The position numbers were made by a program, and so were the translations under genes. Below are positions 1-64,000 of a stretch of DNA of 64,000 bases, in pieces; positions within the stretch are counted from its first letter, which is position 1, and each line of letters begins with the position of its first letter. Under the pieces are notes generated by a model. The model ran no database searches, was not told the origin of the DNA, and worked only from the letters and a program-made list of their open reading frames with translations. The DNA comes from Luteimonas aquatica (GTDB taxonomy: Bacteria; Pseudomonadota; Gammaproteobacteria; Xanthomonadales; Xanthomonadaceae): NCBI RefSeq assembly GCF_022662575.1, contig NZ_JALBFU010000001.1:305188-369187 (forward strand). The letters are read 5' to 3'.

Positions 1-1
1 T

Positions 2-235
2 GACGCGGAGAACCGTCGACTGGCCGCGCGCGACCTCGCCGATGCGCTCGGCCTGCCGATCGGCAACGCCGTGGATTTCTGGACCGAGGCGGCGCTGTTC
101 TCCGATGCCGGCCTGACCGCCGTCGTGTTCGGGCCCGGCGACATCGCCCAGGCGCATACCGCCGACGAATGGGTGTCGCTGCAGCAGCTGCAGACCTACG
201 CACAACACGTTTCCCGGATCATCGAAGGCCCATGA
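2..235 (+). CDS. argE: M20-family acetylornithine/acetylcitrulline deacetylase, C-terminal end (partial)
   Basis: Only the last 77 codons lie in the window; the gene begins before base 1. The peptide ([14 protein letters not shown]...) is the C-terminal end expected of an M20-type metallo-deacetylase, but the catalytic zinc ligands are outside the window. In Xanthomonas the enzyme encoded just before the fused argB removes the acetyl group from N-acetylcitrulline, because that lineage carbamoylates N-acetylornithine rather than ornithine. By gene order this copy probably does the same. Its TGA overlaps the argB ATG by four bases (ATGA), so the two are translationally coupled. The family call rests largely on position. 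Confidence 0.75.
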
Positions 236-1605
236 GCACCGTGCAAGCGCCCAACACGCAGACCCGCCAGACCATCGTGCGCCTGCTCTCGAGCATGGCC
301 AGCGCGAAGGAGATCAGCCAGTACCTCAAGCGCTTCTCGCAGCTGGACGCCAAGCGCTTCGCCGTGGTCAAGGTCGGCGGCGCGGTGCTGCGCGACGACC
401 TGGAGGCGCTGACCTCGTCGCTGGCCTTCCTGCAGCAGGTCGGCCTGACCCCGATCGTGGTGCACGGGGCGGGGCCGCAGCTCGACGAGGAGCTGTCGGG
501 CGCCGGCATCGAGAAGCGCACCGTCAACGGCCTGCGCGTGACAACGCCCGAAGCGCTGGCGATCGTGCGCCGCGTGTTCCAGGCCTCCAACCTCAAGCTG
601 GTGGAGGCGCTGCAGGCGGTCGACGCGCGCGCCACCTCGATCACCTCCGGCGTGTTCGAGGCCGAATATCTCGATCGCGACACCTACGGGCTGGTGGGCG
701 AGGTCAAGCGCGTCAACCTGGCGCCGATCGAGGCCAGCCTGCAGGCCGGCTCGATCCCGGTGATCGCCAGCCTGGGCGAAACGCCCGGCGGACAGATCCT
801 CAACGTCAACGCCGACTTCGCCGCCAACGAGCTGGTGCAGGTGCTGCAGCCGTACAAGATCATCTTCCTCACCGGCACCGGCGGCCTGCTCGACGAGCAG
901 GGCAAGGTGATCGATTCGATCAACCTGTCCACCGAATACGGGCACCTGATCGCGCAGCCCTGGATCAACGGCGGCATGCGGGTGAAGCTGGAGCAGATCA
1001 AGGACCTGCTCGACGACCTGCCGCTGGCCTCCTCGGTCTCGATCACGCGGCCCTCCGACCTGGCCAAGGAGCTGTTCACGCACAAGGGTTCGGGCACCCT
1101 GGTGCGGCGCGGCGAGCGCGTGCTGCGCGCCACCGCCTGGGACCAGCTCGACCGCGAGCGCCTGCGCGGCCTGATCGAATCCAGCTTCGGCCGCCTGCTG
1201 GCGCCGGACTACTTCGAGCGCACGCGGCTGCTGCGCGCCTACGTGAGCGAAAACTACCGCACCGCGGTGCTGCTCACCGACGAGGGCGGCCTGCCGTACC
1301 TGGACAAGTTCGCGGTGCTGGACGACGCCCAGGGCGAGGGCCTGGGCCGCGCGGTCTGGCAGGTGATGCGCGAGGAGACGCCGAAGCTGTTCTGGCGCTC
1401 GCGCCACCACAACGCGGTCAACCATTTCTATTACGCCGAATCCGACGGCTGCTACAAGCAGGAGAAGTGGAAGGTGTTCTGGTACGGCCTGCAGGACTTC
1501 GACGAGATCCAGCGGGCGGTGGCGCACTGCGCCGAGCGCGCGCCGACCCTGATCGACCGGGCGGAAGCGGATCGTGCGGCCGGCGCCAGCGGGGCGGCGG
1601 CATGA
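232..1605 (+). CDS. argB: Bifunctional N-acetylglutamate synthase/kinase (fused NAGS-K)
   Basis: The 457-residue protein has an N-terminal amino acid kinase domain (about residues 40-290; KVGGAVL and [10 protein letters not shown] are the phosphate- and acetylglutamate-binding loops). It is followed by a C-terminal GNAT-like domain (about 300-445, with NYRTAVLL and [10 protein letters not shown]). Stand-alone ArgB is about 260-300 residues, so this is the fused form known from Xanthomonas and related to vertebrate mitochondrial NAGS. It would make N-acetylglutamate and phosphorylate it, the first two steps of arginine synthesis. The ATG at 232 is preferred over an upstream in-frame ATG at 169 because it forms an ATGA overlap with the deacetylase gene. 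Confidence 0.93.
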
Positions 1606-2193
1606 GCGTCTGGTCGCAGGCGCCGACGCTGCGCGGGGAACACGTCACGCTGGAGCCGCTGGCGGCCGGGCACGCCGAAGCGCTGGCCGAGGCGGTGCGC
1701 GACGGCGAGCTGTGGAAGGCCTGGTACGGCAGCGTGCCGGCGCCGGAAGCGATGCGCGACTACGTGGCCGCCGCGCTGGCGATGCGCGACGCCGGCACGG
1801 CGCTGCCCTGGGTGGCGCGCGACCGCCGCGGCGAGATCGTCGGCACCACGCGCTTCTACGACGTCGCCGAGAAGGTGCCGCGCGTGTCCATCGGCTACAC
1901 CTGGTACGCGGCGCGGGTGCAGCGCACCGGCCTGAACACCGAAGCCAAGCTGCTGCTGCTCGCGCACGCCTTCGAGACGCTGGGCTGCATCGCGGTCGCG
2001 CTCAAGACCAGCTGGTTCAACCACGCCTCGCGCGCCGCGATCGCGCGCCTGGGCGCCAGGCAGGACGGCGTGCTGCGCAACCACATGCGGCACAACGACG
2101 GCAGCGTCCGCGACTCGGTGGTGTTCTCGATCATCGACGCGGAATGGCCGGCGGTGCGCAGCAACCTGCGGGCGAAACTGGAGAGCCACCGTC

Positions 2194-2201
<8 letters not shown>
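1602..2201 (+). CDS. GNAT family N-acetyltransferase (RimJ/RimL-like)
   Basis: A 199-residue GNAT protein resembling the RimJ/RimL N-terminal protein acetyltransferases ([11 protein letters not shown] at the start, [15 protein letters not shown], then [18 protein letters not shown] in the acetyl-CoA-binding half). The ATG at 1602 overlaps the argB stop by four bases, and the gene ends eight bases inside argC, so it is locked into the arginine operon. A GNAT gene in this position is typical of the Xanthomonas arginine cluster, but I know of no assigned substrate. A role in arginine synthesis is inferred from position only; acetylation of an unrelated small molecule or protein is equally possible. 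Confidence 0.85.
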
Positions 2202-3162
<961 letters not shown>

Positions 3163-3231
3163 ACATAGTGCCGAGCGCGATCCAGGCCTGCGCGCGCGAT
3201 CGCGCGGATTTTCGATAGAGCGAGAAACCCC

Positions 3232-4539
3232 ATGTCCGACCTGCTCTGGCAAAAACCCGGCGTCACCGTCGATGCGCAAATCCAGGACTTCCTGGCCGGC
3301 GACGACGTGCTGCTGGACCGCGAGTTCTTCCTGCACGACATCGCGGCGAGCAAGGCGCACGCGCAGGGGCTGGAGAGGATCGGCATCCTGTCCGAGGACG
3401 AGCGGGCGGCGCTGCTGCGCGAGCTCGACGCGCTGGCCGAGGATTTCCGCGGCGGCGCGTTCGTGCTCGATGCGCGCTTCGAGGACGGCCACAGCGCCAT
3501 CGAGGCGCGCCTGACCGAGCGCCTGGGCGATGCCGGGCGCCGCATCCACACCGGCCGCAGCCGCAACGACCAGATCCTGGTGGCCACGCGGCTGTGGCTG
3601 AAGGAGAAGCTGGCGCGGGTGGAGGCCCTGGACGCGGAGGTCGCCGGCATCGCGCTCGCGCGCGCCGAGGCCGAAGGCGAAGTGCCGCTGCCGGGCTACA
3701 CCCACCTGCAGCGCGCGGTGGTGTCCTCGCTGGGCATGTGGTGGGCCGGCTGGGCCGAGGCCTTCATCGACGACGCGCAACGCGCCCGCGACACCCTGGC
3801 CTGGGTCGACGCCAATCCGCTGGGCACGGCGGCCGGCTACGGCGTCAACCTGCCGCTGCCGCGCGAGGACGTCGGGCAGACGCTCGGGTTCTCGCGCCTG
3901 CAGGTCTCGCCGCTGTACGCGCAGCTCTCGCGCGGGAAGTTCGAGATGGCGGCCATCGAGGCGCTCGGCAGCGCCGTGCTCGACCTGCGCCGGCTGGCCT
4001 GGGACCTGAGCCTGTTCACCACCGCGGAATTCGGTTTCGTGTCGTTGCCGGCGCAGTACACCACCGGCAGCTCGATCATGCCCAACAAGCGCAATCCGGA
4101 CGTGATCGAACTGATGCGCGCCAGCTACGCCAGCGTGGCCGCGGCGCGCGGCGAGATCGAGCAGCTGCTGTCGCTGCCCTCGGGCTACCACCGCGACCTG
4201 CAGCTGAGCAAGGGCGCGCTGTTCCACGCCTTCGGCAAGGGCCTGCCGGCGCTGGCGCTGCTGCCCGACCTGCTGCGCAACCTGGAATGGAACCGGGCGC
4301 GCATGCAGGGCGCGATCGAGGCCTCGATGTACGCCACCGACCTGGCCATCGACCTGGCGCGGAATGGCATCCCGTTTCGCGAGGCCTACCGGCAGGCCGC
4401 CGATCCGCAGCGCTGGGCCGGGGGCGATCCCGCCGCCAGCCTGGCCGCGCGCGTGTCGCCCGGCGCGGCCGGCGACCCGCGCCTGGACGTGCTGCGCGCG
4501 CGCCTGTCCGAACTCGACCGAACGCGGCCCGCGGCATGA
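3232..4539 (+). CDS. argH: Argininosuccinate lyase
   Basis: Last enzyme of arginine synthesis, splitting argininosuccinate into arginine and fumarate; belongs to the fumarase/aspartase superfamily. The 435-residue protein shows [10 protein letters not shown], the YTHLQRA region and the family signature [12 protein letters not shown] with the catalytic serine loop. The C-terminal domain is slightly shorter than in E. coli ArgH (457 residues). It starts with its own ATG after a 69-base gap and ends in a four-base overlap with proB. No argG (argininosuccinate synthase) is present here, so that step must be encoded elsewhere. Confidence 0.95.
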
Positions 4540-5717
4540 GCGGCCTCTCCGCGACCGCCGCCTTCGGCGAGCAGCAACTGCCGCCCTGGCGCCGCGCCGT
4601 GCTCAAGGTGGGCAGCAGCCTGCTCGCCGCGGGCGCCGCCGAAAGCGGGGGCGGCGGCTTGTCGCCGCGCCACGCCGAGGCGATCGCCGCTTTCGTGACC
4701 GCCAGCCAGCGCGCCGGGCGCGAGGTGGTGATCGTCTCCTCGGGCGCGGTCGCCGCCGGACGGGCGATCGCGCATCGCACTCCCGTCGCCGGCGCCGCGA
4801 TGGCCGAGCGCCAGGCGCTGGCCGCGCTGGGGCAGGCGCAGCTGATGGGGTTCTGGCAGGGCTTCTTCGAGCGGCCGGTGGCGCAGGTGCTGCTGACCCA
4901 CGACGACCTGCGCAACCGCCGCCGCTATCTCAATGCCCGCGCCACGCTGGGCGAGCTGTTGCGCCGCTCGGCGCTGCCGATCGTCAACGAGAACGACACG
5001 GTCTCGGTGGACGAGCTCAAGCTCGGCGACAACGACACGCTGGCCGCCATCGTGGCGGCGCTGGTGGATGCGGAGGTGCTATTCATCGCCACCGACATCG
5101 ACGGCCTCTACGACGCCGACCCGCGCACGCATCGCGATGCCAGGCCGGTCGAGGTGATCGCCCAGCTCAGCGCCTCGCTGATGGCGGTGGCCGGCGGCGC
5201 CGGCAGCGCGGTCGGCACCGGCGGCATGCGCACCAAGCTGGAGGCGGCGCAGCGCGCGGCCGCGGCCGGCGTGGCGACGGTGCTGTTCAACGGCACGCGC
5301 GCGGATGTGCTGGAAGGCCTGGCGCGCGACCGCCTGGTCGGCACCCGCATCCACGCCGCGCGCAGCCGCGTGGCCGCGCGCAAGCATTGGCTGCAGAACG
5401 CGCCGGCCGAGCCGGGCGGCATCTTCGTCGACGACGGCGCCGCGCGCGCGGTGATCGAGAAGGGCGCCTCGCTGCTGCCCGGCGGGGTGCTCGGGGCCGA
5501 GGGCGAGTTCCGCCGCGGCGACATGGTGGAGGTGCTGTTGCGCCGCGAACACGAGGACGGCTGCATCGAGAACGCGCGCATCGCACGCGGAGTCAGCCAG
5601 TACTCGGCCGCCGACATCCGCCGCATCGCGCGCCGCCATTCGCGCGACATCGAGGCGGCCTTGGGGTACAACTACGGCGAGACGATCATCCATCGCGACG
5701 ATCTTTCGCTGCTTTGA
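4536..5717 (+). CDS. proB: Glutamate 5-kinase
   Basis: Phosphorylates glutamate to gamma-glutamyl phosphate, the committed and usually proline-inhibited step of proline synthesis. The 393-residue protein has the amino acid kinase domain ([10 protein letters not shown] near the N-terminus, [31 protein letters not shown]) followed by a C-terminal PUA domain (about residues 300-390, beginning around [12 protein letters not shown]). Several in-frame starts exist upstream inside argH. The ATG at 4536 is chosen because it makes an ATGA overlap with the argH stop and gives the normal family length. Confidence 0.95.
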
Positions 5718-5808
5718 CGCCCAGCGGGCCGCGAGCCGGTCCGCTTCCCGTTCCCGGGCAGGAAGGGAAGGGCGGCCCGCACGGGTGGATTTCTCCAGAG
5801 GTTGAGCC

Positions 5809-7062
5809 ATGTCCGACATCAAATCGCAAGCCCTGGCCTGCCGCGACGCCGCGCAGGCGGTGGCGCAGTTGTCCACCGAGGCGAAGAACGCGCTGCTGCG
5901 CGCGATGGCCGCGGCGCTGGAGGCCGACGAAGCGGCCATCCTGGCCGCCAATGCGCGCGATCTGGCCGCCGCGGCGGAGAAGGGCATCGGCGGCGCCATG
6001 CTCGACCGCCTCAAGCTCGACCCCAAGCGCCTGGCGGCCATCGCCCAGGCGCTGCGCGAGGTGGCCGAGCTGCCCGATCCGGTCGGCCAGGTCACCCGAC
6101 GCGACACGCGCCCCAACGGCATCGCCATCGAGCGCGTGCGCGTGCCGCTGGGCGTGGTGGCGATGATCTACGAGGCCCGTCCCAACGTCACCGCCGACGC
6201 CGCGGCGCTGTGCCTGAAGGCCGGCAACGGGGTGATCCTGCGCGGCGGCAGCGAGGCCATCCATTCCAACACCGCGATCGCCACCTCGCTCAAGCGCGCC
6301 CTGCGCGAGGCCGGCGTGCCCGATGCCGCGCTGACGCTTGTGGAGGACCTAAGCCGCGACACCATGCTGGCGCTGCTGCAGCTCAACGACATCGTCGACC
6401 TGGCGATCCCGCGCGGCGGCGAAGGGCTGATCCGCTTCGTCGCCGAACATGCGCGGGTGCCGGTGATCAAGCACTACAAGGGCGTCTGCCACCTGTTCGT
6501 GGACGCCGATGCCGACCGCGAGCTCGCCCTGCGCCTGCTGCTGGACGGCAAGGTCTCGCGCCCGGGCGTGTGCAACGCGCTGGAGACGCTGCTGGTGCAT
6601 GCCGACGCGGCGGCCGACTTCCTGCCCAGGGCCGCGGCCCTGCTGCGCGGGCACGGCGTCGAGCTGCGCGGCGATGCGCGCACCCAGGCCCTGGTCGAGG
6701 GTGTGGTCGCGGCCGGCGAGGACGACTACGCGGCCGAGTTCCTCGACCTGATCATCGCGGTGCGGGTGGTGGCGTCGCTCGAGGAGGCGATCGCGCACAT
6801 CCGCCGCTTCGGCTCCGACCACACCGAGGTGATCGCCACCCGGAACGCGGCCAATGCCGAGACGTTCGTGCAGTCGCTGCGCGCGGCGGTGGTGATGGTG
6901 AACGCCTCCTCGCGCTTCTCCGACGGCGGCGAGCTCGGCCTCGGCGCCGAGATCGGCATCTCCACCACGCGCCTGCACGCCTACGGGCCGATGGGCGCGG
7001 AGTCGCTGACCGTGGAACGCTTCGTCGTGCGCGGCGAGGGACAGACGCGCAACCTGCCTTGA
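5809..7062 (+). CDS. proA: Gamma-glutamyl phosphate reductase (glutamate-5-semialdehyde dehydrogenase)
   Basis: NADPH-dependent reduction of gamma-glutamyl phosphate to glutamate semialdehyde, directly following ProB. The 417-residue protein has the normal length and the aldehyde dehydrogenase-like fold. Landmarks are [28 protein letters not shown], the catalytic cysteine in [15 protein letters not shown] (about residue 255) and the C-terminal [18 protein letters not shown] 91-base gap separates it from proB, with an AGAGG ribosome-binding site eight bases before the ATG. It closes the arginine/proline cluster. Confidence 0.96.
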
Positions 7063-7228
7063 GGCGGACAGCGGGCCTCGGGCCGGGGCGAAGCGAAAGG
7101 TGCCGCGGCTCCTGAGTTTGCGCTGCGCCTCGGGCTCTTCCGCATCCGCCGCCGGCCTATGCCATTCGTCACTAGGCCGGTGCGAAGGCCGGGCATACAG
7201 TCGCCGCTTCCCCTTGGGAGGCATCCTC

Positions 7229-9163
7229 ATGCGCAACGCATCGATCCGCTGGCTGGCCGTCGCGCTGTTCGCCCTGGCGCCGGGCGCGGCCTGGTCGCAG
7301 ACCCCGCCGATGACGCCGGACATCACCGGCAAGAAGTTCGTCGCGCCGAAGAACGGCTACGACTACGACAAGCGCGAGGTGATGATCCCGATGCGCGACG
7401 GCGTGAAGCTGCATACCGTGATCGTGGTGCCCAAGGGCGCGCTCAACGCGCCCATCCTGCTCACCCGCACGCCCTACGACGCCAGCGGGCGCGCCGGCCG
7501 GATGGAGTCCGCGCGCATGCTCGACGTCCTGCCGCAGGGCGACGAGGTGTTCGTGCAGGGCGGCTACATCCGCGTGTTCCAGGACATCCGCGGCAAGTAC
7601 GGCTCGGAAGGCGACTACGTGGTGACGCGTCCGCTGCGCGGGCCGCTCAACGGCACCAAGGTGGACCATGCCACCGACGCCTGGGACACCATCGACTGGC
7701 TGGTCAAGCACGTCGCCGAATCCAACGGGCGCGTCGGCATGATCGGATCCTCGTACGAGGGCTTCACCGTGGTGATGGCGCTCACCGACCCGCATCCCGC
7801 GCTGAAGGTGGCGGCGCCGGAAAGCCCGATGGTCGACGGCTGGATGGGCGACGACTGGTTCAACTACGGCGCCTTCCGCCAGGTGAACTTCGGCTACTTC
7901 ACCATGCAGACCACCGCGCGCGGCAAGGGCGGGATGCCGGTGAGTCAGGGCTACGACGACTACAGCAACCTGCTGCGCGCGGGTTCCGCCGGCGATTTCG
8001 CGCGCGCCAACGGCATCGACGCGCTGCCGTTCTGGCGCAAGATGACCGAGCACGCCAGCTACGACGGCTTCTGGCAGGAGCAGGCGCTGGACAAGGTCAT
8101 GGCGCGCACGCCGCTCAAGGTGCCGACGATGTGGCTGCAGGGACTGTGGGACCAGGAAGACATGTGGGGCGCGATCCACAGCTATGCCGCGATGGAGCCG
8201 CGCGACGGCGCCAACGACCTCAACTACCTGGTGATGGGCCCCTGGCGGCACAGCCAGGTCAACTACGACGGCACCACGCTGGGCGCGATGAAATGGGACG
8301 GCGACACCGCGCTGCAGTTCCGCCGCGACGTGCTCAAGCCCTTCTTCGACCAGTACCTGGTGGAGGGCGCGCCCAAGGCGCAGACGCCGCCGGTGTTCAT
8401 CTACAACACCGGCGAGAACCATTGGGACCGCTACGACGCCTGGCCGCGCAGCTGCGAGGCCTCCGGGCAGCAGAAGGCCTGCGCCGGAACGCCGAAGCCG
8501 CTGTACCTGCTGGCCGGCGGCAAGCTGGGCTTCCAGGCGCCGGCCGCGGGGCAGGGCGACTACGAGGAATACGTGTCCGATCCCGCCAAGCCGGTGCCGT
8601 TCGCGCCGCGCCCGGTGCGCTTCGCCGATCGCGAGATGTGGACCACCTGGCTGGTGCAGGACCAGCGTTTCGTCGACGGCCGTACCGACGTGCTGACCTT
8701 CGTCACCGAGCCGCTGACCGAGCCGCTGCGCATCGCCGGCGCGCCCGAGGTGCACCTGCAGGCCTCCACCAGCGGCACCGACAGCGACTGGGTGGTGAAG
8801 CTGATCGACGTGTACCCGGACCAGGTGGCCTCGAGCCCGGCGATGGGCGGCTACGAACTGGCGGTCTCGCTGGCGATCTTCCGCGGCCGCTACCGCGAGA
8901 GCTTCGAGACGCCGAAGGCGCTCGCCGCCGACCAGCCGCTGCCCTACCGTTTCGGCCTGCCGACCGCCAACCACGTGTTCCTGCCCGGCCACCGCGTGAT
9001 GGTACAGGTGCAGTCGAGCCTGTTCCCGCTCTACGACCGCAATCCGCAGACCTTCGTGCCCAACATCTTCTTCGCCAAGCCGGAGGACTATCGCAAGGCG
9101 ACGCAGCGCGTGTGGCATACGCCGGAGCGCGCGAGCTTCATCAGCCTGCCGGTGGTGCAGTAA
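7229..9163 (+). CDS. Secreted alpha-amino acid ester hydrolase (CocE/NonD family)
   Basis: A 644-residue hydrolase exported by a cleavable signal peptide (MRNASIRWLAVALFALAPGA, cut near AWSQ). The GSSYEG motif supplies the nucleophile Ser175. Asp308 (in WDQED) and His341 (in PWRHS) complete the triad, one residue off the published Xanthomonas citri enzyme numbering (174/307/340). Asp209, Glu310 and Asp311 match the acidic cluster that binds the substrate alpha-ammonium group. Such enzymes hydrolyse or transfer alpha-amino acid esters and amides, including beta-lactams with an alpha-amino group. The C-terminal jelly-roll domain covers roughly residues 460-640. GGGAG lies nine bases before the ATG. 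The natural substrate is unknown. Confidence 0.9.
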   Translation: MRNASIRWLAVALFALAPGAAWSQTPPMTPDITGKKFVAPKNGYDYDKREVMIPMRDGVKLHTVIVVPKGALNAPILLTRTPYDASGRAGRMESARMLDVLPQGDEVFVQGGYIRVFQDIRGKYGSEGDYVVTRPLRGPLNGTKVDHATDAWDTIDWLVKHVAESNGRVGMIGSSYEGFTVVMALTDPHPALKVAAPESPMVDGWMGDDWFNYGAFRQVNFGYFTMQTTARGKGGMPVSQGYDDYSNLLRAGSAGDFARANGIDALPFWRKMTEHASYDGFWQEQALDKVMARTPLKVPTMWLQGLWDQEDMWGAIHSYAAMEPRDGANDLNYLVMGPWRHSQVNYDGTTLGAMKWDGDTALQFRRDVLKPFFDQYLVEGAPKAQTPPVFIYNTGENHWDRYDAWPRSCEASGQQKACAGTPKPLYLLAGGKLGFQAPAAGQGDYEEYVSDPAKPVPFAPRPVRFADREMWTTWLVQDQRFVDGRTDVLTFVTEPLTEPLRIAGAPEVHLQASTSGTDSDWVVKLIDVYPDQVASSPAMGGYELAVSLAIFRGRYRESFETPKALAADQPLPYRFGLPTANHVFLPGHRVMVQVQSSLFPLYDRNPQTFVPNIFFAKPEDYRKATQRVWHTPERASFISLPVVQ

Positions 9164-9472
9164 GCGGTTTCGCGGACATGGATGCGAATGAGAGTGTGCA
9201 ATGACGGAGGAAAAACCCCTGCCAGGCCCCTGAATCCCCATCGACGTCGCTGCTCACCGATGCATTGCCGCCACGCAGGTGGAGCGCGATTGTGCTGGCC
9301 ATGATCGTTCTGCAGCTGTTGTTCGCGGTGCCCAACTGGCGAGTGGCGTACTACATGATGCGGCACGGGCACATCAGCCATCCATGGCGCACCATCCTTG
9401 GCTACGGAACGCCCGGCCCGGCCATCCCTGGCCGGGCGTTCGCCACCGCAGCCGATGCCGATAGGGCATCGG
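9164..9472. other. Gene-poor stretch with a possible decayed small membrane ORF
   Basis: 309 bases between the ester hydrolase and the convergent exporter gene. An ATG at 9201 opens MTEEKPLPGP and then stops at 9231. The next frame, open from 9205, encodes a hydrophobic helix (AIVLAMIVLQLLFAVPNW) followed by RVAYYMMRHGHISHPW before it runs out into the antisense of the exporter. This reads like a small single-helix membrane protein broken by one frameshift near 9230, or simply chance. No ribosome-binding site supports the TTG at 9265. A strong hairpin follows at 9408-9440. Confidence 0.3.
9408..9440. terminator. GC-rich hairpin between convergent genes
   Basis: Perfect 11-bp inverted repeat, arms 9408-9418 and 9430-9440 around an 11-base loop. 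It lies between the plus-strand ester hydrolase and the minus-strand exporter, where a shared terminator is expected. There is no clear run of T on either side, so intrinsic termination is uncertain. Confidence 0.5.
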
Positions 9473-10750
9473 CTAAGCGCGGGGGCTCACCCAGGTGTCT
9501 TCCAGCATTCTCGGCCGGCTGGCCATCCAGCCGCCGACCAGCAGCACGCCGACCGCGACCAGCAGCATCGCGAACGGCCAGCGCCAGCCGTGCGTGGCCT
9601 CGTGCAGCACCCCGAACAGCAGCGGCCCGAGGCAGCTCAAGGCATAGCCCAGGCCCTGCATGAAGCCCGACAGTGCGGAGGAGCCGGCCGGCGTGCGCGT
9701 GCGCAGGTTGATCAGGGTCAGCGACAGCGGGAAGGTCGCCGGCCCCAGTCCGAGCAGGGCCACCCACACGGCCGGCATCAGCATCGGCGCGAACAGCAGG
9801 CCGGCGAAGGCGGTCAGGTGGCAGGCCGCGCATCCCAGGATCAGCGGGAAGGGGTTGGCCACGCGTACCGCCAGCGCCGGCATCGCCAGCGCGGCGATCA
9901 GGCCGAAGGCCGAGAACAGCGCGACCATGGTGCCGCCGAACGCCGGCGTCGCGCCTGCCTCGGTCAGCAGCTTGGGCAGCCAGGTGAACATCGAGTAGGT
10001 GATCAGCGAGGTGGTGCCGAACATCAGCGCCATGCCCCAGGCGATCGGCGAGCGCCAGACCTGGCCGCGCGCCGGCGGCGCCGCCAGCTCGGGCGCCTCG
10101 TCGCCGCCCTTGCAGGCCGCGTCGTGGATGCGCGCCAGCGCCGAACTCTTGCGCCGCTCGGCGAGCAGCACGCCGATCCAGGGCACGGCCGCGGCCAGCG
10201 CGGTCAGCGACCAGGCGCCCATCGACCAGCGCCAGCCCACCGAATCGGCCAGCGGCACCGCCAGCAGCGCCGGCAGGATGGTGCCGGCCTGGAGCACGGT
10301 GAGGTAGATCGTGCTGATGGTGCCGACGCGGTCGGCGAAGTAGCGCTTGACCAGCGGCGGCAGTACCACGTTGCCGATGCCCATGCCGGCCAGGGCCACG
10401 ATCGAGCCGAGCATCAGCATGCCCACGCCGTCGGCCAGCGAGCGCGCGATCAGGCCGGCGGCGGCCAGCAGCATCGACAGCAGCGCGGTGCGCTCCAGGC
10501 CGAGGCGATGGGCGATCGCCGGCGTGGTGACGCCGAACAGGGCGAACGCGGCGGTGGGCAGCATGCCGAAGACGCCGGCCACGGTGGCGCCGAAACCGAA
10601 GGTCCGTCCCAGCGCATCGAGCAGCGGCGTGAGCGAGGTGACGGCCGTGCGCAGATTGAAGGCCGACAGCGCGATGCCGACCAGCACCAGCAGCGCGCCC
10701 TTCACCTGTGGGGTCGTGGCGGGACTGCGAAGCGGCGTGGATCGGCTCAT
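9473..10750 (-). CDS. CynX/NimT family MFS transporter
   Basis: A 425-residue inner-membrane protein with about twelve hydrophobic helices, a major facilitator of the CynX/NimT (cyanate/nitroimidazole) branch. Typical segments are NLRTAVTSLTPLLD after helix 1, MGIGNVVLPPLVKRYF in helix 4, and WRWSMGAW. The central loop (about residues 205-235) is charged and separates two six-helix halves. Proteins of this group export or import small, often toxic organic compounds; the substrate here cannot be told. The gene stands alone, transcribed away from the upstream region 10751-10959 and towards the hairpin at 9408-9440. Confidence 0.88.
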   Translation of the reverse strand: MSRSTPLRSPATTPQVKGALLVLVGIALSAFNLRTAVTSLTPLLDALGRTFGFGATVAGVFGMLPTAAFALFGVTTPAIAHRLGLERTALLSMLLAAAGLIARSLADGVGMLMLGSIVALAGMGIGNVVLPPLVKRYFADRVGTISTIYLTVLQAGTILPALLAVPLADSVGWRWSMGAWSLTALAAAVPWIGVLLAERRKSSALARIHDAACKGGDEAPELAAPPARGQVWRSPIAWGMALMFGTTSLITYSMFTWLPKLLTEAGATPAFGGTMVALFSAFGLIAALAMPALAVRVANPFPLILGCAACHLTAFAGLLFAPMLMPAVWVALLGLGPATFPLSLTLINLRTRTPAGSSALSGFMQGLGYALSCLGPLLFGVLHEATHGWRWPFAMLLVAVGVLLVGGWMASRPRMLEDTWVSPRA

Positions 10751-10919
10751 GGGCGGAAATTCGAATGCATTTCCGCCATGGTGCCGGAGGACGGCGCCAC
10801 GACGGCGGATGGCGGTTGCGAAGCGTCGGCGGGGCGGTGGCGTCCGCCGGCGAGAGAATCGGGCATGCGCCCGGAAGCCCGCACAGTTTAACCGCGGCCG
10901 GTGACAGCCATGTCAGGAC

Positions 10920-10942
10920 GCCCGCAACGGAGTGTTGCGGGC
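10920..10942. terminator. Hairpin downstream of pgaD
   Basis: Perfect 9-bp stem (arms 10920-10928 and 10934-10942, loop GGAGT) 18 bases past the pgaD stop on the minus strand. No T-run follows, so it may be a weak terminator or only an mRNA-end structure. The rest of 10751-10959 shows nothing recognisable. Confidence 0.45.
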
Positions 10943-10959
10943 CGGCCGACCATCCGCGC

Positions 10960-12084
10960 TCAGCGTTCTGGCTTGAACTCCACCGGCACCAGCACGGTGG
11001 AGGCCACCGGCTTGCCCTCGCGCATGGCCGGGTTGAAGCGCCAGCGCATCACCGCATCGCGCGCGGCGCGGTCGAGCGCGCCGATGCGGCTGCGGCGCGC
11101 GAAATCGATGCGCGTGGGGCTGCCGTTGGCCGCGACCGTCACCCGCAGTACCACCAGACCGCCTTCTCCGCCGCGCAGCGAGGCGCGGGGGTATTCGGGC
11201 TTCGGGCTCTGGCCCGGGATCGGCGTGGCCGTGGCGTTGGTCGCGCGCGCGGATTTTTCCTTGCGCGGCTTGCGCGCCTCCTTCTTCGCGGCGGCCTGCT
11301 TCTGCGCGGTGGCCGGGGCCTTGGCCGGCGCCTGCGGCTGGACCGCCGACGGGGCGGGTACCGGCAGCGCGGGCGGCGGCTCGATCATCGCCGTCCTCAG
11401 CTGCCGGGTGGCTTCGTCGAACGCGCTGGTGCCCATGGGGACCGGACGCCGCAGGCCGGGATCGGTATAGGTGTGCGAGATCAGCACCAGCGCGGCGATC
11501 GCGGCGGCGATGAGCAGCAGGCCCACCAGCACCAGCCAATGGCCGGGCTTGGGCGCGGGCACCAAGGTGCGGGATTCGGCGGGCGGGGTCGGCGGCAGGG
11601 CCGGCGTCACCGGCGCGGTCGGCGCGATCGCGGTCACCGACAGCGGATAGGCCCGCTCCTGGTCCATGTGCAGCACCGAGATGCGCCCGGCGTTGAGCGC
11701 GGTGGCGATCTCCGGCGTGGCGTGCAGGGCGGCGGCCACGCGGTCGAGGCCGATATTGGCCTGCGCGCTCCTGCGCTCCTTGCCCTTGAAGCGCCAGCGG
11801 TTGTACTCGGCCCACAGGATCAGCACTGCCGCCGCGATCGCGGCCATCGCCGGCAGGGCGAGGACCAGGAACGGATCGACCTGGTGCTCGCGCAGGTACA
11901 GCTCGAAGATCGTGGTGCGGACGCCGAGCAGCCACAGGATCAGGGTGAGCAGCGGCAGCCACAGGTACAGGTACAGCGCCCAGAACGCCGCGGTGACGAC
12001 GCCGAAGAACGAGCGGTGCAGCGTCGGCTGCGCCCCCGGCTTGCTGATGATGCGGGGATCGAATTTGCCTTTTTGCGCGCTCAT
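10960..12084 (-). CDS. pgaD: PgaD-like poly-GlcNAc synthase subunit fused to a TonB C-terminal domain
   Basis: 374 residues, far longer than E. coli PgaD (about 137). Residues 1-150 look like PgaD: two hydrophobic helices (about 28-55 and 70-92) and a cytoplasmic tail. PgaD is needed with PgaC for polymerisation and is part of the cyclic-di-GMP-sensing synthase in E. coli. A third helix (about 183-203), an Ala/Pro/Lys-rich periplasm-spanning linker (about 235-290) and a TonB C-terminal domain (about 293-371: PEYPRASLRGGEGG, VMRWRFNPA) follow. The fusion is continuous with no frameshift. The ATG overlaps the pgaC stop by four bases. The role of the TonB part is unknown; it could contact an outer-membrane partner such as PgaA. 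Confidence 0.82.
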   Translation of the reverse strand: MSAQKGKFDPRIISKPGAQPTLHRSFFGVVTAAFWALYLYLWLPLLTLILWLLGVRTTIFELYLREHQVDPFLVLALPAMAAIAAAVLILWAEYNRWRFKGKERRSAQANIGLDRVAAALHATPEIATALNAGRISVLHMDQERAYPLSVTAIAPTAPVTPALPPTPPAESRTLVPAPKPGHWLVLVGLLLIAAAIAALVLISHTYTDPGLRRPVPMGTSAFDEATRQLRTAMIEPPPALPVPAPSAVQPQAPAKAPATAQKQAAAKKEARKPRKEKSARATNATATPIPGQSPKPEYPRASLRGGEGGLVVLRVTVAANGSPTRIDFARRSRIGALDRAARDAVMRWRFNPAMREGKPVASTVLVPVEFKPER

Positions 12085-13328
12085 CGCAGCCCCCGGTCCG
12101 GGCTGACCCAAGTCGCGCGCTTGCGGCGGCGCTTGAGCAGCGTCTTGGGCACCGCCGTGACTGTGGTCAGCAGGCTGACCAGCCAGTAGGCGATCGGATA
12201 CCAGATCATCCAGTAGTAGTTGCGGCCCACGCGCGCCTCGTAGCGCCGGTCGATGATCAGGCTGGCGGCGAACTGGGTCAGGCAGACCATGGCCAGGATC
12301 ACGCCGTGCCAGGACGGCAGGATGCTGCGCACCTGCAGCTGCACCGGCATCTCGACGAACAGGCCGATCGCCCACAGCGCCATGATGAAGATCATCGTAT
12401 AGGCCCAGATCACGCTGAGCAGGTATTCGAACAGCACCAGCCACATGCGCCGCTTGCGCCAGCTGAGCATGTCGCGGGTATGGCGCAGCATCACCTCGAC
12501 CCCGCCCTGGGCCCAGCGCAGGCGCTGCTTCCACAGGCCCTTGAGCGTCTCGGGCATCAGGATGAAGCACAGCGCGCGCGGCTCGTAGCGGATGTCCCAA
12601 TGGTCCATCTGCAGGCGCCAGCTGATGTCGATGTCCTCGGTGATCATGTCGTCGGACCAGTAGCCGATGCGGTGCAGCGCCGTGCGGCGGAATGCGCTGA
12701 TCACGCCCGAGACGGTGAACAGCCGCCCGTACACGCGCTGGGCGCGCTTGATCATGCCGATGATCGAGGAGAACTCGCCCACCTGCAGGCGGCCGAGCAG
12801 GGTGGAGCGGTTGCGGATGCGCGGGTTGCCGGTCACCGCGCCCACGCGCGGGCCCGACATCAGGTGCCAGACCATCCAGTGCACGGCGTATTCGTCGAGC
12901 AGGGCGTCGCCGTCGATGCAGACCAGGTATTCCGAGCGCGCGGCCAGCGTGCCCATGCGCATGGCGTTGGCCTTGCCGAGGTTGCGGTCCAGGTGCACCA
13001 CGCGCAGCCGCTCGTGCTGGGCGGCGAGCTGGTTGAGCTGCTCGGCGGTGTCGTCCTTGCTGCCGTCGTTGATGGCGATGACTTCGAAATCGGGATAGCG
13101 CTGCGCCAGCGCGGCGCTGATCGTCTCGCGGACCTGCTCGCCCTCGTTGAAGCACGGGATCAGCACCGAGACCAGCGGCGTGGACTGCAGCGGCGGCGGA
13201 TCGATGCGCGGGCGCTCTTTCCGTTCGCGGCGGAAGTAGTAGTACAGGCCGCCCGAGATCCAGAAGAAGGACATCAGGATCGGATACAGGAACGCGAACT
13301 GGAACAGGATTGCGATCACGGGGGCCAC
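12081..13328 (-). CDS. pgaC: Poly-beta-1,6-N-acetyl-D-glucosamine synthase
   Basis: Processive family-2 glycosyltransferase of the inner membrane, polymerising N-acetylglucosamine from UDP-GlcNAc. The 415-residue protein has an N-terminal membrane helix and a catalytic domain with VSVLIPCFNEG, Asp88 (INDGS), Asp139/Asp141 (CIDGD), the catalytic-base aspartate in TEDIDIS (Asp232) and QRLRW (268-272). C-terminal helices follow from about 285. Length and motif order match PgaC/IcaA. The start is a GTG at 13328, 14 bases after the pgaB stop; no ATG lies nearby. It is coupled to pgaD by an ATGA overlap. Confidence 0.93.
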   Translation of the reverse strand: MAPVIAILFQFAFLYPILMSFFWISGGLYYYFRRERKERPRIDPPPLQSTPLVSVLIPCFNEGEQVRETISAALAQRYPDFEVIAINDGSKDDTAEQLNQLAAQHERLRVVHLDRNLGKANAMRMGTLAARSEYLVCIDGDALLDEYAVHWMVWHLMSGPRVGAVTGNPRIRNRSTLLGRLQVGEFSSIIGMIKRAQRVYGRLFTVSGVISAFRRTALHRIGYWSDDMITEDIDISWRLQMDHWDIRYEPRALCFILMPETLKGLWKQRLRWAQGGVEVMLRHTRDMLSWRKRRMWLVLFEYLLSVIWAYTMIFIMALWAIGLFVEMPVQLQVRSILPSWHGVILAMVCLTQFAASLIIDRRYEARVGRNYYWMIWYPIAYWLVSLLTTVTAVPKTLLKRRRKRATWVSPDRGLR

Positions 13329-13341
13329 CTTGGCTTGTCGC

Positions 13342-15240
13342 CTATTTCCTCAGGGGGTAGGGGAATCCGCGCGAGGAGATGACCTCGCGCGCGGCTTCCA
13401 GGCGCGGCCTGTTGGCGATGAAGTCGTCCGGGTACCAGGCCAGGTGGCGCACGCCCATCGCCCGCAGCATGCGCGACTGCTCGATCAGCGTCTTGTCGGC
13501 GATCGGCTTGCGCGAGCTCCAGTCCAGCGTCTGCAGCTCGAAGATGGTCTTGTCGAACTTCGGGTCGTGCTCGCCGACGGCTTTGGCCAGGTTGCGCAGC
13601 CAGGTCCACGGCTTGTGCCCGCTGCCTTCCAGCCAGGGCATGGCCATCAGCGCGGTGTAGTCGTAGTGGCGGTTGAACGCGTCCAGGCGCTGCGCGAACC
13701 AGGCCTCGCTGACCGGGTCGACGAGCGTGCGCGCGTACAGGTTGCGCACGGTCTTCAGCTTCGACCGCCAGTGCTCGGAGGCGCGCTTCAGGTCGAGGGT
13801 GAAATCGATCAGCGCCTGCGTCCGCTTGCCGGGGTCGCCGCCCAGGGCGGGCAGCTCGTTGTCGCGCAGGAAGGCGTCGTCGTGGAACAGCAGGCCCTGG
13901 AAATTGCTGCTCGCCGCCAGTTCGCCGTAGATGCCCTCGATCATCGCCCGCGCCTCGGGCTTGGTGAAGTCCAGGCGATAGACGTCCTTGGGATCGGCAT
14001 TGGCGATGCCGAGCTCGCGGCGCTTGCCGGCGTCCCGGGGCTCGAAGCCGAGCACCGGCAGCCAGGCGTAGACCTGGGCGCCGGCGCGCGTCTGCAGCTG
14101 CCAGGCGACAAAGTTGAACAGGTCCGCGCGCATCGGCAGGTGGCTGTTGGGGAAGTACAGCGCATCGGCCGAGCCGTTGCCGTCGGGGTCGGCGAAGGCC
14201 TGCAGGAACACGTAGTTGGGCCCGATCTGCTTGACCCGCTCGATCAGCGCGTCGATGTTGCGCGACTGCTGCTGCGGATCGGCATCGTAGACGTTGTCCA
14301 GGTCGACCTGCACGGCGCGGATGCCGTCCAGGCGCATGTCGCGGCGCAGGTCGACGGCGAGGTCGGAGGCGGGCGGATTGTTGGTGATCAGCAGGCGCGC
14401 CAGCCCTTCCAGGCCGTGGTCGAGCAGGGTGGTGCGGCCTTCCAGGTCGAAGGTCACGCCCATGCCCAGGTCCGTGGCGATGCCGTTGGCGATGCCGTTC
14501 TCGGCGCCGTAGGGCCACACCACCGAGCGCGGCGCGCGGCCGAGGTGCTTGGCGATCTTGTCGCGGCTGCCGGCCAGGTCGGCGCGCACGCGTGCGGCGT
14601 AGGCGGCCTCGTCCTCGTAGCGGCCGGTGGCCGCGTCGTAGCGCAGCGAGACCGCCGCCGGCCGCTGGTTGCCCTGCGGATTGGCGAGCAGGCCATGGTG
14701 CATGTCGTCGGTGTGCGAGGCGATCTCGACCAGGCCGGAATCCTGCATCTCCCGCAGCTGCTCCCAGGTAACGAAATCCTCGCGTCCCATCGGCCGGCTG
14801 AACTGCACGGTCTGGCCCTGGGGCAGGTCGACCCAGGCGGTGATCACCGCGACCAGGGCGGGGTACTTGTAGGCGCGCAGCAGCGGGAACACCTTGGTGT
14901 ACACGCTGCGCAGGCCATCGTCGAAGGTGAGCAGCACCGGCTTGCTCGGCAGCTTGGCGCGGCCGGCGGAGGCGTCGATGACCTGCTGCAGGCTGACCGG
15001 GTGATAGCCCTGCGCCGCCAGCCAGTCGAGGTGGGCGATGAAGTTCTGCGTGCTGGTCGCGAACTGGTCGGCGTCGCCGTGCGGGGCGACGTCGTCGCGG
15101 ATGTCGTGGTAGTTCAGCACCAGCAGCGGCTGGTCGGCGGATTGCGGCGCCGGTTCGGCCGCCGCGACGCCGCCGACGGGAAGCAGGGCGAGCAGCAGCA
15201 ACAGCAGGCCGAGCGGGCTCAGGAATCGATGGGCAGCCAT
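13342..15240 (-). CDS. pgaB: Poly-beta-1,6-N-acetyl-D-glucosamine N-deacetylase
   Basis: A 632-residue periplasmic enzyme that partly deacetylates the polymer before export. After a signal peptide (about residues 1-28) comes a polysaccharide deacetylase domain (LNYHD near 45, LTFDDG with Asp107/Asp108, His176 in EIASHTDD; to about 300). A C-terminal glycoside hydrolase-like domain (about 310-630) resembles the half of E. coli PgaB that binds and cleaves the polymer. Unlike E. coli PgaB it has no lipobox cysteine after the signal peptide, so it is probably soluble rather than lipid-anchored. The ATG at 15240 lies four bases after the pgaA stop; an in-frame start further upstream would lie inside pgaA. 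Confidence 0.93.
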   Translation of the reverse strand: MAAHRFLSPLGLLLLLLALLPVGGVAAAEPAPQSADQPLLVLNYHDIRDDVAPHGDADQFATSTQNFIAHLDWLAAQGYHPVSLQQVIDASAGRAKLPSKPVLLTFDDGLRSVYTKVFPLLRAYKYPALVAVITAWVDLPQGQTVQFSRPMGREDFVTWEQLREMQDSGLVEIASHTDDMHHGLLANPQGNQRPAAVSLRYDAATGRYEDEAAYAARVRADLAGSRDKIAKHLGRAPRSVVWPYGAENGIANGIATDLGMGVTFDLEGRTTLLDHGLEGLARLLITNNPPASDLAVDLRRDMRLDGIRAVQVDLDNVYDADPQQQSRNIDALIERVKQIGPNYVFLQAFADPDGNGSADALYFPNSHLPMRADLFNFVAWQLQTRAGAQVYAWLPVLGFEPRDAGKRRELGIANADPKDVYRLDFTKPEARAMIEGIYGELAASSNFQGLLFHDDAFLRDNELPALGGDPGKRTQALIDFTLDLKRASEHWRSKLKTVRNLYARTLVDPVSEAWFAQRLDAFNRHYDYTALMAMPWLEGSGHKPWTWLRNLAKAVGEHDPKFDKTIFELQTLDWSSRKPIADKTLIEQSRMLRAMGVRHLAWYPDDFIANRPRLEAAREVISSRGFPYPLRK

Positions 15241-15244
15241 GTGG

Positions 15245-17311
15245 TTATTTTCCCCAGCGGAATTCGGCGTCGAAGCCAAGGTGACGCTCGCGCCGTCCGT
15301 CGTAGACCGGACGCGACCAGTTGATGCCATAGACCAGCGCCTTGCCGGCCGCGAATTGCCACTCGTGCTCGTAGCGCAGCGAGGGCACCCAGGCGGTGCC
15401 GTAGCCCTCCTGCCAATAGGGGCCGACGGTCGCCGTCAGGCGGTGGCGGAAATGGCGCTCGTACTCGCGCCAGACCAGCTGGTCGGCGCGCACGCCCAGT
15501 TCCATCGAGGCGTCCCGAGAAGGATTGAAGTAGGGCGCATCGTCGCGCGTGCCGCGGCTGGTGTAGATCGAGGCCAGGCCGTTGAGCAGGAAGTGCGGAC
15601 GCGTGAGCAGGCGCTGGTCCAGGTCCACGCCCAGCGACTGGCGGCGGTTGCCGTCCTCGAAGCGGTAGGCCTGGGCGGTGGCACCCACGGTGGTCAGCTC
15701 GCTGGGATGCCAGTCGAGGCTGACGGCCGCCGAATCGGCGGTGATGCCGAAGGCGCGGGCCTGCAGCGAGGCCTCGGGATCGTACTTGCGCAGCGCCAGG
15801 CCGGCGTCGAGCACGTCGCTGAAGCGCCAGCCGATGTCGAGGCTGGCGCCGGTGTTGTCCAGGTCGTCGAAGGAACGGTTGGCCTGCAGGTGCACGTCGA
15901 GGCGGTCGTAGGCGTAGCGCACGCCCACCGCGCCGCGGCGGTCGTGGATGCGGCGGTCGTTGAAGTCGGCGTAGCGGTCGGCATAGCCGGCGGTCAGGCG
16001 CCAGCGGTCGTCCCACAGCGGCGTTTCCGCCTCGATGCCGTAGACGCCGTCGCGCGAGCCGACCGGCGACACGCTGCGGTTGCCGTTGGCGTCGCTGCGC
16101 CCCCAGCCGGCGAAGGCGCGCCACTGCCAGCCCATGTAGCGCTGCCAGCGGTCGCGCAGGGTGCGCGAGTTGAGCGTGTCTGGGTAGACCCGCTGCAGCT
16201 CGTCGTAGATCGGGCGCGCCTGGTCGCTGCGCTGCAGTTCCAGCAGCGATTCGATCTGCCCGCTGCGGGCGTCGACGCTTTGCGGGTCGAGCGTGGCGGC
16301 CATGCGGTGGCGCTGCAGGGCGCGCTCGTGCCAGCCGCGGCGGTCGTAGACCGAACCGAGCGAGGACTGCACGCCGGAATCGTCCGGCCCGTAGACGCTC
16401 ATGGTCTCCAGGGTCTTCTGCGCGCCGGCGAGATCGCCGCCGTAGGAGCGCACCATCGTCTGGTTGATCTCGGCGTGGTACCGGTCCCAATTCGGGAAGG
16501 CTTCCTTGGCGTCGGGCGCGACGCGCCATTCGGGGTTGGCCGCGACCAGCGCGTCGAGTTCGGGCTGGGCGAGGTCGTAGCGCTCGGATTCCATCAGCGC
16601 GTAGGCGTGCATGGCCTGGAATTCGACTTTCTTCGGATCGCCGTCCGGGATCGCGGCGATCGCCTTCTCCAGGACCGGCGCGGCTTCCTTGGGGCGCTTC
16701 TGGTCCATCAGCGAGGCGCCGACCGGGATCAGGGCATAGGCGGGGACCTCGTGGCCCTCCGCGCGCAGCTTTTCGTATTCCTGGACCACCTCGCGATGGC
16801 GCTCGAGCTGGTTGAGCAGTTCGAGGCGGTCGTAGCGCAGCCGCAGCGGCGCGCGCGAGGCGTCCAGGCCGGCGCGGCGCAGATAGTCGTCGATGGCGGC
16901 CTCGGCGGCGCGGGCTCCGTCCAGGCGGCGGGCTTCGTCGGCGACGAAGTCGTCGCCGGCCGAGATCAGGCGCGCGATCCGGTCCAGCTCGATGCGCTGG
17001 GCTTCCTCGGCGCTGAACAGCTGCGGCCTGGCGCGGTAGAGCTGCCAGGCACGCTCGCGCGCGCCGATCTCGCTCAGGGTGTGCACGCGCAGCGCATACA
17101 GCGCATCGCTGTCGGGGTAGCGGGCGGCGGCCTGCTCGATCCGCGCCAGGGCGGCCTGCCACTGCTGCTGGTCGCGCAACTGCCGGATCTCGCCGAGGGA
17201 GCTTTCCAGCGTGGCCGGGGCGGAGGCGCCGGCTTGCGCCCAGGAAGAGGTGGCGGCAGTCGCGAGCGCGAGCGCCAGCGTCAAGCGGCGCATCGATGAG
17301 GGAGTCGGCAT
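15245..17311 (-). CDS. pgaA: Poly-beta-1,6-N-acetyl-D-glucosamine export porin
   Basis: 688 residues: signal peptide (to about 26, ending SSWAQA), a periplasmic TPR-like helical superhelix (about 30-350) and a C-terminal outer-membrane beta-barrel (about 380-688, alternating aromatic/polar strands, ending in FRWGK). It guides the deacetylated polymer out of the cell. It is shorter than E. coli PgaA (807), mainly in the TPR part. First gene of pgaABCD; the ATG at 17311 is used, and MRRL at 17293 is a possible alternative. A CRP/Clp-type palindrome lies 32-47 bases upstream. Confidence 0.92.
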   Translation of the reverse strand: MPTPSSMRRLTLALALATAATSSWAQAGASAPATLESSLGEIRQLRDQQQWQAALARIEQAAARYPDSDALYALRVHTLSEIGARERAWQLYRARPQLFSAEEAQRIELDRIARLISAGDDFVADEARRLDGARAAEAAIDDYLRRAGLDASRAPLRLRYDRLELLNQLERHREVVQEYEKLRAEGHEVPAYALIPVGASLMDQKRPKEAAPVLEKAIAAIPDGDPKKVEFQAMHAYALMESERYDLAQPELDALVAANPEWRVAPDAKEAFPNWDRYHAEINQTMVRSYGGDLAGAQKTLETMSVYGPDDSGVQSSLGSVYDRRGWHERALQRHRMAATLDPQSVDARSGQIESLLELQRSDQARPIYDELQRVYPDTLNSRTLRDRWQRYMGWQWRAFAGWGRSDANGNRSVSPVGSRDGVYGIEAETPLWDDRWRLTAGYADRYADFNDRRIHDRRGAVGVRYAYDRLDVHLQANRSFDDLDNTGASLDIGWRFSDVLDAGLALRKYDPEASLQARAFGITADSAAVSLDWHPSELTTVGATAQAYRFEDGNRRQSLGVDLDQRLLTRPHFLLNGLASIYTSRGTRDDAPYFNPSRDASMELGVRADQLVWREYERHFRHRLTATVGPYWQEGYGTAWVPSLRYEHEWQFAAGKALVYGINWSRPVYDGRRERHLGFDAEFRWGK

Positions 17312-17342
17312 GGAAGCCCCGTGCGGTTGCGGCGGATTAAAA

Positions 17343-17358
17343 TGTGATGTTAGTCACA
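17343..17358. promoter_or_regulatory. Perfect CRP/Clp-type binding site upstream of pgaA
   Basis: TGTGA-TGTTAG-TCACA matches the CRP half-sites exactly with the standard six-base spacer. In Xanthomonadaceae the CRP homologue Clp recognises this sequence and is inhibited by cyclic-di-GMP, the signal that also activates the PNAG synthase. It lies only 32 bases before the pgaA ATG. That is too close for normal activation at -41.5 or -61.5, so repression of pgaA is plausible. Regulation is inferred. Confidence 0.65.
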
Positions 17359-17362
17359 CAAC

Positions 17363-17379
17363 TTGTCAGATTATGACAA
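17363..17379. promoter_or_regulatory. Second palindrome next to the Clp-type site
   Basis: TTGTCA-GATTA-TGACAA, a perfect 6-bp inverted repeat with a five-base spacer, four bases from the Clp-type site. Read towards pgaA, one arm (TTGTCA) also resembles a -35 box. No convincing -10 box was found at normal spacing. It could bind a second regulator or be part of the promoter. Confidence 0.4.
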
Positions 17380-17573
17380 ATCCCAGCAACGAAGCATGAA
17401 TTGGGGTGGTCCGAATCTTCACAAACATGAACAATGCGCGCGGTGGGACGGCGTACCGATGACATGCTGGCGAACCACACACTTGGGAACTACGCAGTGA
17501 AAAGGACTGCATCGCGACGCACGCTGGGCGTCCGCGGTCGCCGAGGGCAGGGAGGCCCGGAATACGGCGAAGG

Positions 17574-17652
<79 letters not shown>

Positions 17653-17906
17653 ACTTGGGTGAGCCGCGCATTGTAGAGATGCAGGGTGGTGCGGAGCAAG
17701 AGTCTCGCGCCGGAGGCCGGTCCGGGCGGATGCCCGGGTACCCGAGGCGCGGCGGTGCGTGGGGCGGGTTGCGCTTCGCGGCGGCCGGCTGGTCGCCTGC
17801 GCGCGCGCCGCCGCGCGCTGCGCGGGCCGGAACGTTCAGCCCTTGCCGGCGTTGCCCTAAACTGTGGACCGCAAACGCGCAGGTGCTCTGCGCCGGAGTC
17901 CTCCCC

Positions 17907-19277
17907 TTGATCAAGCCGCGCACGCCCCCCGGCGTCCTGGAGCTGTTGCCACGCGACCAGATCGCGTTCCAGCGCATGCTCGATACCATCCGCGCCACCT
18001 TCGAGCGTTTCGGCTTCCTGCCGGTGGAGACGCCGGTGTTCGAACTGTCCGACGTCCTGCTGACCAAGTCCGGCGGCGAGACCGAGCGCCAGGTGTACTT
18101 CGTGCAGTCCACCGGCGCGCTGGAGAAGACCGGCGACGCACTGCCCGAGCTGGCCCTGCGCTTCGACCTGACCGTGCCGCTGGCGCGCTACGTCGCCGAG
18201 CACGAGCATGACCTGGCGTTCCCGTTCCGCCGCTACCAGATGCAGCGCGTCTATCGCGGCGAGCGCGCCCAGCGCGGCCGCTTCCGCGAGTTCTACCAGT
18301 GCGACATCGACGTGATCGGCAAGGACACGCTGTCGCCGCGCTACGACGCCGAGATCCCGGCGGTGATCCATGCCGCGTTCTCGGCGCTGAACATCGGCGC
18401 GTTCACCATCCAGCTCAACCACCGCAAGCTGCTGCGCGGCTTCTTCGAGGGGCAGGGCATCGCCGACGACCGGCAGGTGGCGGTGCTGCGCGAGATCGAC
18501 AAGCTCGACAAGCGCGGCGAGGACGCGGTCAAGGCGACGCTGGCCGGCGAGGGCTTCGGCCTGGGCGCCGACGCCATCGACCGCCTGATGGCCTTCTCGC
18601 GGGTGCGCTCGCAGGGCCACGACGACGCCCTGGCCAAGCTCGACGCGCTCGGCGCCGGCACGCCCCTGTTCGAGGAAGGGCGCGAGGAACTGCGCGCGCT
18701 GCTGCAGCGCCTGCGCGCGATGGGCGTGCCCGAGAGCGACTACGCGATCAACCTGTCGATCGCGCGCGGCCTGGACTACTACACCGGCATGGTCTACGAG
18801 ACCCAGCTCGACGCCCATCCGCAGATCGGGTCGATCTGCTCGGGCGGGCGCTACGACAACCTGGCCAGCCACTACAGCAAGTCCAGGCTGCCGGGCGTGG
18901 GCATCTCCATCGGCCTGACGCGGCTGTTCTGGCAGTTGCGCGAGGCCGGCCTGGTGGCGACCGCCGACAGCTCGGTGGACGTGCTGGTGTCGCTGCTCGA
19001 CGACGCCGAACTCGACCACGCCCTGGCGCTGTCGCAGCGCCTGCGCGCGGCCGGGCTCAACGTCGAGACCCAGCAGGAGCCGCGCAAGCTGGCCAAGCAG
19101 CTGCAGTACGCCGACCGCGCCGGGATCCGCTTCGTGGCGATCCGCGGCGAGGACGAGGCGGCCAAGGGCGTGGTGGCGGTGCGCGACCTGCGCCGCGGCG
19201 AGCAGTTCGAGGTCGCCGAGGCGGAGCTGCCCTCGGCGCTGCGCACCGAGCTGGAGCAGGCCAAACTCAAGCTATGA
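17907..19277 (+). CDS. hisS: Histidyl-tRNA synthetase
   Basis: Class II aminoacyl-tRNA synthetase charging tRNA-His in the cytoplasm. The 456-residue protein shows motif 2-type [25 protein letters not shown], the histidine-binding [13 protein letters not shown] (histidine A loop), GGRYDNL and, at the C-terminus, an anticodon-binding domain (about 360-450). No ATG is available at the right place. The TTG at 17907 (protein start IKPRTPPGV) has a GGAG ribosome-binding site eight bases upstream and fits related proteins. It lies ahead of the histidine biosynthesis operon. Confidence 0.93.
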
Positions 19278-19315
19278 CGGACGTACCATGACGGGCATTG
19301 CATGGCGAGCGTGCC

Positions 19316-19444
19316 ATGACGAGCATGTTCACCGTGCCCGACCGGCAATCGCATTCGTACGAGGAAATCGTGAGAACTGATATGGACTTTGTGTTCGCGG
19401 CGAACCGCCGCCTGGCGCGGCCGGCCGCGGGAGATGCGCGATGA
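19316..19444 (+). CDS. Possible 42-residue leader peptide overlapping hutH
   Basis: A short ORF (MTSMFTVPDRQSHSYEEIVR...) ends in an ATGA overlap with the ammonia-lyase start at 19441. The overlap and the moderate, non-shadow composition suggest a small translated ORF coupled to hutH. It contains only one histidine, so it is not a histidine attenuator leader. No known family is recognised and there is no strong ribosome-binding site; it may be chance. Confidence 0.25.
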   Translation: MTSMFTVPDRQSHSYEEIVRTDMDFVFAANRRLARPAAGDAR

Positions 19445-21327
19445 AGGCGATCCAGCTCGACGGCCGTTCGCTGACCCGCGCCAAGCTGTGCGCGGTCGCG
19501 CACGGCGCGCAGGTGGCCCTGGACGAGGGCGCGCTGGCGGCGGTGGCGCGCGCCGCCGACTTCCTGGCCGAGCAGGTGCGCCGCGAGGAGCCCATCTACG
19601 GGGTGTCCACCGGCTTCGGCAGCAATGCCGACAAGCTGCTCGGCGCGCATCCGCTGCGCGACGAGCTGCCGGGCGCGGCGCCTTCCGGGCGTTCGCTGCA
19701 CGCCGAACTGCAGCAGAAGCTGATCGTCACCCACGCCGTGTGCGTGGGCGAGCCGCTGTCGGCCGAGGTGGTGCGCGCGATGCTCTGCATCCGCATCAAC
19801 ACGCTGCTGCACGGGCATTCGGGCATCCGCGTGCAGACGCTGCAGGCGCTGGCGGCGATGCTCAACGCCGGCATCGTGCCGGTGGTGCCGGCGCTGGGCT
19901 CGGTGGGCGCCAGCGGCGACCTCGCGCCGCTGTCGCACCTGGCCATCGTGCTGCTGGGCGGCGGCGAGGCCTTCCATGGCGGCGAGCGCGTGCCCGGCGC
20001 GGAGGCGCTGCGCCGCGCCGGCCTGGAACCGGTGGCGCTGTCCTACAAGGAAGGCCTGGCGCTCAACAACGGCACCGCGCAGATGCTGGCCTGCGGCGTG
20101 CTGGCCGTGCAGCGGATGCAGGATCTGCTCGACACCGCCGACCTCGCCGCGGCGATGACCGTGGACGCCTTCGCCGGACGCCTGGGCGCCTTCGCCGAGG
20201 AGGTGCACGCCCTGCGTCCGCACCCGGGGCAGGTGCATGTGGCCGCGCAACTGCGCGCGCTGCTGGCCGGCTCCACGCTGGCCGACATTCCCTACCACCT
20301 GGTGCCGCGCTTCCGGCAATGGCTGCCGGGCAGCTGGGATACCGACCAGGCGCGGCAGCTGAGCTTCGACATCGGCTGGGACTGGGTGCCGCTGGGCCAG
20401 CGCCATGGCCGCGAGAAGTTCTACCGGCGCTTCAAGCCCTTCCGCGGCGGCAAGAAGCACCAGCCGCAGGACAGCTATTCGCTGCGCTGCGTACCGCAGG
20501 TGCACGGCGCGGTGCGCGACGCGGTGGAGCAGGCCAAACGCGTGCTCGACATCGAGCTCAACGCGGTCACCGACAACCCGCTGGTGTTCCCGGACCGGCA
20601 GGCCGAGCACGTCGAGCAGCAGGTGATCTCGGCCGGCCATTTCCACGGCATGCCGCTGGCGCTGGCGATGAGCTACGTGAAGGCGGCGATCCCGGTGCTG
20701 GCCTCGATCAGCGAGCGCCGCCTCAACAAGCTGGTCGACCCGGCCACCAACGACGGTCTGCCGGCGTTCCTGATCGGCAACGAGGACGGCACCGAGTCCG
20801 GTTTCATGATCGTGCAGTACACGGCGGCGGCGATCGTCAACGACCTGGCCAGCCGCGCGCATCCGGCCAGCGTCTATTCGATCCCGACCTCGGCCAATGC
20901 CGAGGACCACGTTTCGATGGGCGCCAACGAGGCGCGCCACGTGCTGGCGATGGCCGACGACCTGGGCAAGGTGCTGGCGCTGGAGCTGCAGACCGCGGCG
21001 CAGGCGCTGGACCTGCGCCGCGACATGATCAACGCCGCGCGCGATCTGGCGCGGCGCGCCGACGCCCGCACCCTGGCGGCGAAGGTGCAGGGCGGTCCGG
21101 CGCCCGACCATCCCGACTACGCGGTGTTCCTGGAGGAGGTGGAGGCCTTGCGCGCCGAGCTGGCCGCCGCCGAGGCCTTCCATCCCGGCGGCGCGGTCGC
21201 CACCGCGCACGCGGCGATCCGCGAGAAGATCGCCTTCCTCGGCCAGGACCGCGCGCTCGACGGCGACGTCGCCGCCGCCGTGCGGCTGGTGGCCGACGAC
21301 GCCGTGCTGGCGGCGTTGCACTCGTGA
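19441..21327 (+). CDS. hutH: Histidine/aromatic amino acid ammonia-lyase, enlarged
   Basis: A MIO-type ammonia-lyase of 628 residues. The prosthetic group forms from Ala157-Ser158-Gly159 in GSVGASGDLAPLSH. Tyr53 (PIYGV) is the catalytic tyrosine. The selectivity pair is Thr97-His98 (LIVTHA), closest to the Ser-His of histidine ammonia-lyases and unlike the His-Leu of tyrosine or Phe-Leu of phenylalanine lyases. Bacterial HutH is about 510 residues. The excess here includes an insert at about 280-342, rich in Trp, Arg and Lys, and an extended C-terminus. It sits between hisS and the histidine operon with no hutU, hutI or hutG nearby, so a catabolic role is not supported by context. GGGAG lies just upstream. 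Confidence 0.78.
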   Translation: MKAIQLDGRSLTRAKLCAVAHGAQVALDEGALAAVARAADFLAEQVRREEPIYGVSTGFGSNADKLLGAHPLRDELPGAAPSGRSLHAELQQKLIVTHAVCVGEPLSAEVVRAMLCIRINTLLHGHSGIRVQTLQALAAMLNAGIVPVVPALGSVGASGDLAPLSHLAIVLLGGGEAFHGGERVPGAEALRRAGLEPVALSYKEGLALNNGTAQMLACGVLAVQRMQDLLDTADLAAAMTVDAFAGRLGAFAEEVHALRPHPGQVHVAAQLRALLAGSTLADIPYHLVPRFRQWLPGSWDTDQARQLSFDIGWDWVPLGQRHGREKFYRRFKPFRGGKKHQPQDSYSLRCVPQVHGAVRDAVEQAKRVLDIELNAVTDNPLVFPDRQAEHVEQQVISAGHFHGMPLALAMSYVKAAIPVLASISERRLNKLVDPATNDGLPAFLIGNEDGTESGFMIVQYTAAAIVNDLASRAHPASVYSIPTSANAEDHVSMGANEARHVLAMADDLGKVLALELQTAAQALDLRRDMINAARDLARRADARTLAAKVQGGPAPDHPDYAVFLEEVEALRAELAAAEAFHPGGAVATAHAAIREKIAFLGQDRALDGDVAAAVRLVADDAVLAALHS

Positions 21328-21352
21328 GCGGGGCGGACGGAGGAGGGCGGCG

Positions 21353-21718
21353 ATGAACCTGACGCTTCACTACGGCTGGCTCGGCGTGCTCGAGGCCGGC
21401 GGCATCGCCTTCGCGATCGGCGCGGTGTTCTGCCTGATCTGGCGCCCGCTGTGCCGGCTGATGGGCCTGGACAGCGGCCACGTCATCGGCTGGGCGGGCT
21501 TCGCGGCGGTGATCGTCGCCGCCGGCATCGACCTGCGCCACCTGGTGTCGCTGTTCTTCGTCAATCCGGGCTCCCCGGCCTATGCGCAGCAGGCGCTGGC
21601 CAACATCCACGATCCGGACCGCCTGGGCGCCCGCGTGCTGATCGAGATGATCTGCGCGTTCAGCGGCGTGGTGCTGGTCTGGCTGGGCTACGAGCACCTG
21701 GGCAAGCGCCGCGGCTGA
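21353..21718 (+). CDS. Small inner-membrane protein of unknown function
   Basis: 121 residues with about three hydrophobic helices (roughly 8-30, 44-68 and 92-113). A short conserved-looking segment, FVNPGSPAYAQQALANIHDPDRLGAR, lies between helices 2 and 3. A strong GGAGGAGGG ribosome-binding site stands before the ATG, 25 bases after the ammonia-lyase stop, so it is probably co-transcribed with it. I do not recognise the family. Transport or anchoring connected with the ammonia-lyase product is possible, but only position suggests it. Confidence 0.75.
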   Translation: MNLTLHYGWLGVLEAGGIAFAIGAVFCLIWRPLCRLMGLDSGHVIGWAGFAAVIVAAGIDLRHLVSLFFVNPGSPAYAQQALANIHDPDRLGARVLIEMICAFSGVVLVWLGYEHLGKRRG

Positions 21719-21770
21719 GCCGGCGGCGCATTTCCTGAATCGACCATGCGGGTCCGGCCCGGAAGGCGGG

Positions 21771-21799
21771 TTGACGGCGCGCTCCCCGGTTGCTTTAAT
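21771..21799 (+). promoter_or_regulatory. Sigma-70-type promoter of the TrpR-family gene and his operon
   Basis: TTGACG at 21771-21776 and TTTAAT at 21794-21799 are separated by exactly 17 bases. The predicted start near 21806 gives a leader of only about 20 bases, too short for a histidine attenuator. Control must therefore act at the overlapping operator. Confidence 0.7.
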
Positions 21800-21822
21800 G
21801 TATTAACGCGCTAATACATTAA
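21795..21822. promoter_or_regulatory. Operator palindrome for the TrpR-family regulator
   Basis: Two perfect 11-base arms (TTAATGTATTA and TAATACATTAA) surround a six-base centre, overlapping the -10 box and the expected transcription start. The site is AT-rich in a GC-rich genome and ends five bases before the regulator's ATG. It is the natural target for autorepression and control of the his operon behind it. Confidence 0.72.
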
Positions 21823-21826
21823 CCCA

Positions 21827-22156
21827 ATGAAACAACGACTCGAACCCCTGCCGGAACGCGACGCGGACGCCTCCTTCAAGGCGCTGGCGCGGGCGCTCGC
21901 CGGCCTGAGCCGGGCGCAGGACGTGGCGGCCTTCCTCGAAGACCTGTGCACGCCGGCCGAGATCGAGGCCATGGCCGACCGCTGGCGCGTGGTGCCGCTG
22001 CTGCTGGAAGGGGTCCCGTACCGGGAAATCCACGAGCGCACCCAGGTCAGCGTGACCACCATCGGCCGCGTCGCGCGCACGCTGGAGCGGGGCGCCGGCG
22101 GCTACGCCATCGCCGCGCGCCAGTCGACGGCCGCGCGCCCGAAAGCCGCGCACTGA
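21827..22156 (+). CDS. TrpR/YerC-family transcriptional repressor, probable histidine biosynthesis regulator
   Basis: A 109-residue all-helical protein of the Trp-repressor superfamily. The core has [23 protein letters not shown] and the helix-turn-helix [25 protein letters not shown]; a short Ala/Arg tail follows. TrpR-like proteins of the YerC type, rather than true tryptophan repressors, are found ahead of histidine genes in several bacterial groups. Its position as first gene before hisG, and the palindrome over its own promoter, suggest it represses the his operon when histidine is plentiful. The ligand is inferred. There is no clear ribosome-binding site, and the message is nearly leaderless. 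Confidence 0.82.
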
Positions 22157-22193
22157 AATTCCGGCTCGAGACCGCCCGCATGAGCATGCCCGC

Positions 22194-23111
22194 ATGAGTC
22201 CTCCCCTTGCCGCGATCGCGCGCGATCGCCTGCGCATCGCCATCCAGAAGTCGGGGCGCCTGAGCGAGCCGGCGCGCGCGCTGCTGGCCTCGTGCGGGCT
22301 GTCGTGGCGCGAGAGCCGCGACAAGCTGTTCTGCTACGGCGAATCGCTGCCGGTGGACCTGCTGCTGGTGCGCGACGACGACATTCCCGGACTGCTGGCC
22401 GACGGCGTCTGCGACTACGGCATCGTCGGCCGCAACGTGCTCGCCGAGCAGGCGGGCGAGCGCGCCGAGCGCGGATTGCCGCAGGTGGCCCATGAACTGC
22501 GCGCCCTCGGCTTCGGCGGCTGCCGGCTCGAGATCGCCGTGCCCGACGGCTGGAGCTGGGAAGGGCCGTCGCAGCTGCAGGACCGCCGCATCGCCACCAG
22601 CTATCCCTACCTGCTGCAGGGCTGGCTGCGCGAGCAGGGCGTCCAGGCCACCGTGGTGACGCTGTCCGGCTCGGTGGAGATCGCGCCGCGGCTCGGCCAG
22701 GCCGACCTGGTCTGCGACCTGGTCTCCAGCGGCGCCACGCTGGTCGCCAACCAGCTCAAGCCGGTGACCACGCTGCTGCGCAGCGAAGCGGTGCTGGCGG
22801 GGCCGAAGGCGCCCTTCGCCGACGCGCGCGCGGAACTGGCGCAACTGCTGCTGCGCCGGCTGGACGGCGTGCTCAAGCTCAAGGACAGCCGCCTGCTGCT
22901 GTTCCAGGCCGAGCGCCGCGCCGTGCCGGACCTGCTCAAATTGCTGCCCGACGCCGAGACGCCGATGACGATGTATCAGGTGGACGGCGCCGACACGCTG
23001 GCGCTGCAGGCCCTGTGCCATGGCGCGATGACCTGGCAGCGCCTGGAAGACCTGCGGCACGCCGGCGCGCGCGGACTGATGGTGCTGCCGGTGGAGAGGA
23101 CGCTGGCATGA
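22194..23111 (+). CDS. hisG: ATP phosphoribosyltransferase, long form
   Basis: First enzyme of histidine synthesis, condensing ATP with PRPP. The 305-residue protein is the long, self-regulated form: two catalytic periplasmic-binding-protein-like lobes ([24 protein letters not shown], and the PRPP loop [13 protein letters not shown]) plus a C-terminal ACT-like regulatory domain (about 225-300, [13 protein letters not shown]). No hisZ is needed, and none is seen. Histidine feedback inhibition is expected of this form. It follows the regulator gene by 37 bases. Confidence 0.95.
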
Positions 23112-23154
23112 GAACCGTTCTGCCTACGCGCAACGCCGAACGATGGAGGATCGC

Positions 23155-24492
23155 GTGAGCGCGGTCGCACCAAGCCAAGCCCCGATCGCGCAGCGCGTCG
23201 ATTGGGCGAGCCTGGACGCGGCCGCGCGCGAGCGCGTCCTGCAGCGCGCCACGCAGGCGACCTCGCGGCAGCGGGCCGACGCCGTGGCCGGCATCCTGGC
23301 ACGGGTGCGCGAGGGCGGCGATGCCGCCTTGCGCGAGCTGGGGCTGCGCTTCGACGGCGTCATGCTGCAGGACTTCGAGGTGGGCGAGGAGGAATTCGCC
23401 GCCGCCGAGGCCGTCGTGCCGGCGCGGTTGCGCGCGGCCATGCGCGCGGCCGCCGAGCGCATCGAGGCGTTTCATCGCGCCGGCATGACCCGGCCCTACG
23501 CCGTGGAGACCGCGCCCGGCGTGGTCTGCGAAAGGATCGTCCGCCCCATCGGCCGCGTCGGGCTGTACGTGCCGGCCGGCAGCGCGCCGCTGCCGTCGAC
23601 GGCGCTGATGCTGGGCGTGCCGGCGCGGCTGGCCGGCTGCGCCGAGGTGGTGCTGTGCACGCCGCCGCGCCGCGACGGCGGCGCCGATCCGGCGGTACTG
23701 GCGGCCGCCAGGCTCACCGGCGTCTCGCGGGTGTTCAAGCTCGGCGGCGCGCAGGCCATCGCGGCGATGGCCTTCGGCAGCGAATCGGTGCCGCGCTGCG
23801 ACAAGCTGTTCGGGCCCGGCAACGCCTACGTCACCGAGGCCAAGCAGCAGGTGGCGCAGGCCGGCGCGGCGGCGATCGACATGCCGGCCGGTCCGTCCGA
23901 GGTGCTGGTGATCGCCGATGCCGGCGCCGACGCGGACTTCGTCGCCGCCGACCTGCTGTCGCAGGCCGAGCACGGCGCCGATTCGCAGGTATTGCTGCTC
24001 TCCGACGATGCCGGCCTGCTGGCGCGGGTGGAGACGGCCCTGGAGACGCAGCTGGCGCGCCTGCCGCGCGCCGGCATCGCCCGTGCCGCGCTGTCGCGCT
24101 CGCGGCTGGTGCTGACGCGGACGCTGGAGGAGGCGTTCGCGATCAGCAACGACTACGCGCCCGAGCACCTGATCCTGGCGCTGCGCGCGCCGCGCGCCTG
24201 GCTGGACCGGGTGCAGGCCGCAGGTTCCGTCTTCCTCGGCGACTGGACGCCTGAGGCGCTGGGCGACTACTGCAGCGGGACCAACCACGTCCTGCCGACC
24301 AACGGCGCGGCGCGCGCCTACAGCGGCGTGAGCGTGGCCAGTTTCCAGAACGCGGTGAGCGTGCAGTCGGCCACGCCCGCCGGTCTTGCGGCCATCGGCC
24401 CGGACGCGGTGACGCTGGCCGAGGCCGAGGGCCTGGACGCGCACGCCAACGCCGTCGCACTGCGGTTGCGGGCGGCGGAGGCGGCACGATGA
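23155..24492 (+). CDS. hisD: Histidinol dehydrogenase
   Basis: Zinc- and NAD-dependent enzyme for the last two oxidations of histidine synthesis (histidinol to histidine). The 445-residue protein contains [24 protein letters not shown], the signature [15 protein letters not shown] and [10 protein letters not shown] with zinc and substrate ligands, then SGTNHVLPT. The GTG at 23155 is preferred: a GGAGGA ribosome-binding site ends four bases before it. An ATG twelve bases further up (23143) overlaps that site and is the alternative. It ends in a four-base overlap with hisC. Confidence 0.94.
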
Positions 24493-25613
24493 GCGCGCTG
24501 CTCGAACTCGTGCGCGCCGACCTGCGCGGCTTCGGCGGCTACAGATCCGCGCGCAGCGAGGCGCTGCGCGGCGAGGTCTGGTTGAACGCCAACGAATCGG
24601 CCTGGGGCAATCCGGCGGATGCGGACGGCGGATGCCGGCGCTATCCGGAGCCGCAGCCGGCGGCGTTGCGCGCGGCGCTGGCGGCCCTGTACGGCTGCGC
24701 GCCGGAGCGGCTGCTGATCGGCCGCGGCAGCGACGAGGCGATCGACCTGCTGGTGCGCGCGCTGTGCGAACCCGGGCGCGACGCGGTGCTGGTGGCCCCG
24801 CCGGTGTTCGGCATGTACGCGGTGAGCGCGCGGCTGCAGGGCGCGCGGCTGCTGGAAGTGCCGCTGCTGGAAGTGCCTTCGCGCGAGGACGCCGGCGCGG
24901 GCGCCACGACCTTCGCGCCGGATTTCGCCGCCATCGCGGCGACCGCGCTGGCGCAGTCGGTCAAGCTGGTGTTCCTGTGCTCGCCGGGCAATCCCACCGG
25001 CGAGGCGCTGGCGCACGCGGACATCGAAGCGCTGGCGCGGCGGCTGTCCGGCCGCGCGCTGCTGGTGGTGGACGAGGCCTACGGCGAATTCTGCGAAACG
25101 CCGTCCGCGCTGGCGCTGCAGGCGCGCTGCGACAACCTCGTAGTGCTGCGGACCCTGTCGAAGGCGCATGCGCTGGCCGCCGCGCGCGTGGGCTGCGCGA
25201 TCGCCGATCCGGCGTTGATCGCGGTGCTGCGCGCCTGCCAGGCGCCGTATCCGGTGCCCGCGCCGTGCGCGGACCTGGCCCTGGCCGGGCTGGCGCCGGC
25301 GGCGCTGGCCGACGCCGCGCGCCGCGTGGCGGCCGTTCGCGCCGAGCGGCAACGCCTGCGCGCGGCGCTGGCGGGCCTGCCCGCGGTCACGCGCGTGTAC
25401 CCCTCGCAAGGCAATTTCCTGCTGGCGCGCTTCGCCGACGCCGAATCCGCGTTCGCGGCGCTGCTGGAGGCCGGCGTGGTGGTGCGCGACCAGCGTGCGG
25501 CGCCGCAGCTGGGCGATGCCCTGCGCATCACGGTCGGCACGCGCGAGCAGAACGACCGCGTGCTGGCCGCCTTGGCCGCGATGCCCGTGGCGCAGGCGAG
25601 GGCGCGCGCATGA
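24489..25613 (+). CDS. hisC: Histidinol-phosphate aminotransferase
   Basis: PLP-dependent class I/II aminotransferase converting imidazole acetol-phosphate and glutamate to histidinol phosphate. The 374-residue protein has [11 protein letters not shown] at the start and [13 protein letters not shown] for phosphate binding. [13 protein letters not shown] and VDEAYGEF supply PLP ring ligands, and TLSKAHALA holds the Schiff-base lysine (about residue 223). Length and motif order are normal. It is linked by four-base overlaps on both sides (hisD and hisB). Confidence 0.95.
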
Positions 25614-26683
25614 GGCCCATCCTCTTCATCGACCGCGACGGCACCCTGATCGAGGAGCCCGCCGATTTCCAGATCGACGCCTTCGAGAAGCTGCGCCTGG
25701 TGCGCGGCGCGGTGCCGGCGCTGCTGCGCCTGCGCGATGCCGGCTATCGCTTCGTGATGGTGACCAACCAGGACGGCCTGGGCACCGAGCTGTTTCCGCA
25801 GGCCGCCTTCGACGGCCCGCACGGCCTGATGCTGCAGGTTTTCGAGAGCCAGGGCGTGGTCTTCGAGGAGGTGCTGATCGACCGCAGCCTGCCCGCCGAC
25901 CGGTCGCCCACGCGCAAGCCCGGCATCGGACTGGCGCTGCCGTACCTGCGCGACCGCAGCATCGACTGGGCGCGTTCTGCCGTGATCGGCGACCGCGAGA
26001 GCGACGTGCGCTTCGCCGACAACCTCGGCATCCGCGCCTTCCAGCTGCGCACCGCGCAGTTCGGCGGCGAGTGGGACTGGGCGGCGATCGCGCACGAGCT
26101 GGTCGATGCGCCGCGGCGCGCCTCGGTGCGCCGCGATACCCGCGAGACGCAGATCCGCATCGACCTCGACCTGGACCGCAGCGCCGAGCCGGAGGTGCGC
26201 ACCGGCCTGCCGTTCTTCGACCACATGCTCGAACAGATCGGCAAGCACGGCGGCATCGCGCTGACGGTGCGTGCCGACGGCGACCTGCACATCGACGAGC
26301 ACCACACGGTCGAGGACACCGGCCTGGCGCTGGGCCAGGCGCTGCGCGAGGCGCTGGGCGAGAAGCGCGGCATCGGCCGCTACGGCTTCACCCTGCCGAT
26401 GGACGAGACGCTGGCCAGCGCGGCGCTGGACTTCGGCGGCCGGCCGTACTTCGTCTTCGAGGGCGCGTTCCGGCGCGAGCGCGTGGGCGACCTGCCGACC
26501 GAGCTGGTGCCGCACTTCTTCCGCTCCGTGTGCGACGCCGCCGGCCTCAACCTCAACCTGCAGGTGCGCGGCGACAACGACCACCATCAGGTGGAAGCCT
26601 GTTTCAAGGCCTTCGCGCGGGCGCTGCGGCAGGCGGTGCGGCGCGAGGGCAGCGAACTGCCCACCACCAAGGGCCTGTTGTGA
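25610..26683 (+). CDS. hisB: Bifunctional histidinol-phosphatase / imidazoleglycerol-phosphate dehydratase
   Basis: 357 residues with two fused domains, as in enterobacteria. The N-terminal HAD phosphatase (about 1-165; [12 protein letters not shown] nucleophile loop, [21 protein letters not shown]) makes histidinol. The C-terminal dehydratase (about 168-357; [38 protein letters not shown] manganese ligands) makes imidazole acetol-phosphate. The ATG at 25610 overlaps the hisC stop by four bases; longer in-frame starts lie inside hisC and are rejected. Ten bases separate it from hisH. Confidence 0.96.
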
Positions 26684-26693
26684 AGGTGGCGTG

Positions 26694-27308
26694 ATGAACA
26701 TCGCCCTGATCGATGCCGGCGGCGCCAATCTCGGCTCGGTGCGCTACGCGCTGGAGCGGCTTGGCCTGACGCCGCGCCTGGTGCGCGACGCCGGCGGCCT
26801 GGCCGGCGCGGAGCGGGTGATCCTGCCCGGCGTGGGCGCGGCGGCGCCGGCCATGCGCGCCCTGGCCGCGCAGGGCCTGATCGAAGCGCTGCGCGGCCTG
26901 CGGGTGCCGCTGCTGGGCGTCTGCCTGGGCATGCAACTGCTCTACGAGTCCTCGGAGGAGGGCGGCGACACCCCCTGCCTGGGCCTGCTGCCGGGGCGGG
27001 TGCGGGCGTTGCGGCCGGCCCCCGGCATCCGCATTCCCCACATGGGGTGGAATGCCTTGTCCTGCGTTACAGGGAATGGACTGCTGCAAGGCATCCGGGA
27101 CGGCGACCAGGCCTACTTCGTGCATGGCTACGCCGCACCGGTCGACGTGGGCGCATCGGGCACCAGCGTGCTGGCCACCGCGCATCACGGCGAAGCCTTC
27201 GCAGCCATCGTCCGGCGGGGACTGTATTTCGGCGCGCAGTTCCATCCGGAACGATCTTCGGCCCTTGGGTCACGGCTGCTGGAGAACTTCATCCGATGGG
27301 TACCATGA
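26694..27308 (+). CDS. hisH: Imidazole glycerol phosphate synthase, glutaminase subunit
   Basis: Class I glutamine amidotransferase delivering ammonia to HisF. The 204-residue protein has the oxyanion loop [12 protein letters not shown], the nucleophile cysteine in [18 protein letters not shown] (about residue 82), YFVHGYA, and the catalytic His-Glu pair in [10 protein letters not shown]. Length fits (about 200). An AAGGTGG ribosome-binding site precedes the ATG. The stop is embedded in the hisA start (ATGA). Confidence 0.95.
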
Positions 27309-28060
27309 ACGCATATGCGCTGCGCGAAACCTTCCAGATCTACCCGGCCATCGACGTGCGCAGCGGCCGCGTCGTACGCCTGGCGCAAGGCGACTACGCG
27401 CGCGAAACCCGATACGCCGACGATCCTTTCACGCTGGCGCGCAGCTACGCCGACGCCGGCGCGCAATGGCTGCACCTGGTCGACCTCGATGCCGCCCGCA
27501 GCGGCGGCTACACGCTGGGCGAGCTGCTGCGCCGGCTCAAGGCCGAGACGCCGCTGCTGGTGCAGACCGGCGGCGGGGTGCGCAACGAGGCCGACATCGA
27601 ACGCCTGCTGCAGGACGGCGCCGACCGCGTCGTGGTCGGATCGCTGGCCGTCACCGAGCCCAACCGCGTGGTGGACTGGATCAAGCGCTACGGCAGCGAG
27701 CACCTGACGGTGGCGCTGGACGCCTGGTGCGGGCAGGACGGACGCTGGTTCCCGACCAGCCACGGCTGGACCCAGCCCGGCCGCCGCACCATCGGCGACC
27801 TGGTGCGCTTCTATTCGCGCTCGGGCCTGCGCCACCTGCTGTGCACCGACATCGCCCGCGACGGCACCCTGGCCGGGCCCAATCTGCAGCTGTACCAGCT
27901 GCTGCGGCAGTGGGCGCCGCGCCTGGAACTGCAGGCCTCCGGCGGCGCCCGCGACCTGGACGACGTGCGCGACGCGCGCGGCGCCGGCTGCGCGGGCATC
28001 GTGCTGGGCAAGGCGCTGCTCGAGGGCAGGTTCGACCTGCCGCAGGCGTTGCGGTGCTGA
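27305..28060 (+). CDS. hisA: Phosphoribosylformimino-AICAR phosphate isomerase
   Basis: TIM-barrel isomerase of histidine synthesis opening the ring of ProFAR to PRFAR. The 251-residue protein shows [18 protein letters not shown] with the catalytic aspartate, [23 protein letters not shown] phosphate loop, [16 protein letters not shown] with the second catalytic aspartate, and [11 protein letters not shown]. The ATG at 27305 overlaps the hisH stop by four bases; another in-frame ATG at 27296 would add three residues. It ends seven bases inside hisF. Confidence 0.95.
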
Positions 28061-28827
28061 GCCGTCGCATCATCCCTTGCTTGGATGTGCGCGACGGCCG
28101 TGTCGTCAAGGGCGTGCGTTTCCGCGACCACGTCGACATGGGCGACATCGCCGAGCTGGCCCTGCGCTACCGCGACCAGGGCGCCGACGAGCTGGTGTTC
28201 TACGACATCGCCGCCAGCCCGCAGGGCCGCAGCGTCGACCGCGGCTGGGTGGAGGCCGTGGCGCGGCGCATCGACATTCCCTTCTGCGTCGCCGGCGGCA
28301 TCCGCAGCGTGGAGGACGCGCGCGCGGTGCTGCATGCCGGCGCCGACAAGATCTCGATCAATACCCCGGCGCTGGAGCGGCCGGAACTGATCGGCGAGAT
28401 CGCCGAGGCCTTCGGCGTGCAGTGCGTGGTGGTCGGCATCGATTCGCTGCGCGATGCCGACGGGCAATGGCGCGTGCGCAGCCATACCGGCGATCCGGAC
28501 GCCATGCGCGCGCTGCCGCGGCGCACCCTGGACTGGGTGGCGCAGGCGCAGGCGCTCGGGGCCGGCGAGATCGTGCTCAACTGCATGGGCAGCGACGGCG
28601 TGCGCGGCGGCTACGACATCGACCAGCTGCGCGCGGTGCGCGCGCTGTGCCGGGTGCCGCTGGTGGCCTCGGGCGGCGCCGGCGCGCCGGCGCACTTCAT
28701 CCAGGTGTTCCGCGAGGCCGACGTCGACGGCGCGCTGGCCGCCAGCGTGTTCCACAGCGGCCAGATCGCGATTCCCGCGCTCAAGGGCGAGCTGCGCCAG
28801 GCCGGCATCCGGGTGCGCCATGGCTGA
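28054..28827 (+). CDS. hisF: Imidazole glycerol phosphate synthase, cyclase subunit
   Basis: TIM-barrel partner of HisH, using ammonia and PRFAR to form imidazole glycerol phosphate and AICAR. The 257-residue protein begins [19 protein letters not shown] (catalytic Asp11) and contains [48 protein letters not shown] (second catalytic aspartate) and [12 protein letters not shown]. The start is a GTG at 28054, seven bases before the end of hisA; no ATG gives the complete N-terminus. It overlaps hisI by eight bases. Confidence 0.95.
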
Positions 28828-29437
28828 GCGTGTCGCGACCGCGCTCGATATCGAAGCGCTGGCCTGGGACAAGCAGGGCGGCCTGCTGCCGGCGATCGTG
28901 CAGGATGCGCGCACCCTGCGCGTGCTGATGCTCGGCTACATGGACCGCGCCGCGCTGCAGGCCACGCTGCGCGAAGGCCGGGTCACTTTCTTCAGCCGCA
29001 GCCGGCAGCGGCTTTGGACCAAGGGCGAGCAGAGCGGACACGTGCTCGAACTGGTCCGCCTGGAGACCGACTGCGACGGCGACACGCTGCTGGTGCAGGC
29101 CCGGCCGCTCGGCCCCACCTGCCACCTCGGACGCGAGAGCTGCTTTCCCGAGGCGCCGGGCGCGCAGCTGGCCGCGCTCGATCTGCTGGTCGAACGCCGC
29201 GAGCGTGAACGCCCGGCGGAGAGCTACACCACGCGCCTGTTCGAGGGCGGCATCCGCCGCGTCGCCCAGAAGGTGGGCGAGGAGGGCGTGGAAACGGCGC
29301 TGGCCGCCGTCGCCGAGGACGATGCCGCCTTGCTGGGCGAGGCGGCCGACCTGGCCTATCACCTGCTGGTGCTGCTGCGCGCGCGCGGCCTGGGCCTGGC
29401 CGACCTGGAGCGCGCGCTGCGCGAGCGCGAACGCTAG
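28820..29437 (+). CDS. hisI: Bifunctional phosphoribosyl-AMP cyclohydrolase / phosphoribosyl-ATP pyrophosphatase
   Basis: 205 residues joining the second and third enzymes of histidine synthesis. The N-terminal cyclohydrolase (about 1-115) has [25 protein letters not shown] and [10 protein letters not shown] metal ligands. The C-terminal pyrophosphatase (about 118-205) has [17 protein letters not shown] and [13 protein letters not shown]. It completes the set: hisG, D, C, B, H, A, F and IE are all present in one plus-strand run. No clear terminator follows in the 151 bases before the next gene. Confidence 0.95.
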
Positions 29438-29588
29438 CGGACTCCGCTGCGACGCTCGACCGGCGGCCACGCGGCCGCATGCCGTGCGTTCCGTGATGCC
29501 GGTCATCGTGCCCCGCGCGTGACTTCCCGCAGTCGGAGGCGCGCGGGCGAGCGGGGCATAATCGCCGTTTCCGACCAGGGCGACGGCG

Positions 29589-31133
29589 ATGGGCCACCGG
29601 TTCTTCTGTACCTGCTTGCTGCTGATCGCCGCCGCCGCGCAGGCCGAGGGGATCGGCGGCACGGTGTACGAGGACGGCAACGGCAACGGCCGCCGCGACC
29701 CGGGCGAGCGCGGCATCGCAGGGGTGGCCGTCTCCAACGGCCGCGAGATCGTGCGCACCGACGCGCAAGGGCGCTACGCGCTGCAGGCCCGCGCCGGACT
29801 GCCGGTGTTCGTGGTCAAGCCGGCCGGCTGGCGGGTGGCGGCCGGCGCCGAGGACCTGCCCGCGTTCTGGCGCGAAGGCCCGGCCGGCGCCGACTTCGCG
29901 CTGCGCCGCGCGCCGCCGCGCGAGGGCGACCTCGACGTGCTCGTGTTCGCCGATCCGCAGGCCAAATCGACGGTCGACGTCGACTATTACCGCCGCGACA
30001 TCGTCGAACCGCTGATAGGCCGCACGCGCGCCGCGCTCGGTCTGAGCCTGGGCGACATCGTCAACGACGACCTCTCGCTGTATCCGGCCGTGAACGCGAT
30101 CACCGCGCGCCTGGGCCTGCCCTGGCTGCACGTGGCGGGCAATCACGACCTCGACGCCGACGCCCGCGACGACGAGGATTCGCTGCGCACCTACCGCCGC
30201 CATTTCGGTCCCGACACCTATGCCTGGGAGGAGCCGCAGGCGAGCTTCGTGCTGTTCGACGACGTGGTGCATCTGCCCGGCGAGCATGCCGGCTACATCG
30301 GCGGCCTGCGCGAGGACCAGCTCGCCTTCCTGGAGGCCTACCTGCGCGAGGCGCCGAAGGACCGGCTGCTGGTGCTCGGCATGCACATCCCGCTGTTCGA
30401 GCCGGCCGGACAGGACACCTTCCGCGACGCCGACCGCGAGCGCCTGTTCGCGCTGCTGCGCCCGTTCCCGAAGGTGCTGCTGCTCAGCGGGCACAGCCAC
30501 ACCCAGCGCCACTACTTCCACGACGCGCGCACCGGCTGGCACGGCGCGCACCCGCTGCACGAGTACAACGTCGGCGCCGCCTGCGGCGCGTTCTGGGGCG
30601 GCGTGAAGGACGCGCAGGGCATTCCCGACACCACCATGAGCGACGGCACGCCCAACGGCCATGCCACGCTGCGCATCGGCGCCGACGCCGGCGCGCAGGG
30701 CTATGCGCTGGACTGGCACCCGGCGCGGCTGCCGCCCGGGAACGCCGCGTTCACCGAGGCGATGGCCCTGCATGCGCCGAAGGTGCTGCGCCGCGGCGCG
30801 TATCCGGCCGACGGCGTCTACGCCAACGTGTTCATGGGCCGCGACGACACGCGCGTGGAATACCGGATCGACGGCGGCGAGTGGAAGCCGATGCGGCGCG
30901 TCGAGCGCCCCGATCCGCGCGTGAGCGCGCAGAACGCCCTGGACGACGCGGCCACGTCGCTGCGCGGCTACGACCGCGCCGCCCAGGCGACGCCGTCGCC
31001 GCACCTGTGGCGCGGCACCCTGCCCACCGACCTGGCGATCGGCGCGCATGCCGTCGAGGTGCGCAGCATCGACGAGCGCGGTCGCGAGCATCGCGCCGGC
31101 CTCGATTACGCCCTCGCGGATGCCCAGCCATGA
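29589..31133 (+). CDS. Secreted calcineurin-like phosphoesterase
   Basis: A 514-residue exported protein with signal peptide MGHRFFCTCLLLIAAAAQAE. Three parts follow: an SdrD-B-like/metallophos_N beta domain (about 20-105, VYEDGNGNGRRDPGERGIAG), a metallophosphatase core (about 110-360: LSLGDIVND, VAGNHDLD, GMHIPL, LLSGHSHTQ) and a C-terminal metallophos_C-type beta domain (about 380-505). The first metal motif reads FADPQ, with Gln where Asp-x-His is usual, as in some members of this three-domain group. The substrate is unknown. It is followed by a four-base overlap with the next gene. Readthrough from the his operon is possible but not shown. Confidence 0.85.
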   Translation: MGHRFFCTCLLLIAAAAQAEGIGGTVYEDGNGNGRRDPGERGIAGVAVSNGREIVRTDAQGRYALQARAGLPVFVVKPAGWRVAAGAEDLPAFWREGPAGADFALRRAPPREGDLDVLVFADPQAKSTVDVDYYRRDIVEPLIGRTRAALGLSLGDIVNDDLSLYPAVNAITARLGLPWLHVAGNHDLDADARDDEDSLRTYRRHFGPDTYAWEEPQASFVLFDDVVHLPGEHAGYIGGLREDQLAFLEAYLREAPKDRLLVLGMHIPLFEPAGQDTFRDADRERLFALLRPFPKVLLLSGHSHTQRHYFHDARTGWHGAHPLHEYNVGAACGAFWGGVKDAQGIPDTTMSDGTPNGHATLRIGADAGAQGYALDWHPARLPPGNAAFTEAMALHAPKVLRRGAYPADGVYANVFMGRDDTRVEYRIDGGEWKPMRRVERPDPRVSAQNALDDAATSLRGYDRAAQATPSPHLWRGTLPTDLAIGAHAVEVRSIDERGREHRAGLDYALADAQP

Positions 31134-32083
31134 ACTTGTTCCGCGCCGCGATCCGCGCCCGACCGCGTCGCGCCGCCATCGCGACTTTCCTGGCCATGGC
31201 CTGCATGCCGGCCGTGCAGGCCGCGACCGCGCCGCAAGTCGAGCCCTGGGTGCCGGCCGGCGTTTCCAGCGACCGCTTCGAATCGCATCCGGCCTTCGAT
31301 CCGCGCAACGGCGACTTCTATTTCGTGCGCAGCTCGCCGGCCTTCCAGGGCTGGCGGATCCTGGTCAGCCGCTGCGGCGCCGATGGCTGGACGCCGCCGC
31401 TGCCGGCGGCATTCTCCGGCGACGGGGTCGAGGCCGATCCCTGGTTCGCCGGCGACGGCAACACCCTGTACTTCATCAGTACGCGCACCAGCGACGGCAT
31501 CAAGCGCAAGGACCTGGACATCTGGCGCGTGCAGCGCGACGGCGACGGCCGCTGGGGCATGCCGGAACGATTGCCGGCGCCGGTGAACTCGACCGGCAAC
31601 GAGTGGTTCCCGCGCCTGGACAGGGACGGCTGGCTCTATTTCGGATCCGACCGCGCCGGCGGCCTGGGCAAGACCGACATCTGGCGCGCGCGCCGCGGCC
31701 AGGACGGGCGCTGGCGCGTGGAGAACGCCGGCAAGGCGCTCAACACCGCCGGAGACGAATACGAGCCGCTGCCGTCGCCCGACGGCCGCAGCCTGGTGAT
31801 GATGGCCGCCGACGGCCTGTATCTCGCGCGACGCGACGATCCGCGCGCCGCTTGGCGCCCGCGCGAGAAACTGCCGTCGCCGATCAACGTCAACGGCAGC
31901 GAGATCGGCGCGCTGTTCTCGCCGAGCGGGCATTCCCTGCTGTTCGCGCGCGACCTCAAGGGCGACCGGTCGGGCGAGTTCTTCGTCTGGCGCCTGCGCG
32001 GCCGCGAAGCCTGGCCGCCGGCCTGTCCGGCCACGGCGGCGAACGGGACCGGCAAGGCTGGAGCGTCCGGCCATGGCCGCTGA
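31130..32083 (+). CDS. Exported PD40/WD40-like beta-propeller protein
   Basis: 317 residues, coupled by ATGA to the phosphoesterase gene. A positively charged N-terminus with a hydrophobic stretch (AAIATFLAMACMPAVQA) suggests export. The rest is made of PD40-type repeats (HPAFDPRNGDFYFVRS, DPWFAGDGNTLYFISTR, FPRLDRDGWLYFGSDR, EPLPSPDGRSLVMMA, GALFSPSGHSLLFARD), the kind of propeller found in TolB and OmpA-linked proteins. It may bind a protein or glycan together with the neighbouring phosphoesterase. No specific function is recognised. Confidence 0.82.
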   Translation: MNLFRAAIRARPRRAAIATFLAMACMPAVQAATAPQVEPWVPAGVSSDRFESHPAFDPRNGDFYFVRSSPAFQGWRILVSRCGADGWTPPLPAAFSGDGVEADPWFAGDGNTLYFISTRTSDGIKRKDLDIWRVQRDGDGRWGMPERLPAPVNSTGNEWFPRLDRDGWLYFGSDRAGGLGKTDIWRARRGQDGRWRVENAGKALNTAGDEYEPLPSPDGRSLVMMAADGLYLARRDDPRAAWRPREKLPSPINVNGSEIGALFSPSGHSLLFARDLKGDRSGEFFVWRLRGREAWPPACPATAANGTGKAGASGHGR

Positions 32084-32654
32084 TCCGCCCACCGATCTGC
32101 CGATCGAGCATTTCCGCGACGCCGCGGCGTTCGAAGCCTGGCTGGCCGCGCACGCCGGCGACAAGGGCGTCTGGCTGAAGATCGCCAAGAAGGACGCCGG
32201 CGCCACCTCGGTGCGCATCGCCGAGGCGCTGGAGATCGCGCTCTGCCACGGCTGGATCGACGGCCAGCGGCTGGCCTGCGACGAGCGCTTCTATCTGCAG
32301 CGCTTCGTGCCGCGGCGCCCGCGCAGCCTGTGGTCGAAGATCAATGTCGGCCATGCCGAGCGCCTGATCGCCGCGGGCCGCATGCAGGCGGGCGGGTGGC
32401 GCGAGATCGAGGCCGCCAAGGCCGACGGACGCTGGCAGGCGGCCTACGAGGGCTCGGCGACGATGCAGGTGCCCGCCGAACTGGCGGCGGCGCTGGCCGG
32501 GAACCGCAAGGCCAAGGCCTTCTTCGAGGCGCTCGACAGGACCAATCGCTACGCGGTGTGCTGGCGCGTGCACACCGCGCGCAAGCCGGAAACGCGGGCC
32601 GCGCGGGTGGAGCGGCTGGTGGCGATGCTGGCGCGCGGCGAGAAGCTGCACTGA
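32073..32654 (+). CDS. YdeI/OmpD-associated (OmdA) family protein
   Basis: 193 residues of the YdeI/OmdA family: FRDAAAFEAWLAAHAGDKGVWLK at the N-terminus, EALEIALCHGWIDGQ, RFVPRRPRSLWSKINV in the middle, and a helical C-terminal part (AELAAALAGNRKAKAFFEAL). Proteins of this family are often described as bacteriocin-protection proteins, but the molecular activity is unknown. It overlaps the propeller gene by 11 bases and is followed by the bidirectional terminator at 32694-32718. Confidence 0.85.
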   Translation: MAADPPTDLPIEHFRDAAAFEAWLAAHAGDKGVWLKIAKKDAGATSVRIAEALEIALCHGWIDGQRLACDERFYLQRFVPRRPRSLWSKINVGHAERLIAAGRMQAGGWREIEAAKADGRWQAAYEGSATMQVPAELAAALAGNRKAKAFFEALDRTNRYAVCWRVHTARKPETRAARVERLVAMLARGEKLH

Positions 32655-32693
32655 GCGGCGCCGCTTCGCGGCACGGGCAAGCCCGAAAACGAA

Positions 32694-32718
32694 AAACCCA
32701 CGCGGTCGGCGTGGGTTT
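32694..32718. terminator. Bidirectional intrinsic terminator
   Basis: Perfect 10-bp stem (arms 32694-32703 and 32709-32718, loop GGTCG) with A-tract and T-tract built into the arms. It lies between the convergent YdeI-type gene and the C13 peptidase gene, so it can end both transcripts. Confidence 0.8.
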
Positions 32719-32873
32719 CGGCTGTTGCGACGACAGGCTGGCGAGCGGAGAAGCTGGCGGGCGGATCGTCTTGCGCGTCGCTGGCTGGCGAAAGGCTGGC
32801 TGGCAGCGCGGGCGCAGTGTAGCGGGAAGCTTTTTTCCGTGACGAAATGAGAATCGCTTGCAGCCGTGCCGGC

Positions 32874-33749
32874 TCAGCGGCCGTACGGATAGGCCACCGG
32901 CGGCCCGACCTGCAGCTGCGCCTGCCAGGCCCGCAGGCGCGGCACGATGCCGTCGCCCACGTCGATCTGCGGCATCGACGCCTCCTGGCCGTCCTCGCGC
33001 TCCCATTGCGCGATCTCGGCGGTGGCGATGTCGTAGGCGCCGATGAAGCTGTCGCTGCGGTTGAGGCCGTCGAGCAGGAACGCGCGGCCGAAGTAGGTGA
33101 TGTTGGAATCCACCCCGCAGCCGAACGAGGTGCGGTCCTGGCGCGAGGCGGCGATCACCAGGCTGTCGTCGCTGCGCAGCGCCGGCACGAAGCCCCCCGA
33201 ATAGCAGGCCGAGACCACGACCACGCGGTTGCGGATGCCCGACGCGTTGAGCGCGCCGCGCAGCTGCTGCGGATCGATGGTCGACTGGAACACCGGCAGC
33301 AGCTCGGAGATCAGCTCGTGCTGCTCGGTGCCGTGCGTGGTGAGGAACAGCAGCACGATGTCCTGCTCGCGATCGACGATCCTGCCCAGGCCGGCCAGGG
33401 CCAGGCGCAGGTTGTCGAGCGTGGCCAGCGGACGCTGCGCGTCGCCCAGGCTGTCGATGTGGTTGACCAGGGTCAGCACGCGGCCCGCGGCGCCGAAGCG
33501 CTGCGACATCAGCGCGTCGAGGTAGGCGACCTCGTTGCGGAACACGTCCTCGTTGCCGTCGCCGGCGAACCCGACCACGTACAGGTCGACCTTGCCCGGG
33601 CGCTGCGGCGCCAGGCCCGCCAGGGTCTTCTCGAGCAGCTGGCGGTCGCGCTCGGCCACGCTCATGTCGCCGGCGTGGGCCGGCACGGCGGCCGGCAGCG
33701 CGAGCGCCAGCCATGCCAGCCACCGCAGCCCGCGCCGCGCCGGGGTCAT
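32874..33749 (-). CDS. Secreted C13 (legumain/caspase-like) peptidase family protein
   Basis: 291 residues with a signal peptide (to about 26, AVPAHA). The clan CD fold is shown by [17 protein letters not shown] on the first strand, His139 in LLFLTTHG and Cys182 in [12 protein letters not shown], the expected His/Cys catalytic pair with correct spacing; [17 protein letters not shown] follows. Bacterial members of this family are periplasmic or secreted and poorly studied. The ATG overlaps the mtnC stop by four bases, making it the last gene of the methionine salvage group although no metabolic link is obvious. Confidence 0.85.
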
Positions 33750-34447
33750 GTCTCGTCCGGCCGGATCTGGGCGAAGCTTTCCACGCGCGCGTGGCCGTTG
33801 AGCGCCTCGCCGCCGCGCGGCTGCGGATAGTCCTCGCGGCGGTCCACCAGCACGGTGCGCAGGCCGGCCTCGCGCGCGGCGTCGAGCTCCTCGACCACGT
33901 CGGACAGGAACACGACCTCCGAGGCTTCGCGCCCCAGGGCCTCGGCGATGCGCCGGTAGCTGCCGGCCTCGCGCTTGCCGCCGACCTCGGTGTCGAAGAA
34001 GGCGCCGAACACCGGCAACAGGTCGCCGGCCTCGGTATGGCCGTAGAGCAGCTTCTGCGCCGGCACCGAGCCGGAGGAATAGACCGCCAGCGGGCGGCCT
34101 TCGTCGTGCCAGCGGCGCAGCGCCTCGGCCGCGTCGGGGTAGATGTGCGAGGCGTAGTCGCCGTTGCGGTAGCCGTCGGCCCAGAGCATGCCCTGCAGCG
34201 CCTTGAGCGCGGTGTGCTTGCGATCCTGGTCGATCCAGCCCTGCAGGGTCTCGACGATGATCGCGTCCTCGCAGATGCCGCCGGCCGCCTCGGTCGCCAC
34301 CGCGTCGAGCCAGCGCCGCACCTCCGGCTCGCGGCCGTGCTCGCGCACGAAGCGCGGCAGCTCGCGGCGCGCGTAGGGGAACAGCACGTCCTTCACGAAC
34401 GAGATGCTGCTGGTGGTGCCTTCGATGTCGGTGAGGATCGTGCGCAT
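33746..34447 (-). CDS. mtnC: Enolase-phosphatase E1 (acireductone synthase)
   Basis: HAD-family enzyme of the methionine salvage pathway: enolises and dephosphorylates 2,3-diketo-5-methylthiopentyl-1-phosphate to acireductone. The 233-residue protein shows [22 protein letters not shown] (nucleophile aspartate), [14 protein letters not shown], and [17 protein letters not shown] with the magnesium ligands. The ATG at 34447 gives the standard start; there is no strong ribosome-binding site. MtnD, the next pathway enzyme, is encoded 83 bases upstream. Confidence 0.95.
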
Positions 34448-34530
34448 GGGATGGGGAGCGAATGGAGGCGGTGAGGAATGCGCGGAGGCTGAAGCGCCTT
34501 GCCCGCTCCGCGTTCCCCCTGCGCCGGTTT

Positions 34531-35079
34531 TCAGCTTTTCTCGTAGCGCGGGAAACGCTGCGCGATGTCGGTGCCGGTGAAATGGCCGATCCAGCCGTCG
34601 GGCTGCTGGAAGAAGCGGATCGCCACGAAGCTCGGCTCGGCGCCCATGTCGAACCAGTGCGTGGTGCCGTCGGGCACCGCGATCAGGTCGTTCTTCACGC
34701 ATTCGATCTCGTAGACCTTGCCGTCCACGTGCAGCGTGAACAGGCCCGAGCCCTCGACGAAGAAGCGCACCTCGTCTTCCTTGTGGAAGTGCTCGTCGAG
34801 GAACTTGCCGCGCAGCGTTTCGCGGTCGGGATTGTCCGGGGCGATGCTGATCACGTCGATCGTGGTGAAGCCGCGCTCGGCGGTGATGCGGTCGATGTCG
34901 GACTTGTAGGCCGCGATCACGGCTTCCTGCGACGCGCCGGCCTGGATCGGCCGGTCGGCCTGCCAGCGCTCGAAGGTGACGCCGATCCTGGCCAGCTCGC
35001 GCGCGATGGCCTCGCCGTCGTGGCTGACGAATTCGGGGCGGTCGGGGGCGTCGTCGGCGAAGATGCGCAGTCGGCTCAT
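34531..35079 (-). CDS. mtnD: Acireductone dioxygenase
   Basis: Cupin enzyme that oxidises acireductone, with Fe giving the methionine precursor ketoacid and formate and with Ni or Co giving a carbon monoxide-producing side reaction. The 182-residue protein carries the metal ligands His97, His99, Glu103 ([13 protein letters not shown]) and His141 (GTTHWFDMG). The length is standard. It lies between mtnB (177 bases upstream) and mtnC. Confidence 0.95.
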
Positions 35080-35256
35080 GGGGACCTCGTTGGGGGGCGG
35101 GCCGGGTGGGCGAGCCGGCGTGGCTCCAGGGTTCGAAGAGTAGCAGTTGCAGGCCGCCGCTCCGATGTGCGTGCTGGAACGCCCGCGTTCAAGGCCTGGA
35201 ACGGCGCGCCGGGCCGCGCCGCTCGTCGCCGATGACGGGCCGGCCTGCGCCCGCGC

Positions 35257-35895
35257 TCAGGCGGTGTGCAGCTTGCGCAGCTCCAGCTCGCAGTTGAACA
35301 GGAACTCGAAGGCTTCCAGGTGGCGGCGCGCCTCGGCCATGTCGCGGCCCCAGGCGTACAGGCCGTGGCCGTCGATCAGGTAGCCCCAGAGCGGACCCTT
35401 GTCGAGCAGGGCGTCGACCTGGGCCGCCAGCGTCGGCATGTGCTGGGTGTTGGCGAAGACCGGCACGTCGATCATCGACTCGTGCGTGGTGTTGCCGTGG
35501 AAGGCCTTGAGCAGTTCGTAGCCCTCCAGGCGCAGGTGGCCGGCGCCGGCGAACAGCCGCGAGGCCACCGTCTGCACCAGCGAGTGGGTGTGCAGCACGC
35601 AGCCGATCTCCGGGAAGCGCCGGTACAACTGGGTGTGCAGCAGCGTCTCGGCCGAGGGCTTGTGCTCGGTGGCCACGGGCTGGCCGTCGAAGTCGACGAC
35701 CATGATGTCCGATTCCTTCAGCTTGCCCTTGTCGCGCCCGGATACCGTGATCGCGGCGTGGCGGTCGTCGAGCCGGCGCGAGAAGTTGCTGCTGGTGGCC
35801 GGCGTCCAGCCGCGGCCGGCCAGCTCGCGGACGTTGACGATGATCTCGCCGGCGAGATCGCAGAGGCGGTGGTGGTCGTAGGGCAGGGCGCTCAT
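35257..35895 (-). CDS. mtnB: Methylthioribulose-1-phosphate dehydratase
   Basis: Class II aldolase-fold zinc enzyme of methionine salvage, dehydrating methylthioribulose 1-phosphate. The 212-residue protein has [24 protein letters not shown], His102/His104 zinc ligands in [11 protein letters not shown] and the third histidine in [12 protein letters not shown]. mtnB, mtnD and mtnC together cover the middle of the pathway. mtnA, a nucleosidase/phosphorylase and the final transaminase are not in the window. The 177 bases between mtnB and mtnD show no recognised signal. Confidence 0.94.
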
Positions 35896-35973
35896 GCCGC
35901 GAGTGTACCGAACAAACGGCTAGCCGGCGGTGACGGCCGCGCCGGAATCCCCGGCAGGCGCGTTCGGCGGCGG

Positions 35974-37401
35974 CTACTGCTGGCGCAGGCGGCTGTGGCG
36001 GTAGCCGTAGCCGAAATAGATCACGAAGCCCAGCACCGTCCACAGCACCATCAGCATCCAGTTGTGCATGCTCATGGTGGAGAGCAGCACCAGGCAGCTG
36101 AGCACGCCGGCGGTGCAGACCAGCGGCGCGAACGGCACGCGGAACGGGCGCGGCAGGTCGGGTTGGGTGCGGCGCAGGATCAGCACGCCGGCGCAGACCG
36201 CGGCGAAGGCGATCAGCGTGCCCATCGAGGTCAGGTCGCCGAGGATGTCCAGCGGAAAGACCGCGGCCAGCACCGCGATGCCGATGCCGGTGATCACGGT
36301 GTTGATGTGCGGCGTGCGGTATTCGGGGTGGATGCGGGTGAACAGCGGCGAGAGCAGGCCGTCGCGCGCCATGATCATGAAGATGCGCGGCTGGCCGATG
36401 ATCATCACCAGGATCACCGAGGACAGGCCGATCAGCGCGCCGATCTCCACGATCACGCGCAGCCAGCCCAGCTGCGGATGGGCCGCGACCGCGGTGACCA
36501 CCGGCTCGTCGGTGCCCAGCAGCGGGTAGGGCACCAGGCCGGTCATCACCGCCGCCATGGCGATGTAGAGCACCGTGCAGATCAGCAGCGACAGCATCAT
36601 GCCCACCGGCAGGTCGCGCTGCGGGCTGTGCGACTCCTGCGCCGCCACCGACACCGCTTCGAAGCCGATGTAGGCGAAGAACACCATCGAGGCGCCGCGC
36701 AGCACGCCTTCCCAGCCGTACTTGCCCGGGCCCTCGTTGGCGGGAATGAACGGCGTCCAGTTCTGCGGGTCGACGTACTTCCAGCCGACCGCGATCACCA
36801 GCACGATCAGGCCGGTCTTGAGCACGACCATGACCATGTTCATCGCCGAGGACTTGCTGATGCCCACGTAGCAAAGCCAGGTCAGCAGCAGCACGATCGC
36901 CGCGGCCGGCAGGTTGAGCAGGGCGCCGGTGGGGCGCAGCTGCGCGTCCAGCGGCGCCTGCACCAGCGCCTTGGGCAGCACGATGTCGAAATGCTGCAGC
37001 ATGCTGAGGAAGTAGCCGGTCCAGCTCGCCGCCACCGCCGAGGCGGACAGGCCGTACTCGAGCACCATCATCCAGCCGATGAACCAGGCCGCGCCCTCGC
37101 CGAGGGTGGCGTAGGTATAGGTGTAGGCGCTGCCGGAGACCGGCACCATCGCCGCGAACTCGGCGTAGGCCAGCGCGCAGAAGGCGCAGCAGATCGCCGC
37201 CAGCACGAAGGAGAGCATGATCGCCGGGCCGGCGTGCATCGCCGCGGCCTTGCCGGTGATCACGAAGATGCCGCCGCCGATCACCGCGCCGATGCCCAGC
37301 GCGGTCAGGCCCCAGGGGCCGAGCACGCGGCGCAGGCTCAGGCCTTCGGCATCGCTATGCGCCGCATGCGGGTGTTTGGTGGCCAGGAGTTGTCGCAGCA
37401 T
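35974..37401 (-). CDS. Amino acid permease (APC superfamily, cationic amino acid transporter-like)
   Basis: 475 residues with about twelve hydrophobic helices. GLTALGIGAVIGGGIFVITG is the helix-1 substrate-binding break of APC permeases, and CALAYAEFAAMVPVSGSAYTY is the conserved helix-3 region. The profile (short cytoplasmic N-terminus, no long C-terminal extension) fits the bacterial YfnA/CAT-like group. A TTG 42 bases upstream could extend the frame, but the ATG at 37401 with GGA-type ribosome-binding site is preferred. Another clearly related permease lies 85 bases upstream on the same strand. The substrate cannot be told. Confidence 0.88.
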   Translation of the reverse strand: MLRQLLATKHPHAAHSDAEGLSLRRVLGPWGLTALGIGAVIGGGIFVITGKAAAMHAGPAIMLSFVLAAICCAFCALAYAEFAAMVPVSGSAYTYTYATLGEGAAWFIGWMMVLEYGLSASAVAASWTGYFLSMLQHFDIVLPKALVQAPLDAQLRPTGALLNLPAAAIVLLLTWLCYVGISKSSAMNMVMVVLKTGLIVLVIAVGWKYVDPQNWTPFIPANEGPGKYGWEGVLRGASMVFFAYIGFEAVSVAAQESHSPQRDLPVGMMLSLLICTVLYIAMAAVMTGLVPYPLLGTDEPVVTAVAAHPQLGWLRVIVEIGALIGLSSVILVMIIGQPRIFMIMARDGLLSPLFTRIHPEYRTPHINTVITGIGIAVLAAVFPLDILGDLTSMGTLIAFAAVCAGVLILRRTQPDLPRPFRVPFAPLVCTAGVLSCLVLLSTMSMHNWMLMVLWTVLGFVIYFGYGYRHSRLRQQ

Positions 37402-37486
37402 CGTCCGTTCCGGCGTTCTGAATTCTTGGTGTGCCGTATGCAATCGGGCCGGCGCAATGCCGCCGGCCCGCAGACCGTTTCCCCGG

Positions 37487-38992
37487 TCAGCCGGCCGCTG
37501 CGATGGCCGCCCTGCGGATCTTGCTGTTGCGGTAGCCGTAGATGAAGTAGATCACCATGCCGATGGCGATCCAGGCCGTCATCAGGCGCCAGTGCTCGGA
37601 GAAGGCCTGCCAGAACAGGAACAGGCAGGCCAGCGCGCCCAGCGGGCAGACCACGATGGCCAGCGGCACCTTGAACGGGCGCGGCAGGTCGGGGCGGGTA
37701 TAGCGCAGCACCAGCACGCCGATGCAGACGGTGGCGAAGGCGAGCAGGGTGCCCATCGAGACCAGCTCGCCGAGCACGCCGATCTCGAAGCTGGCGGCCA
37801 GCGAGGCGGCCAGGATGCCGACGATGATCGTGCCGACGTAGGGCGTCTGGTACTTGGGATGGATCTTGCTCAGGAAGCGCGGCATCAAGCCGTCCTGCGA
37901 CATGGTGTAGAAGATGCGCGGCTGCGCGATCGCCATCACCAGAATCACCGAGCTCAGGCCGGCCAGCGCACCGATCACCACCAGGCCGCGCAGCCAGTTC
38001 AGCGAGGTGTACTGCGCCAGCGCGGTGGCCACCGGCTCGGGCGTGTTGAGGATGCGGAAATCGGCGATGCCGGTCAGCGTCGCGGAGACCAGGATATAGA
38101 GCAGGGTGCAGACGAACAGCGAGCCGAGGATGCCGATCGGCATGTCGCGCTGCGGGTTCTTGGCCTCGCCGGCGGCGGTGGAGACCGCGTCGAAGCCGAT
38201 GTAGGAGAAGAACACGATGGCCGCCGCGCGGGCGATGCCGCCCCAGCCGAACTTGCCCGGGCCTTCGCTCTCGGGGATGAAGGGCTGCCAGTTGTCGGGC
38301 TGGATGTAGCGGAAGGCGAACACCAGGAACAGCAGGATCACGATCAGCTTGATCGTCACGATGATCGCGTTGACGAAGGCCGACTGGGTGATGCCGACGT
38401 AGCACAGCCAGCTGATCGCCGCGACGATGCCGATCGCCGGCAGGTTGATCAGGGTGCCGGTCGGGGTGGGCACGCCGTTGACGAAGGTGAAGGGCGCCGA
38501 GGCCAGTTCCTTGGGCAAGGCGATCGAACTTCCCGTCACCTCGCTGAGCAACGACAGCAGCTCGTTGAAGTAGCCCGACCATCCCACCGAGACCGTGGCC
38601 ACCGCGAACAGGTATTCCAGGACCAGGCACCAGCCGATGAACCAGGCCACGAACTCGCCGAGGGTGGCATAGGAATAGGAGTAGGCGCTGCCCGAGACCG
38701 GCAGCATCGCCGCGAACTCGGCATAGCACAGGCCGGCCAGCGCGCAGGCGAAGCCGGCGATCACGAAGCTGAGCACGACCGCCGGGCCGGCATGGGCCGC
38801 GGCCGCCTGGCCGGTGAGGACGAAGATGCCGGCGCCGATCACGCCGCCGATGCCGAGCATCACCAAGTGCTTGGCGGTCAGAGCCCGCTTGAGCGTCGCC
38901 TCACCCTGCAGATGGTCGGCATGGGCGGGCTCGCCGGCGTCGACATGCGCCGCGGGTTGCACCGGCTTGGTGATGAACAGGCCTCTCGACAT
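37487..38992 (-). CDS. Amino acid permease (APC superfamily), tandem paralogue
   Basis: 501 residues, about twelve helices; very similar in layout to the permease downstream: LVMLGIGGVIGAGIFVLTGQAAA, LCYAEFAAMLPVSGSAYSYSYATLGE, GFDAVSTAAGEAKNPQRDMPIGI. Both keep a WxPFIP(A/E)xEGPGKxGW loop, so the pair arose by duplication. GGAGAGGGG stands before the ATG at 38992; a longer reading with an upstream start is rejected for that reason. The likely promoter lies in 38993-39175, a region shared with the divergent Nudix gene. Confidence 0.88.
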   Translation of the reverse strand: MSRGLFITKPVQPAAHVDAGEPAHADHLQGEATLKRALTAKHLVMLGIGGVIGAGIFVLTGQAAAAHAGPAVVLSFVIAGFACALAGLCYAEFAAMLPVSGSAYSYSYATLGEFVAWFIGWCLVLEYLFAVATVSVGWSGYFNELLSLLSEVTGSSIALPKELASAPFTFVNGVPTPTGTLINLPAIGIVAAISWLCYVGITQSAFVNAIIVTIKLIVILLFLVFAFRYIQPDNWQPFIPESEGPGKFGWGGIARAAAIVFFSYIGFDAVSTAAGEAKNPQRDMPIGILGSLFVCTLLYILVSATLTGIADFRILNTPEPVATALAQYTSLNWLRGLVVIGALAGLSSVILVMAIAQPRIFYTMSQDGLMPRFLSKIHPKYQTPYVGTIIVGILAASLAASFEIGVLGELVSMGTLLAFATVCIGVLVLRYTRPDLPRPFKVPLAIVVCPLGALACLFLFWQAFSEHWRLMTAWIAIGMVIYFIYGYRNSKIRRAAIAAAG

Positions 38993-39175
38993 CGAATTCC
39001 CCTCTCCAGGAACAAGAACGTGACTGAACTCGCCATTCTCGGATGGCGATGACCGCATCCGGGTCCGGGCGGCGGGCCACCATACCCCACGGGAGAAACG
39101 AGGGGCAACAGGCCATGGTCATGGCTTTGCCGGCATACTCCCCCGTTTCCACGCCAGACCAGACCCGTTGCCGGC

Positions 39176-39766
39176 ATGCAGGCGAAACACTCCGACCCGA
39201 TCGAGCGGCTCCGTTCCAATTTCATCGACTATCAACGCCGCTGGCCCGCGCAGGCCGAGGAGACGGCGCTGTTCCTGGCCTTGCTGGACGATGCGGAGAA
39301 TCCCTTCGAACGCGCCCGGCTGGCCGGCCATTTCACCGGCTCGGCCTGGCTGGTCAGCGCCGACGGCCGGCGCCTGCTGCTGACCCACCACCGCAAGCTG
39401 GACCGCTGGCTGCAACTGGGCGGCCACGCCGACGGCGACAGCGATCTGCGCCGCGTGGCGCTGAAGGAGGCCGAGGAGGAGTCGGGCCTGTCCGGCCTGT
39501 CGGTGGACGAGGCCATCTTCGACCTCGACCGGCACTGGATTCCCGAGCACAAGGGCGTCCCGGGGCATTGGCATTACGACGTGCGCTACGTGGTGCGCGC
39601 CGGCGCCACGGAGGACTTCGTGGTCAGCGAGGAATCCCAGGCCCTGGCCTGGCGCGAGATCACCGGTCTGGCCGGCGATCCGGCGCTGGATCCGTCGCTG
39701 CATCGCATGGCGGGGAAGTGGCCGGGGTGGCCCGGGCCGGCGGGTGCGCCGGCGCAAGGCGGCTGA
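39176..39766 (+). CDS. Nudix hydrolase
   Basis: 196 residues. The Nudix motif is read as GHADGDSDLRRVALKEAEEE followed by SGL, so the first Glu of the classical GX5EX7REUXEEXGU box is replaced by Ser and the Arg by Lys, while the catalytic E-x-x-E-E core is kept. This variant belongs to a group with GGHxDGD-type boxes. An N-terminal helical extension (about 1-50) precedes the Nudix fold. It would hydrolyse some nucleoside diphosphate-linked compound; the substrate is unknown. It is divergent from the permease pair and not in an obvious operon. Confidence 0.85.
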   Translation: MQAKHSDPIERLRSNFIDYQRRWPAQAEETALFLALLDDAENPFERARLAGHFTGSAWLVSADGRRLLLTHHRKLDRWLQLGGHADGDSDLRRVALKEAEEESGLSGLSVDEAIFDLDRHWIPEHKGVPGHWHYDVRYVVRAGATEDFVVSEESQALAWREITGLAGDPALDPSLHRMAGKWPGWPGPAGAPAQGG

Positions 39767-39933
39767 AGCACGCCGGCGGCCCTGCCTGGAATCGCTTCCA
39801 GCCGGTCTTCACATCGCCGGGCCCCCGCTATTCTAGACTCCGTGCTTGGCCGGGGCGCCCGTATCTGGCGTATCGTTCGGGGCGCGCCGCAAAGGACAAT
39901 GCCGCACACCATCTCATTACGCGAGGCGAACGC

Positions 39934-40221
39934 ATGAAACACACGGGGAAGGTTTCGGGCTTCAGGCAGATGCTCTTGCTGGCTGCCGTCGCATCCGTCG
40001 GGTTGTGGACGACCAGCAGTTCCGCCGGCACCTCGCTGCAGGGCGGCATGCTCATCACCTTCTACAAGGGGCCCGATTTCCGCGTGGTGGTCGGGCAGGA
40101 TTACTACAAGATGTACGATTGCCCCCCGACCGTGGCGACGCCGGTCGATTGGGGCGAAAAGTCGCCTTATTTCACCAGGGCGCCGTACCAGTGCAACATC
40201 CTGCAGGCGATCCCGCGCTGA
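39934..40221 (+). CDS. Small secreted protein of unknown function
   Basis: 95 residues with a clear signal peptide (MKHTGKVSGFRQ, then LLLAAVASVGLW, likely cut after SSA at about 32). The mature part of about 63 residues has aromatic/glycine character (ITFYKGPDFRVVVGQDYYKMYD) and two cysteines, allowing one disulfide. GAGG lies seven bases before the ATG. It is a single-gene unit, closed by the strong terminator at 40271-40298. No family is recognised. It neighbours a secreted peptidoglycan amidase, but a shared role is only guesswork. Confidence 0.7.
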   Translation: MKHTGKVSGFRQMLLLAAVASVGLWTTSSSAGTSLQGGMLITFYKGPDFRVVVGQDYYKMYDCPPTVATPVDWGEKSPYFTRAPYQCNILQAIPR

Positions 40222-40270
40222 GGCATCCATGCCAGCGCGATCGCGCTGTGCGTTGATGGAATAGACCAGG

Positions 40271-40304
40271 AAGGACCAGGCTGCGAAGCCTGGTCCTTTT
40301 GTTT
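40271..40304 (+). terminator. Intrinsic terminator after the small secreted protein gene
   Basis: Perfect 12-bp stem (arms 40271-40282 and 40287-40298, loop GCGA) followed by a T-rich run on the plus strand. The rest of 40222-40486 holds no recognised gene; the sequence just before the amidase start carries only its ribosome-binding site. Confidence 0.85.
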
Positions 40305-40486
40305 TGTTCCGCGCTTTGATGCCGTGCGTGAGGAGAGATCGACGCCCCGCTGACGGTCGGTCCGAGGCGCTAATTCGCGAAACGAACCGGCCGGAGGACA
40401 CAAGTCCTGGCGGCGGAGGAAATGGCGATATTGTCGATGAAGCCAGGGTTTTCAACCTCCGTATCGACCATATCGGGAGTGTCTCC

Positions 40487-42631
40487 ATGTCTGACGACCG
40501 TTGCCTGTCCAATGCGTTCCGGAATGCCGCAGTACTGTCGCTGGCCTGCAGCCTGGGTCTTGTCTTCCCCGCGGGACGCTCGATGGCGGCGACGCCGGAC
40601 AAGGAGCAGATTCCGGCGTCGGCCAAGGGCGCACCGGCGAGCTTGCAGCCGCTGCTGGCCGAGCGCGCGAAATACCGGACGTATTTTTCCGCCGCCTACG
40701 CACGCTATCCCGATCTGCCCGTCGGACTGCTCGAGGCGATCGCCTGGTCGGAAACCGGGTGGACGCACGTCCGGCCGGACCCGAGCCCGCAGGCGCACAG
40801 GCACATGCCGCCGGCCTACGGGGTGATGGGACTCTATCGGGGAGAGGGATTCGCCAACCAGGTGCGCGAGGGCGCGAGGCTGCTCGGCGTCAGCGAGGCC
40901 ATGGTGATGTCCGACCCCGAGCTCAACATCCTCGCCGGCGCCGCGCTGCTCGATCAGGCGTTGCGGGCCACGCGGGAGCGGGCGAATGCGGCGGGGCTGT
41001 CCGGCGACGACGCGGTGCTGGCGCGAGCGCTGGCTGCGTACGCCGGCTACGGGAGCGGCGGCGGGAACATCCGCTCCTACGCCAGGACCAGCTTTGCCTA
41101 CAACGTGCTGCTGGGGGCGGAACGCGGGATCACGGAGCGCGGCGTCGAGATTCCCCGGCGGAAGGTGGAATGGAACAAGGCCTTTCCCGGCAATCAGCTG
41201 CGGGTGCTGCGCGCGCCCGTGCTGAACGTGGATGTCGACGCGGACCGGATCACTCCCGAATCGGCCACCACGGCGCCGGCCGCCGCCGCGCCGCAGGCGA
41301 CGGCATCCGCGACCTTGGCCGGGGATTTCGGCGAAGCGATCTGGAACCCGGCCAGTTCCAGCAACTACAGCACCGCGAGCAACGCCGCATCGGCGGTGAT
41401 CCTGCACACCACGGAAGGCTCCTACGCCGGGGCGATCGCCTGGTTCCAGAACCCCTCCGCACAGGTCTCGGCGCACTACGTGATCCGTAAATCCGACGGC
41501 CAGATCACGCAGATGGTGCGCGAGTACCACCAGGCCTGGCATGCGGCGTACCACAACGGCTACACCGTCGGCATCGAGCACGAGGGCTATTCCAACGATG
41601 CGGGCACCTGGACCGACGCCCTGGTCAACGCCTCGGCCCGGCTGACGCGCAGCATCTGCGCCCGCCGCGGCGTCAACTGCGCCTCCGCCTGGCAGGGGCC
41701 GGGCTACGACTACTGGCACGTGGTGCCGGACAGCGTGCGCGTGAAGGGACACGGCATGCTGACCAACAACGAGAACCGCTACGACCCCGGCAAGTATTTC
41801 CCCTGGGGGCGCTACTACAGCCTGATCAACGACGGCGCCCCGCCCAGCACCACGCCGCCGCTGTACTGGGTGGATACCTATGCCAACGCGCCGGGCTACG
41901 GCAGCGCGACGAGCACCGCGCAGACCGGCACGCTGTATGCGGGCACCAACTACGTGCGCTGCAAGACCTGGGGGCGCGAGATCCGCAACGGCACCTCGTT
42001 CAACCACTGGTGGCTGAAGACCGACCTCGACGTCGGGCCGGCGAACCAGTGGATATCGGCGTACTACCTGAGCCGCTGGGGCAGCGACGAGGCGCGCGAC
42101 AACGACGGCTTCGACATCCCGCGCTGCGAAGTGCTGCCCTATGGCGAGATCGCCAAGAAGTACTACGCCCTGGGCGGCGTGCGCAGCGTGCTGGGCTCGC
42201 CGAAGCTGGCCGAGATGGCCGCCCAGCAGGGCGGGCGCTTCCAGCAGTTCGACAAGGGCATCATCCTCTGGCACACGGCGACGGGCGCCTTCGCCGTGCA
42301 CGGAAAGATCCTCGACCAGTTCTGGGCGACCGGCGGCGAGACGGAATGGGGCTTCGCCAAGATGGACGAAATGGCCGCGGCCAAATCGCCGGCGACCGGC
42401 CAGATCGGGCGCTACCAGTACTTCCAGAAGGGCCTGTTCCTGTGGACGGCCGCAACCAACGCCCACGTCATCCACGGCGCCATCCTCGTCCACTTCGAGA
42501 ACAACGGCCGCGAGGCGAAGTTCGGCTATCCCACCAGCGACGAACAGCCCTACAACGGCAGCGGCCGCAAGCAAACGTTCGAGCGGGGCACCTTCTACTG
42601 GACGCCGGAGAATGGGGTCTGGGTGAACTGA
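40487..42631 (+). CDS. Secreted N-acetylmuramoyl-L-alanine amidase with transglycosylase-like N-terminus and LGFP repeats
   Basis: 714 residues in three parts after a signal peptide (to about 34, SMAA). (1) A lytic-transglycosylase-like helical domain (about 45-240) with a catalytic-type glutamate in AIAWSETGW and PAYGVMGLY. (2) An Amidase_2 domain (about 280-460): AVILHTTEG, AHYVIRKSDGQITQM, GYTVGIEHEG and VKGHGMLT give zinc and catalytic residues for cutting the MurNAc-alanine bond. (3) A C-terminal region (about 460-714) with LGFP repeats (YYALGGVRSVLGSP, FWATGGETEWGF, FENNGREAKFGYP) that usually bind cell wall. GGGAG precedes the ATG by seven bases; a longer upstream reading is rejected. 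It may attack foreign cell walls. Confidence 0.87.
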   Translation: MSDDRCLSNAFRNAAVLSLACSLGLVFPAGRSMAATPDKEQIPASAKGAPASLQPLLAERAKYRTYFSAAYARYPDLPVGLLEAIAWSETGWTHVRPDPSPQAHRHMPPAYGVMGLYRGEGFANQVREGARLLGVSEAMVMSDPELNILAGAALLDQALRATRERANAAGLSGDDAVLARALAAYAGYGSGGGNIRSYARTSFAYNVLLGAERGITERGVEIPRRKVEWNKAFPGNQLRVLRAPVLNVDVDADRITPESATTAPAAAAPQATASATLAGDFGEAIWNPASSSNYSTASNAASAVILHTTEGSYAGAIAWFQNPSAQVSAHYVIRKSDGQITQMVREYHQAWHAAYHNGYTVGIEHEGYSNDAGTWTDALVNASARLTRSICARRGVNCASAWQGPGYDYWHVVPDSVRVKGHGMLTNNENRYDPGKYFPWGRYYSLINDGAPPSTTPPLYWVDTYANAPGYGSATSTAQTGTLYAGTNYVRCKTWGREIRNGTSFNHWWLKTDLDVGPANQWISAYYLSRWGSDEARDNDGFDIPRCEVLPYGEIAKKYYALGGVRSVLGSPKLAEMAAQQGGRFQQFDKGIILWHTATGAFAVHGKILDQFWATGGETEWGFAKMDEMAAAKSPATGQIGRYQYFQKGLFLWTAATNAHVIHGAILVHFENNGREAKFGYPTSDEQPYNGSGRKQTFERGTFYWTPENGVWVN

Positions 42632-42717
42632 CTGCGTTTCCTGGCCAATGGGCGAGGAAGTATTGCGGCCTCCTGGTGAGCCGGACGCAGTCGCGGTTCA
42701 CCAGGCACAAGAGTCAT

Positions 42718-42747
42718 GCGCACCCCGTACGCTCGTGCGGGGTGCGC
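42718..42747. terminator. Hairpin between convergent amidase and small secreted protein genes
   Basis: Perfect 10-bp arms (42718-42727 and 42738-42747) around a ten-base loop, eight bases past the end of the minus-strand small gene and 87 bases past the amidase. There is no T-run, so intrinsic termination is uncertain, but position fits a shared terminator. Confidence 0.5.
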
Positions 42748-42754
42748 CGAAGAC

Positions 42755-43138
42755 TTAGGGCGCGTAGTCCGAGTAGTTGCGCACGGCCAGCCATGTGCAT
42801 ATGTGGTTGTTGTCCCAGTTGAACTGGATGTACGACGTCTCGTCGGCGGCGCGGGCGGTCGCCACGATCTTTGGGTCGTTGGACGTGCAGTATGCTTGAA
42901 CACCGGCGGCATCGTTGATTTCGCACCATGCCCATTCGTCGCCAGGCGTCGCCGAGGTACCGCATCCGACATGCTGTTTCGTGTCGGCGCTGTTGCGCGC
43001 ATCTCTGACCGATCCGTAGGCCGTTTTATTCGGCAAAGATACGGTGGCCGGCGAGTACCCGACCTGTCCGGCCTGCGCGCTCGTGGACGCAAAAAATCCC
43101 GCGAGCATCACTACGGCAAAAACCGCTGATGAATTCAT
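42755..43138 (-). CDS. Small secreted four-cysteine protein of unknown function
   Basis: 127 residues with a strong signal peptide (MNSSAVFAVVMLAGFFASTS, cut after AQA at about 23). The mature domain of about 104 residues has four cysteines (HVGCGTS, AWCEIND, AYCTSND, ICTWLA), suggesting two disulfides, and ends with IQFNWDNNHICTWLAVRN. AGGAG lies before the ATG. Codon and base use is less GC-biased than in neighbouring genes, hinting at later acquisition. No family is recognised. It is convergent to the amidase gene. Confidence 0.72.
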   Translation of the reverse strand: MNSSAVFAVVMLAGFFASTSAQAGQVGYSPATVSLPNKTAYGSVRDARNSADTKQHVGCGTSATPGDEWAWCEINDAAGVQAYCTSNDPKIVATARAADETSYIQFNWDNNHICTWLAVRNYSDYAP

Positions 43139-43389
43139 TCTGCATTCTCCTGAGTCGATGGGTTTCGGGCTTGCTGCATACGGCCCGCCCACAACTCGTA
43201 AGGCAGAACGGAAACGGCTCAAGCAGGGGCGTGGAGGGGTTAGCCCGTGGCAGCGTGGTCGGGGTTCGATTTCCCGTGTGTGACGGTCCGCTGGCGCGAG
43301 CGCTTCGGCCTGCCTCTGGCGCCGCTGTGCCTGCGACGCCAACGTATACCGGGCCCGCTACGGGCCAGAGGATGCATGCTGAAAAACAG
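43139..43389. other. Intergenic stretch upstream of the four-cysteine protein
   Basis: About 250 bases with lower coding signal. It contains a 6-bp perfect hairpin (43352-43366) and a T-loop-like fragment (GGGTTCGATTTCCC near 43261-43274) that resembles the 3' part of a tRNA but lacks the remaining arms. Promoter elements of the small gene must lie here, but none is clear. Confidence 0.35.
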
Positions 43390-43426
43390 AAGGGTTAGGC
43401 CGCGAAGCCTAACCCTTTTGTTTTTT
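43390..43426. terminator. Terminator downstream of tRNA-Leu
   Basis: Perfect 11-bp stem (arms 43390-43400 and 43407-43417, loop CGCGAA). On the minus strand a T-run follows, as expected just past the tRNA; on the plus strand it is also followed by a T-rich run, so it works in both directions. It has the same build as the terminator at 40271. Confidence 0.8.
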
Positions 43427-43427
43427 C

Positions 43428-43514
43428 TGGTGCCGAAGGTGGGACTCGAACCCACACGCTTTTAAGGGCGGCGGATTTTGAGTCCGCTGCGTCTACCGAT
43501 TCCGCCACTTCGGC
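43428..43514 (-). tRNA. tRNA-Leu (anticodon CAA)
   Basis: An 87-base class II tRNA gene with encoded CCA. The acceptor arms GCCGAAG and CTTCGGC pair perfectly. The anticodon stem GCGGA/TCCGC encloses the loop CTCAAAA, giving anticodon CAA (leucine codon TTG). A long variable arm follows, then the T-loop TTCGAGT. The terminator at 43390-43426 lies directly downstream. Confidence 0.96.
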
Positions 43515-43611
43515 GCGGCCCGGGAGTATAGCCGAGCGGGACGCTCCGGTGGCCCGGCCGGGGACGCCTCGTTCTGAATGTACCGCTCGGAACAGGGCTC
43601 GGAAAGGCCGC

Positions 43612-44064
43612 TCAGAACATGCCGTAGCGGGCCATGGCCGCGGCGCAGACGAAGATCGCGGCGACCATCAGCAGTTCGAAGCGGACGATGCGGGCGAGGG
43701 TGGCGGCTTCGGCCGGCGCGGGCAGGAAGGACGGGTCGGCCTTGAGCGCCTTGCGCCAGCGCAGGAAGCGGACGGTCGGCCAGGCCGAGAGCAGGGCGGC
43801 CAGGACGAACAGGCCGATCTTGGCGTGGAACCAGGGGTTGTGCAGGTAATAGTTCCAGCCCTTGGCGCCGTAGAGCAGGCGCAGGATGCCGACCGCGAGC
43901 AGCAGGGTGGCGGTGGCGCCGTAGCCGGCGTCCACGCCTGCCAGGCGGCGCAGCACGGCGGCGTCGAGCGTGCCGCGCAGCAGCACCGATTCGGTCACCA
44001 GCATGGCGATGAAGCCGAACAGCAGCAGATGGTGGAGGCTGGCGAGGATGAGGTCGGTGAGCAT
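43612..44064 (-). CDS. DUF2214 family membrane protein
   Basis: 150 residues with four hydrophobic helices (about 5-25, 48-66, 80-100 and 125-145). The region LYGAKGWNYYLHNPWFHAKIGLFV between helices 2 and 3 is typical of DUF2214. The family's function is unknown. The histidines within and next to the helices could bind heme or metal, but this is not established. The ATG at 44064 is chosen; the longer upstream frame runs into the cytochrome gene region. It lies 107 bases downstream of the diheme cytochrome gene on the same strand. Confidence 0.82.
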   Translation of the reverse strand: MLTDLILASLHHLLLFGFIAMLVTESVLLRGTLDAAVLRRLAGVDAGYGATATLLLAVGILRLLYGAKGWNYYLHNPWFHAKIGLFVLAALLSAWPTVRFLRWRKALKADPSFLPAPAEAATLARIVRFELLMVAAIFVCAAAMARYGMF

Positions 44065-44170
44065 GGAAGCTGCCTGGCGCGCCGGAGCGGCGAGGATAGC
44101 AAGCCGCGCCGCGCGCGGGTGGCGGCACGGGTCGGCAGTTCCGCGGGCGGCGATGGCGCCGTGGCGGCGC

Positions 44171-44974
44171 TCAGCGGTCGGGCGGCAGCGACGACAGCCA
44201 GGCCGAGAGCGCCTGGATGCTGTCCTCGTCCAGGCGTTCGGCGACGCCGCGCATGACCAGGTCGGTGGTGGCGTCGTGCAGCTTGCCGTCGCGGTACTCG
44301 CCGAGCTTGGTCTGCAGGTACAGCGACTGCTGCCCGCGCAGGGCGGGATAGGCGGCGAACGGAACGTGGCCGTCGCGGTCGGGGCGCAGCGCGTCGGCAT
44401 GGCCGCGCGCGTCGGCGCCGTGGCAGCCCTGGCAGGGCGGGATGCCCTTGGCGGGATCGCCTTCGAGGTAGAGCCGCTCGCCGCGCTGCAGTTGCGCGGC
44501 GTCGGCGGGCGGAGTTGCTTCTGCGACCGGGGCCTGCGGTTTCAGTCCCGCGTAGTAGGCGGCGAGGTTGCGCAGGTCCGTGTCGCTCAGCTCGGCCACC
44601 AGCGGCGTCATCGGCGATTCGGTGAGCGTGCCGCGCTTGAATTCGACCAACTGCCAGTAGAGGAAGTCGATGCGCTGGCCGGCGAGGTTGGGGAAGTTGG
44701 GCGCGATCGCCGTGCCCTGCGGGCCGTGGCAGGCGGCGCAGAGTTCGGACTTGGCCTGGCCGGCGGCGGCGTCGCCGGCGATCGGGCGGGCGCGACGCAG
44801 GTCGCTGTAGGGGGTGGGCGGTGTCGGCGGAGCAGGCGGCGCGGCGGCGGTTTCCTGCGCCGGCGGCGCCGCGGCCGGCGCGTCGGCAGGCGGCGCGTCC
44901 TGCGGCCGGGCGAAGGCGAGCGCGCTGGCGGCACAAACCGCGGCGAGCAGCGACCAGGTCCAGGCGCGCCTCAC
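44171..44974 (-). CDS. Diheme c-type cytochrome (c4-like)
   Basis: 267 residues: a signal peptide (to about 21), a Pro/Ala-rich spacer (about 22-57) and two class I cytochrome c domains. The heme sites are Cys79-x-x-Cys-His83 (CAACH) and Cys181-x-x-Cys-His185 (CQGCH). Distal methionine candidates lie in SPMTPLVAELSD and in DLVMRGVAERLDED. The arrangement resembles cytochrome c4, a periplasmic electron carrier that often feeds terminal oxidases. The start is a GTG at 44974 in a four-base overlap with the MtrB-like gene, so the carrier is made together with the outer-membrane conduit. The proline-rich spacer may let it reach across the periplasm. Confidence 0.88.
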   Translation of the reverse strand: MRRAWTWSLLAAVCAASALAFARPQDAPPADAPAAAPPAQETAAAPPAPPTPPTPYSDLRRARPIAGDAAAGQAKSELCAACHGPQGTAIAPNFPNLAGQRIDFLYWQLVEFKRGTLTESPMTPLVAELSDTDLRNLAAYYAGLKPQAPVAEATPPADAAQLQRGERLYLEGDPAKGIPPCQGCHGADARGHADALRPDRDGHVPFAAYPALRGQQSLYLQTKLGEYRDGKLHDATTDLVMRGVAERLDEDSIQALSAWLSSLPPDR

Positions 44975-47514
44975 AGCTGCATCTCCAGCAGCACGCCGAC
45001 CATGTTGACGCTGTAGCCGGTCGGCCCGCCGTCGGTGTAGACGCGGTGGTCGATGACCTGGCCGTCCTCGAAGCTGGTGTAGTGCCAGTCGAAGACGCTG
45101 CCGCGCTGGTAGGTGTCGAACAGGCGCATGCTGAGGCTGCGGTGGATCGGGAAGGTGAGGGCGAGGGTGAGCGTGTTGGTGCGGTAGACCATCGCCGGGA
45201 ATTCGCCGTCCAGGGGCACGGCGCCCACGGCCGGCGAGACCAGCGCGCCCGCGGAGTTGTAGCGATAGCCGGTGAGGCCGCGCGAATAGGTCCAGTTCCA
45301 GTCGGCGTCCAGCACCACGCGTCCGATGCGCCGGCTGAGGCTGGCGCCGGCGTAGTGGTTGCGCTGCCTGTCGCGCATCCACCAGCGGTTGGCCTCGGGG
45401 TAGGTGCTGCCGCCGAGGTTGGGGTCGGGTCCTGGCGCTGCGTCGTTGACGTTGGCGAAGTCCAGCGTGGAGCGGTCGTAGCCGTACCAGGCGCTGGCCA
45501 CGGTGGCCGGGCTCGGCTGCCATTCCCACTGCAGGCTGCCGCCGAGGGTGTCGTAGCCCTGGCGGCCGAGCAGGGCGTCGTAGTCGTTCCAGTCGCCGCG
45601 CAGCGAGGCGTACAGGGTCATCTCGCGCGGCAGGGTGAGGGTGGCCATCAGGTCGATCTTGTTCTGCACGCGTCCGGCGACGTCGTACTTGCGCAACTGC
45701 GCGACGGTGTGCGCGGTCTCCTCGCCGTTGTAGCCGGGCAGCTGGCTGGAGAAGGTGAACTCGTAGGGATCGTAGTCGTACTCGCTGCCGGTGCGGCGCA
45801 GGTAGGTGTAGTTGGCGCGGAAGGTCAGCCAGTCGAGGGCGCGGTTGTTCCAGGTCAGCTTGAGCGCATGGTCGCGGGTGGTGGCGACCTCGCGGTGCGT
45901 GCGCTCGGTGCGGTCGAAGGTGTAGGTGGCGCCGAAGGTGTTCTTGGCGTTCCAGCGCCAGTCGCCGCCGAAGGAGACTTCGTTGAGTTCGTTGTCCAGC
46001 GGCATGTTGCGGATGGTGGTGAAGGCGCCGGGATTGGTCAGCGGATCCCAGACGCCCGACTCGCCGGGCACCACGCTGCCTTGCGAGCCGTTCTCGCTCG
46101 GATAGCCCCATTGCCCGGTGAGCGGGTTGTAGGCCCAGTAGGTGCCGGCGTAGTCGTTACGCTGGTACTTGACGTTGCCGCGCCAGGTCAGGCGGTCGGA
46201 GGGCTGCAGCACCAGGCGCGCGTCGAGCAGCTGCGAGTCGATGCTCAGGTCGGCGCGGCGGCGCGAGAGCGCGGCCGGGGTATTCCAGTCGGCGCAGTTG
46301 AGCAGCGCGCCCGGGATGCCGTTGATGCCGAACTGGCCCTGGCAGTTCATCGGCGCCACCAGCTTGTCGTTCTGGCGCATGGTGCCGCCGGAGGCTGTGA
46401 GCGAGAACTCGCCGGTGGTGCCGCCCCAGGCCAGCTTGCGGCTGAGGCTGGTGCGCAGGTGGTGGTAGTCGTTGTCGGGCTCGTAGGAGAACGAGCCCTG
46501 CGTGAGCCTGGGCGCAGTCAGGCCCGGCACCACCGGCGACAGGGCGAACGGCACCTCGTAGTCGAAGCTGCGGTTGCCGTGGCGGAAGAACGAGCCGGAG
46601 TAGGCGAACTCCATGCGCCACAGGTTGCCGACGAAGCGCGCGCCGCCGTTGAGGTTGACGGTGCTGTCGTCGATCGGTCGCGGGATCTCGTAGACGCCGC
46701 CGTTGTCGGCGAAGGGATAGTTGAAGAAGAACGGCCCGCCGAACGGGCGCGCGCCCTTGCGCGACTCGTGGCTGGCGTTGACGAAGGCGGCCCAGCGCTT
46801 GTTGATGAAGTAGTTCAGGCCCACGCCCTGCTTGTCGCGCACCACCTTGAGGATGCGCTCGGGCTGCGCCGCCGAGACCGCCGCCGCCTGCGCCGGCGTG
46901 CTGCCGCCCGGGACGAGGCCGTCCTTGAGGGTGAGGTGGTTGCCGCCGACGCCGTCCCAGATCGAGCGCGCGTTGCCGCTGACCACGTTGGCCTGGCTGC
47001 GCGCGAAGGCCTGCACGCGGAACTTGCCGGCGCGCCCGAACACGGCGCGCACGTACTGGCTGTCGCCGTTGAGGCGGCTGGCGCGCAGGTCGACGTAGCT
47101 GCCGTCGCCCGGATGCTCCAGGCGCAGCGCGGCGCCCAGGTAGAGGCCGTCGTCCCAGTTGGAGTAGCGGCGCCAGAGCATGTTGTTCTCGTCGCCGTGC
47201 AGGCCGAGATAGCCGAAGCTCAGGCGGCCGCTGTAGACGCCGGAGGCGTCGCCGCCGTAGGCCTCGGCCGGCGGGCAGGCGTAGAGGAAGCCGGTGGGCG
47301 TGCGCTTGCCCTGCGCGGTCAGCCAGCTGGCGCCGTCGGAATCGCAGTGCCGCGTGCCCAGGCCGCGCGGATCGAGCGCGTCGCCGAACTGCAGGTCGGT
47401 GCCGATGCCGCTGTCCTGCGCATGGGCGCAGGGCGCGCCGAGCGCGAGCATCAGCAGCGCCGGCAGCCGCCGGCGGAGGAGGGGACTGCAGCACGTTCCC
47501 TGGCGCCTGCGCAT
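44971..47514 (-). CDS. MtrB/PioB family outer-membrane beta-barrel of a decaheme electron conduit
   Basis: 847 residues: a signal peptide (to about 32, APCAHAQ) then a long beta-barrel with alternating strands rich in Tyr, Trp and Arg and ending in an outer-membrane-type strand (VGVLLEMQL). Segments such as FGYLGLHGDENNMLWRRYSN and GWRW-like strand pairs are of the MtrB/PioB type, the porin that sheathes a decaheme cytochrome so that electrons can cross the outer membrane. It is 12 bases downstream of the decaheme cytochrome gene and overlaps the diheme cytochrome gene. The Shewanella MtrB is shorter (about 700), and PioB is nearer in size. Confidence 0.87.
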   Translation of the reverse strand: MRRRQGTCCSPLLRRRLPALLMLALGAPCAHAQDSGIGTDLQFGDALDPRGLGTRHCDSDGASWLTAQGKRTPTGFLYACPPAEAYGGDASGVYSGRLSFGYLGLHGDENNMLWRRYSNWDDGLYLGAALRLEHPGDGSYVDLRASRLNGDSQYVRAVFGRAGKFRVQAFARSQANVVSGNARSIWDGVGGNHLTLKDGLVPGGSTPAQAAAVSAAQPERILKVVRDKQGVGLNYFINKRWAAFVNASHESRKGARPFGGPFFFNYPFADNGGVYEIPRPIDDSTVNLNGGARFVGNLWRMEFAYSGSFFRHGNRSFDYEVPFALSPVVPGLTAPRLTQGSFSYEPDNDYHHLRTSLSRKLAWGGTTGEFSLTASGGTMRQNDKLVAPMNCQGQFGINGIPGALLNCADWNTPAALSRRRADLSIDSQLLDARLVLQPSDRLTWRGNVKYQRNDYAGTYWAYNPLTGQWGYPSENGSQGSVVPGESGVWDPLTNPGAFTTIRNMPLDNELNEVSFGGDWRWNAKNTFGATYTFDRTERTHREVATTRDHALKLTWNNRALDWLTFRANYTYLRRTGSEYDYDPYEFTFSSQLPGYNGEETAHTVAQLRKYDVAGRVQNKIDLMATLTLPREMTLYASLRGDWNDYDALLGRQGYDTLGGSLQWEWQPSPATVASAWYGYDRSTLDFANVNDAAPGPDPNLGGSTYPEANRWWMRDRQRNHYAGASLSRRIGRVVLDADWNWTYSRGLTGYRYNSAGALVSPAVGAVPLDGEFPAMVYRTNTLTLALTFPIHRSLSMRLFDTYQRGSVFDWHYTSFEDGQVIDHRVYTDGGPTGYSVNMVGVLLEMQL

Positions 47515-47526
47515 GCCGTGTCCTCC

Positions 47527-48585
47527 CTATTTGTGCAGCCGCGGACCGGCGGGGTTGTTGGAGCCGTGGATCTGCGCGTGGCAGGTCAGGCAGCCGCGTC
47601 CCATCAGCCGCTCGTCCGGCGCCATGCCGCCGGCCAGCTGCTGCTCGACGAACAGGTCGTTGGGATGGCGCGTGTGCGAGTGGCACTGCTGGCACAGCAT
47701 CGGCACCGGGGCCACCAGCAGCGCGTGCTGGTTGGAGCCGTGCGGGGTGTGGCAGTTGAGGCAGTTCTCGCGCGCGGGCGCGTGCTCGAACAGGAACGGC
47801 CCGCGCTTCTCGGCGTGGCACTGGTAGCAGGTCTCGTTGACCGTATCGGTCTTCAGCAGCGCGGTGTTGATGGTGCCGTGCGGATTGTGGCAATCGGCGC
47901 AGGCCATCTGGCCTTCCGGCAGCGGCATGTGCGAGCGGCGGTTGAACTGCTGGCGGATGTCCTTGTGGCAGGTGGCGCAGGTCTCGTTGATCGACTGCTT
48001 GCTCTGCAGGCCCTCGGCGGACAGTTGCGCCATCGGGTTGTGGCAGTCGCTGCAGGACAGGTCGTTGCGTTGGTGCACCGAGCCCAGCCAGTGGTCGCGC
48101 GGGCCACCGGCGTGGCAGCCCAGGCAGCTCGCGGTCTGGGTCTTGACCGGCGTGCCGCCGTTCCTGGTGAAGGCGATGATGGCGCCGGGCTGCGCCGGGT
48201 TCTGCGCGTGCGCTGAGCCGGGACCGTGGCAGGCCTCGCAGGTGGCGGTGCCCGGATCGGCCGCGAAGGCCGCGTTCATGCCCAGCGCGTGGATGGTGTG
48301 GGCGAAGTTCTGCGATTCCTTGGCGTGGCAGGCGGTGCACACCTGCTGGCCGACCGGCTTGGCGCCCGGGGCGCCCGGGTTCTCCGGGATCGAGGGATGG
48401 TCGAAGCCCGGTGCGGGATCGAAGCCGTGGCCGTTGCCGGGGGTCTCGCTGCTGAAATTGGTGGCCGGCAGGTTGTGCGGATTGGCCGGAGCGGCCGCGC
48501 CTTCCTGGGCGGCGACGGGCGCGAACCAGGCCGCCGCCGCGAACACGCATGCCGTCGCCAACCCGATCGCCAAGAAAATCCGCAT
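47527..48585 (-). CDS. Decaheme c-type cytochrome, DmsE/MtrA family
   Basis: 352 residues with a signal peptide (to about 27) and exactly ten CXXCH heme sites, at Cys83, 116, 154, 178, 203, 229, 253, 275, 298 and 332. Number, even spacing and length match MtrA/DmsE/PioA, the periplasmic decaheme rod that inserts into an MtrB-type porin. In the known systems it passes electrons out to metals or DMSO, or inward from Fe(II). No MtrC/OmcA-type surface cytochrome, CymA-type quinol oxidase or DMSO reductase is encoded nearby, so direction and partner are open. GGGAAGGGG precedes the ATG. First gene of the operon, with a palindrome about 50-66 bases upstream. Confidence 0.93.
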   Translation of the reverse strand: MRIFLAIGLATACVFAAAAWFAPVAAQEGAAAPANPHNLPATNFSSETPGNGHGFDPAPGFDHPSIPENPGAPGAKPVGQQVCTACHAKESQNFAHTIHALGMNAAFAADPGTATCEACHGPGSAHAQNPAQPGAIIAFTRNGGTPVKTQTASCLGCHAGGPRDHWLGSVHQRNDLSCSDCHNPMAQLSAEGLQSKQSINETCATCHKDIRQQFNRRSHMPLPEGQMACADCHNPHGTINTALLKTDTVNETCYQCHAEKRGPFLFEHAPARENCLNCHTPHGSNQHALLVAPVPMLCQQCHSHTRHPNDLFVEQQLAGGMAPDERLMGRGCLTCHAQIHGSNNPAGPRLHK

Positions 48586-48635
48586 CGACCCCTTCCCATG
48601 CGCCTGGCTGGCCGCAACGCTGGCTCGCCGCAGGG

Positions 48636-48651
48636 CGTAATCTTTATTACG
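48636..48651. promoter_or_regulatory. 16-bp palindrome in the TetR-decaheme cytochrome gap
   Basis: CGTAAT-CTTT-ATTACG, perfect 6-bp arms, AT-rich against a GC-rich background, 51 bases before the decaheme cytochrome ATG. A TTGACG -35-like box on the minus strand (48678-48683) lies 27 bases upstream of it, placing the palindrome over the expected -10/start region. Most likely operator for the neighbouring TetR-type regulator. Confidence 0.6.
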
Positions 48652-48735
48652 TTTAGAGTGCGACGGGATTCAGCGGCCGTCAAGCCTTCGGCCCGGGAAG
48701 CCGGCCTTGGATGCGGAACGCTGGGTTGCGCGGGT

Positions 48736-49410
48736 CTAGCGGGGCAGTGCGCCGTGCAGGAACAGGTCGAGGGCGGCGCGCGCTTCGTCCTGCGCCTTGG
48801 ACAGGTCGGGCGCGGTCAGGTTGCCGCTGGCCACGCGGATGATCAGCTCGCCGAAGATCATCATGAAGAACTGCGCCGAGGCCAGCTGCGGCGAATGCAG
48901 CGAGAGCCGGCCCGATTCGATCTCGTGCTTCAGGTAGTCGGTGAGCATGGCCTGCGCCGGCGCCACCGCGTTCTCGAAGAACCAGTCGCGCAGGCCGGGG
49001 AAATCGCGGCCCTCGCCGATGACGATGCGGTGGATCAGCACCGACTCGCGGGTGAGCACGCTGTCGATCATGTTCTCGCCGGCCTGGCGCAGCGCGATCT
49101 GCGGCGGCAGCCCGGACAGATTGAGCGCCTGCAGCTGTTCGGCCACGGTCGCCATGTGCCGCTCCATGATGGCGTGGGCCAGGCCTTCCTTGTCGCCGAA
49201 CACGCGGTACAGGGTCGCCATCGAGCCGCCGGCGCGGGCGACGATGTCGCTCAGCCGCGCCTGCCGGTAGCCCTTCTCGATGAACACGTCGGTGGCCGCG
49301 TCGAGGAAGCGCTCGCAGCGCCGTTCGCCGCGCTTGCACAGCTCCACCTCCGGGCGAGGCCGGAACGGCGTGTCGGCGGGGAGGCGGGCGGTGGCGGTGG
49401 ATTTGGGCAT
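48736..49410 (-). CDS. TetR/AcrR family transcriptional regulator
   Basis: 224 residues. The N-terminal helix-turn-helix (about 30-78: FLDAATDVFIEKGYRQARLSDIV, GGSMATLYRVFGDKEGL) is of the TetR type, and the C-terminal half (about 90-215) is a helical ligand domain with TetR_C-like FFMMIFGELIIRVASG. It is on the same strand and just upstream of the decaheme-cytochrome operon; the palindrome at 48636-48651 lies in the 150-base gap between them. Repression of that operon is the obvious guess; ligand unknown. The ATG at 49410 is chosen; longer in-frame starts exist upstream without support. Confidence 0.87.
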   Translation of the reverse strand: MPKSTATARLPADTPFRPRPEVELCKRGERRCERFLDAATDVFIEKGYRQARLSDIVARAGGSMATLYRVFGDKEGLAHAIMERHMATVAEQLQALNLSGLPPQIALRQAGENMIDSVLTRESVLIHRIVIGEGRDFPGLRDWFFENAVAPAQAMLTDYLKHEIESGRLSLHSPQLASAQFFMMIFGELIIRVASGNLTAPDLSKAQDEARAALDLFLHGALPR

Positions 49411-49553
49411 GGAGCAGTCGGGCGGTCGGGCGGACGAATCCGGAAGGCTGCTGGGCGATGTCCGATCTGCGCCCGAGTATAGGCCGGGGCCGCCGGGCCG
49501 GATGGGCATGCCGTCACTGCCGCCGCGCCCATGGCGCGGCCGTTGCCGGAGGC

Positions 49554-50150
49554 TCAGGCGGCCTGGTCGGTGCTCAGGGTGCTGTCGGCGCGCAGGAACC
49601 ACTCGCCCGACTGCGGGAAGAACTTGGAGCAGCACTCCATCTGCGCCTGGTAGATGTGCAGCGACACCGCGACCGCGCGGGCGCTGGCGTTGGCGATGGT
49701 GTGGTACTCGTGCGGCGGGATCAGGCTGCCGGCGCTGCCGGGACCGGCGTGCATGCCGCCGGCGGCGCGGAAGCGGAAGCGGTCGCCGTCGCGCTCGATC
49801 AGTTCGTACTGGGTGATTTCCAGCTCGCCGTCCCAGACGCCTTCCACGCACCACAGGCCGGAATGGTCATGGATCGGCGTGCCCTGGCCCGGGCCCCAGG
49901 TCATCGCCACCACGCTGTAGCCGTGCCGGGCGCTGCGGTACAGCTCGCGGCGCGCGTAGTGGTCGTCGATGGCCTCGAAGACGCAGTCGGGCAGGCGCAC
50001 ATCCGGGTCGCGGATCAGCGCGCACATGGCGTTGCGCAGGCTGGCGGTGATCGCGTGCTCGTCGCCGAGCGAGACCGCTTGGTCGATGGCGGCGACGAAC
50101 TTGTCGTGGCCGGGGAAATCGAGATCGGGCAGGGGGGCGACGGAAGCCAT
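49554..50150 (-). CDS. Cysteine dioxygenase family protein
   Basis: 198-residue cupin of the cysteine dioxygenase type I family, which adds oxygen to the thiol of cysteine (or a related thiol) to give the sulfinate. Iron ligands are His94 and His96 (PIHDHSGLWCVEG) and His150 (PHEYHTIAN). Cys101 in the same segment sits at the position of the mammalian Cys-Tyr crosslink residue. It is 64 bases downstream of the MetX-family gene on the same strand, so a role in sulfur amino acid turnover is likely. 3-mercaptopropionate dioxygenase is an alternative. Confidence 0.87.
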   Translation of the reverse strand: MASVAPLPDLDFPGHDKFVAAIDQAVSLGDEHAITASLRNAMCALIRDPDVRLPDCVFEAIDDHYARRELYRSARHGYSVVAMTWGPGQGTPIHDHSGLWCVEGVWDGELEITQYELIERDGDRFRFRAAGGMHAGPGSAGSLIPPHEYHTIANASARAVAVSLHIYQAQMECCSKFFPQSGEWFLRADSTLSTDQAA

Positions 50151-50214
50151 GGGCCTAGTGTACCCCTCGGGGCAGATGGTTGCAGGTGAAACTCATGGCC
50201 CGGCCGGATCGCGT

Positions 50215-51336
50215 CTACAGCGCCTTCAGGAAGTCGCCCACCGCCGGCCCGAAGCGGCCGATGTCCACCAGGAAGGCGTCGTGGCCCTGCGGCGAGGGCA
50301 GCGGCAGGAACGTGGCGTCCACGCCGCCGGCGCGCAGCCCGTCGGCGATCTGCTGCTGCTGCTGCAGCGGAAAGAGGATGTCGGTGTGTACGCCGATGGC
50401 CAGCGCCTTCTCCAGCCGCAGCGTCGCCAGGCCCTGCTCGGTGGTGCCGCCGCAGGCGTCGCCCAGGTCGAACCAGTCCATCGAGCGGCTGAGATAGAGA
50501 TAGCAGTTGGGGTCGAAATTGCGCACGAAGCGGCGGGCATGGCCCTCCAGGTAGCTTTCCACCTCGAATTCCAGACCGAACGGGTCCTCGCCGTCGCGGC
50601 GGTCGGAGTCCAGCCGCACCCGGCCGAAGCGCCCGTCCCATTCCAGCGCGGAACGGTAGGTGATCACGCCGAGCTTGCGCGCCATGCGCATGCCGCTCTC
50701 GGGATAGTGCGCCTCGTCGTAGTTGCCCTCGTTCCAGCGCGGATCGAGCCGGATCGCCTCGCGCTGCAGGGAGCGGATGGCGATGGAGAACGGCAGCGCG
50801 CGCGCCGCACCGGAGATGTTGATGTGATGGCGGGCCACGCCGGGATGCCGCGCCAGGAAGGCGAGCGCGGTCATGCCGCCCATCGAGTTGCCGATCACGC
50901 AGGCCAGCCGCTCGAAGCCGAGCGCGCGCACCACGTGCGCGGCGGCATCGGCGATGTCCTCGATCGACAGGTCCGGGAAGCCGAGCCGGTACGGCGCGGC
51001 GCCGGCCTGGCCCGGCGCCGCCGAGGCCGGGCCCGTCGAGCCCTTGCAGCTGCCGAGCGAGTTCACGCAGATCACATGCCAGCGCGCGGTGTCGATCGGC
51101 TTGCCCGGGCCCAGCATGGCTTCCCACCAGCCCGGCGCCGGGTCGTCGGCGCCGGCGGCCGCGTGCGCGTCCGGCGACAGGCCGGTGAGGATCAGGATGG
51201 CGTTGTCGCGCGCCGCGTTCGGCGTGCCCCAGGTCTCGTAGGCGATGCGCGCGCCGGTCAGGGCGCCGCCGCGCTTCATCGGGAAGGGCGAGGGCAGATC
51301 GACGTAGCGCGTGCCGGGCGGGATGAATTCGGTCAT
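50215..51336 (-). CDS. metX: MetX-family serine O-succinyltransferase (possibly homoserine O-acyltransferase)
   Basis: 373-residue alpha/beta-hydrolase-fold acyltransferase. Nucleophile Ser151 in VIGNSMGGMTAL; catalytic Asp in TDILFP and His in SPQGHDAFLVD near the C-terminus. The segments ICVNSLGSCKGSTGPAS and FSIAIRSLQREAIRLDP closely match the Xanthomonas-type enzymes that acylate serine with succinyl-CoA to start cysteine synthesis, rather than homoserine. This assignment relies on remembered family sequences. The start at 51336 (TEFIPPG) fits relatives; an ATG two codons upstream is possible. A cysteine dioxygenase gene follows. Confidence 0.85.
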   Translation of the reverse strand: MTEFIPPGTRYVDLPSPFPMKRGGALTGARIAYETWGTPNAARDNAILILTGLSPDAHAAAGADDPAPGWWEAMLGPGKPIDTARWHVICVNSLGSCKGSTGPASAAPGQAGAAPYRLGFPDLSIEDIADAAAHVVRALGFERLACVIGNSMGGMTALAFLARHPGVARHHINISGAARALPFSIAIRSLQREAIRLDPRWNEGNYDEAHYPESGMRMARKLGVITYRSALEWDGRFGRVRLDSDRRDGEDPFGLEFEVESYLEGHARRFVRNFDPNCYLYLSRSMDWFDLGDACGGTTEQGLATLRLEKALAIGVHTDILFPLQQQQQIADGLRAGGVDATFLPLPSPQGHDAFLVDIGRFGPAVGDFLKAL

Positions 51337-51400
51337 GCGCATAGTCTATCGGCAGCCCGCGCATCCGAACGAGCCGTGATGCGCGGGCGTCCGCGCCGAG

Positions 51401-51910
51401 TCAGTCGGCGCGCACCAGCGTCAGCGTGCTCGCGTCCTCCCTGCCGTCCTCGGCATAGACCTCCTCGCGTACCAGGCGGCGCGGGTCGGAGAAGTCGAAG
51501 CGCAGGCGCACCAGATGCGCGTCCCGCGTGCGCTGCAGGTTGGTGGCGTCGAGGAATTCGAACAGCAGCACGCGCCGTTCGGCGTCCGCGCGCAGGCGCA
51601 GCCGCGGCTGGTTGCCCTGGGCGCAGTAGTGGGTGGCGAGCAGGCGCTCGCCGTCGCGGTGGTAGAGGGTTTCGGTGACCTGCCTGGCCGGATCGCCGAA
51701 GGTCTCCACCAGGGCGGTATCGCGCGAGATCAGCCGGTAGCGGATGCGGAAGGCCTGTTGCGCCGGCGTCCTGGCCTCGGCCAGGCGCCAGTCGCCGGAC
51801 AGCGCGGCGAGTGCGCGCCACGCGCCGTCGGCATCGCTCGCCGATGCCGGGACGACGGCGAACAGCGACAGCAGGGCCAGGCAGGCGGCGAGCGGGGATC
51901 GGGCGGTCAT
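51401..51910 (-). CDS. Hypothetical exported protein
   Basis: 169 residues with a signal peptide (MTARSPLAACLALLSLFAVV, cut after ASAS at about 25). The mature protein is mostly beta-strand (FRIRYRLISRDTALVETFG, VTETLYHRDGERLLATHYC, RLRADAERRVLLFEFLD, VRLRFDFS), with the look of a small lipocalin-like barrel such as DUF1579-type proteins. Function unknown. It is on the same strand as the MetX-family gene but 64 bases upstream of it, with no coupling. Confidence 0.72.
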   Translation of the reverse strand: MTARSPLAACLALLSLFAVVPASASDADGAWRALAALSGDWRLAEARTPAQQAFRIRYRLISRDTALVETFGDPARQVTETLYHRDGERLLATHYCAQGNQPRLRLRADAERRVLLFEFLDATNLQRTRDAHLVRLRFDFSDPRRLVREEVYAEDGREDASTLTLVRAD

Positions 51911-52027
51911 GGCGACGTTGCGTTGCCGGATCGGGCAGGGGCGGGCGGGGTGGCGCCCGATGCCGCGACCTTCGCCGCGCACGCAGGCCGGTGCCAGTGC
52001 CGAAGGTGAGGAAGGGGCGTCCGCGAC

Positions 52028-52387
52028 TCAGTCCTCGCCGACCGGGTACGCCCGGCGCGGCCTGGACGCGGGATGCCGCTCGCCGCCCGGCCCTTGATGG
52101 AGAAGCAGGCGGTCGGTGTGCAGCCGTTCGCCCTTGTCCTGCGCATAGCTGCGCACCAGGCGGTCGAAGGCGGGCTTGTCCTCGCGCAGCAGCGCCAGTT
52201 CCTCGGCCGTCAGCCAGAAATAGACGCCGTACCAGGCGACCCACGGCACCGTGATCTCGAGCACCGCCACGCCGGCCTGCTCGTCGCGCAGTACGGCATA
52301 CAGGGCGTCGCGGTCGACGAAGACCTCGGCGAGCGCGTCGCGGTCGAACGCATAGGCGTCAGGGCTGTCGTCGGGCGGGGCGTTCAT
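52028..52387 (-). CDS. Hypothetical protein
   Basis: 119 residues, soluble. A mixed alpha/beta core (AEVFVDRDALYAVLRDEQAG, AVLEITVPWVAWYGVYFWLT) is followed by a helical segment (EELALLREDKPAFDRLVRSYA) and a basic tail. No family is recognised. Codon use and lack of a better overlapping frame support it as real. It is divergent from comEC, with 140 bases between the two starts. Confidence 0.65.
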   Translation of the reverse strand: MNAPPDDSPDAYAFDRDALAEVFVDRDALYAVLRDEQAGVAVLEITVPWVAWYGVYFWLTAEELALLREDKPAFDRLVRSYAQDKGERLHTDRLLLHQGPGGERHPASRPRRAYPVGED

Positions 52388-52527
52388 CGATGTCGATCCT
52401 GCGGGGCGTTCGCGCTCCGCGGCGTGCGCTGGCGTCAAGGAAATCCTACGCCGGATCCCGGGCTGCGCCGATATGCCTCGCCTTCGCGTTGCCGGATGCT
52501 GCGGGCATCCTTCGCCGGCGCGAGCGC

Positions 52528-55005
52528 ATGGCTTTTCCAACCTCATCGATGGCGGCGGCAGGCGCGGGCGGGGAGCGGCGGTCGCGGGCGTCCGCATTCG
52601 GCGCCGCCGTCGCGGCTGCGTTCACCGCCGGCCTGCTGGCGTGCGCGTGCCTGCCGGCCCTGCCGCCCGGGGGGCTGCTGGCGTGCGCGCTGGCGCTTGG
52701 GGCGATGCTGTGGCTGCGTGCCGGTGCCGGGCGCGTCCCCGGTGCTGCGCTCGCCGGTTTCGCGCTCTTCGGCCTGCACGCGATGCATGGACTGGCGCAG
52801 CAGCTGCCCCCGTCGCTGGAACGGCGCGAGGCGACGGTGAGCGGCCGGGTGTCGGGCCTGCCGGAATGGCAGGCGCGGCGCACGCGCTTCCTGTTCCGCG
52901 TCGACGACGATGCCGCGCAGCCGCCGGCGCTGCGCGGCCGCCTGCTGCAACTGTCGTGGTACGCCGAGCGCGGGGATGCGCGGCCGGACCGGCGCCAGGC
53001 GCTGGCGGCCGGCAGCCGGTGGCGGTTCGCGTTGCGCCTGCAGGCGCCGCGCGGGCTGCGCAATCCGGGCGGTTTCGACAGCGAAAAATCGGCGCTGGTG
53101 CAGGGGATCGCGGCCACCGGCTCGGTGCGCGATCCCTGGCGTGCGCAACGCCTGGCGCCCGCTTCCGGCATCGATGCCTGGCGCGAGCGGATGTCGGCGC
53201 GCATCGCCGCCGCGGTGGCCTCGCCTTCGGCGCGCTACATCCAGGCGCTGTCGCTGGGCGACACGCGCGCGCTGGAGGACGCGGACTGGCGGGTGCTGCG
53301 CGCGACCGGCACGACCCACCTGATCGCGATCTCCGGCTTCCACGTCGGCATGGTCGCCTCGCTGTTCGCCTTCGCCGCGATGCTGCTGTGGCGCTGGCTG
53401 CCGGCGCTGGCGTTGCGGCTGCCGCGTCCGCAGGCGATGGCGGCGGCATCGCTGCTCGGCGCGGCCGGCTATGCGCTGGCCTCCGGTTGCGCGCTGCCGA
53501 CGATGCGCACGGTGCTGATGATCGCGGTGGCGGTCTCGGCGCGCGCGCTGCGCCGGCCGGTGCGGGTGGCGGACGCGCTGGCCCTGGCGGCGCTGGCGTT
53601 GCTGCTGTCCGATCCGATGGCGGTGCTCGGCGCCGGCTTCTGGCTCAGCTTCGCCGGCGTGGCCTGGCTGGCCTGGTGCCTGCCGCGAGGCGATGCGGCG
53701 GGCGGCGGCGCACGCGTGGTCGGCGATTTCCTGTCCGCGCAGGCGGTGGCCACGCTCGGCCTGCTGCCGCTGTCGGCGCTGCTGTTCGGACAGGCCTCGC
53801 TGGCCGGGCCGCTGGCCAATCTGGTCGCGATTCCGTGGTGGAGCCTGGTGGTGGTGCCACTGTCGTTGCTGGGCACGGCGCTGGAGGCGTTCCATGCCGG
53901 CTGGGGCGGTGGTGCCTGGCGGGCGGCGGCCTGGTGCTTCGATCTCGTCTGGCCCGCGTTCGTGGCGCTGGCCGACAGCCGCTTCGCCCTGTGGTGGCTG
54001 CCCGAGCCGGACTGGTTCGCCCTGCCGCTGGCGTTGCTGGGTGCGTTCTGGTGCCTGCTGCCGCGCGGCGTGCCCGGCAAGACGCTGGCGCTGCTGCTGT
54101 GGCTGCCGCTGCTGTGGCCGGATCGCCGCCTGCCCGAGGCGGGAGAAGCCGAACTGGTGGTGCTCGACGTGGGGCAGGGCCTGTCGGTGCTGGTGCGCAC
54201 CGCCGGGCATAGCCTGCTCTACGACATGGGGCCGGGCGAAACCCCGGCGCGGGATGCGCGGCAAGCCATGCCGGCCCGCGCGCGGCCGCCCGCCGCGCCG
54301 CCCGCCAGCGCCGGCGAGCGCGTGGTGCTGCCGGCGCTGCACGCGCTCGGCGTGCGGCGCCTGGACGCGGCAGTAGTGAGCCATGGCGACGGCGACCACA
54401 TCGGCGGCTTCGCGGCGGTGCGCGCCGGCATGCCGATGGCGCGGGTGTTTGCGCCGGAAGGCATTGCCGCCTTCGATGCGCATCCGCAGCGCGACTGCCG
54501 CGCCGGACTCGCCTGGGAGTGGGACGGCGTGCGCTTCCGCTTCCTGCATCCGCCGCCGGACTTTCCCTATCTGGCCAACGAATCCAGCTGCGTGCTGCGG
54601 GTGGAGACCGCGCATGGCGCGTTCCTGCTCACCGGCGATATCGGGGAGGTGGTCGAACGCGATCTGGTCCGCCGCGATGCCGCCTCGCTGCGCGCCGAGG
54701 TGGTCGTGATCGCGCATCACGGCAGCCGGGAGTCTTCCGATCCGGCCTTCGTCGCCGCCACGGGCGCGCGCCTGGCACTGGTCTCGGCCGGTTACGGCAA
54801 TCGCTACCGGCACCCGCACCCCTCGGCGATGCGCCGCTGGCGCGAGGCCGGCGCGGCGGCCGCCGCCACGTTCGACGGCGGCGCCCTGCGGGTACGCCTG
54901 CGCGGCGGCGGGCGCGTGCTCGAGACCTGGCGGCGCGCGCGGCCCAGGTCGTGGGACGCGGTGCGGCGCATGCGCATAGCGCGCGACCAGGAGGAGGAGC
55001 GATGA
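52528..55005 (+). CDS. comEC: DNA internalisation-related competence protein ComEC/Rec2
   Basis: 825-residue inner-membrane channel for uptake of single-stranded DNA in natural transformation. The N-terminal soluble-plus-membrane region (DUF4131-like, to about 200), the competence domain with many helices (about 210-510, ALSLGDTRALEDADWRVLRATGTTHLIAISGFH typical start) and a C-terminal metallo-beta-lactamase-like domain (about 535-800, VVSHGDGDHIGGF, VVIAHHGSRES) are all present. The ATG at 52528 has no strong ribosome-binding site; an earlier in-frame ATG at 52390 lies next to the divergent gene and is less likely. Confidence 0.92.
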   Translation: MAFPTSSMAAAGAGGERRSRASAFGAAVAAAFTAGLLACACLPALPPGGLLACALALGAMLWLRAGAGRVPGAALAGFALFGLHAMHGLAQQLPPSLERREATVSGRVSGLPEWQARRTRFLFRVDDDAAQPPALRGRLLQLSWYAERGDARPDRRQALAAGSRWRFALRLQAPRGLRNPGGFDSEKSALVQGIAATGSVRDPWRAQRLAPASGIDAWRERMSARIAAAVASPSARYIQALSLGDTRALEDADWRVLRATGTTHLIAISGFHVGMVASLFAFAAMLLWRWLPALALRLPRPQAMAAASLLGAAGYALASGCALPTMRTVLMIAVAVSARALRRPVRVADALALAALALLLSDPMAVLGAGFWLSFAGVAWLAWCLPRGDAAGGGARVVGDFLSAQAVATLGLLPLSALLFGQASLAGPLANLVAIPWWSLVVVPLSLLGTALEAFHAGWGGGAWRAAAWCFDLVWPAFVALADSRFALWWLPEPDWFALPLALLGAFWCLLPRGVPGKTLALLLWLPLLWPDRRLPEAGEAELVVLDVGQGLSVLVRTAGHSLLYDMGPGETPARDARQAMPARARPPAAPPASAGERVVLPALHALGVRRLDAAVVSHGDGDHIGGFAAVRAGMPMARVFAPEGIAAFDAHPQRDCRAGLAWEWDGVRFRFLHPPPDFPYLANESSCVLRVETAHGAFLLTGDIGEVVERDLVRRDAASLRAEVVVIAHHGSRESSDPAFVAATGARLALVSAGYGNRYRHPHPSAMRRWREAGAAAAATFDGGALRVRLRGGGRVLETWRRARPRSWDAVRRMRIARDQEEER

Positions 55006-55044
55006 CGACAGCCCAAGCGCGGCGCGCAGCCGGGACCGCGCCGG

Positions 55045-55923
55045 CTAGCGGTCGCGCCTGGCGTACATCTTCTCTTCCCAGCGCTTGTGCTTCTGCCCGG
55101 CCTCACGCAGGAACGGCGCCAGCGGCGCGAGATTGAGCAGGCGGCGGTTGAGCCAGTGCCAGGGCTGGCGCAGCGGACGCGCGAAATCGATGAACAGCAC
55201 CACGCGCCAGCCGTCGGTGTCGTTCCAGACCTCGTGGTTGAAGCTGTCGTCGAAGATCAGGCAGCGGCCCTCGCGCCAGCTGCGGAAGGCGTTGCCGATG
55301 CGGATCCGGCAGCGCTCGCGCGGCTCGGGCACCAGCAGGCCGAGATGGCAGCGCAGCAGGCCGTTGTAGGCGCCGCGATGGGCGGGGATGTGCTTGCCGG
55401 GGGTGAGAATGCTGAAAAAGGCGGTGGTCAGGCCGGGGACGCGCGCCAGCAGGCGCATCGTTTCCGGGCAGCGCTGCGCGTTGCCGCGGCAGTCCATGCC
55501 GGGACTGGCCAGGAAGAAGGTCTTCCAGGTGTCGTCGGCACTGATCGTCTCCACTTCCTTGAGGATCTCGTGGAAGCTCGGCATCTGTTCGCGATGCACC
55601 AGCACCCGGTCGAGTTCGGCGCGGATCTTCTCCCAGCCGCCTTCCAGCTCGGCGGTCCAGGGGAAGTCGCGGGTGTCGTAGATGGCCGAATCGGGCAGCA
55701 CCGAGACCGCCGCCACCGCGGCCTCCAGCCGCGCCTGCGCGGCCAGCGCCAGCCGTCCGAGGCGGCTGCGCGGCAAGCCGAGCGTATGCGCGCGGGTGTT
55801 GCGGTCGACGGCGGGGGGAGCGGCCCCGGCGGCCGTCTCCTGGTCGGCATCGCCCCTGCGCGGGCCGGCGCCGGAAACGCCCCCGGTGCCTTCGTCCGCC
55901 TGCGGCGATCTTCCGTCGGTCAT
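55045..55923 (-). CDS. Aspartyl/asparaginyl beta-hydroxylase (LpxO-like) family dioxygenase
   Basis: 292 residues. After a low-complexity N-terminus (about 1-45) comes an Fe(II)/2-oxoglutarate dioxygenase domain. Its motifs are LLRCHLGLLVP (His193) and FDDSFNHEVWND (His230), the two-histidine iron site of the AspH/LpxO group, and HIPAHRGAYN upstream. Bacterial relatives hydroxylate the 2-position of the lipid A acyl chain (LpxO) or peptide residues. Nearby lipid A genes (msbA, lpxK, kdsB) make an LPS substrate plausible. AAGGAG lies before the ATG at 55923. Divergent from exbB. Confidence 0.84.
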   Translation of the reverse strand: MTDGRSPQADEGTGGVSGAGPRRGDADQETAAGAAPPAVDRNTRAHTLGLPRSRLGRLALAAQARLEAAVAAVSVLPDSAIYDTRDFPWTAELEGGWEKIRAELDRVLVHREQMPSFHEILKEVETISADDTWKTFFLASPGMDCRGNAQRCPETMRLLARVPGLTTAFFSILTPGKHIPAHRGAYNGLLRCHLGLLVPEPRERCRIRIGNAFRSWREGRCLIFDDSFNHEVWNDTDGWRVVLFIDFARPLRQPWHWLNRRLLNLAPLAPFLREAGQKHKRWEEKMYARRDR

Positions 55924-56069
55924 GGCTACCGACTCCTTGGCCTTGCAGAGGCGGCATATTTTACCGGAACGTGACAAGAGCCCATGAAGACGCGCCGCGA
56001 TTCGCCAGCCCGGGCTTTCCTCCGTATGCTTATCTCCCAGATGAACGCGATCGCGGGTCGGAGGTCAGG

Positions 56070-56750
56070 GTGCTGGAACTGGTGAAGGCGGGCGGCTGGC
56101 CGATGCTGCCCCTTTTGGTGTTGTCGGCGTTGGCGGTGGCGATCGTGGTCGAGCGCTTCTGGGCGCTGCGGCGCAAGGCCGTGCTGCCGAAGGGCCTGGG
56201 CGGCGAAGTGCGCGCCTGGGCGGCCCGCGGCCGGCTCGACCCCACGCACATCGATTCCCTGCGCGCCAACTCGCCGCTCGGCGCCCTGCTGGCGGCGGCG
56301 CTGGACGTGCGCAACCGCCCGCGCGAGGAGATCCGCGAGCGCGTGGAGGACGTCGGCCGCCACCAGGCGCACCGCATGGAGCGCTACCTCAACGCGCTCG
56401 GCACCATCGCCGCGGCCGGGCCGCTGCTCGGCCTGTTCGGCACCGTGGTGGGCATGATCCAGATGTTCCTAGGCATCATGGACCACGGCGTGGGCGACGT
56501 CAGCCAGCTCGCCGGCGGCATCGGCAAGGCGCTGGTGTGCACCGCGGCCGGCATGGTCGTGGCGGTGCCCGCGCTGGTCTTCCATCGCTACTTCCGCGCC
56601 CGCGTCGACGCCTACCTGGTCGACATGGAGCACGAGGCGATCCAGCTGATGGACGCGATCGACCCGCGCAACGCGCGCCGCGCCGCGGCTTCGCCCTTTG
56701 CCGGCGGGTCCGCCGCCGCGCCCGCCGAGGCGCTGGCCGAACAGGCCTGA
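56070..56750 (+). CDS. exbB: MotA/TolQ/ExbB family proton channel
   Basis: 226 residues, three membrane helices (about 12-35, 110-135, 155-180) with the conserved core AAGPLLGLFGTVVGMIQMF and TAAGMVVAVPALVFHRYF. With ExbD it forms a proton-driven motor that energises outer-membrane processes. The GTG at 56070 follows a GGAGG ribosome-binding site by five bases; the longer upstream reading is rejected. In Xanthomonadaceae this exbB-exbD pair sits ahead of msbA-lpxK, suggesting a function in envelope or LPS rather than classical TonB uptake. Confidence 0.9.
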   Translation: MLELVKAGGWPMLPLLVLSALAVAIVVERFWALRRKAVLPKGLGGEVRAWAARGRLDPTHIDSLRANSPLGALLAAALDVRNRPREEIRERVEDVGRHQAHRMERYLNALGTIAAAGPLLGLFGTVVGMIQMFLGIMDHGVGDVSQLAGGIGKALVCTAAGMVVAVPALVFHRYFRARVDAYLVDMEHEAIQLMDAIDPRNARRAAASPFAGGSAAAPAEALAEQA

Positions 56751-56787
56751 CCGGCCCGCGCCGGCCCGTTCCGTACAGGTTTCCCGC

Positions 56788-57225
56788 ATGCGCATCCGCG
56801 ACCGCCGCGCCGAAGACAATCCGGACATCAATCTCGTCCCGCTGATCGACGTGATCCTGGTGCTGATCATCTTCTTCGTGGTCACCACCACCTTCGACAT
56901 GCGCTCGGTGCTCAAGCTCGAGCTGCCGCGCGCCGACGGCGAGCGCGCCGCCGAGCAGGCCAAGACGCTCAACCTGCTGATCAACGCTGACGGCCGCTAC
57001 TTCGTCGACGACCGCGAGGCGCTGCGCACCGACGTCGAATCGCTCAAGCGCACCATCGCCGAGGTCGCCGGCAGCGACCGCGAGCGCACCGTGCTGATCC
57101 GCGCCGACGCGCGCACGCCGTGGCAGGCGGTGATCACCGCCTACGACGCGCTCGGCCAGCTCGGTTTCCGCCGCATCGCCAACGCGACCGCGCCCGACCA
57201 GCGCGCCCAGGGACAGGGCAGATGA
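56788..57225 (+). CDS. exbD: ExbD/TolR family protein
   Basis: 145 residues: a short cytoplasmic N-terminus ([20 protein letters not shown], with the proton-conducting aspartate in the membrane helix), one helix (about 18-38, [12 protein letters not shown]) and a periplasmic domain (about 45-135). Partner of the preceding ExbB. The ATG at 56788 has only a weak upstream AGG. It ends in an ATGA overlap with msbA. Confidence 0.9.
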
Positions 57226-58985
57226 GCGGCGGTTCCAAGCTGGCCGCCACTTGGCCGATCTACAAGCGGTTGCGCAGCTACGCCGGCAAGTACCGCTGGC
57301 TGCTGGCGCTGGCGCTGGGCGGCATGCTGATCGAGGCCGCCGCCGGCGGCGCCTTCACCAAGCTGATGCAGCCGATCGTCGACCAGACCTTCGTCATCAA
57401 GAACGAGCGGATCGGCCTGATGCTGCCGCTGGCGATCGTCGGCCTGTTCGTGGTGCGCGGCATCGCCGGCTTCGCCGCCGACTACTACATGGCGCGCTCG
57501 GGCCGCGGCATCGCCCGCGACCTGCGGGTGATGGTGCTGGGCAAGTACCTGCGCATGCCGGGCCTGCGCTTCGACACCGAGCCGGTGCCGTCGATGCTGG
57601 TGCGCCTGGGCTCGGACTGCGACCAGGTGGCCCAGGCCACCATCGACGCGGCCAAGGTGATGCTGCAGCAGAGCTTCCAGATCGTCGCCGCGCTGACGGT
57701 GATGCTGTGGGTGAGCTGGCAGGTGACCATCGCCATCCTGGTGCTGGCGCCGCCGCTGGCCTTCGTGATGAGCCGCGTCTCCAAGCGCTACCGCCGGGTG
57801 AGCTACCGCATCCAGGAGAGCGGGGCCTCGCTGATGCAGTCGGCGGACCAGTCGCTGCACGGCCACCAGGAAGTGAAGATCTACGGCGCGCAGCAGGCCG
57901 AGCACGAGCGCTACCAGGCGCTGGCCGACAAGAACATGCGCCTGTCGATGAAGGTGGAGGCCACGCGCGGCGCCTCCTCGGCGCTGGTGCAGCTGATGGG
58001 CGCGGTGGGGCTGGCGCTGCTGCTGGTGGTGGCCGGGCAGGAGGCCTTCGCCGGGCGCCTGACCGCCGGCGGCTTCGTCGCGCTGATGACCTCGATGGTG
58101 GCGATCCTGCCTTCGCTAAAGCAGCTCACCAACGTGCAGAACATGCTGCAGCGGGGCATCGCCTCGGCCGAGCGGCTGTTCGACGTGCTCGACGCCGGCA
58201 ACGAGCCGGATACCGGCAGCGTGCCGCTGCAGCGCGCGCGCGGCCTGCTGGAGTTCCGCGACGTCGGCGCGCGCTACCCGGGACAGCACCAGCCGGCGCT
58301 CAGCGGGGTGAGCTTCGTCGCCCGGCCCGGCACCGTCACCGCGATCGTCGGGCGCTCGGGCAGCGGCAAGTCCACGCTGATCAAGCTGATCCCGCGCTTC
58401 TACACCCAGGAGAGCGGCGAGATCCTGCTCGACGGCGTGCCGGTGCAGGACTACAGGCTCGCCGACCTGCGCCGCCAGATCGCCCTGGTCGGGCAGCAGG
58501 TGATGCTGTTCGACGATACCGTCGCGGCCAACGTCGCCTACGGCGAGATGGCCAATGCCCCGAAGGACGCCGTCGACCAGGCCGTGCGCGGCGCCAACGC
58601 CGCCGAGTTCGTCGAGCGCCTGCCCGAAGGGATGGACACGCGGATCGGCAGCAACGGCACGCGCCTGTCCGGCGGCCAGCGCCAGCGCGTGGCGATCGCG
58701 CGCGCCATGCTCAAGGATGCGCCGATCCTGATCCTCGACGAGGCCACCGCGGCGCTCGACACCGAGTCCGAGCGCCTGGTGCAGGACGCGCTCGAGCGCC
58801 TGATGCCCGACCGCACCACGCTGGTCATCGCGCACCGCCTGTCCACCATCGAGCATGCGGACCAGGTGCTGGTGCTCGATCACGGCCGGCTGGTGGAGCA
58901 GGGCACGCACGCCGAACTGCTGGCCAGGGATGGCCTGTATTCCCACTTGCACAGGATGCAGTTCCGCGAGACCGGCCCGGCATGA
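57222..58985 (+). CDS. msbA: Lipid A export ATP-binding/permease protein MsbA
   Basis: 587-residue half-transporter that flips lipid A-core across the inner membrane. Six helices (about 20-310) precede an ATP-binding domain with Walker [10 protein letters not shown], the ABC signature [17 protein letters not shown], Walker [13 protein letters not shown] and the H-loop in [11 protein letters not shown]. Length fits MsbA (about 580). It overlaps exbD by four bases and lpxK by four bases, so it is coupled to LPS synthesis genes. Confidence 0.94.
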
Positions 58986-59995
58986 GCGAGGGCGCGCGCA
59001 AGGCGCCGCCGTACTGGTTCGCGGGTTCCGTGCCCTGGCACGCGAGGCTGCTCTCGCGCGCGTACGGCATGGCGATCGCGCTGCGCATGCGGCTGTTCCG
59101 CGCCGGCCTGCTGCGGCGCGTGCGCGTGGACAGGCCGGTGCTGGTGATCGGCAACCTGATCGCAGGCGGCAGCGGCAAGACGCCGTTGACCGTCGCCGTG
59201 GTCGAGCGCCTGCGTGCCATGGGCTGGAACCCGGGCGTGGCCACGCGCGGCTACGGCCGTGCCGACGCGTCCACGCCGCTGTGGGTGGACGCCGACACCG
59301 ACCCGCTGCTCGGCGGCGACGAACCGGTGCTGATCGCGCGCCGCACCCGCGCCAGGGTGCGTGCCGACGCCGATCGCGTCGCCGCCGCCCGCGCGCTGAT
59401 CCAGGCCGGCTGCGACATCGTGGTCTGCGACGACGGCCTGCAGCACTACCGCCTGCGGCGCGACCTGGAGATCGAGGTGATCGACGGCCGCCGCCGCTAC
59501 GGCAACGGGCGCCTGCTGCCGGCCGGGCCGCTGCGCGAGCCGCTGGAGCGCGCGCGCGGCTGCGATTTCCACGTGCTCAACATCGGCGCCGGCGACGGCG
59601 CCGAGCCCGGTTTCGGCGAGTGGCCGATGCGGCTGGCAGCCGACCAGGCCTGGCCGCTGCGCGGCGGCCGCCCGCGCGCGCTGGACGGCTTCGCCGGGCA
59701 GCGGGTGCACGCGGTGGCGGGGATCGGCGATCCGGAACGCTTCTTCGCCATGCTGCGCGGCTTCGGCATCGCCGTGGTGCCGCACGCCTTCCCCGACCAC
59801 CACCGCTATTCGGCCGAGGATCTGCGCTTCGGCAGCGACCTGCCGGTGCTGGTGACGGAGAAGGACGCGGTGAAGTGCGCGGCGCTGGCCAACGACCGCT
59901 ACTTCAGCGTGCCGGTGGCGGCGGAATTGCCGGAGGCGTTCTGGGTGGCGCTGCTGGACCGGGTGGCGGCGCTGCGGGAGACGCAGGGGCACTGA
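58982..59995 (+). CDS. lpxK: Tetraacyldisaccharide 4'-kinase
   Basis: 337-residue membrane-associated kinase adding the 4'-phosphate of lipid A. P-loop [17 protein letters not shown] (about 57-73), [32 protein letters not shown] and [15 protein letters not shown] phosphate region at the C-terminus. Length and motif order are normal. The start overlaps the msbA stop by four bases. The 187 bases before kdsB hold nothing recognised. Confidence 0.95.
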
Positions 59996-60182
59996 GCCTG
60001 GCCGCGCGACGCCATCGTGCCGGTGCGGGCCGGAACCCGATGGAACCCGCCTTGTCTTCAAGCCCGACGGCATGCGCGGCGGCGCCAGGCGCCGTTGGAT
60101 CGGGCGCAGACCGCCGGCGGCCGGGCGTGATCTTTCCTGCAGGCAAAACCGGGTAGGCTTGTCGCCGATTCCAGGACGCCCC

Positions 60183-60956
60183 ATGACTTCAGATCCCGAC
60201 TTCGTCGTCGCCATCCCGGCCCGTTTCGACGCCACGCGCCTGCCGGGCAAGCCGCTGCGCCTGCTGGCCGGCGAGCCGCTCGTGCTGCACGTGGCGCGGC
60301 GCGCGCTGGCGGCGGGCGCGCGCGAGGTCTGGGTGGCCGCGGACGACGAACGCATCGCGCAGGCGCTGGAAGGCGCCGGGGTGCGCGTGGCGATGACGGC
60401 GAGGACGCATGCCTCCGGCAGCGACCGCCTGGCCGAATGCGCCGACATCGCCGGCTGGGACGACGACGCCCTGGTGGTGAACCTGCAGGGCGACGAGCCG
60501 TTCGCGCCGGCGGCGGGCATCCGCGCCGTGGCCGCGCTGCTGGCGCGGGGCGAGGCCGAGATGGCGACGCTGGCCGAGGCCATCGACGACCCGGACGTGC
60601 TGTTCGATCCCAACGCGGTGAAGCTGGTGCGCAACGACGCCGGCCATGCCCTGTACTTCAGCCGTGCGCCGATCCCCTGGCATCGCGACGCCTTCGCCCG
60701 TGACCGCCGCGTGCTGGTGCCCGGCGAGTGCCTGCGCCACATCGGCATCTACGGCTACCGCGCCGGTTTCCTGCGCCGGTTCACCCGCCTGCCGCCGGGC
60801 CGGCTCGAGCAGCTCGAATCGCTGGAGCAGCTGCGCGTGCTCGAGGCCGGCTTCCGCATCGCCGTGGGGCTGACGCCGGAACCGTTCCCCGGCGGCGTGG
60901 ATACGCCGGAGGACCTGGCGCGCGCGCAGCGCAGGCTGGAGGCGGGCGATGACTGA
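60183..60956 (+). CDS. kdsB: 3-deoxy-manno-octulosonate cytidylyltransferase
   Basis: 257-residue enzyme activating Kdo as CMP-Kdo for LPS core assembly. [19 protein letters not shown] is the nucleotide-binding start; [19 protein letters not shown] and YFSRAPIPW follow, with [11 protein letters not shown] in the C-terminal part. Length is normal (about 250). The stop overlaps the phosphatase start by eight bases. Confidence 0.95.
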
Positions 60957-61446
60957 GCCGCTGCGCCTGCTGGTCGTGTGCCTGGGCAACATCTGCCGCT
61001 CGCCGATGGCCGAGGGGGCCTTGCGCGCGCGCATCGAGGAGGCCGGGTTGTCGGCCTCGGTCCGGATCGACTCGGCCGGTACCGGCGGCTGGCACGCCGG
61101 CGAACCGCCGGACCCGCGCGCCATCGCCGCCGCGCGCCGCCATGGCGTCGACCTTTCCGGCCTGCGCGCGCGCAAGCTGCAGGCCCGCGATTTCGAGCGC
61201 TTCGACGCCCTGCTGTGCGCCGACCACGCCAACCTGCGCGATGTCAGGGCGATGGGCCCTGCGGGCGGACGGGCGGAGGTCGCGCTGCTCATGGAGTGGG
61301 CCGGGCAGGCCGGTGTCGTGCCCGACCCCTATGGCGGCGGGGAGGCCGATTTCGAGCGCGTCTGGCGCCAGGTGGACGGGGCCGCGCAGGCGATCGCGGC
61401 ACGGCTGCGCGCCGGGACGGCGTCCGTGCGCGCCCGGACCGGTTGA
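60949..61446 (+). CDS. Low-molecular-weight protein tyrosine phosphatase
   Basis: 165-residue phosphatase with the P-loop [10 protein letters not shown] (nucleophile Cys11, Arg17) close to the N-terminus and the general acid aspartate in [13 protein letters not shown]. In Gram-negative bacteria this family acts on tyrosine-phosphorylated exopolysaccharide kinases (Wzb type) or has housekeeping roles. No tyrosine kinase or polysaccharide cluster is next to it here. The eight-base overlap with kdsB suggests common expression with the LPS genes. Confidence 0.9.
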
Positions 61447-61481
61447 CGGGTTCGCGCGCAGGCCGGAAGCTGGACACGACT

Positions 61482-62909
61482 ATGAGCGCCGCCATCGCCC
61501 CGGAATTCCCGGGCCACCTCGAATGGTTGAACCTGGCCCAGCCGCTGCGCATGGCGCAGCTGCGCGGCAAGGTGTGCGCGCTGGCGTTCGTGAATGCGGG
61601 CTCGGCCTGGTGCCAGCAGCGCCTGGGCGACCTGGCCAACCTGCGCCTGCGCCACGGCGACCGCCTCAACGTGGTGGCGGTGCACGTGCCGCGCTTCGAG
61701 AACGAGCGCGATCCGGCCCGCATCGCGCCGGTGCTGCGGCGGCAGAAACTCGAATTCCCGATCGCCCACGACGCCGACTGGACGCTGTGGCAGCAATACG
61801 GCATCGAAGCCTGGCCGACGGTGGTGCTGATCGACGCCGACGGCAGGCTGCGCCAGCGCTGGGTGGGCGAGGGCCAGCTGCGCGAGCTGGAGGCGGCGCT
61901 GACCGAACTGCAGAACGAGGTCGTGCCGCGCGCGCGCGAAGTCGATCCCTTCGAGCTGCGGCAATTGCGCGAACCGCTGCTGCCGCTGAACCATCCGGCC
62001 GGGCTGGCGCTGGATCGCGGCACGCTGTACATCGCCGACAGCGGCCACCACCGCGTGCTGGCCTGCGATCCGGGCGGGCGGGTGCTGCGCCAGTTCGGCA
62101 GCGGCGGCCCCGGCTTCATCGACGGCCCCATGGAGCTGTCGGCGTTCAACCGGCCGCGTGCGCTGTGCGTGCACCACAACAACCTGTACGTCGCCGACAG
62201 CGGCAACCACGCCGTGCGCCGCATCGACCTGCAGACCGGCGACGTCGATACCGTCTGCGGCGCCGGCCGGCCCGGGCAGCCGCAGCCGGGCGTGATCGCC
62301 GATCCGCGCCGCGTCGCGCTCGACCAGCCGCGCGCCATCGCCATCGACGCCACGGGCACCATGCACATCGCCACCGCCGGCGACAACCGCATCTGGTCGC
62401 TGGACCTCGGGCGACGCGAGATCCGCCTGCTGGCGGGTTCGGGCCGGCTGGACGTGATCGACGGCGTCGGCAGCGCGGCCGCGTTCGCCGAACCGGTCGC
62501 GCTGGCCGCGGTGCAGCAGCTGCTGTACGTGTGCGACGGCGCCGGCTCGGCGATCCGCAGCGTCAATACCCGCAGCGGCCAGGTCAGCACCCTGCTGGGG
62601 CAGGGGCCCTGGGAACACGGCCACGTCGACGGCGCGCGCGGCGAGGGGCGGCTGCAGCATCCGCAGGCCATCGCGCTGGCGCCCGACGCGCCGGTGCTGT
62701 GGATCGCCGACAGCGGCAACGACGCCCTGCGTTCGCTGCGCCTGGGCGGCGGCCAGCTGGCCACGACCTCGCTGCCGCACCGCCTGCATGCGCCGGCCGG
62801 GCTGGCGGTGGCCGACGGCGCGGTCTGGATCTCCGACACCGACGCCCATGCCGTGTTGCGGCTGGATTTGCAGGACGCCACCGCGCGCCACGTCCCGATC
62901 GGCGAATGA
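61482..62909 (+). CDS. Thioredoxin-like protein with NHL repeats (NHLRC2-like)
   Basis: 475 residues. An N-terminal thioredoxin-like domain (about 10-145) has the cysteine pattern SAWCQQ rather than CXXC, so it is unlikely to be a disulfide reductase. A beta-propeller of NHL repeats (about 165-470) follows, with repeated units such as GTLYIADSGHHRVL, NLYVADSGNHAVR and LWIADSGNDALR. The layout recalls eukaryotic NHLRC2 and bacterial redoxin-NHL proteins. No signal peptide is seen. It ends in an ATGA overlap with uvrC. Function unknown. Confidence 0.85.
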   Translation: MSAAIAPEFPGHLEWLNLAQPLRMAQLRGKVCALAFVNAGSAWCQQRLGDLANLRLRHGDRLNVVAVHVPRFENERDPARIAPVLRRQKLEFPIAHDADWTLWQQYGIEAWPTVVLIDADGRLRQRWVGEGQLRELEAALTELQNEVVPRAREVDPFELRQLREPLLPLNHPAGLALDRGTLYIADSGHHRVLACDPGGRVLRQFGSGGPGFIDGPMELSAFNRPRALCVHHNNLYVADSGNHAVRRIDLQTGDVDTVCGAGRPGQPQPGVIADPRRVALDQPRAIAIDATGTMHIATAGDNRIWSLDLGRREIRLLAGSGRLDVIDGVGSAAAFAEPVALAAVQQLLYVCDGAGSAIRSVNTRSGQVSTLLGQGPWEHGHVDGARGEGRLQHPQAIALAPDAPVLWIADSGNDALRSLRLGGGQLATTSLPHRLHAPAGLAVADGAVWISDTDAHAVLRLDLQDATARHVPIGE

Positions 62910-64000
62910 CCGAAAAGCTGCACCCCTTCGACGGCAAGGCGTTCGCGCGCGGGCTGAGCACCGCGCCGGGCGTGTACCGCATGTTCGCCGCCGACGACAG
63001 CGTGCTGTACGTGGGCAAGGCGCGCGAGCTGCGCAAGCGCGTGGGCAGCTATTTCAACGCCACGCCCAAGGCCACCCGCACCATGGCCATGCTGGCGCAG
63101 GTCGCGCGCATGGACATCACCGTCACGCGCAGCGAGAGCGAGGCGCTGCTGCTGGAAAACCAGCTCATCAAGTCGCTCAAGCCGCGCTACAACGTGATGC
63201 TGCGCGACGACAAGAGCTATCCCTACGTGCTGCTCACCCAGGAGGCCTGGCCGCGCCTGGCCCTGCACCGCGGCGCGCGCGCCATCCCCGGGCGCTACTT
63301 CGGCCCGTATCCCAGCGTCGGCGCGGTGCGCGAGACGCTCAACCTGATGCACAAGCTGTTCCGGCTGCGCAGCTGCGAGGACAGCGTGTTCCGCAACCGT
63401 TCGCGGCCCTGCCTGCAGTACCAGATCGGGCGCTGCAGCGCGCCCTGCGTCGGCCTGGTGCAGGCGCGCGACTACGCCGAGGCGGTGCGCCGGGTGGGCC
63501 TGTTCCTGGACGGGCGCAGCGACGAGCTGGGCGAGGAGCTGCTGCGGACGATGGAGGCGGCCAGCGAGCGCCTGGACTTCGAGGAGGCCGGCCGCCTGCG
63601 CGACCTGATCGCGGCCATCCGCCGGCTGCAGGCGCGCCAGTACGTCGACGGCAACGCCGCCGACCTCGACGTGCTGGCCTGCGCCATGCAGGGCACGCAC
63701 GCCTGCGTGCTGCTGCTGGCCTTCCGCGACGGCCGCAACCTCGGCACGCGCGCCTTCTTCCCCAAGACCAACGGCAGCGACAACCCGGCCGAGGTGCTGG
63801 CCGCGTTCGTCTCGCAGTACTACGCCGAGCAGACGCCGCCGCGCGAGATCGTGCTGGATCGCGAGATCGACGATGTCGAACTGCTGCAGGACGTCTTCAG
63901 CACCGTCGCCGGCCGCCGCGTGGCGATCAAGACCAGCGTGCGCGGCGAGCGGGCGGGGTACCTGGACCTGGCCCGGCGCAACGCCGAGATGACGCTGGCC
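62906..64000 (+). CDS. uvrC: Excinuclease ABC subunit C (partial, cut by the right edge)
   Basis: The first 365 codons are present; the frame is open at the right edge. UvrC makes both incisions in nucleotide excision repair. Visible are the N-terminal GIY-YIG nuclease domain (about 15-95: GVYRMFAADDSVLYVGKA, LLENQLIKSLKPRYNVMLRDDKSYP), the Cys-rich segment RPCLQYQIGRCSAPCVG, and the UVR coiled-coil region that binds UvrB (ASERLDFEEAGRLRDLIAAI). The endonuclease V-like and HhH domains would follow outside the window. The ATG overlaps the NHL gene stop by four bases. Confidence 0.95.
   Translation, partial: MTEKLHPFDGKAFARGLSTAPGVYRMFAADDSVLYVGKARELRKRVGSYFNATPKATRTMAMLAQVARMDITVTRSESEALLLENQLIKSLKPRYNVMLRDDKSYPYVLLTQEAWPRLALHRGARAIPGRYFGPYPSVGAVRETLNLMHKLFRLRSCEDSVFRNRSRPCLQYQIGRCSAPCVGLVQARDYAEAVRRVGLFLDGRSDELGEELLRTMEAASERLDFEEAGRLRDLIAAIRRLQARQYVDGNAADLDVLACAMQGTHACVLLLAFRDGRNLGTRAFFPKTNGSDNPAEVLAAFVSQYYAEQTPPREIVLDREIDDVELLQDVFSTVAGRRVAIKTSVRGERAGYLDLARRNAEMTLA

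Follow-up and report, generated by a model that had tools for sequence, protein, structure and literature searches.

The occurrence of genes resembling an outer-membrane electron conduit in Luteimonas aquatica raises the question of what such a system does in this organism, and in which direction it would carry electrons. Members of the Xanthomonadaceae are common aerobes in soil, in association with plants and in wastewater, and to our knowledge they are not usually counted among the organisms that wire themselves to minerals. We addressed this question in a stretch of 64,000 nucleotides of this genome (hereafter the window) and in the genomes of its relatives.

The locus is built around three genes, all on the minus strand, in the order mtrA, mtrB, c4. 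The mtrA-type gene (47527..48585) encodes a decaheme c-type cytochrome of 352 aa with ten CXXCH motifs, which scored 260.9 bits against TIGR03508 (cut-off 192.2) and matched the solved MtrA of Shewanella baltica (6r2q_A) with an E-value of 1.8e-60. It is followed, after an intergenic gap of 12 bp, by a gene for an mtrB/pioB-type outer-membrane barrel of 847 aa (44971..47514), which scored 297 bits against PF11854 (MtrB_PioB, cut-off 23) and matched 6r2q_B by sequence with an E-value of 7e-14. Under the stricter model TIGR03509 the barrel stayed below the cut-off (212.6 vs 240.05), which counts against the conduit reading. The third gene (44171..44974) has a GTG start that overlaps the mtrB stop by 4 bp and encodes a diheme protein of 267 aa with two CXXCH motifs, whose best solved matches are cytochromes c4, spanning both domains. 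Profiles, PDB matches, overlap and gap thus bear out the description of three coupled genes given by the first-pass annotation. Two other identities of the diheme were rejected: CcoP, for which the score was far under the cut-off, and PdsA, for which there was only a weak match of 42 bits (cut-off 330). PdsA is a diheme found beside mtrCAB elsewhere; the window protein likewise lies beside a conduit, but is a c4. A literature search on PdsA returned only unrelated papers.

The residues expected to bind heme are conserved. The first-pass annotation had proposed aligning the CXXCH sites, and among 15 aligned relatives the invariant histidines of the decaheme were those of the ten CXXCH motifs and exactly ten others, which would fit the distal ligands of ten bis-His hemes. 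The first CXXCH is located at residue 83, with no long N-terminal extension. In the c4, Met122 and Met241 were invariant among 16 aligned relatives, as would fit two His/Met hemes and, by analogy with the c4 family, a high potential. The AlphaFold2 model of the barrel contains 26 strands of at least 10 residues by our count, and its best fold match in the PDB is Shewanella MtrB (chain B of 6r2q; E 1.6e-34, with a TM-score of 0.83 when normalised by target length), the second-best match having an E-value of 7e-11. The mean pLDDT of this model is only 66 (pTM 0.63), which counts against it, and residues 1-85 are a low-confidence part. A decaheme with ten CXXCH motifs and an adjoining 26-strand barrel of the MtrB/PioB family are among the features that define the MtrAB/MtoAB/PioAB superfamily, and the window system displays both, the strand number being that of the model. 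MtrA would be held inside MtrB, in a complex spanning the outer membrane. The assignment as an outer-membrane conduit, already made by the first-pass annotation, draws support from the sequence, from the predicted fold and from the order of the genes, which is conserved.

Of the 105 CXXCH-coding sites in the genome, 100 were listed, and the trio forms the sole dense cluster among them; this, together with the recurrence of its gene order in other genera, places it beyond chance. Its GC and GC3 content match those of the neighbouring genes in the window, and a recent foreign origin was rejected on these grounds. Carriage on plasmids was rejected as well: a tblastn search with MtrA against a plasmid collection retrieved a single record, from Photobacterium, at 39% identity.

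A PF11854 profile search detected the barrel over the cut-off in 33 of 297 genomes of the family Xanthomonadaceae (49 at E 0.001, the additional matches being weak). Wide stretches were read for 28 of the 33 MtrB-positive genomes, window included, and revealed two conduit types. The window type (n=16) has a barrel of about 850-900 aa and a decaheme of about 350 aa, and its c4 gene adjoins the barrel gene in 16/16 family loci, so that the search for the same trio in related genomes, also suggested at the outset, was successful; the trio occurs in 16 of the 297 sampled genomes. The second type (n=12, L031-L042) likewise has a decaheme adjoining an MtrB-type barrel, but the barrel is shorter, neither the c4 gene nor the TetR gene described below was found in the 12 stretches, and its MtrA groups with the MtrC-side clade. 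Two of these stretches (L031 and L032) contain a pair of conduits, and in L031 a nine-heme gene lies between the two.

Among sampled congeners, full-length MtrB was found in the first survey only in the window genome and in G123, whose MtrA and MtrB are 91% and 87% identical to those of the window; G662 (locus L219) was added later. When 369 genomes sampled across the class were searched with an alignment of window-type barrels, 13 matched at E 1e-20, and outside the family only G660, from the same order, and G301, from the same class, matched strongly. A scan of named genomes for MtrA relatives, of which the best 80 of 244 were kept, located the trio in Pseudoxanthomonas kalamensis, Stenotrophomonas mori, Dokdonella fugitiva, Dyella marensis, Frateuria and one Rhodanobacter MAG. 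Across the 13 named loci L058-L070 the c4 gene was present in 11, the contigs of L064 and L069 stopping inside the barrel gene; by their length, L058 and L061 were taken to be the contigs of the family loci L046 and L044. The labels of L059 (Pseudomonadales MAG) and L064 (Burkholderiales MAG) may be binning errors. Within some 9 kb around the match in L058-L082 and L104, where several contigs are short, a further gene with at least eight hemes was seen only in L068 and L074. The latter carries a second MtrA-type gene near the conduit, while the former, the Rhodanobacter MAG, carries the mtrA-mtrB-c4 trio twice in tandem (L068:6120-15833).

To place the clade, a step that the first-pass annotation had also recommended, we built a tree of 71 decahemes (LG+G4, midpoint root), a set outside which the MtoA of Sideroxydans, the PioA of Rhodopseudomonas and named DmsE proteins remained. 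The window MtrA falls in a clade of 24 rows (support 100/100), nearly all of them from Xanthomonadales, nested in a 36-row clade (100/99) that includes Chromatiaceae, Zoogloeaceae, Rhodoferax, Methylobacter and Ca. Ferrigenium straubiae. Across the 100/99 split lie Shewanella MtrA and the second type of the family. A quicker tree of 96 rows agrees with this placement. As placed by these trees, the c4-coupled branch appears to span the Xanthomonadales and to be related to the conduits of purple sulfur bacteria and of one Fe(II)-oxidising member of the Gallionellaceae. The locus is thus not an oddity confined to one genome, given this clade and the 16 of 297 family genomes; a second MtrAB type also occurs in the family.

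Some members of the wider clade display gene contents of their own. Two c4-like dihemes follow the barrel gene in seven loci (L073-L076, L078-L080), including those of the purple sulfur bacteria Thiococcus pfennigii and Thiorhodococcus drewsii (L073:699-7453 and L079:8499-15226), and it is possible that their conduit serves phototrophic electron uptake. An upstream gene is common to these two species, Thauera and Pseudothauera; in Thiococcus it encodes an AraC-type regulator. The methane oxidisers of the genus Methylobacter (L071, L072) carry a close MtrAB relative with no c4 after the barrel gene.

One of the closest known counterparts is the conduit of Ca. Ferrigenium straubiae, a Gallionellaceae member from the KS enrichment; He et al. 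(PMC5566968) call it MtoAB and describe a comparable operon for the KS Gallionellaceae. Its MtrA is 53% identical to that of the window and belongs to the same 36-row clade; as in the window, no MtrC was seen beside the conduit. In Ca. Ferrigenium straubiae ccm genes follow, as in the usual order of the window type. Its partners are, however, two DHC-type dihemes, one of them fused to cytochrome b561, whereas those of the window type are c4 and azurin. MtoABD-CymA of Sideroxydans and PioABC of Rhodopseudomonas likewise combine a decaheme with a large barrel without a surface decaheme, and electron uptake has been proposed or shown for Mto and Pio conduits, according to the accessible portions of PMC5566968 and PMC10654088. 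The carriers of Sideroxydans are the monoheme MtoD and CymA, in contrast to the diheme c4 and azurin of the window type; in the window genome no NapC/CymA passed the cut-off. PioABC has the HiPIP PioC in third place and a long N-terminal extension on PioA, while the window has a c4 in third place and no such extension. In Shewanella MtrCAB, MtrA and MtrB are homologous to the window pair, but that system includes the surface decaheme MtrC, which the window genome lacks, and its MtrA lies across the 100/99 split. DmsEFAB differs in its adjacent molybdopterin reductase DmsA, of which there was none among the window's neighbouring genes scanned.

The surroundings of the trio extend the system beyond three genes. 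Upstream lies a TetR regulator of 224 aa with an AefR-like C-terminal domain (48736..49410, minus strand; PF00440 and PF14246 over cut-off), found in the same place in 12/16 family loci (the contig of L057 stops too early to tell). The usual order is tetR, mtrA, mtrB, c4, azurin, ccmC-E-F-G-H, a MetX-like gene and a cysteine-dioxygenase-like gene, and the congener locus L219 keeps it in full. The window genome instead displays MetX, dioxygenase, tetR, mtrA, mtrB, c4 and DUF2214. The cysteine-dioxygenase-like gene upstream (49554..50150, minus strand, PF05995) and the DUF2214 membrane protein downstream (43612..44064, minus strand, PF09980) are probably bystanders: they adjoin each other without the cassette in 6/28 congener loci, three of whose genomes were surveyed and had no MtrB over the cut-off, and the dioxygenase-like gene stays with the MetX-like gene in congeners. 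Farther away, at 40304-42631 on the plus strand, the window encodes a large secreted-looking amidase with an Amidase_2 domain and three LGFP repeats, unrelated to the conduit; a match to SLT in it was below threshold.

Azurin was within the fetched stretch in 12/16 family loci, and its not being adjacent in the other 4/16 counts against a link, as does G184, in which none was found, the exception among 17 carrier genomes (azurin in 16/17). In the lineage of the window genome and G123 the tetR-conduit and azurin-ccm halves are apart, and the only azurin of the window genome lies directly before ccmC, about 384 kb from the trio, so that adjacency alone could reflect mere location. Plastocyanin/azurin-family proteins also occur after the c4 gene in Dokdonella (L062:14441-14845) and, as a homologue of that cupredoxin, between the barrel and c4 genes of G660 (L139:4068-4508), and the cupredoxin link is therefore wider than one family. 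Genes for ccm also stand behind the conduit in Stenotrophomonas mori, Pseudothauera and Ca. Ferrigenium straubiae (L060, L075, L104); a recurrent link between the conduit and cytochrome c maturation is suggested.

Between tetR and mtrA we identified a predicted operator, described here for the first time, namely the palindrome GTAATCTTTATTAC (48637..48650, no strand) of the class GTAAY-N4-RTTAC. An exact match to this class was present in the tetR-mtrA gap of 13/14 TetR-bearing loci (12/13 before L219 was added), the sole exception being L046, whose operator has one mismatch. Base shuffles of 13 gaps gave on average 0.001 loci with an operator, and at most 1, and the 64-kb window contains one match for 0.01 expected. 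The operator was absent from the 12 window-type loci in which no TetR was observed (207,724 bases, with little or no upstream sequence in L057, L059 and L139), which counts against the reading proposed below, and occurred once in the 12 second-type stretches, at L036:713-726. A background scan of further fetched sequence (1.77 Mb, some of it overlapping), with TetR and operator-bearing azurin loci left out, returned four matches: those in L196, L198 and L199 are the same sites in overlapping loci, and the fourth is that of L036, the only operator-like match outside the TetR and azurin-ccm loci within the fetched sequence. A hexamer, TTGA[C/T], precedes the operator by 32-38 bp in 13/13 loci, but no full sigma-70 promoter passed a scan, a point against the proposed reading. 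The helix-turn-helix region of TetR is largely invariant among 12 aligned proteins.

The same motif would connect the conduit to azurin. Where azurin lies upstream of tetR (L049, L051), a second operator stands about 50 bp before it, and in the window genome and G123, in which the cluster is split, both halves carry the operator: a perfect copy is found some 55-60 bp before the start codon of the remote azurin (L192/L210, L200). With up to one mismatch allowed, none was found at any of ten further azurin loci (L201-L209, L211) from eight carrier genomes. We also read the ccm-metX site in nine congeners (L214-L222). In L219 the conduit, azurin and the operator are all present, and a copy with one mismatch precedes azurin. 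L220, which lacks the operator, carries a divergent azurin (48%). In six others (L214-L218, L221) ccmC occurs with neither azurin nor operator, and the stretch of L222 stops before ccmC. The genome-wide PF11854 survey took in L214-L216, but not L217, L218, L220 and L221, and found no MtrB in those three. Azurin at the ccm site would therefore tend to co-occur with the conduit. The operator at the remote azurin and the six congener stretches with ccmC but neither azurin nor conduit are the reasons for which we keep the azurin link as evidence, and in our view the remote operator and this co-occurrence are the strongest new evidence presented here. Taken by sequence, the TetR regulon would comprise the conduit and azurin, with a shared operator at both promoters, and the ccm cluster behind azurin probably belongs to it. 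The trio at the centre of the first-pass annotation stands, but its span was too narrow, since it covered neither the regulator with its operator (48637-49410) nor the remote azurin-ccm cluster.

The inventory of partners provided insights into the direction of electron flow. The first-pass annotation had found no surface decaheme, quinol dehydrogenase or DMSO reductase adjoining the trio, and for the first two this now extends to the whole window genome: the MtrC family (TIGR03507) had no match there and none over the cut-off in 17 carriers (0/17), the four weak matches all lying inside mtrA genes, and NapC/CymA (PF03264) had none over the cut-off, only three weak matches, two of them within the decaheme gene. 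Cytochromes c4 and azurins are high-potential carriers. Transfer from Fe(II) through c4 and azurin to an oxidase would thus run downhill, while reduction of Fe(III) oxides would run uphill, an argument for uptake that does not extend to outward transfer to MnO2 or peroxide. Inward flow, at which the first-pass annotation had hinted from the c4 alone, is favoured by the two invariant methionines of the c4, by the link to azurin and by the missing MtrC and CymA; the proposed direction depends on the potentials expected of c4 and azurin. In the accessible text of Baker et al. (PMC8805035), conduits for uptake and for reduction do not form separate clades, which counts against the inward reading. 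The window genome has both aa3-type and bo3-type oxidase operons, typed from translations, and the bo3 type counts against the proposed route. The operator was not found in the oxidase stretches, nor in those of two more c4-like loci, which are only 30-34% identical.

Based on these findings, we consider it somewhat probable that the locus encodes a conduit of the Mtr/Mto/Pio type with a c4, within a TetR-controlled regulon that includes azurin and probably ccm, and that electrons flow inward. More tentatively, we propose a ligand-switched uptake regulon of heterotrophic Xanthomonadaceae, in which one TetR governs an MtrC-free MtrAB-c4 together with azurin and ccm. An extracellular donor, for which Fe(II), dissolved or mineral, is the leading candidate and a reduced organic shuttle the alternative, would pass electrons to MtrA at the surface, from which they would reach c4 and azurin and then the aa3-type cytochrome c oxidase. 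Both promoters would be kept silent by TetR as long as its ligand is not bound; we infer this repression, as well as the redox potentials, the donor and the oxidase partner. RuBisCO was detected in none of the 17 carrier genomes, and autotrophy was rejected on this basis; uptake would accordingly supplement heterotrophic growth, as lithoheterotrophy.

The arrangement could also work in reverse. MtrAB chains conduct both ways, and c4 or azurin could be reduced by the bc1 complex, so that electrons might leave through c4 or azurin and MtrA towards MnO2, H2O2, iodate or chelated Fe(III), for redox balancing or detoxification. Shewanella MtrCAB does reduce H2O2 outside the cell, according to the accessible part of PMC9732548. 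We nevertheless regard an outward conduit as unlikely, as there is neither MtrC nor a quinol dehydrogenase of the NapC/CymA kind, and reducing Fe(III) oxides would be uphill from such high-potential carriers. A further alternative concerns the substrate: diffusible phenazines, quinones or humics, oxidised or reduced in place of iron, might exchange electrons with the conduit and also be the ligand of TetR. Control by a TetR-type (small-ligand) regulator with an AefR-like domain, and the operator at both promoters, speak for such a shuttle, but the kinship of the conduit to that of the Fe(II) oxidiser Ca. Ferrigenium straubiae speaks against it, and we hold it to be quite unlikely.

Much less can be said for a part in extracellular DMSO or iodate respiration of the DmsE-DmsF type, whose catalytic subunit would lie at a distance. 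TIGR03508, by which the decaheme was named, is titled DmsE family; however, it covers MtrA-type proteins generally, the best PDB match is a solved MtrA, the neighbouring genes scanned include no molybdopterin oxidoreductase, and c4 and azurin are not DMS partners, which renders this explanation highly improbable. The patchy occurrence within the genus could point to a degenerate, functionless remnant. Against this, heme and ligand positions are intact, MtrA and MtrB retain 91% and 87% identity to those of G123, the overlapping genes and the operator have been kept, and the GC content is like that of the rest of the window, so that we give a remnant hardly any credence. The preferred reading is, then, an uptake conduit under TetR control.

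Our literature search, outside which most subscription papers remained, found no description of a conduit in Xanthomonadaceae and no paper joining azurin, MtoA and MtoB. Judging from the sequence evidence, the c4/azurin-coupled, MtrC-free conduit with its predicted TetR operator appears to be real, of the Mtr/Mto/Pio kind, and a new variant. The accessible text of PMC7767972 describes a weathering community in which a Dyella-like MAG of the Xanthomonadaceae is abundant; this MAG has a Cyc2 homologue and no RuBisCO. This fits a lithoheterotrophic habit in the Xanthomonadales, though with another iron oxidase.

The partners (c4 and azurin) and the switch (TetR and its operator) would belong to one defined regulon, which makes the question of MtrAB direction testable, and the operator offers a simple handle for finding more members of the regulon and for inducing the pathway in culture. 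If the proposed reading is true, electron uptake would extend to ordinary heterotrophs, with a bearing on iron cycling and mineral weathering. These findings hint that heterotrophic Xanthomonadaceae may have access to an unrecognised extra source of energy.
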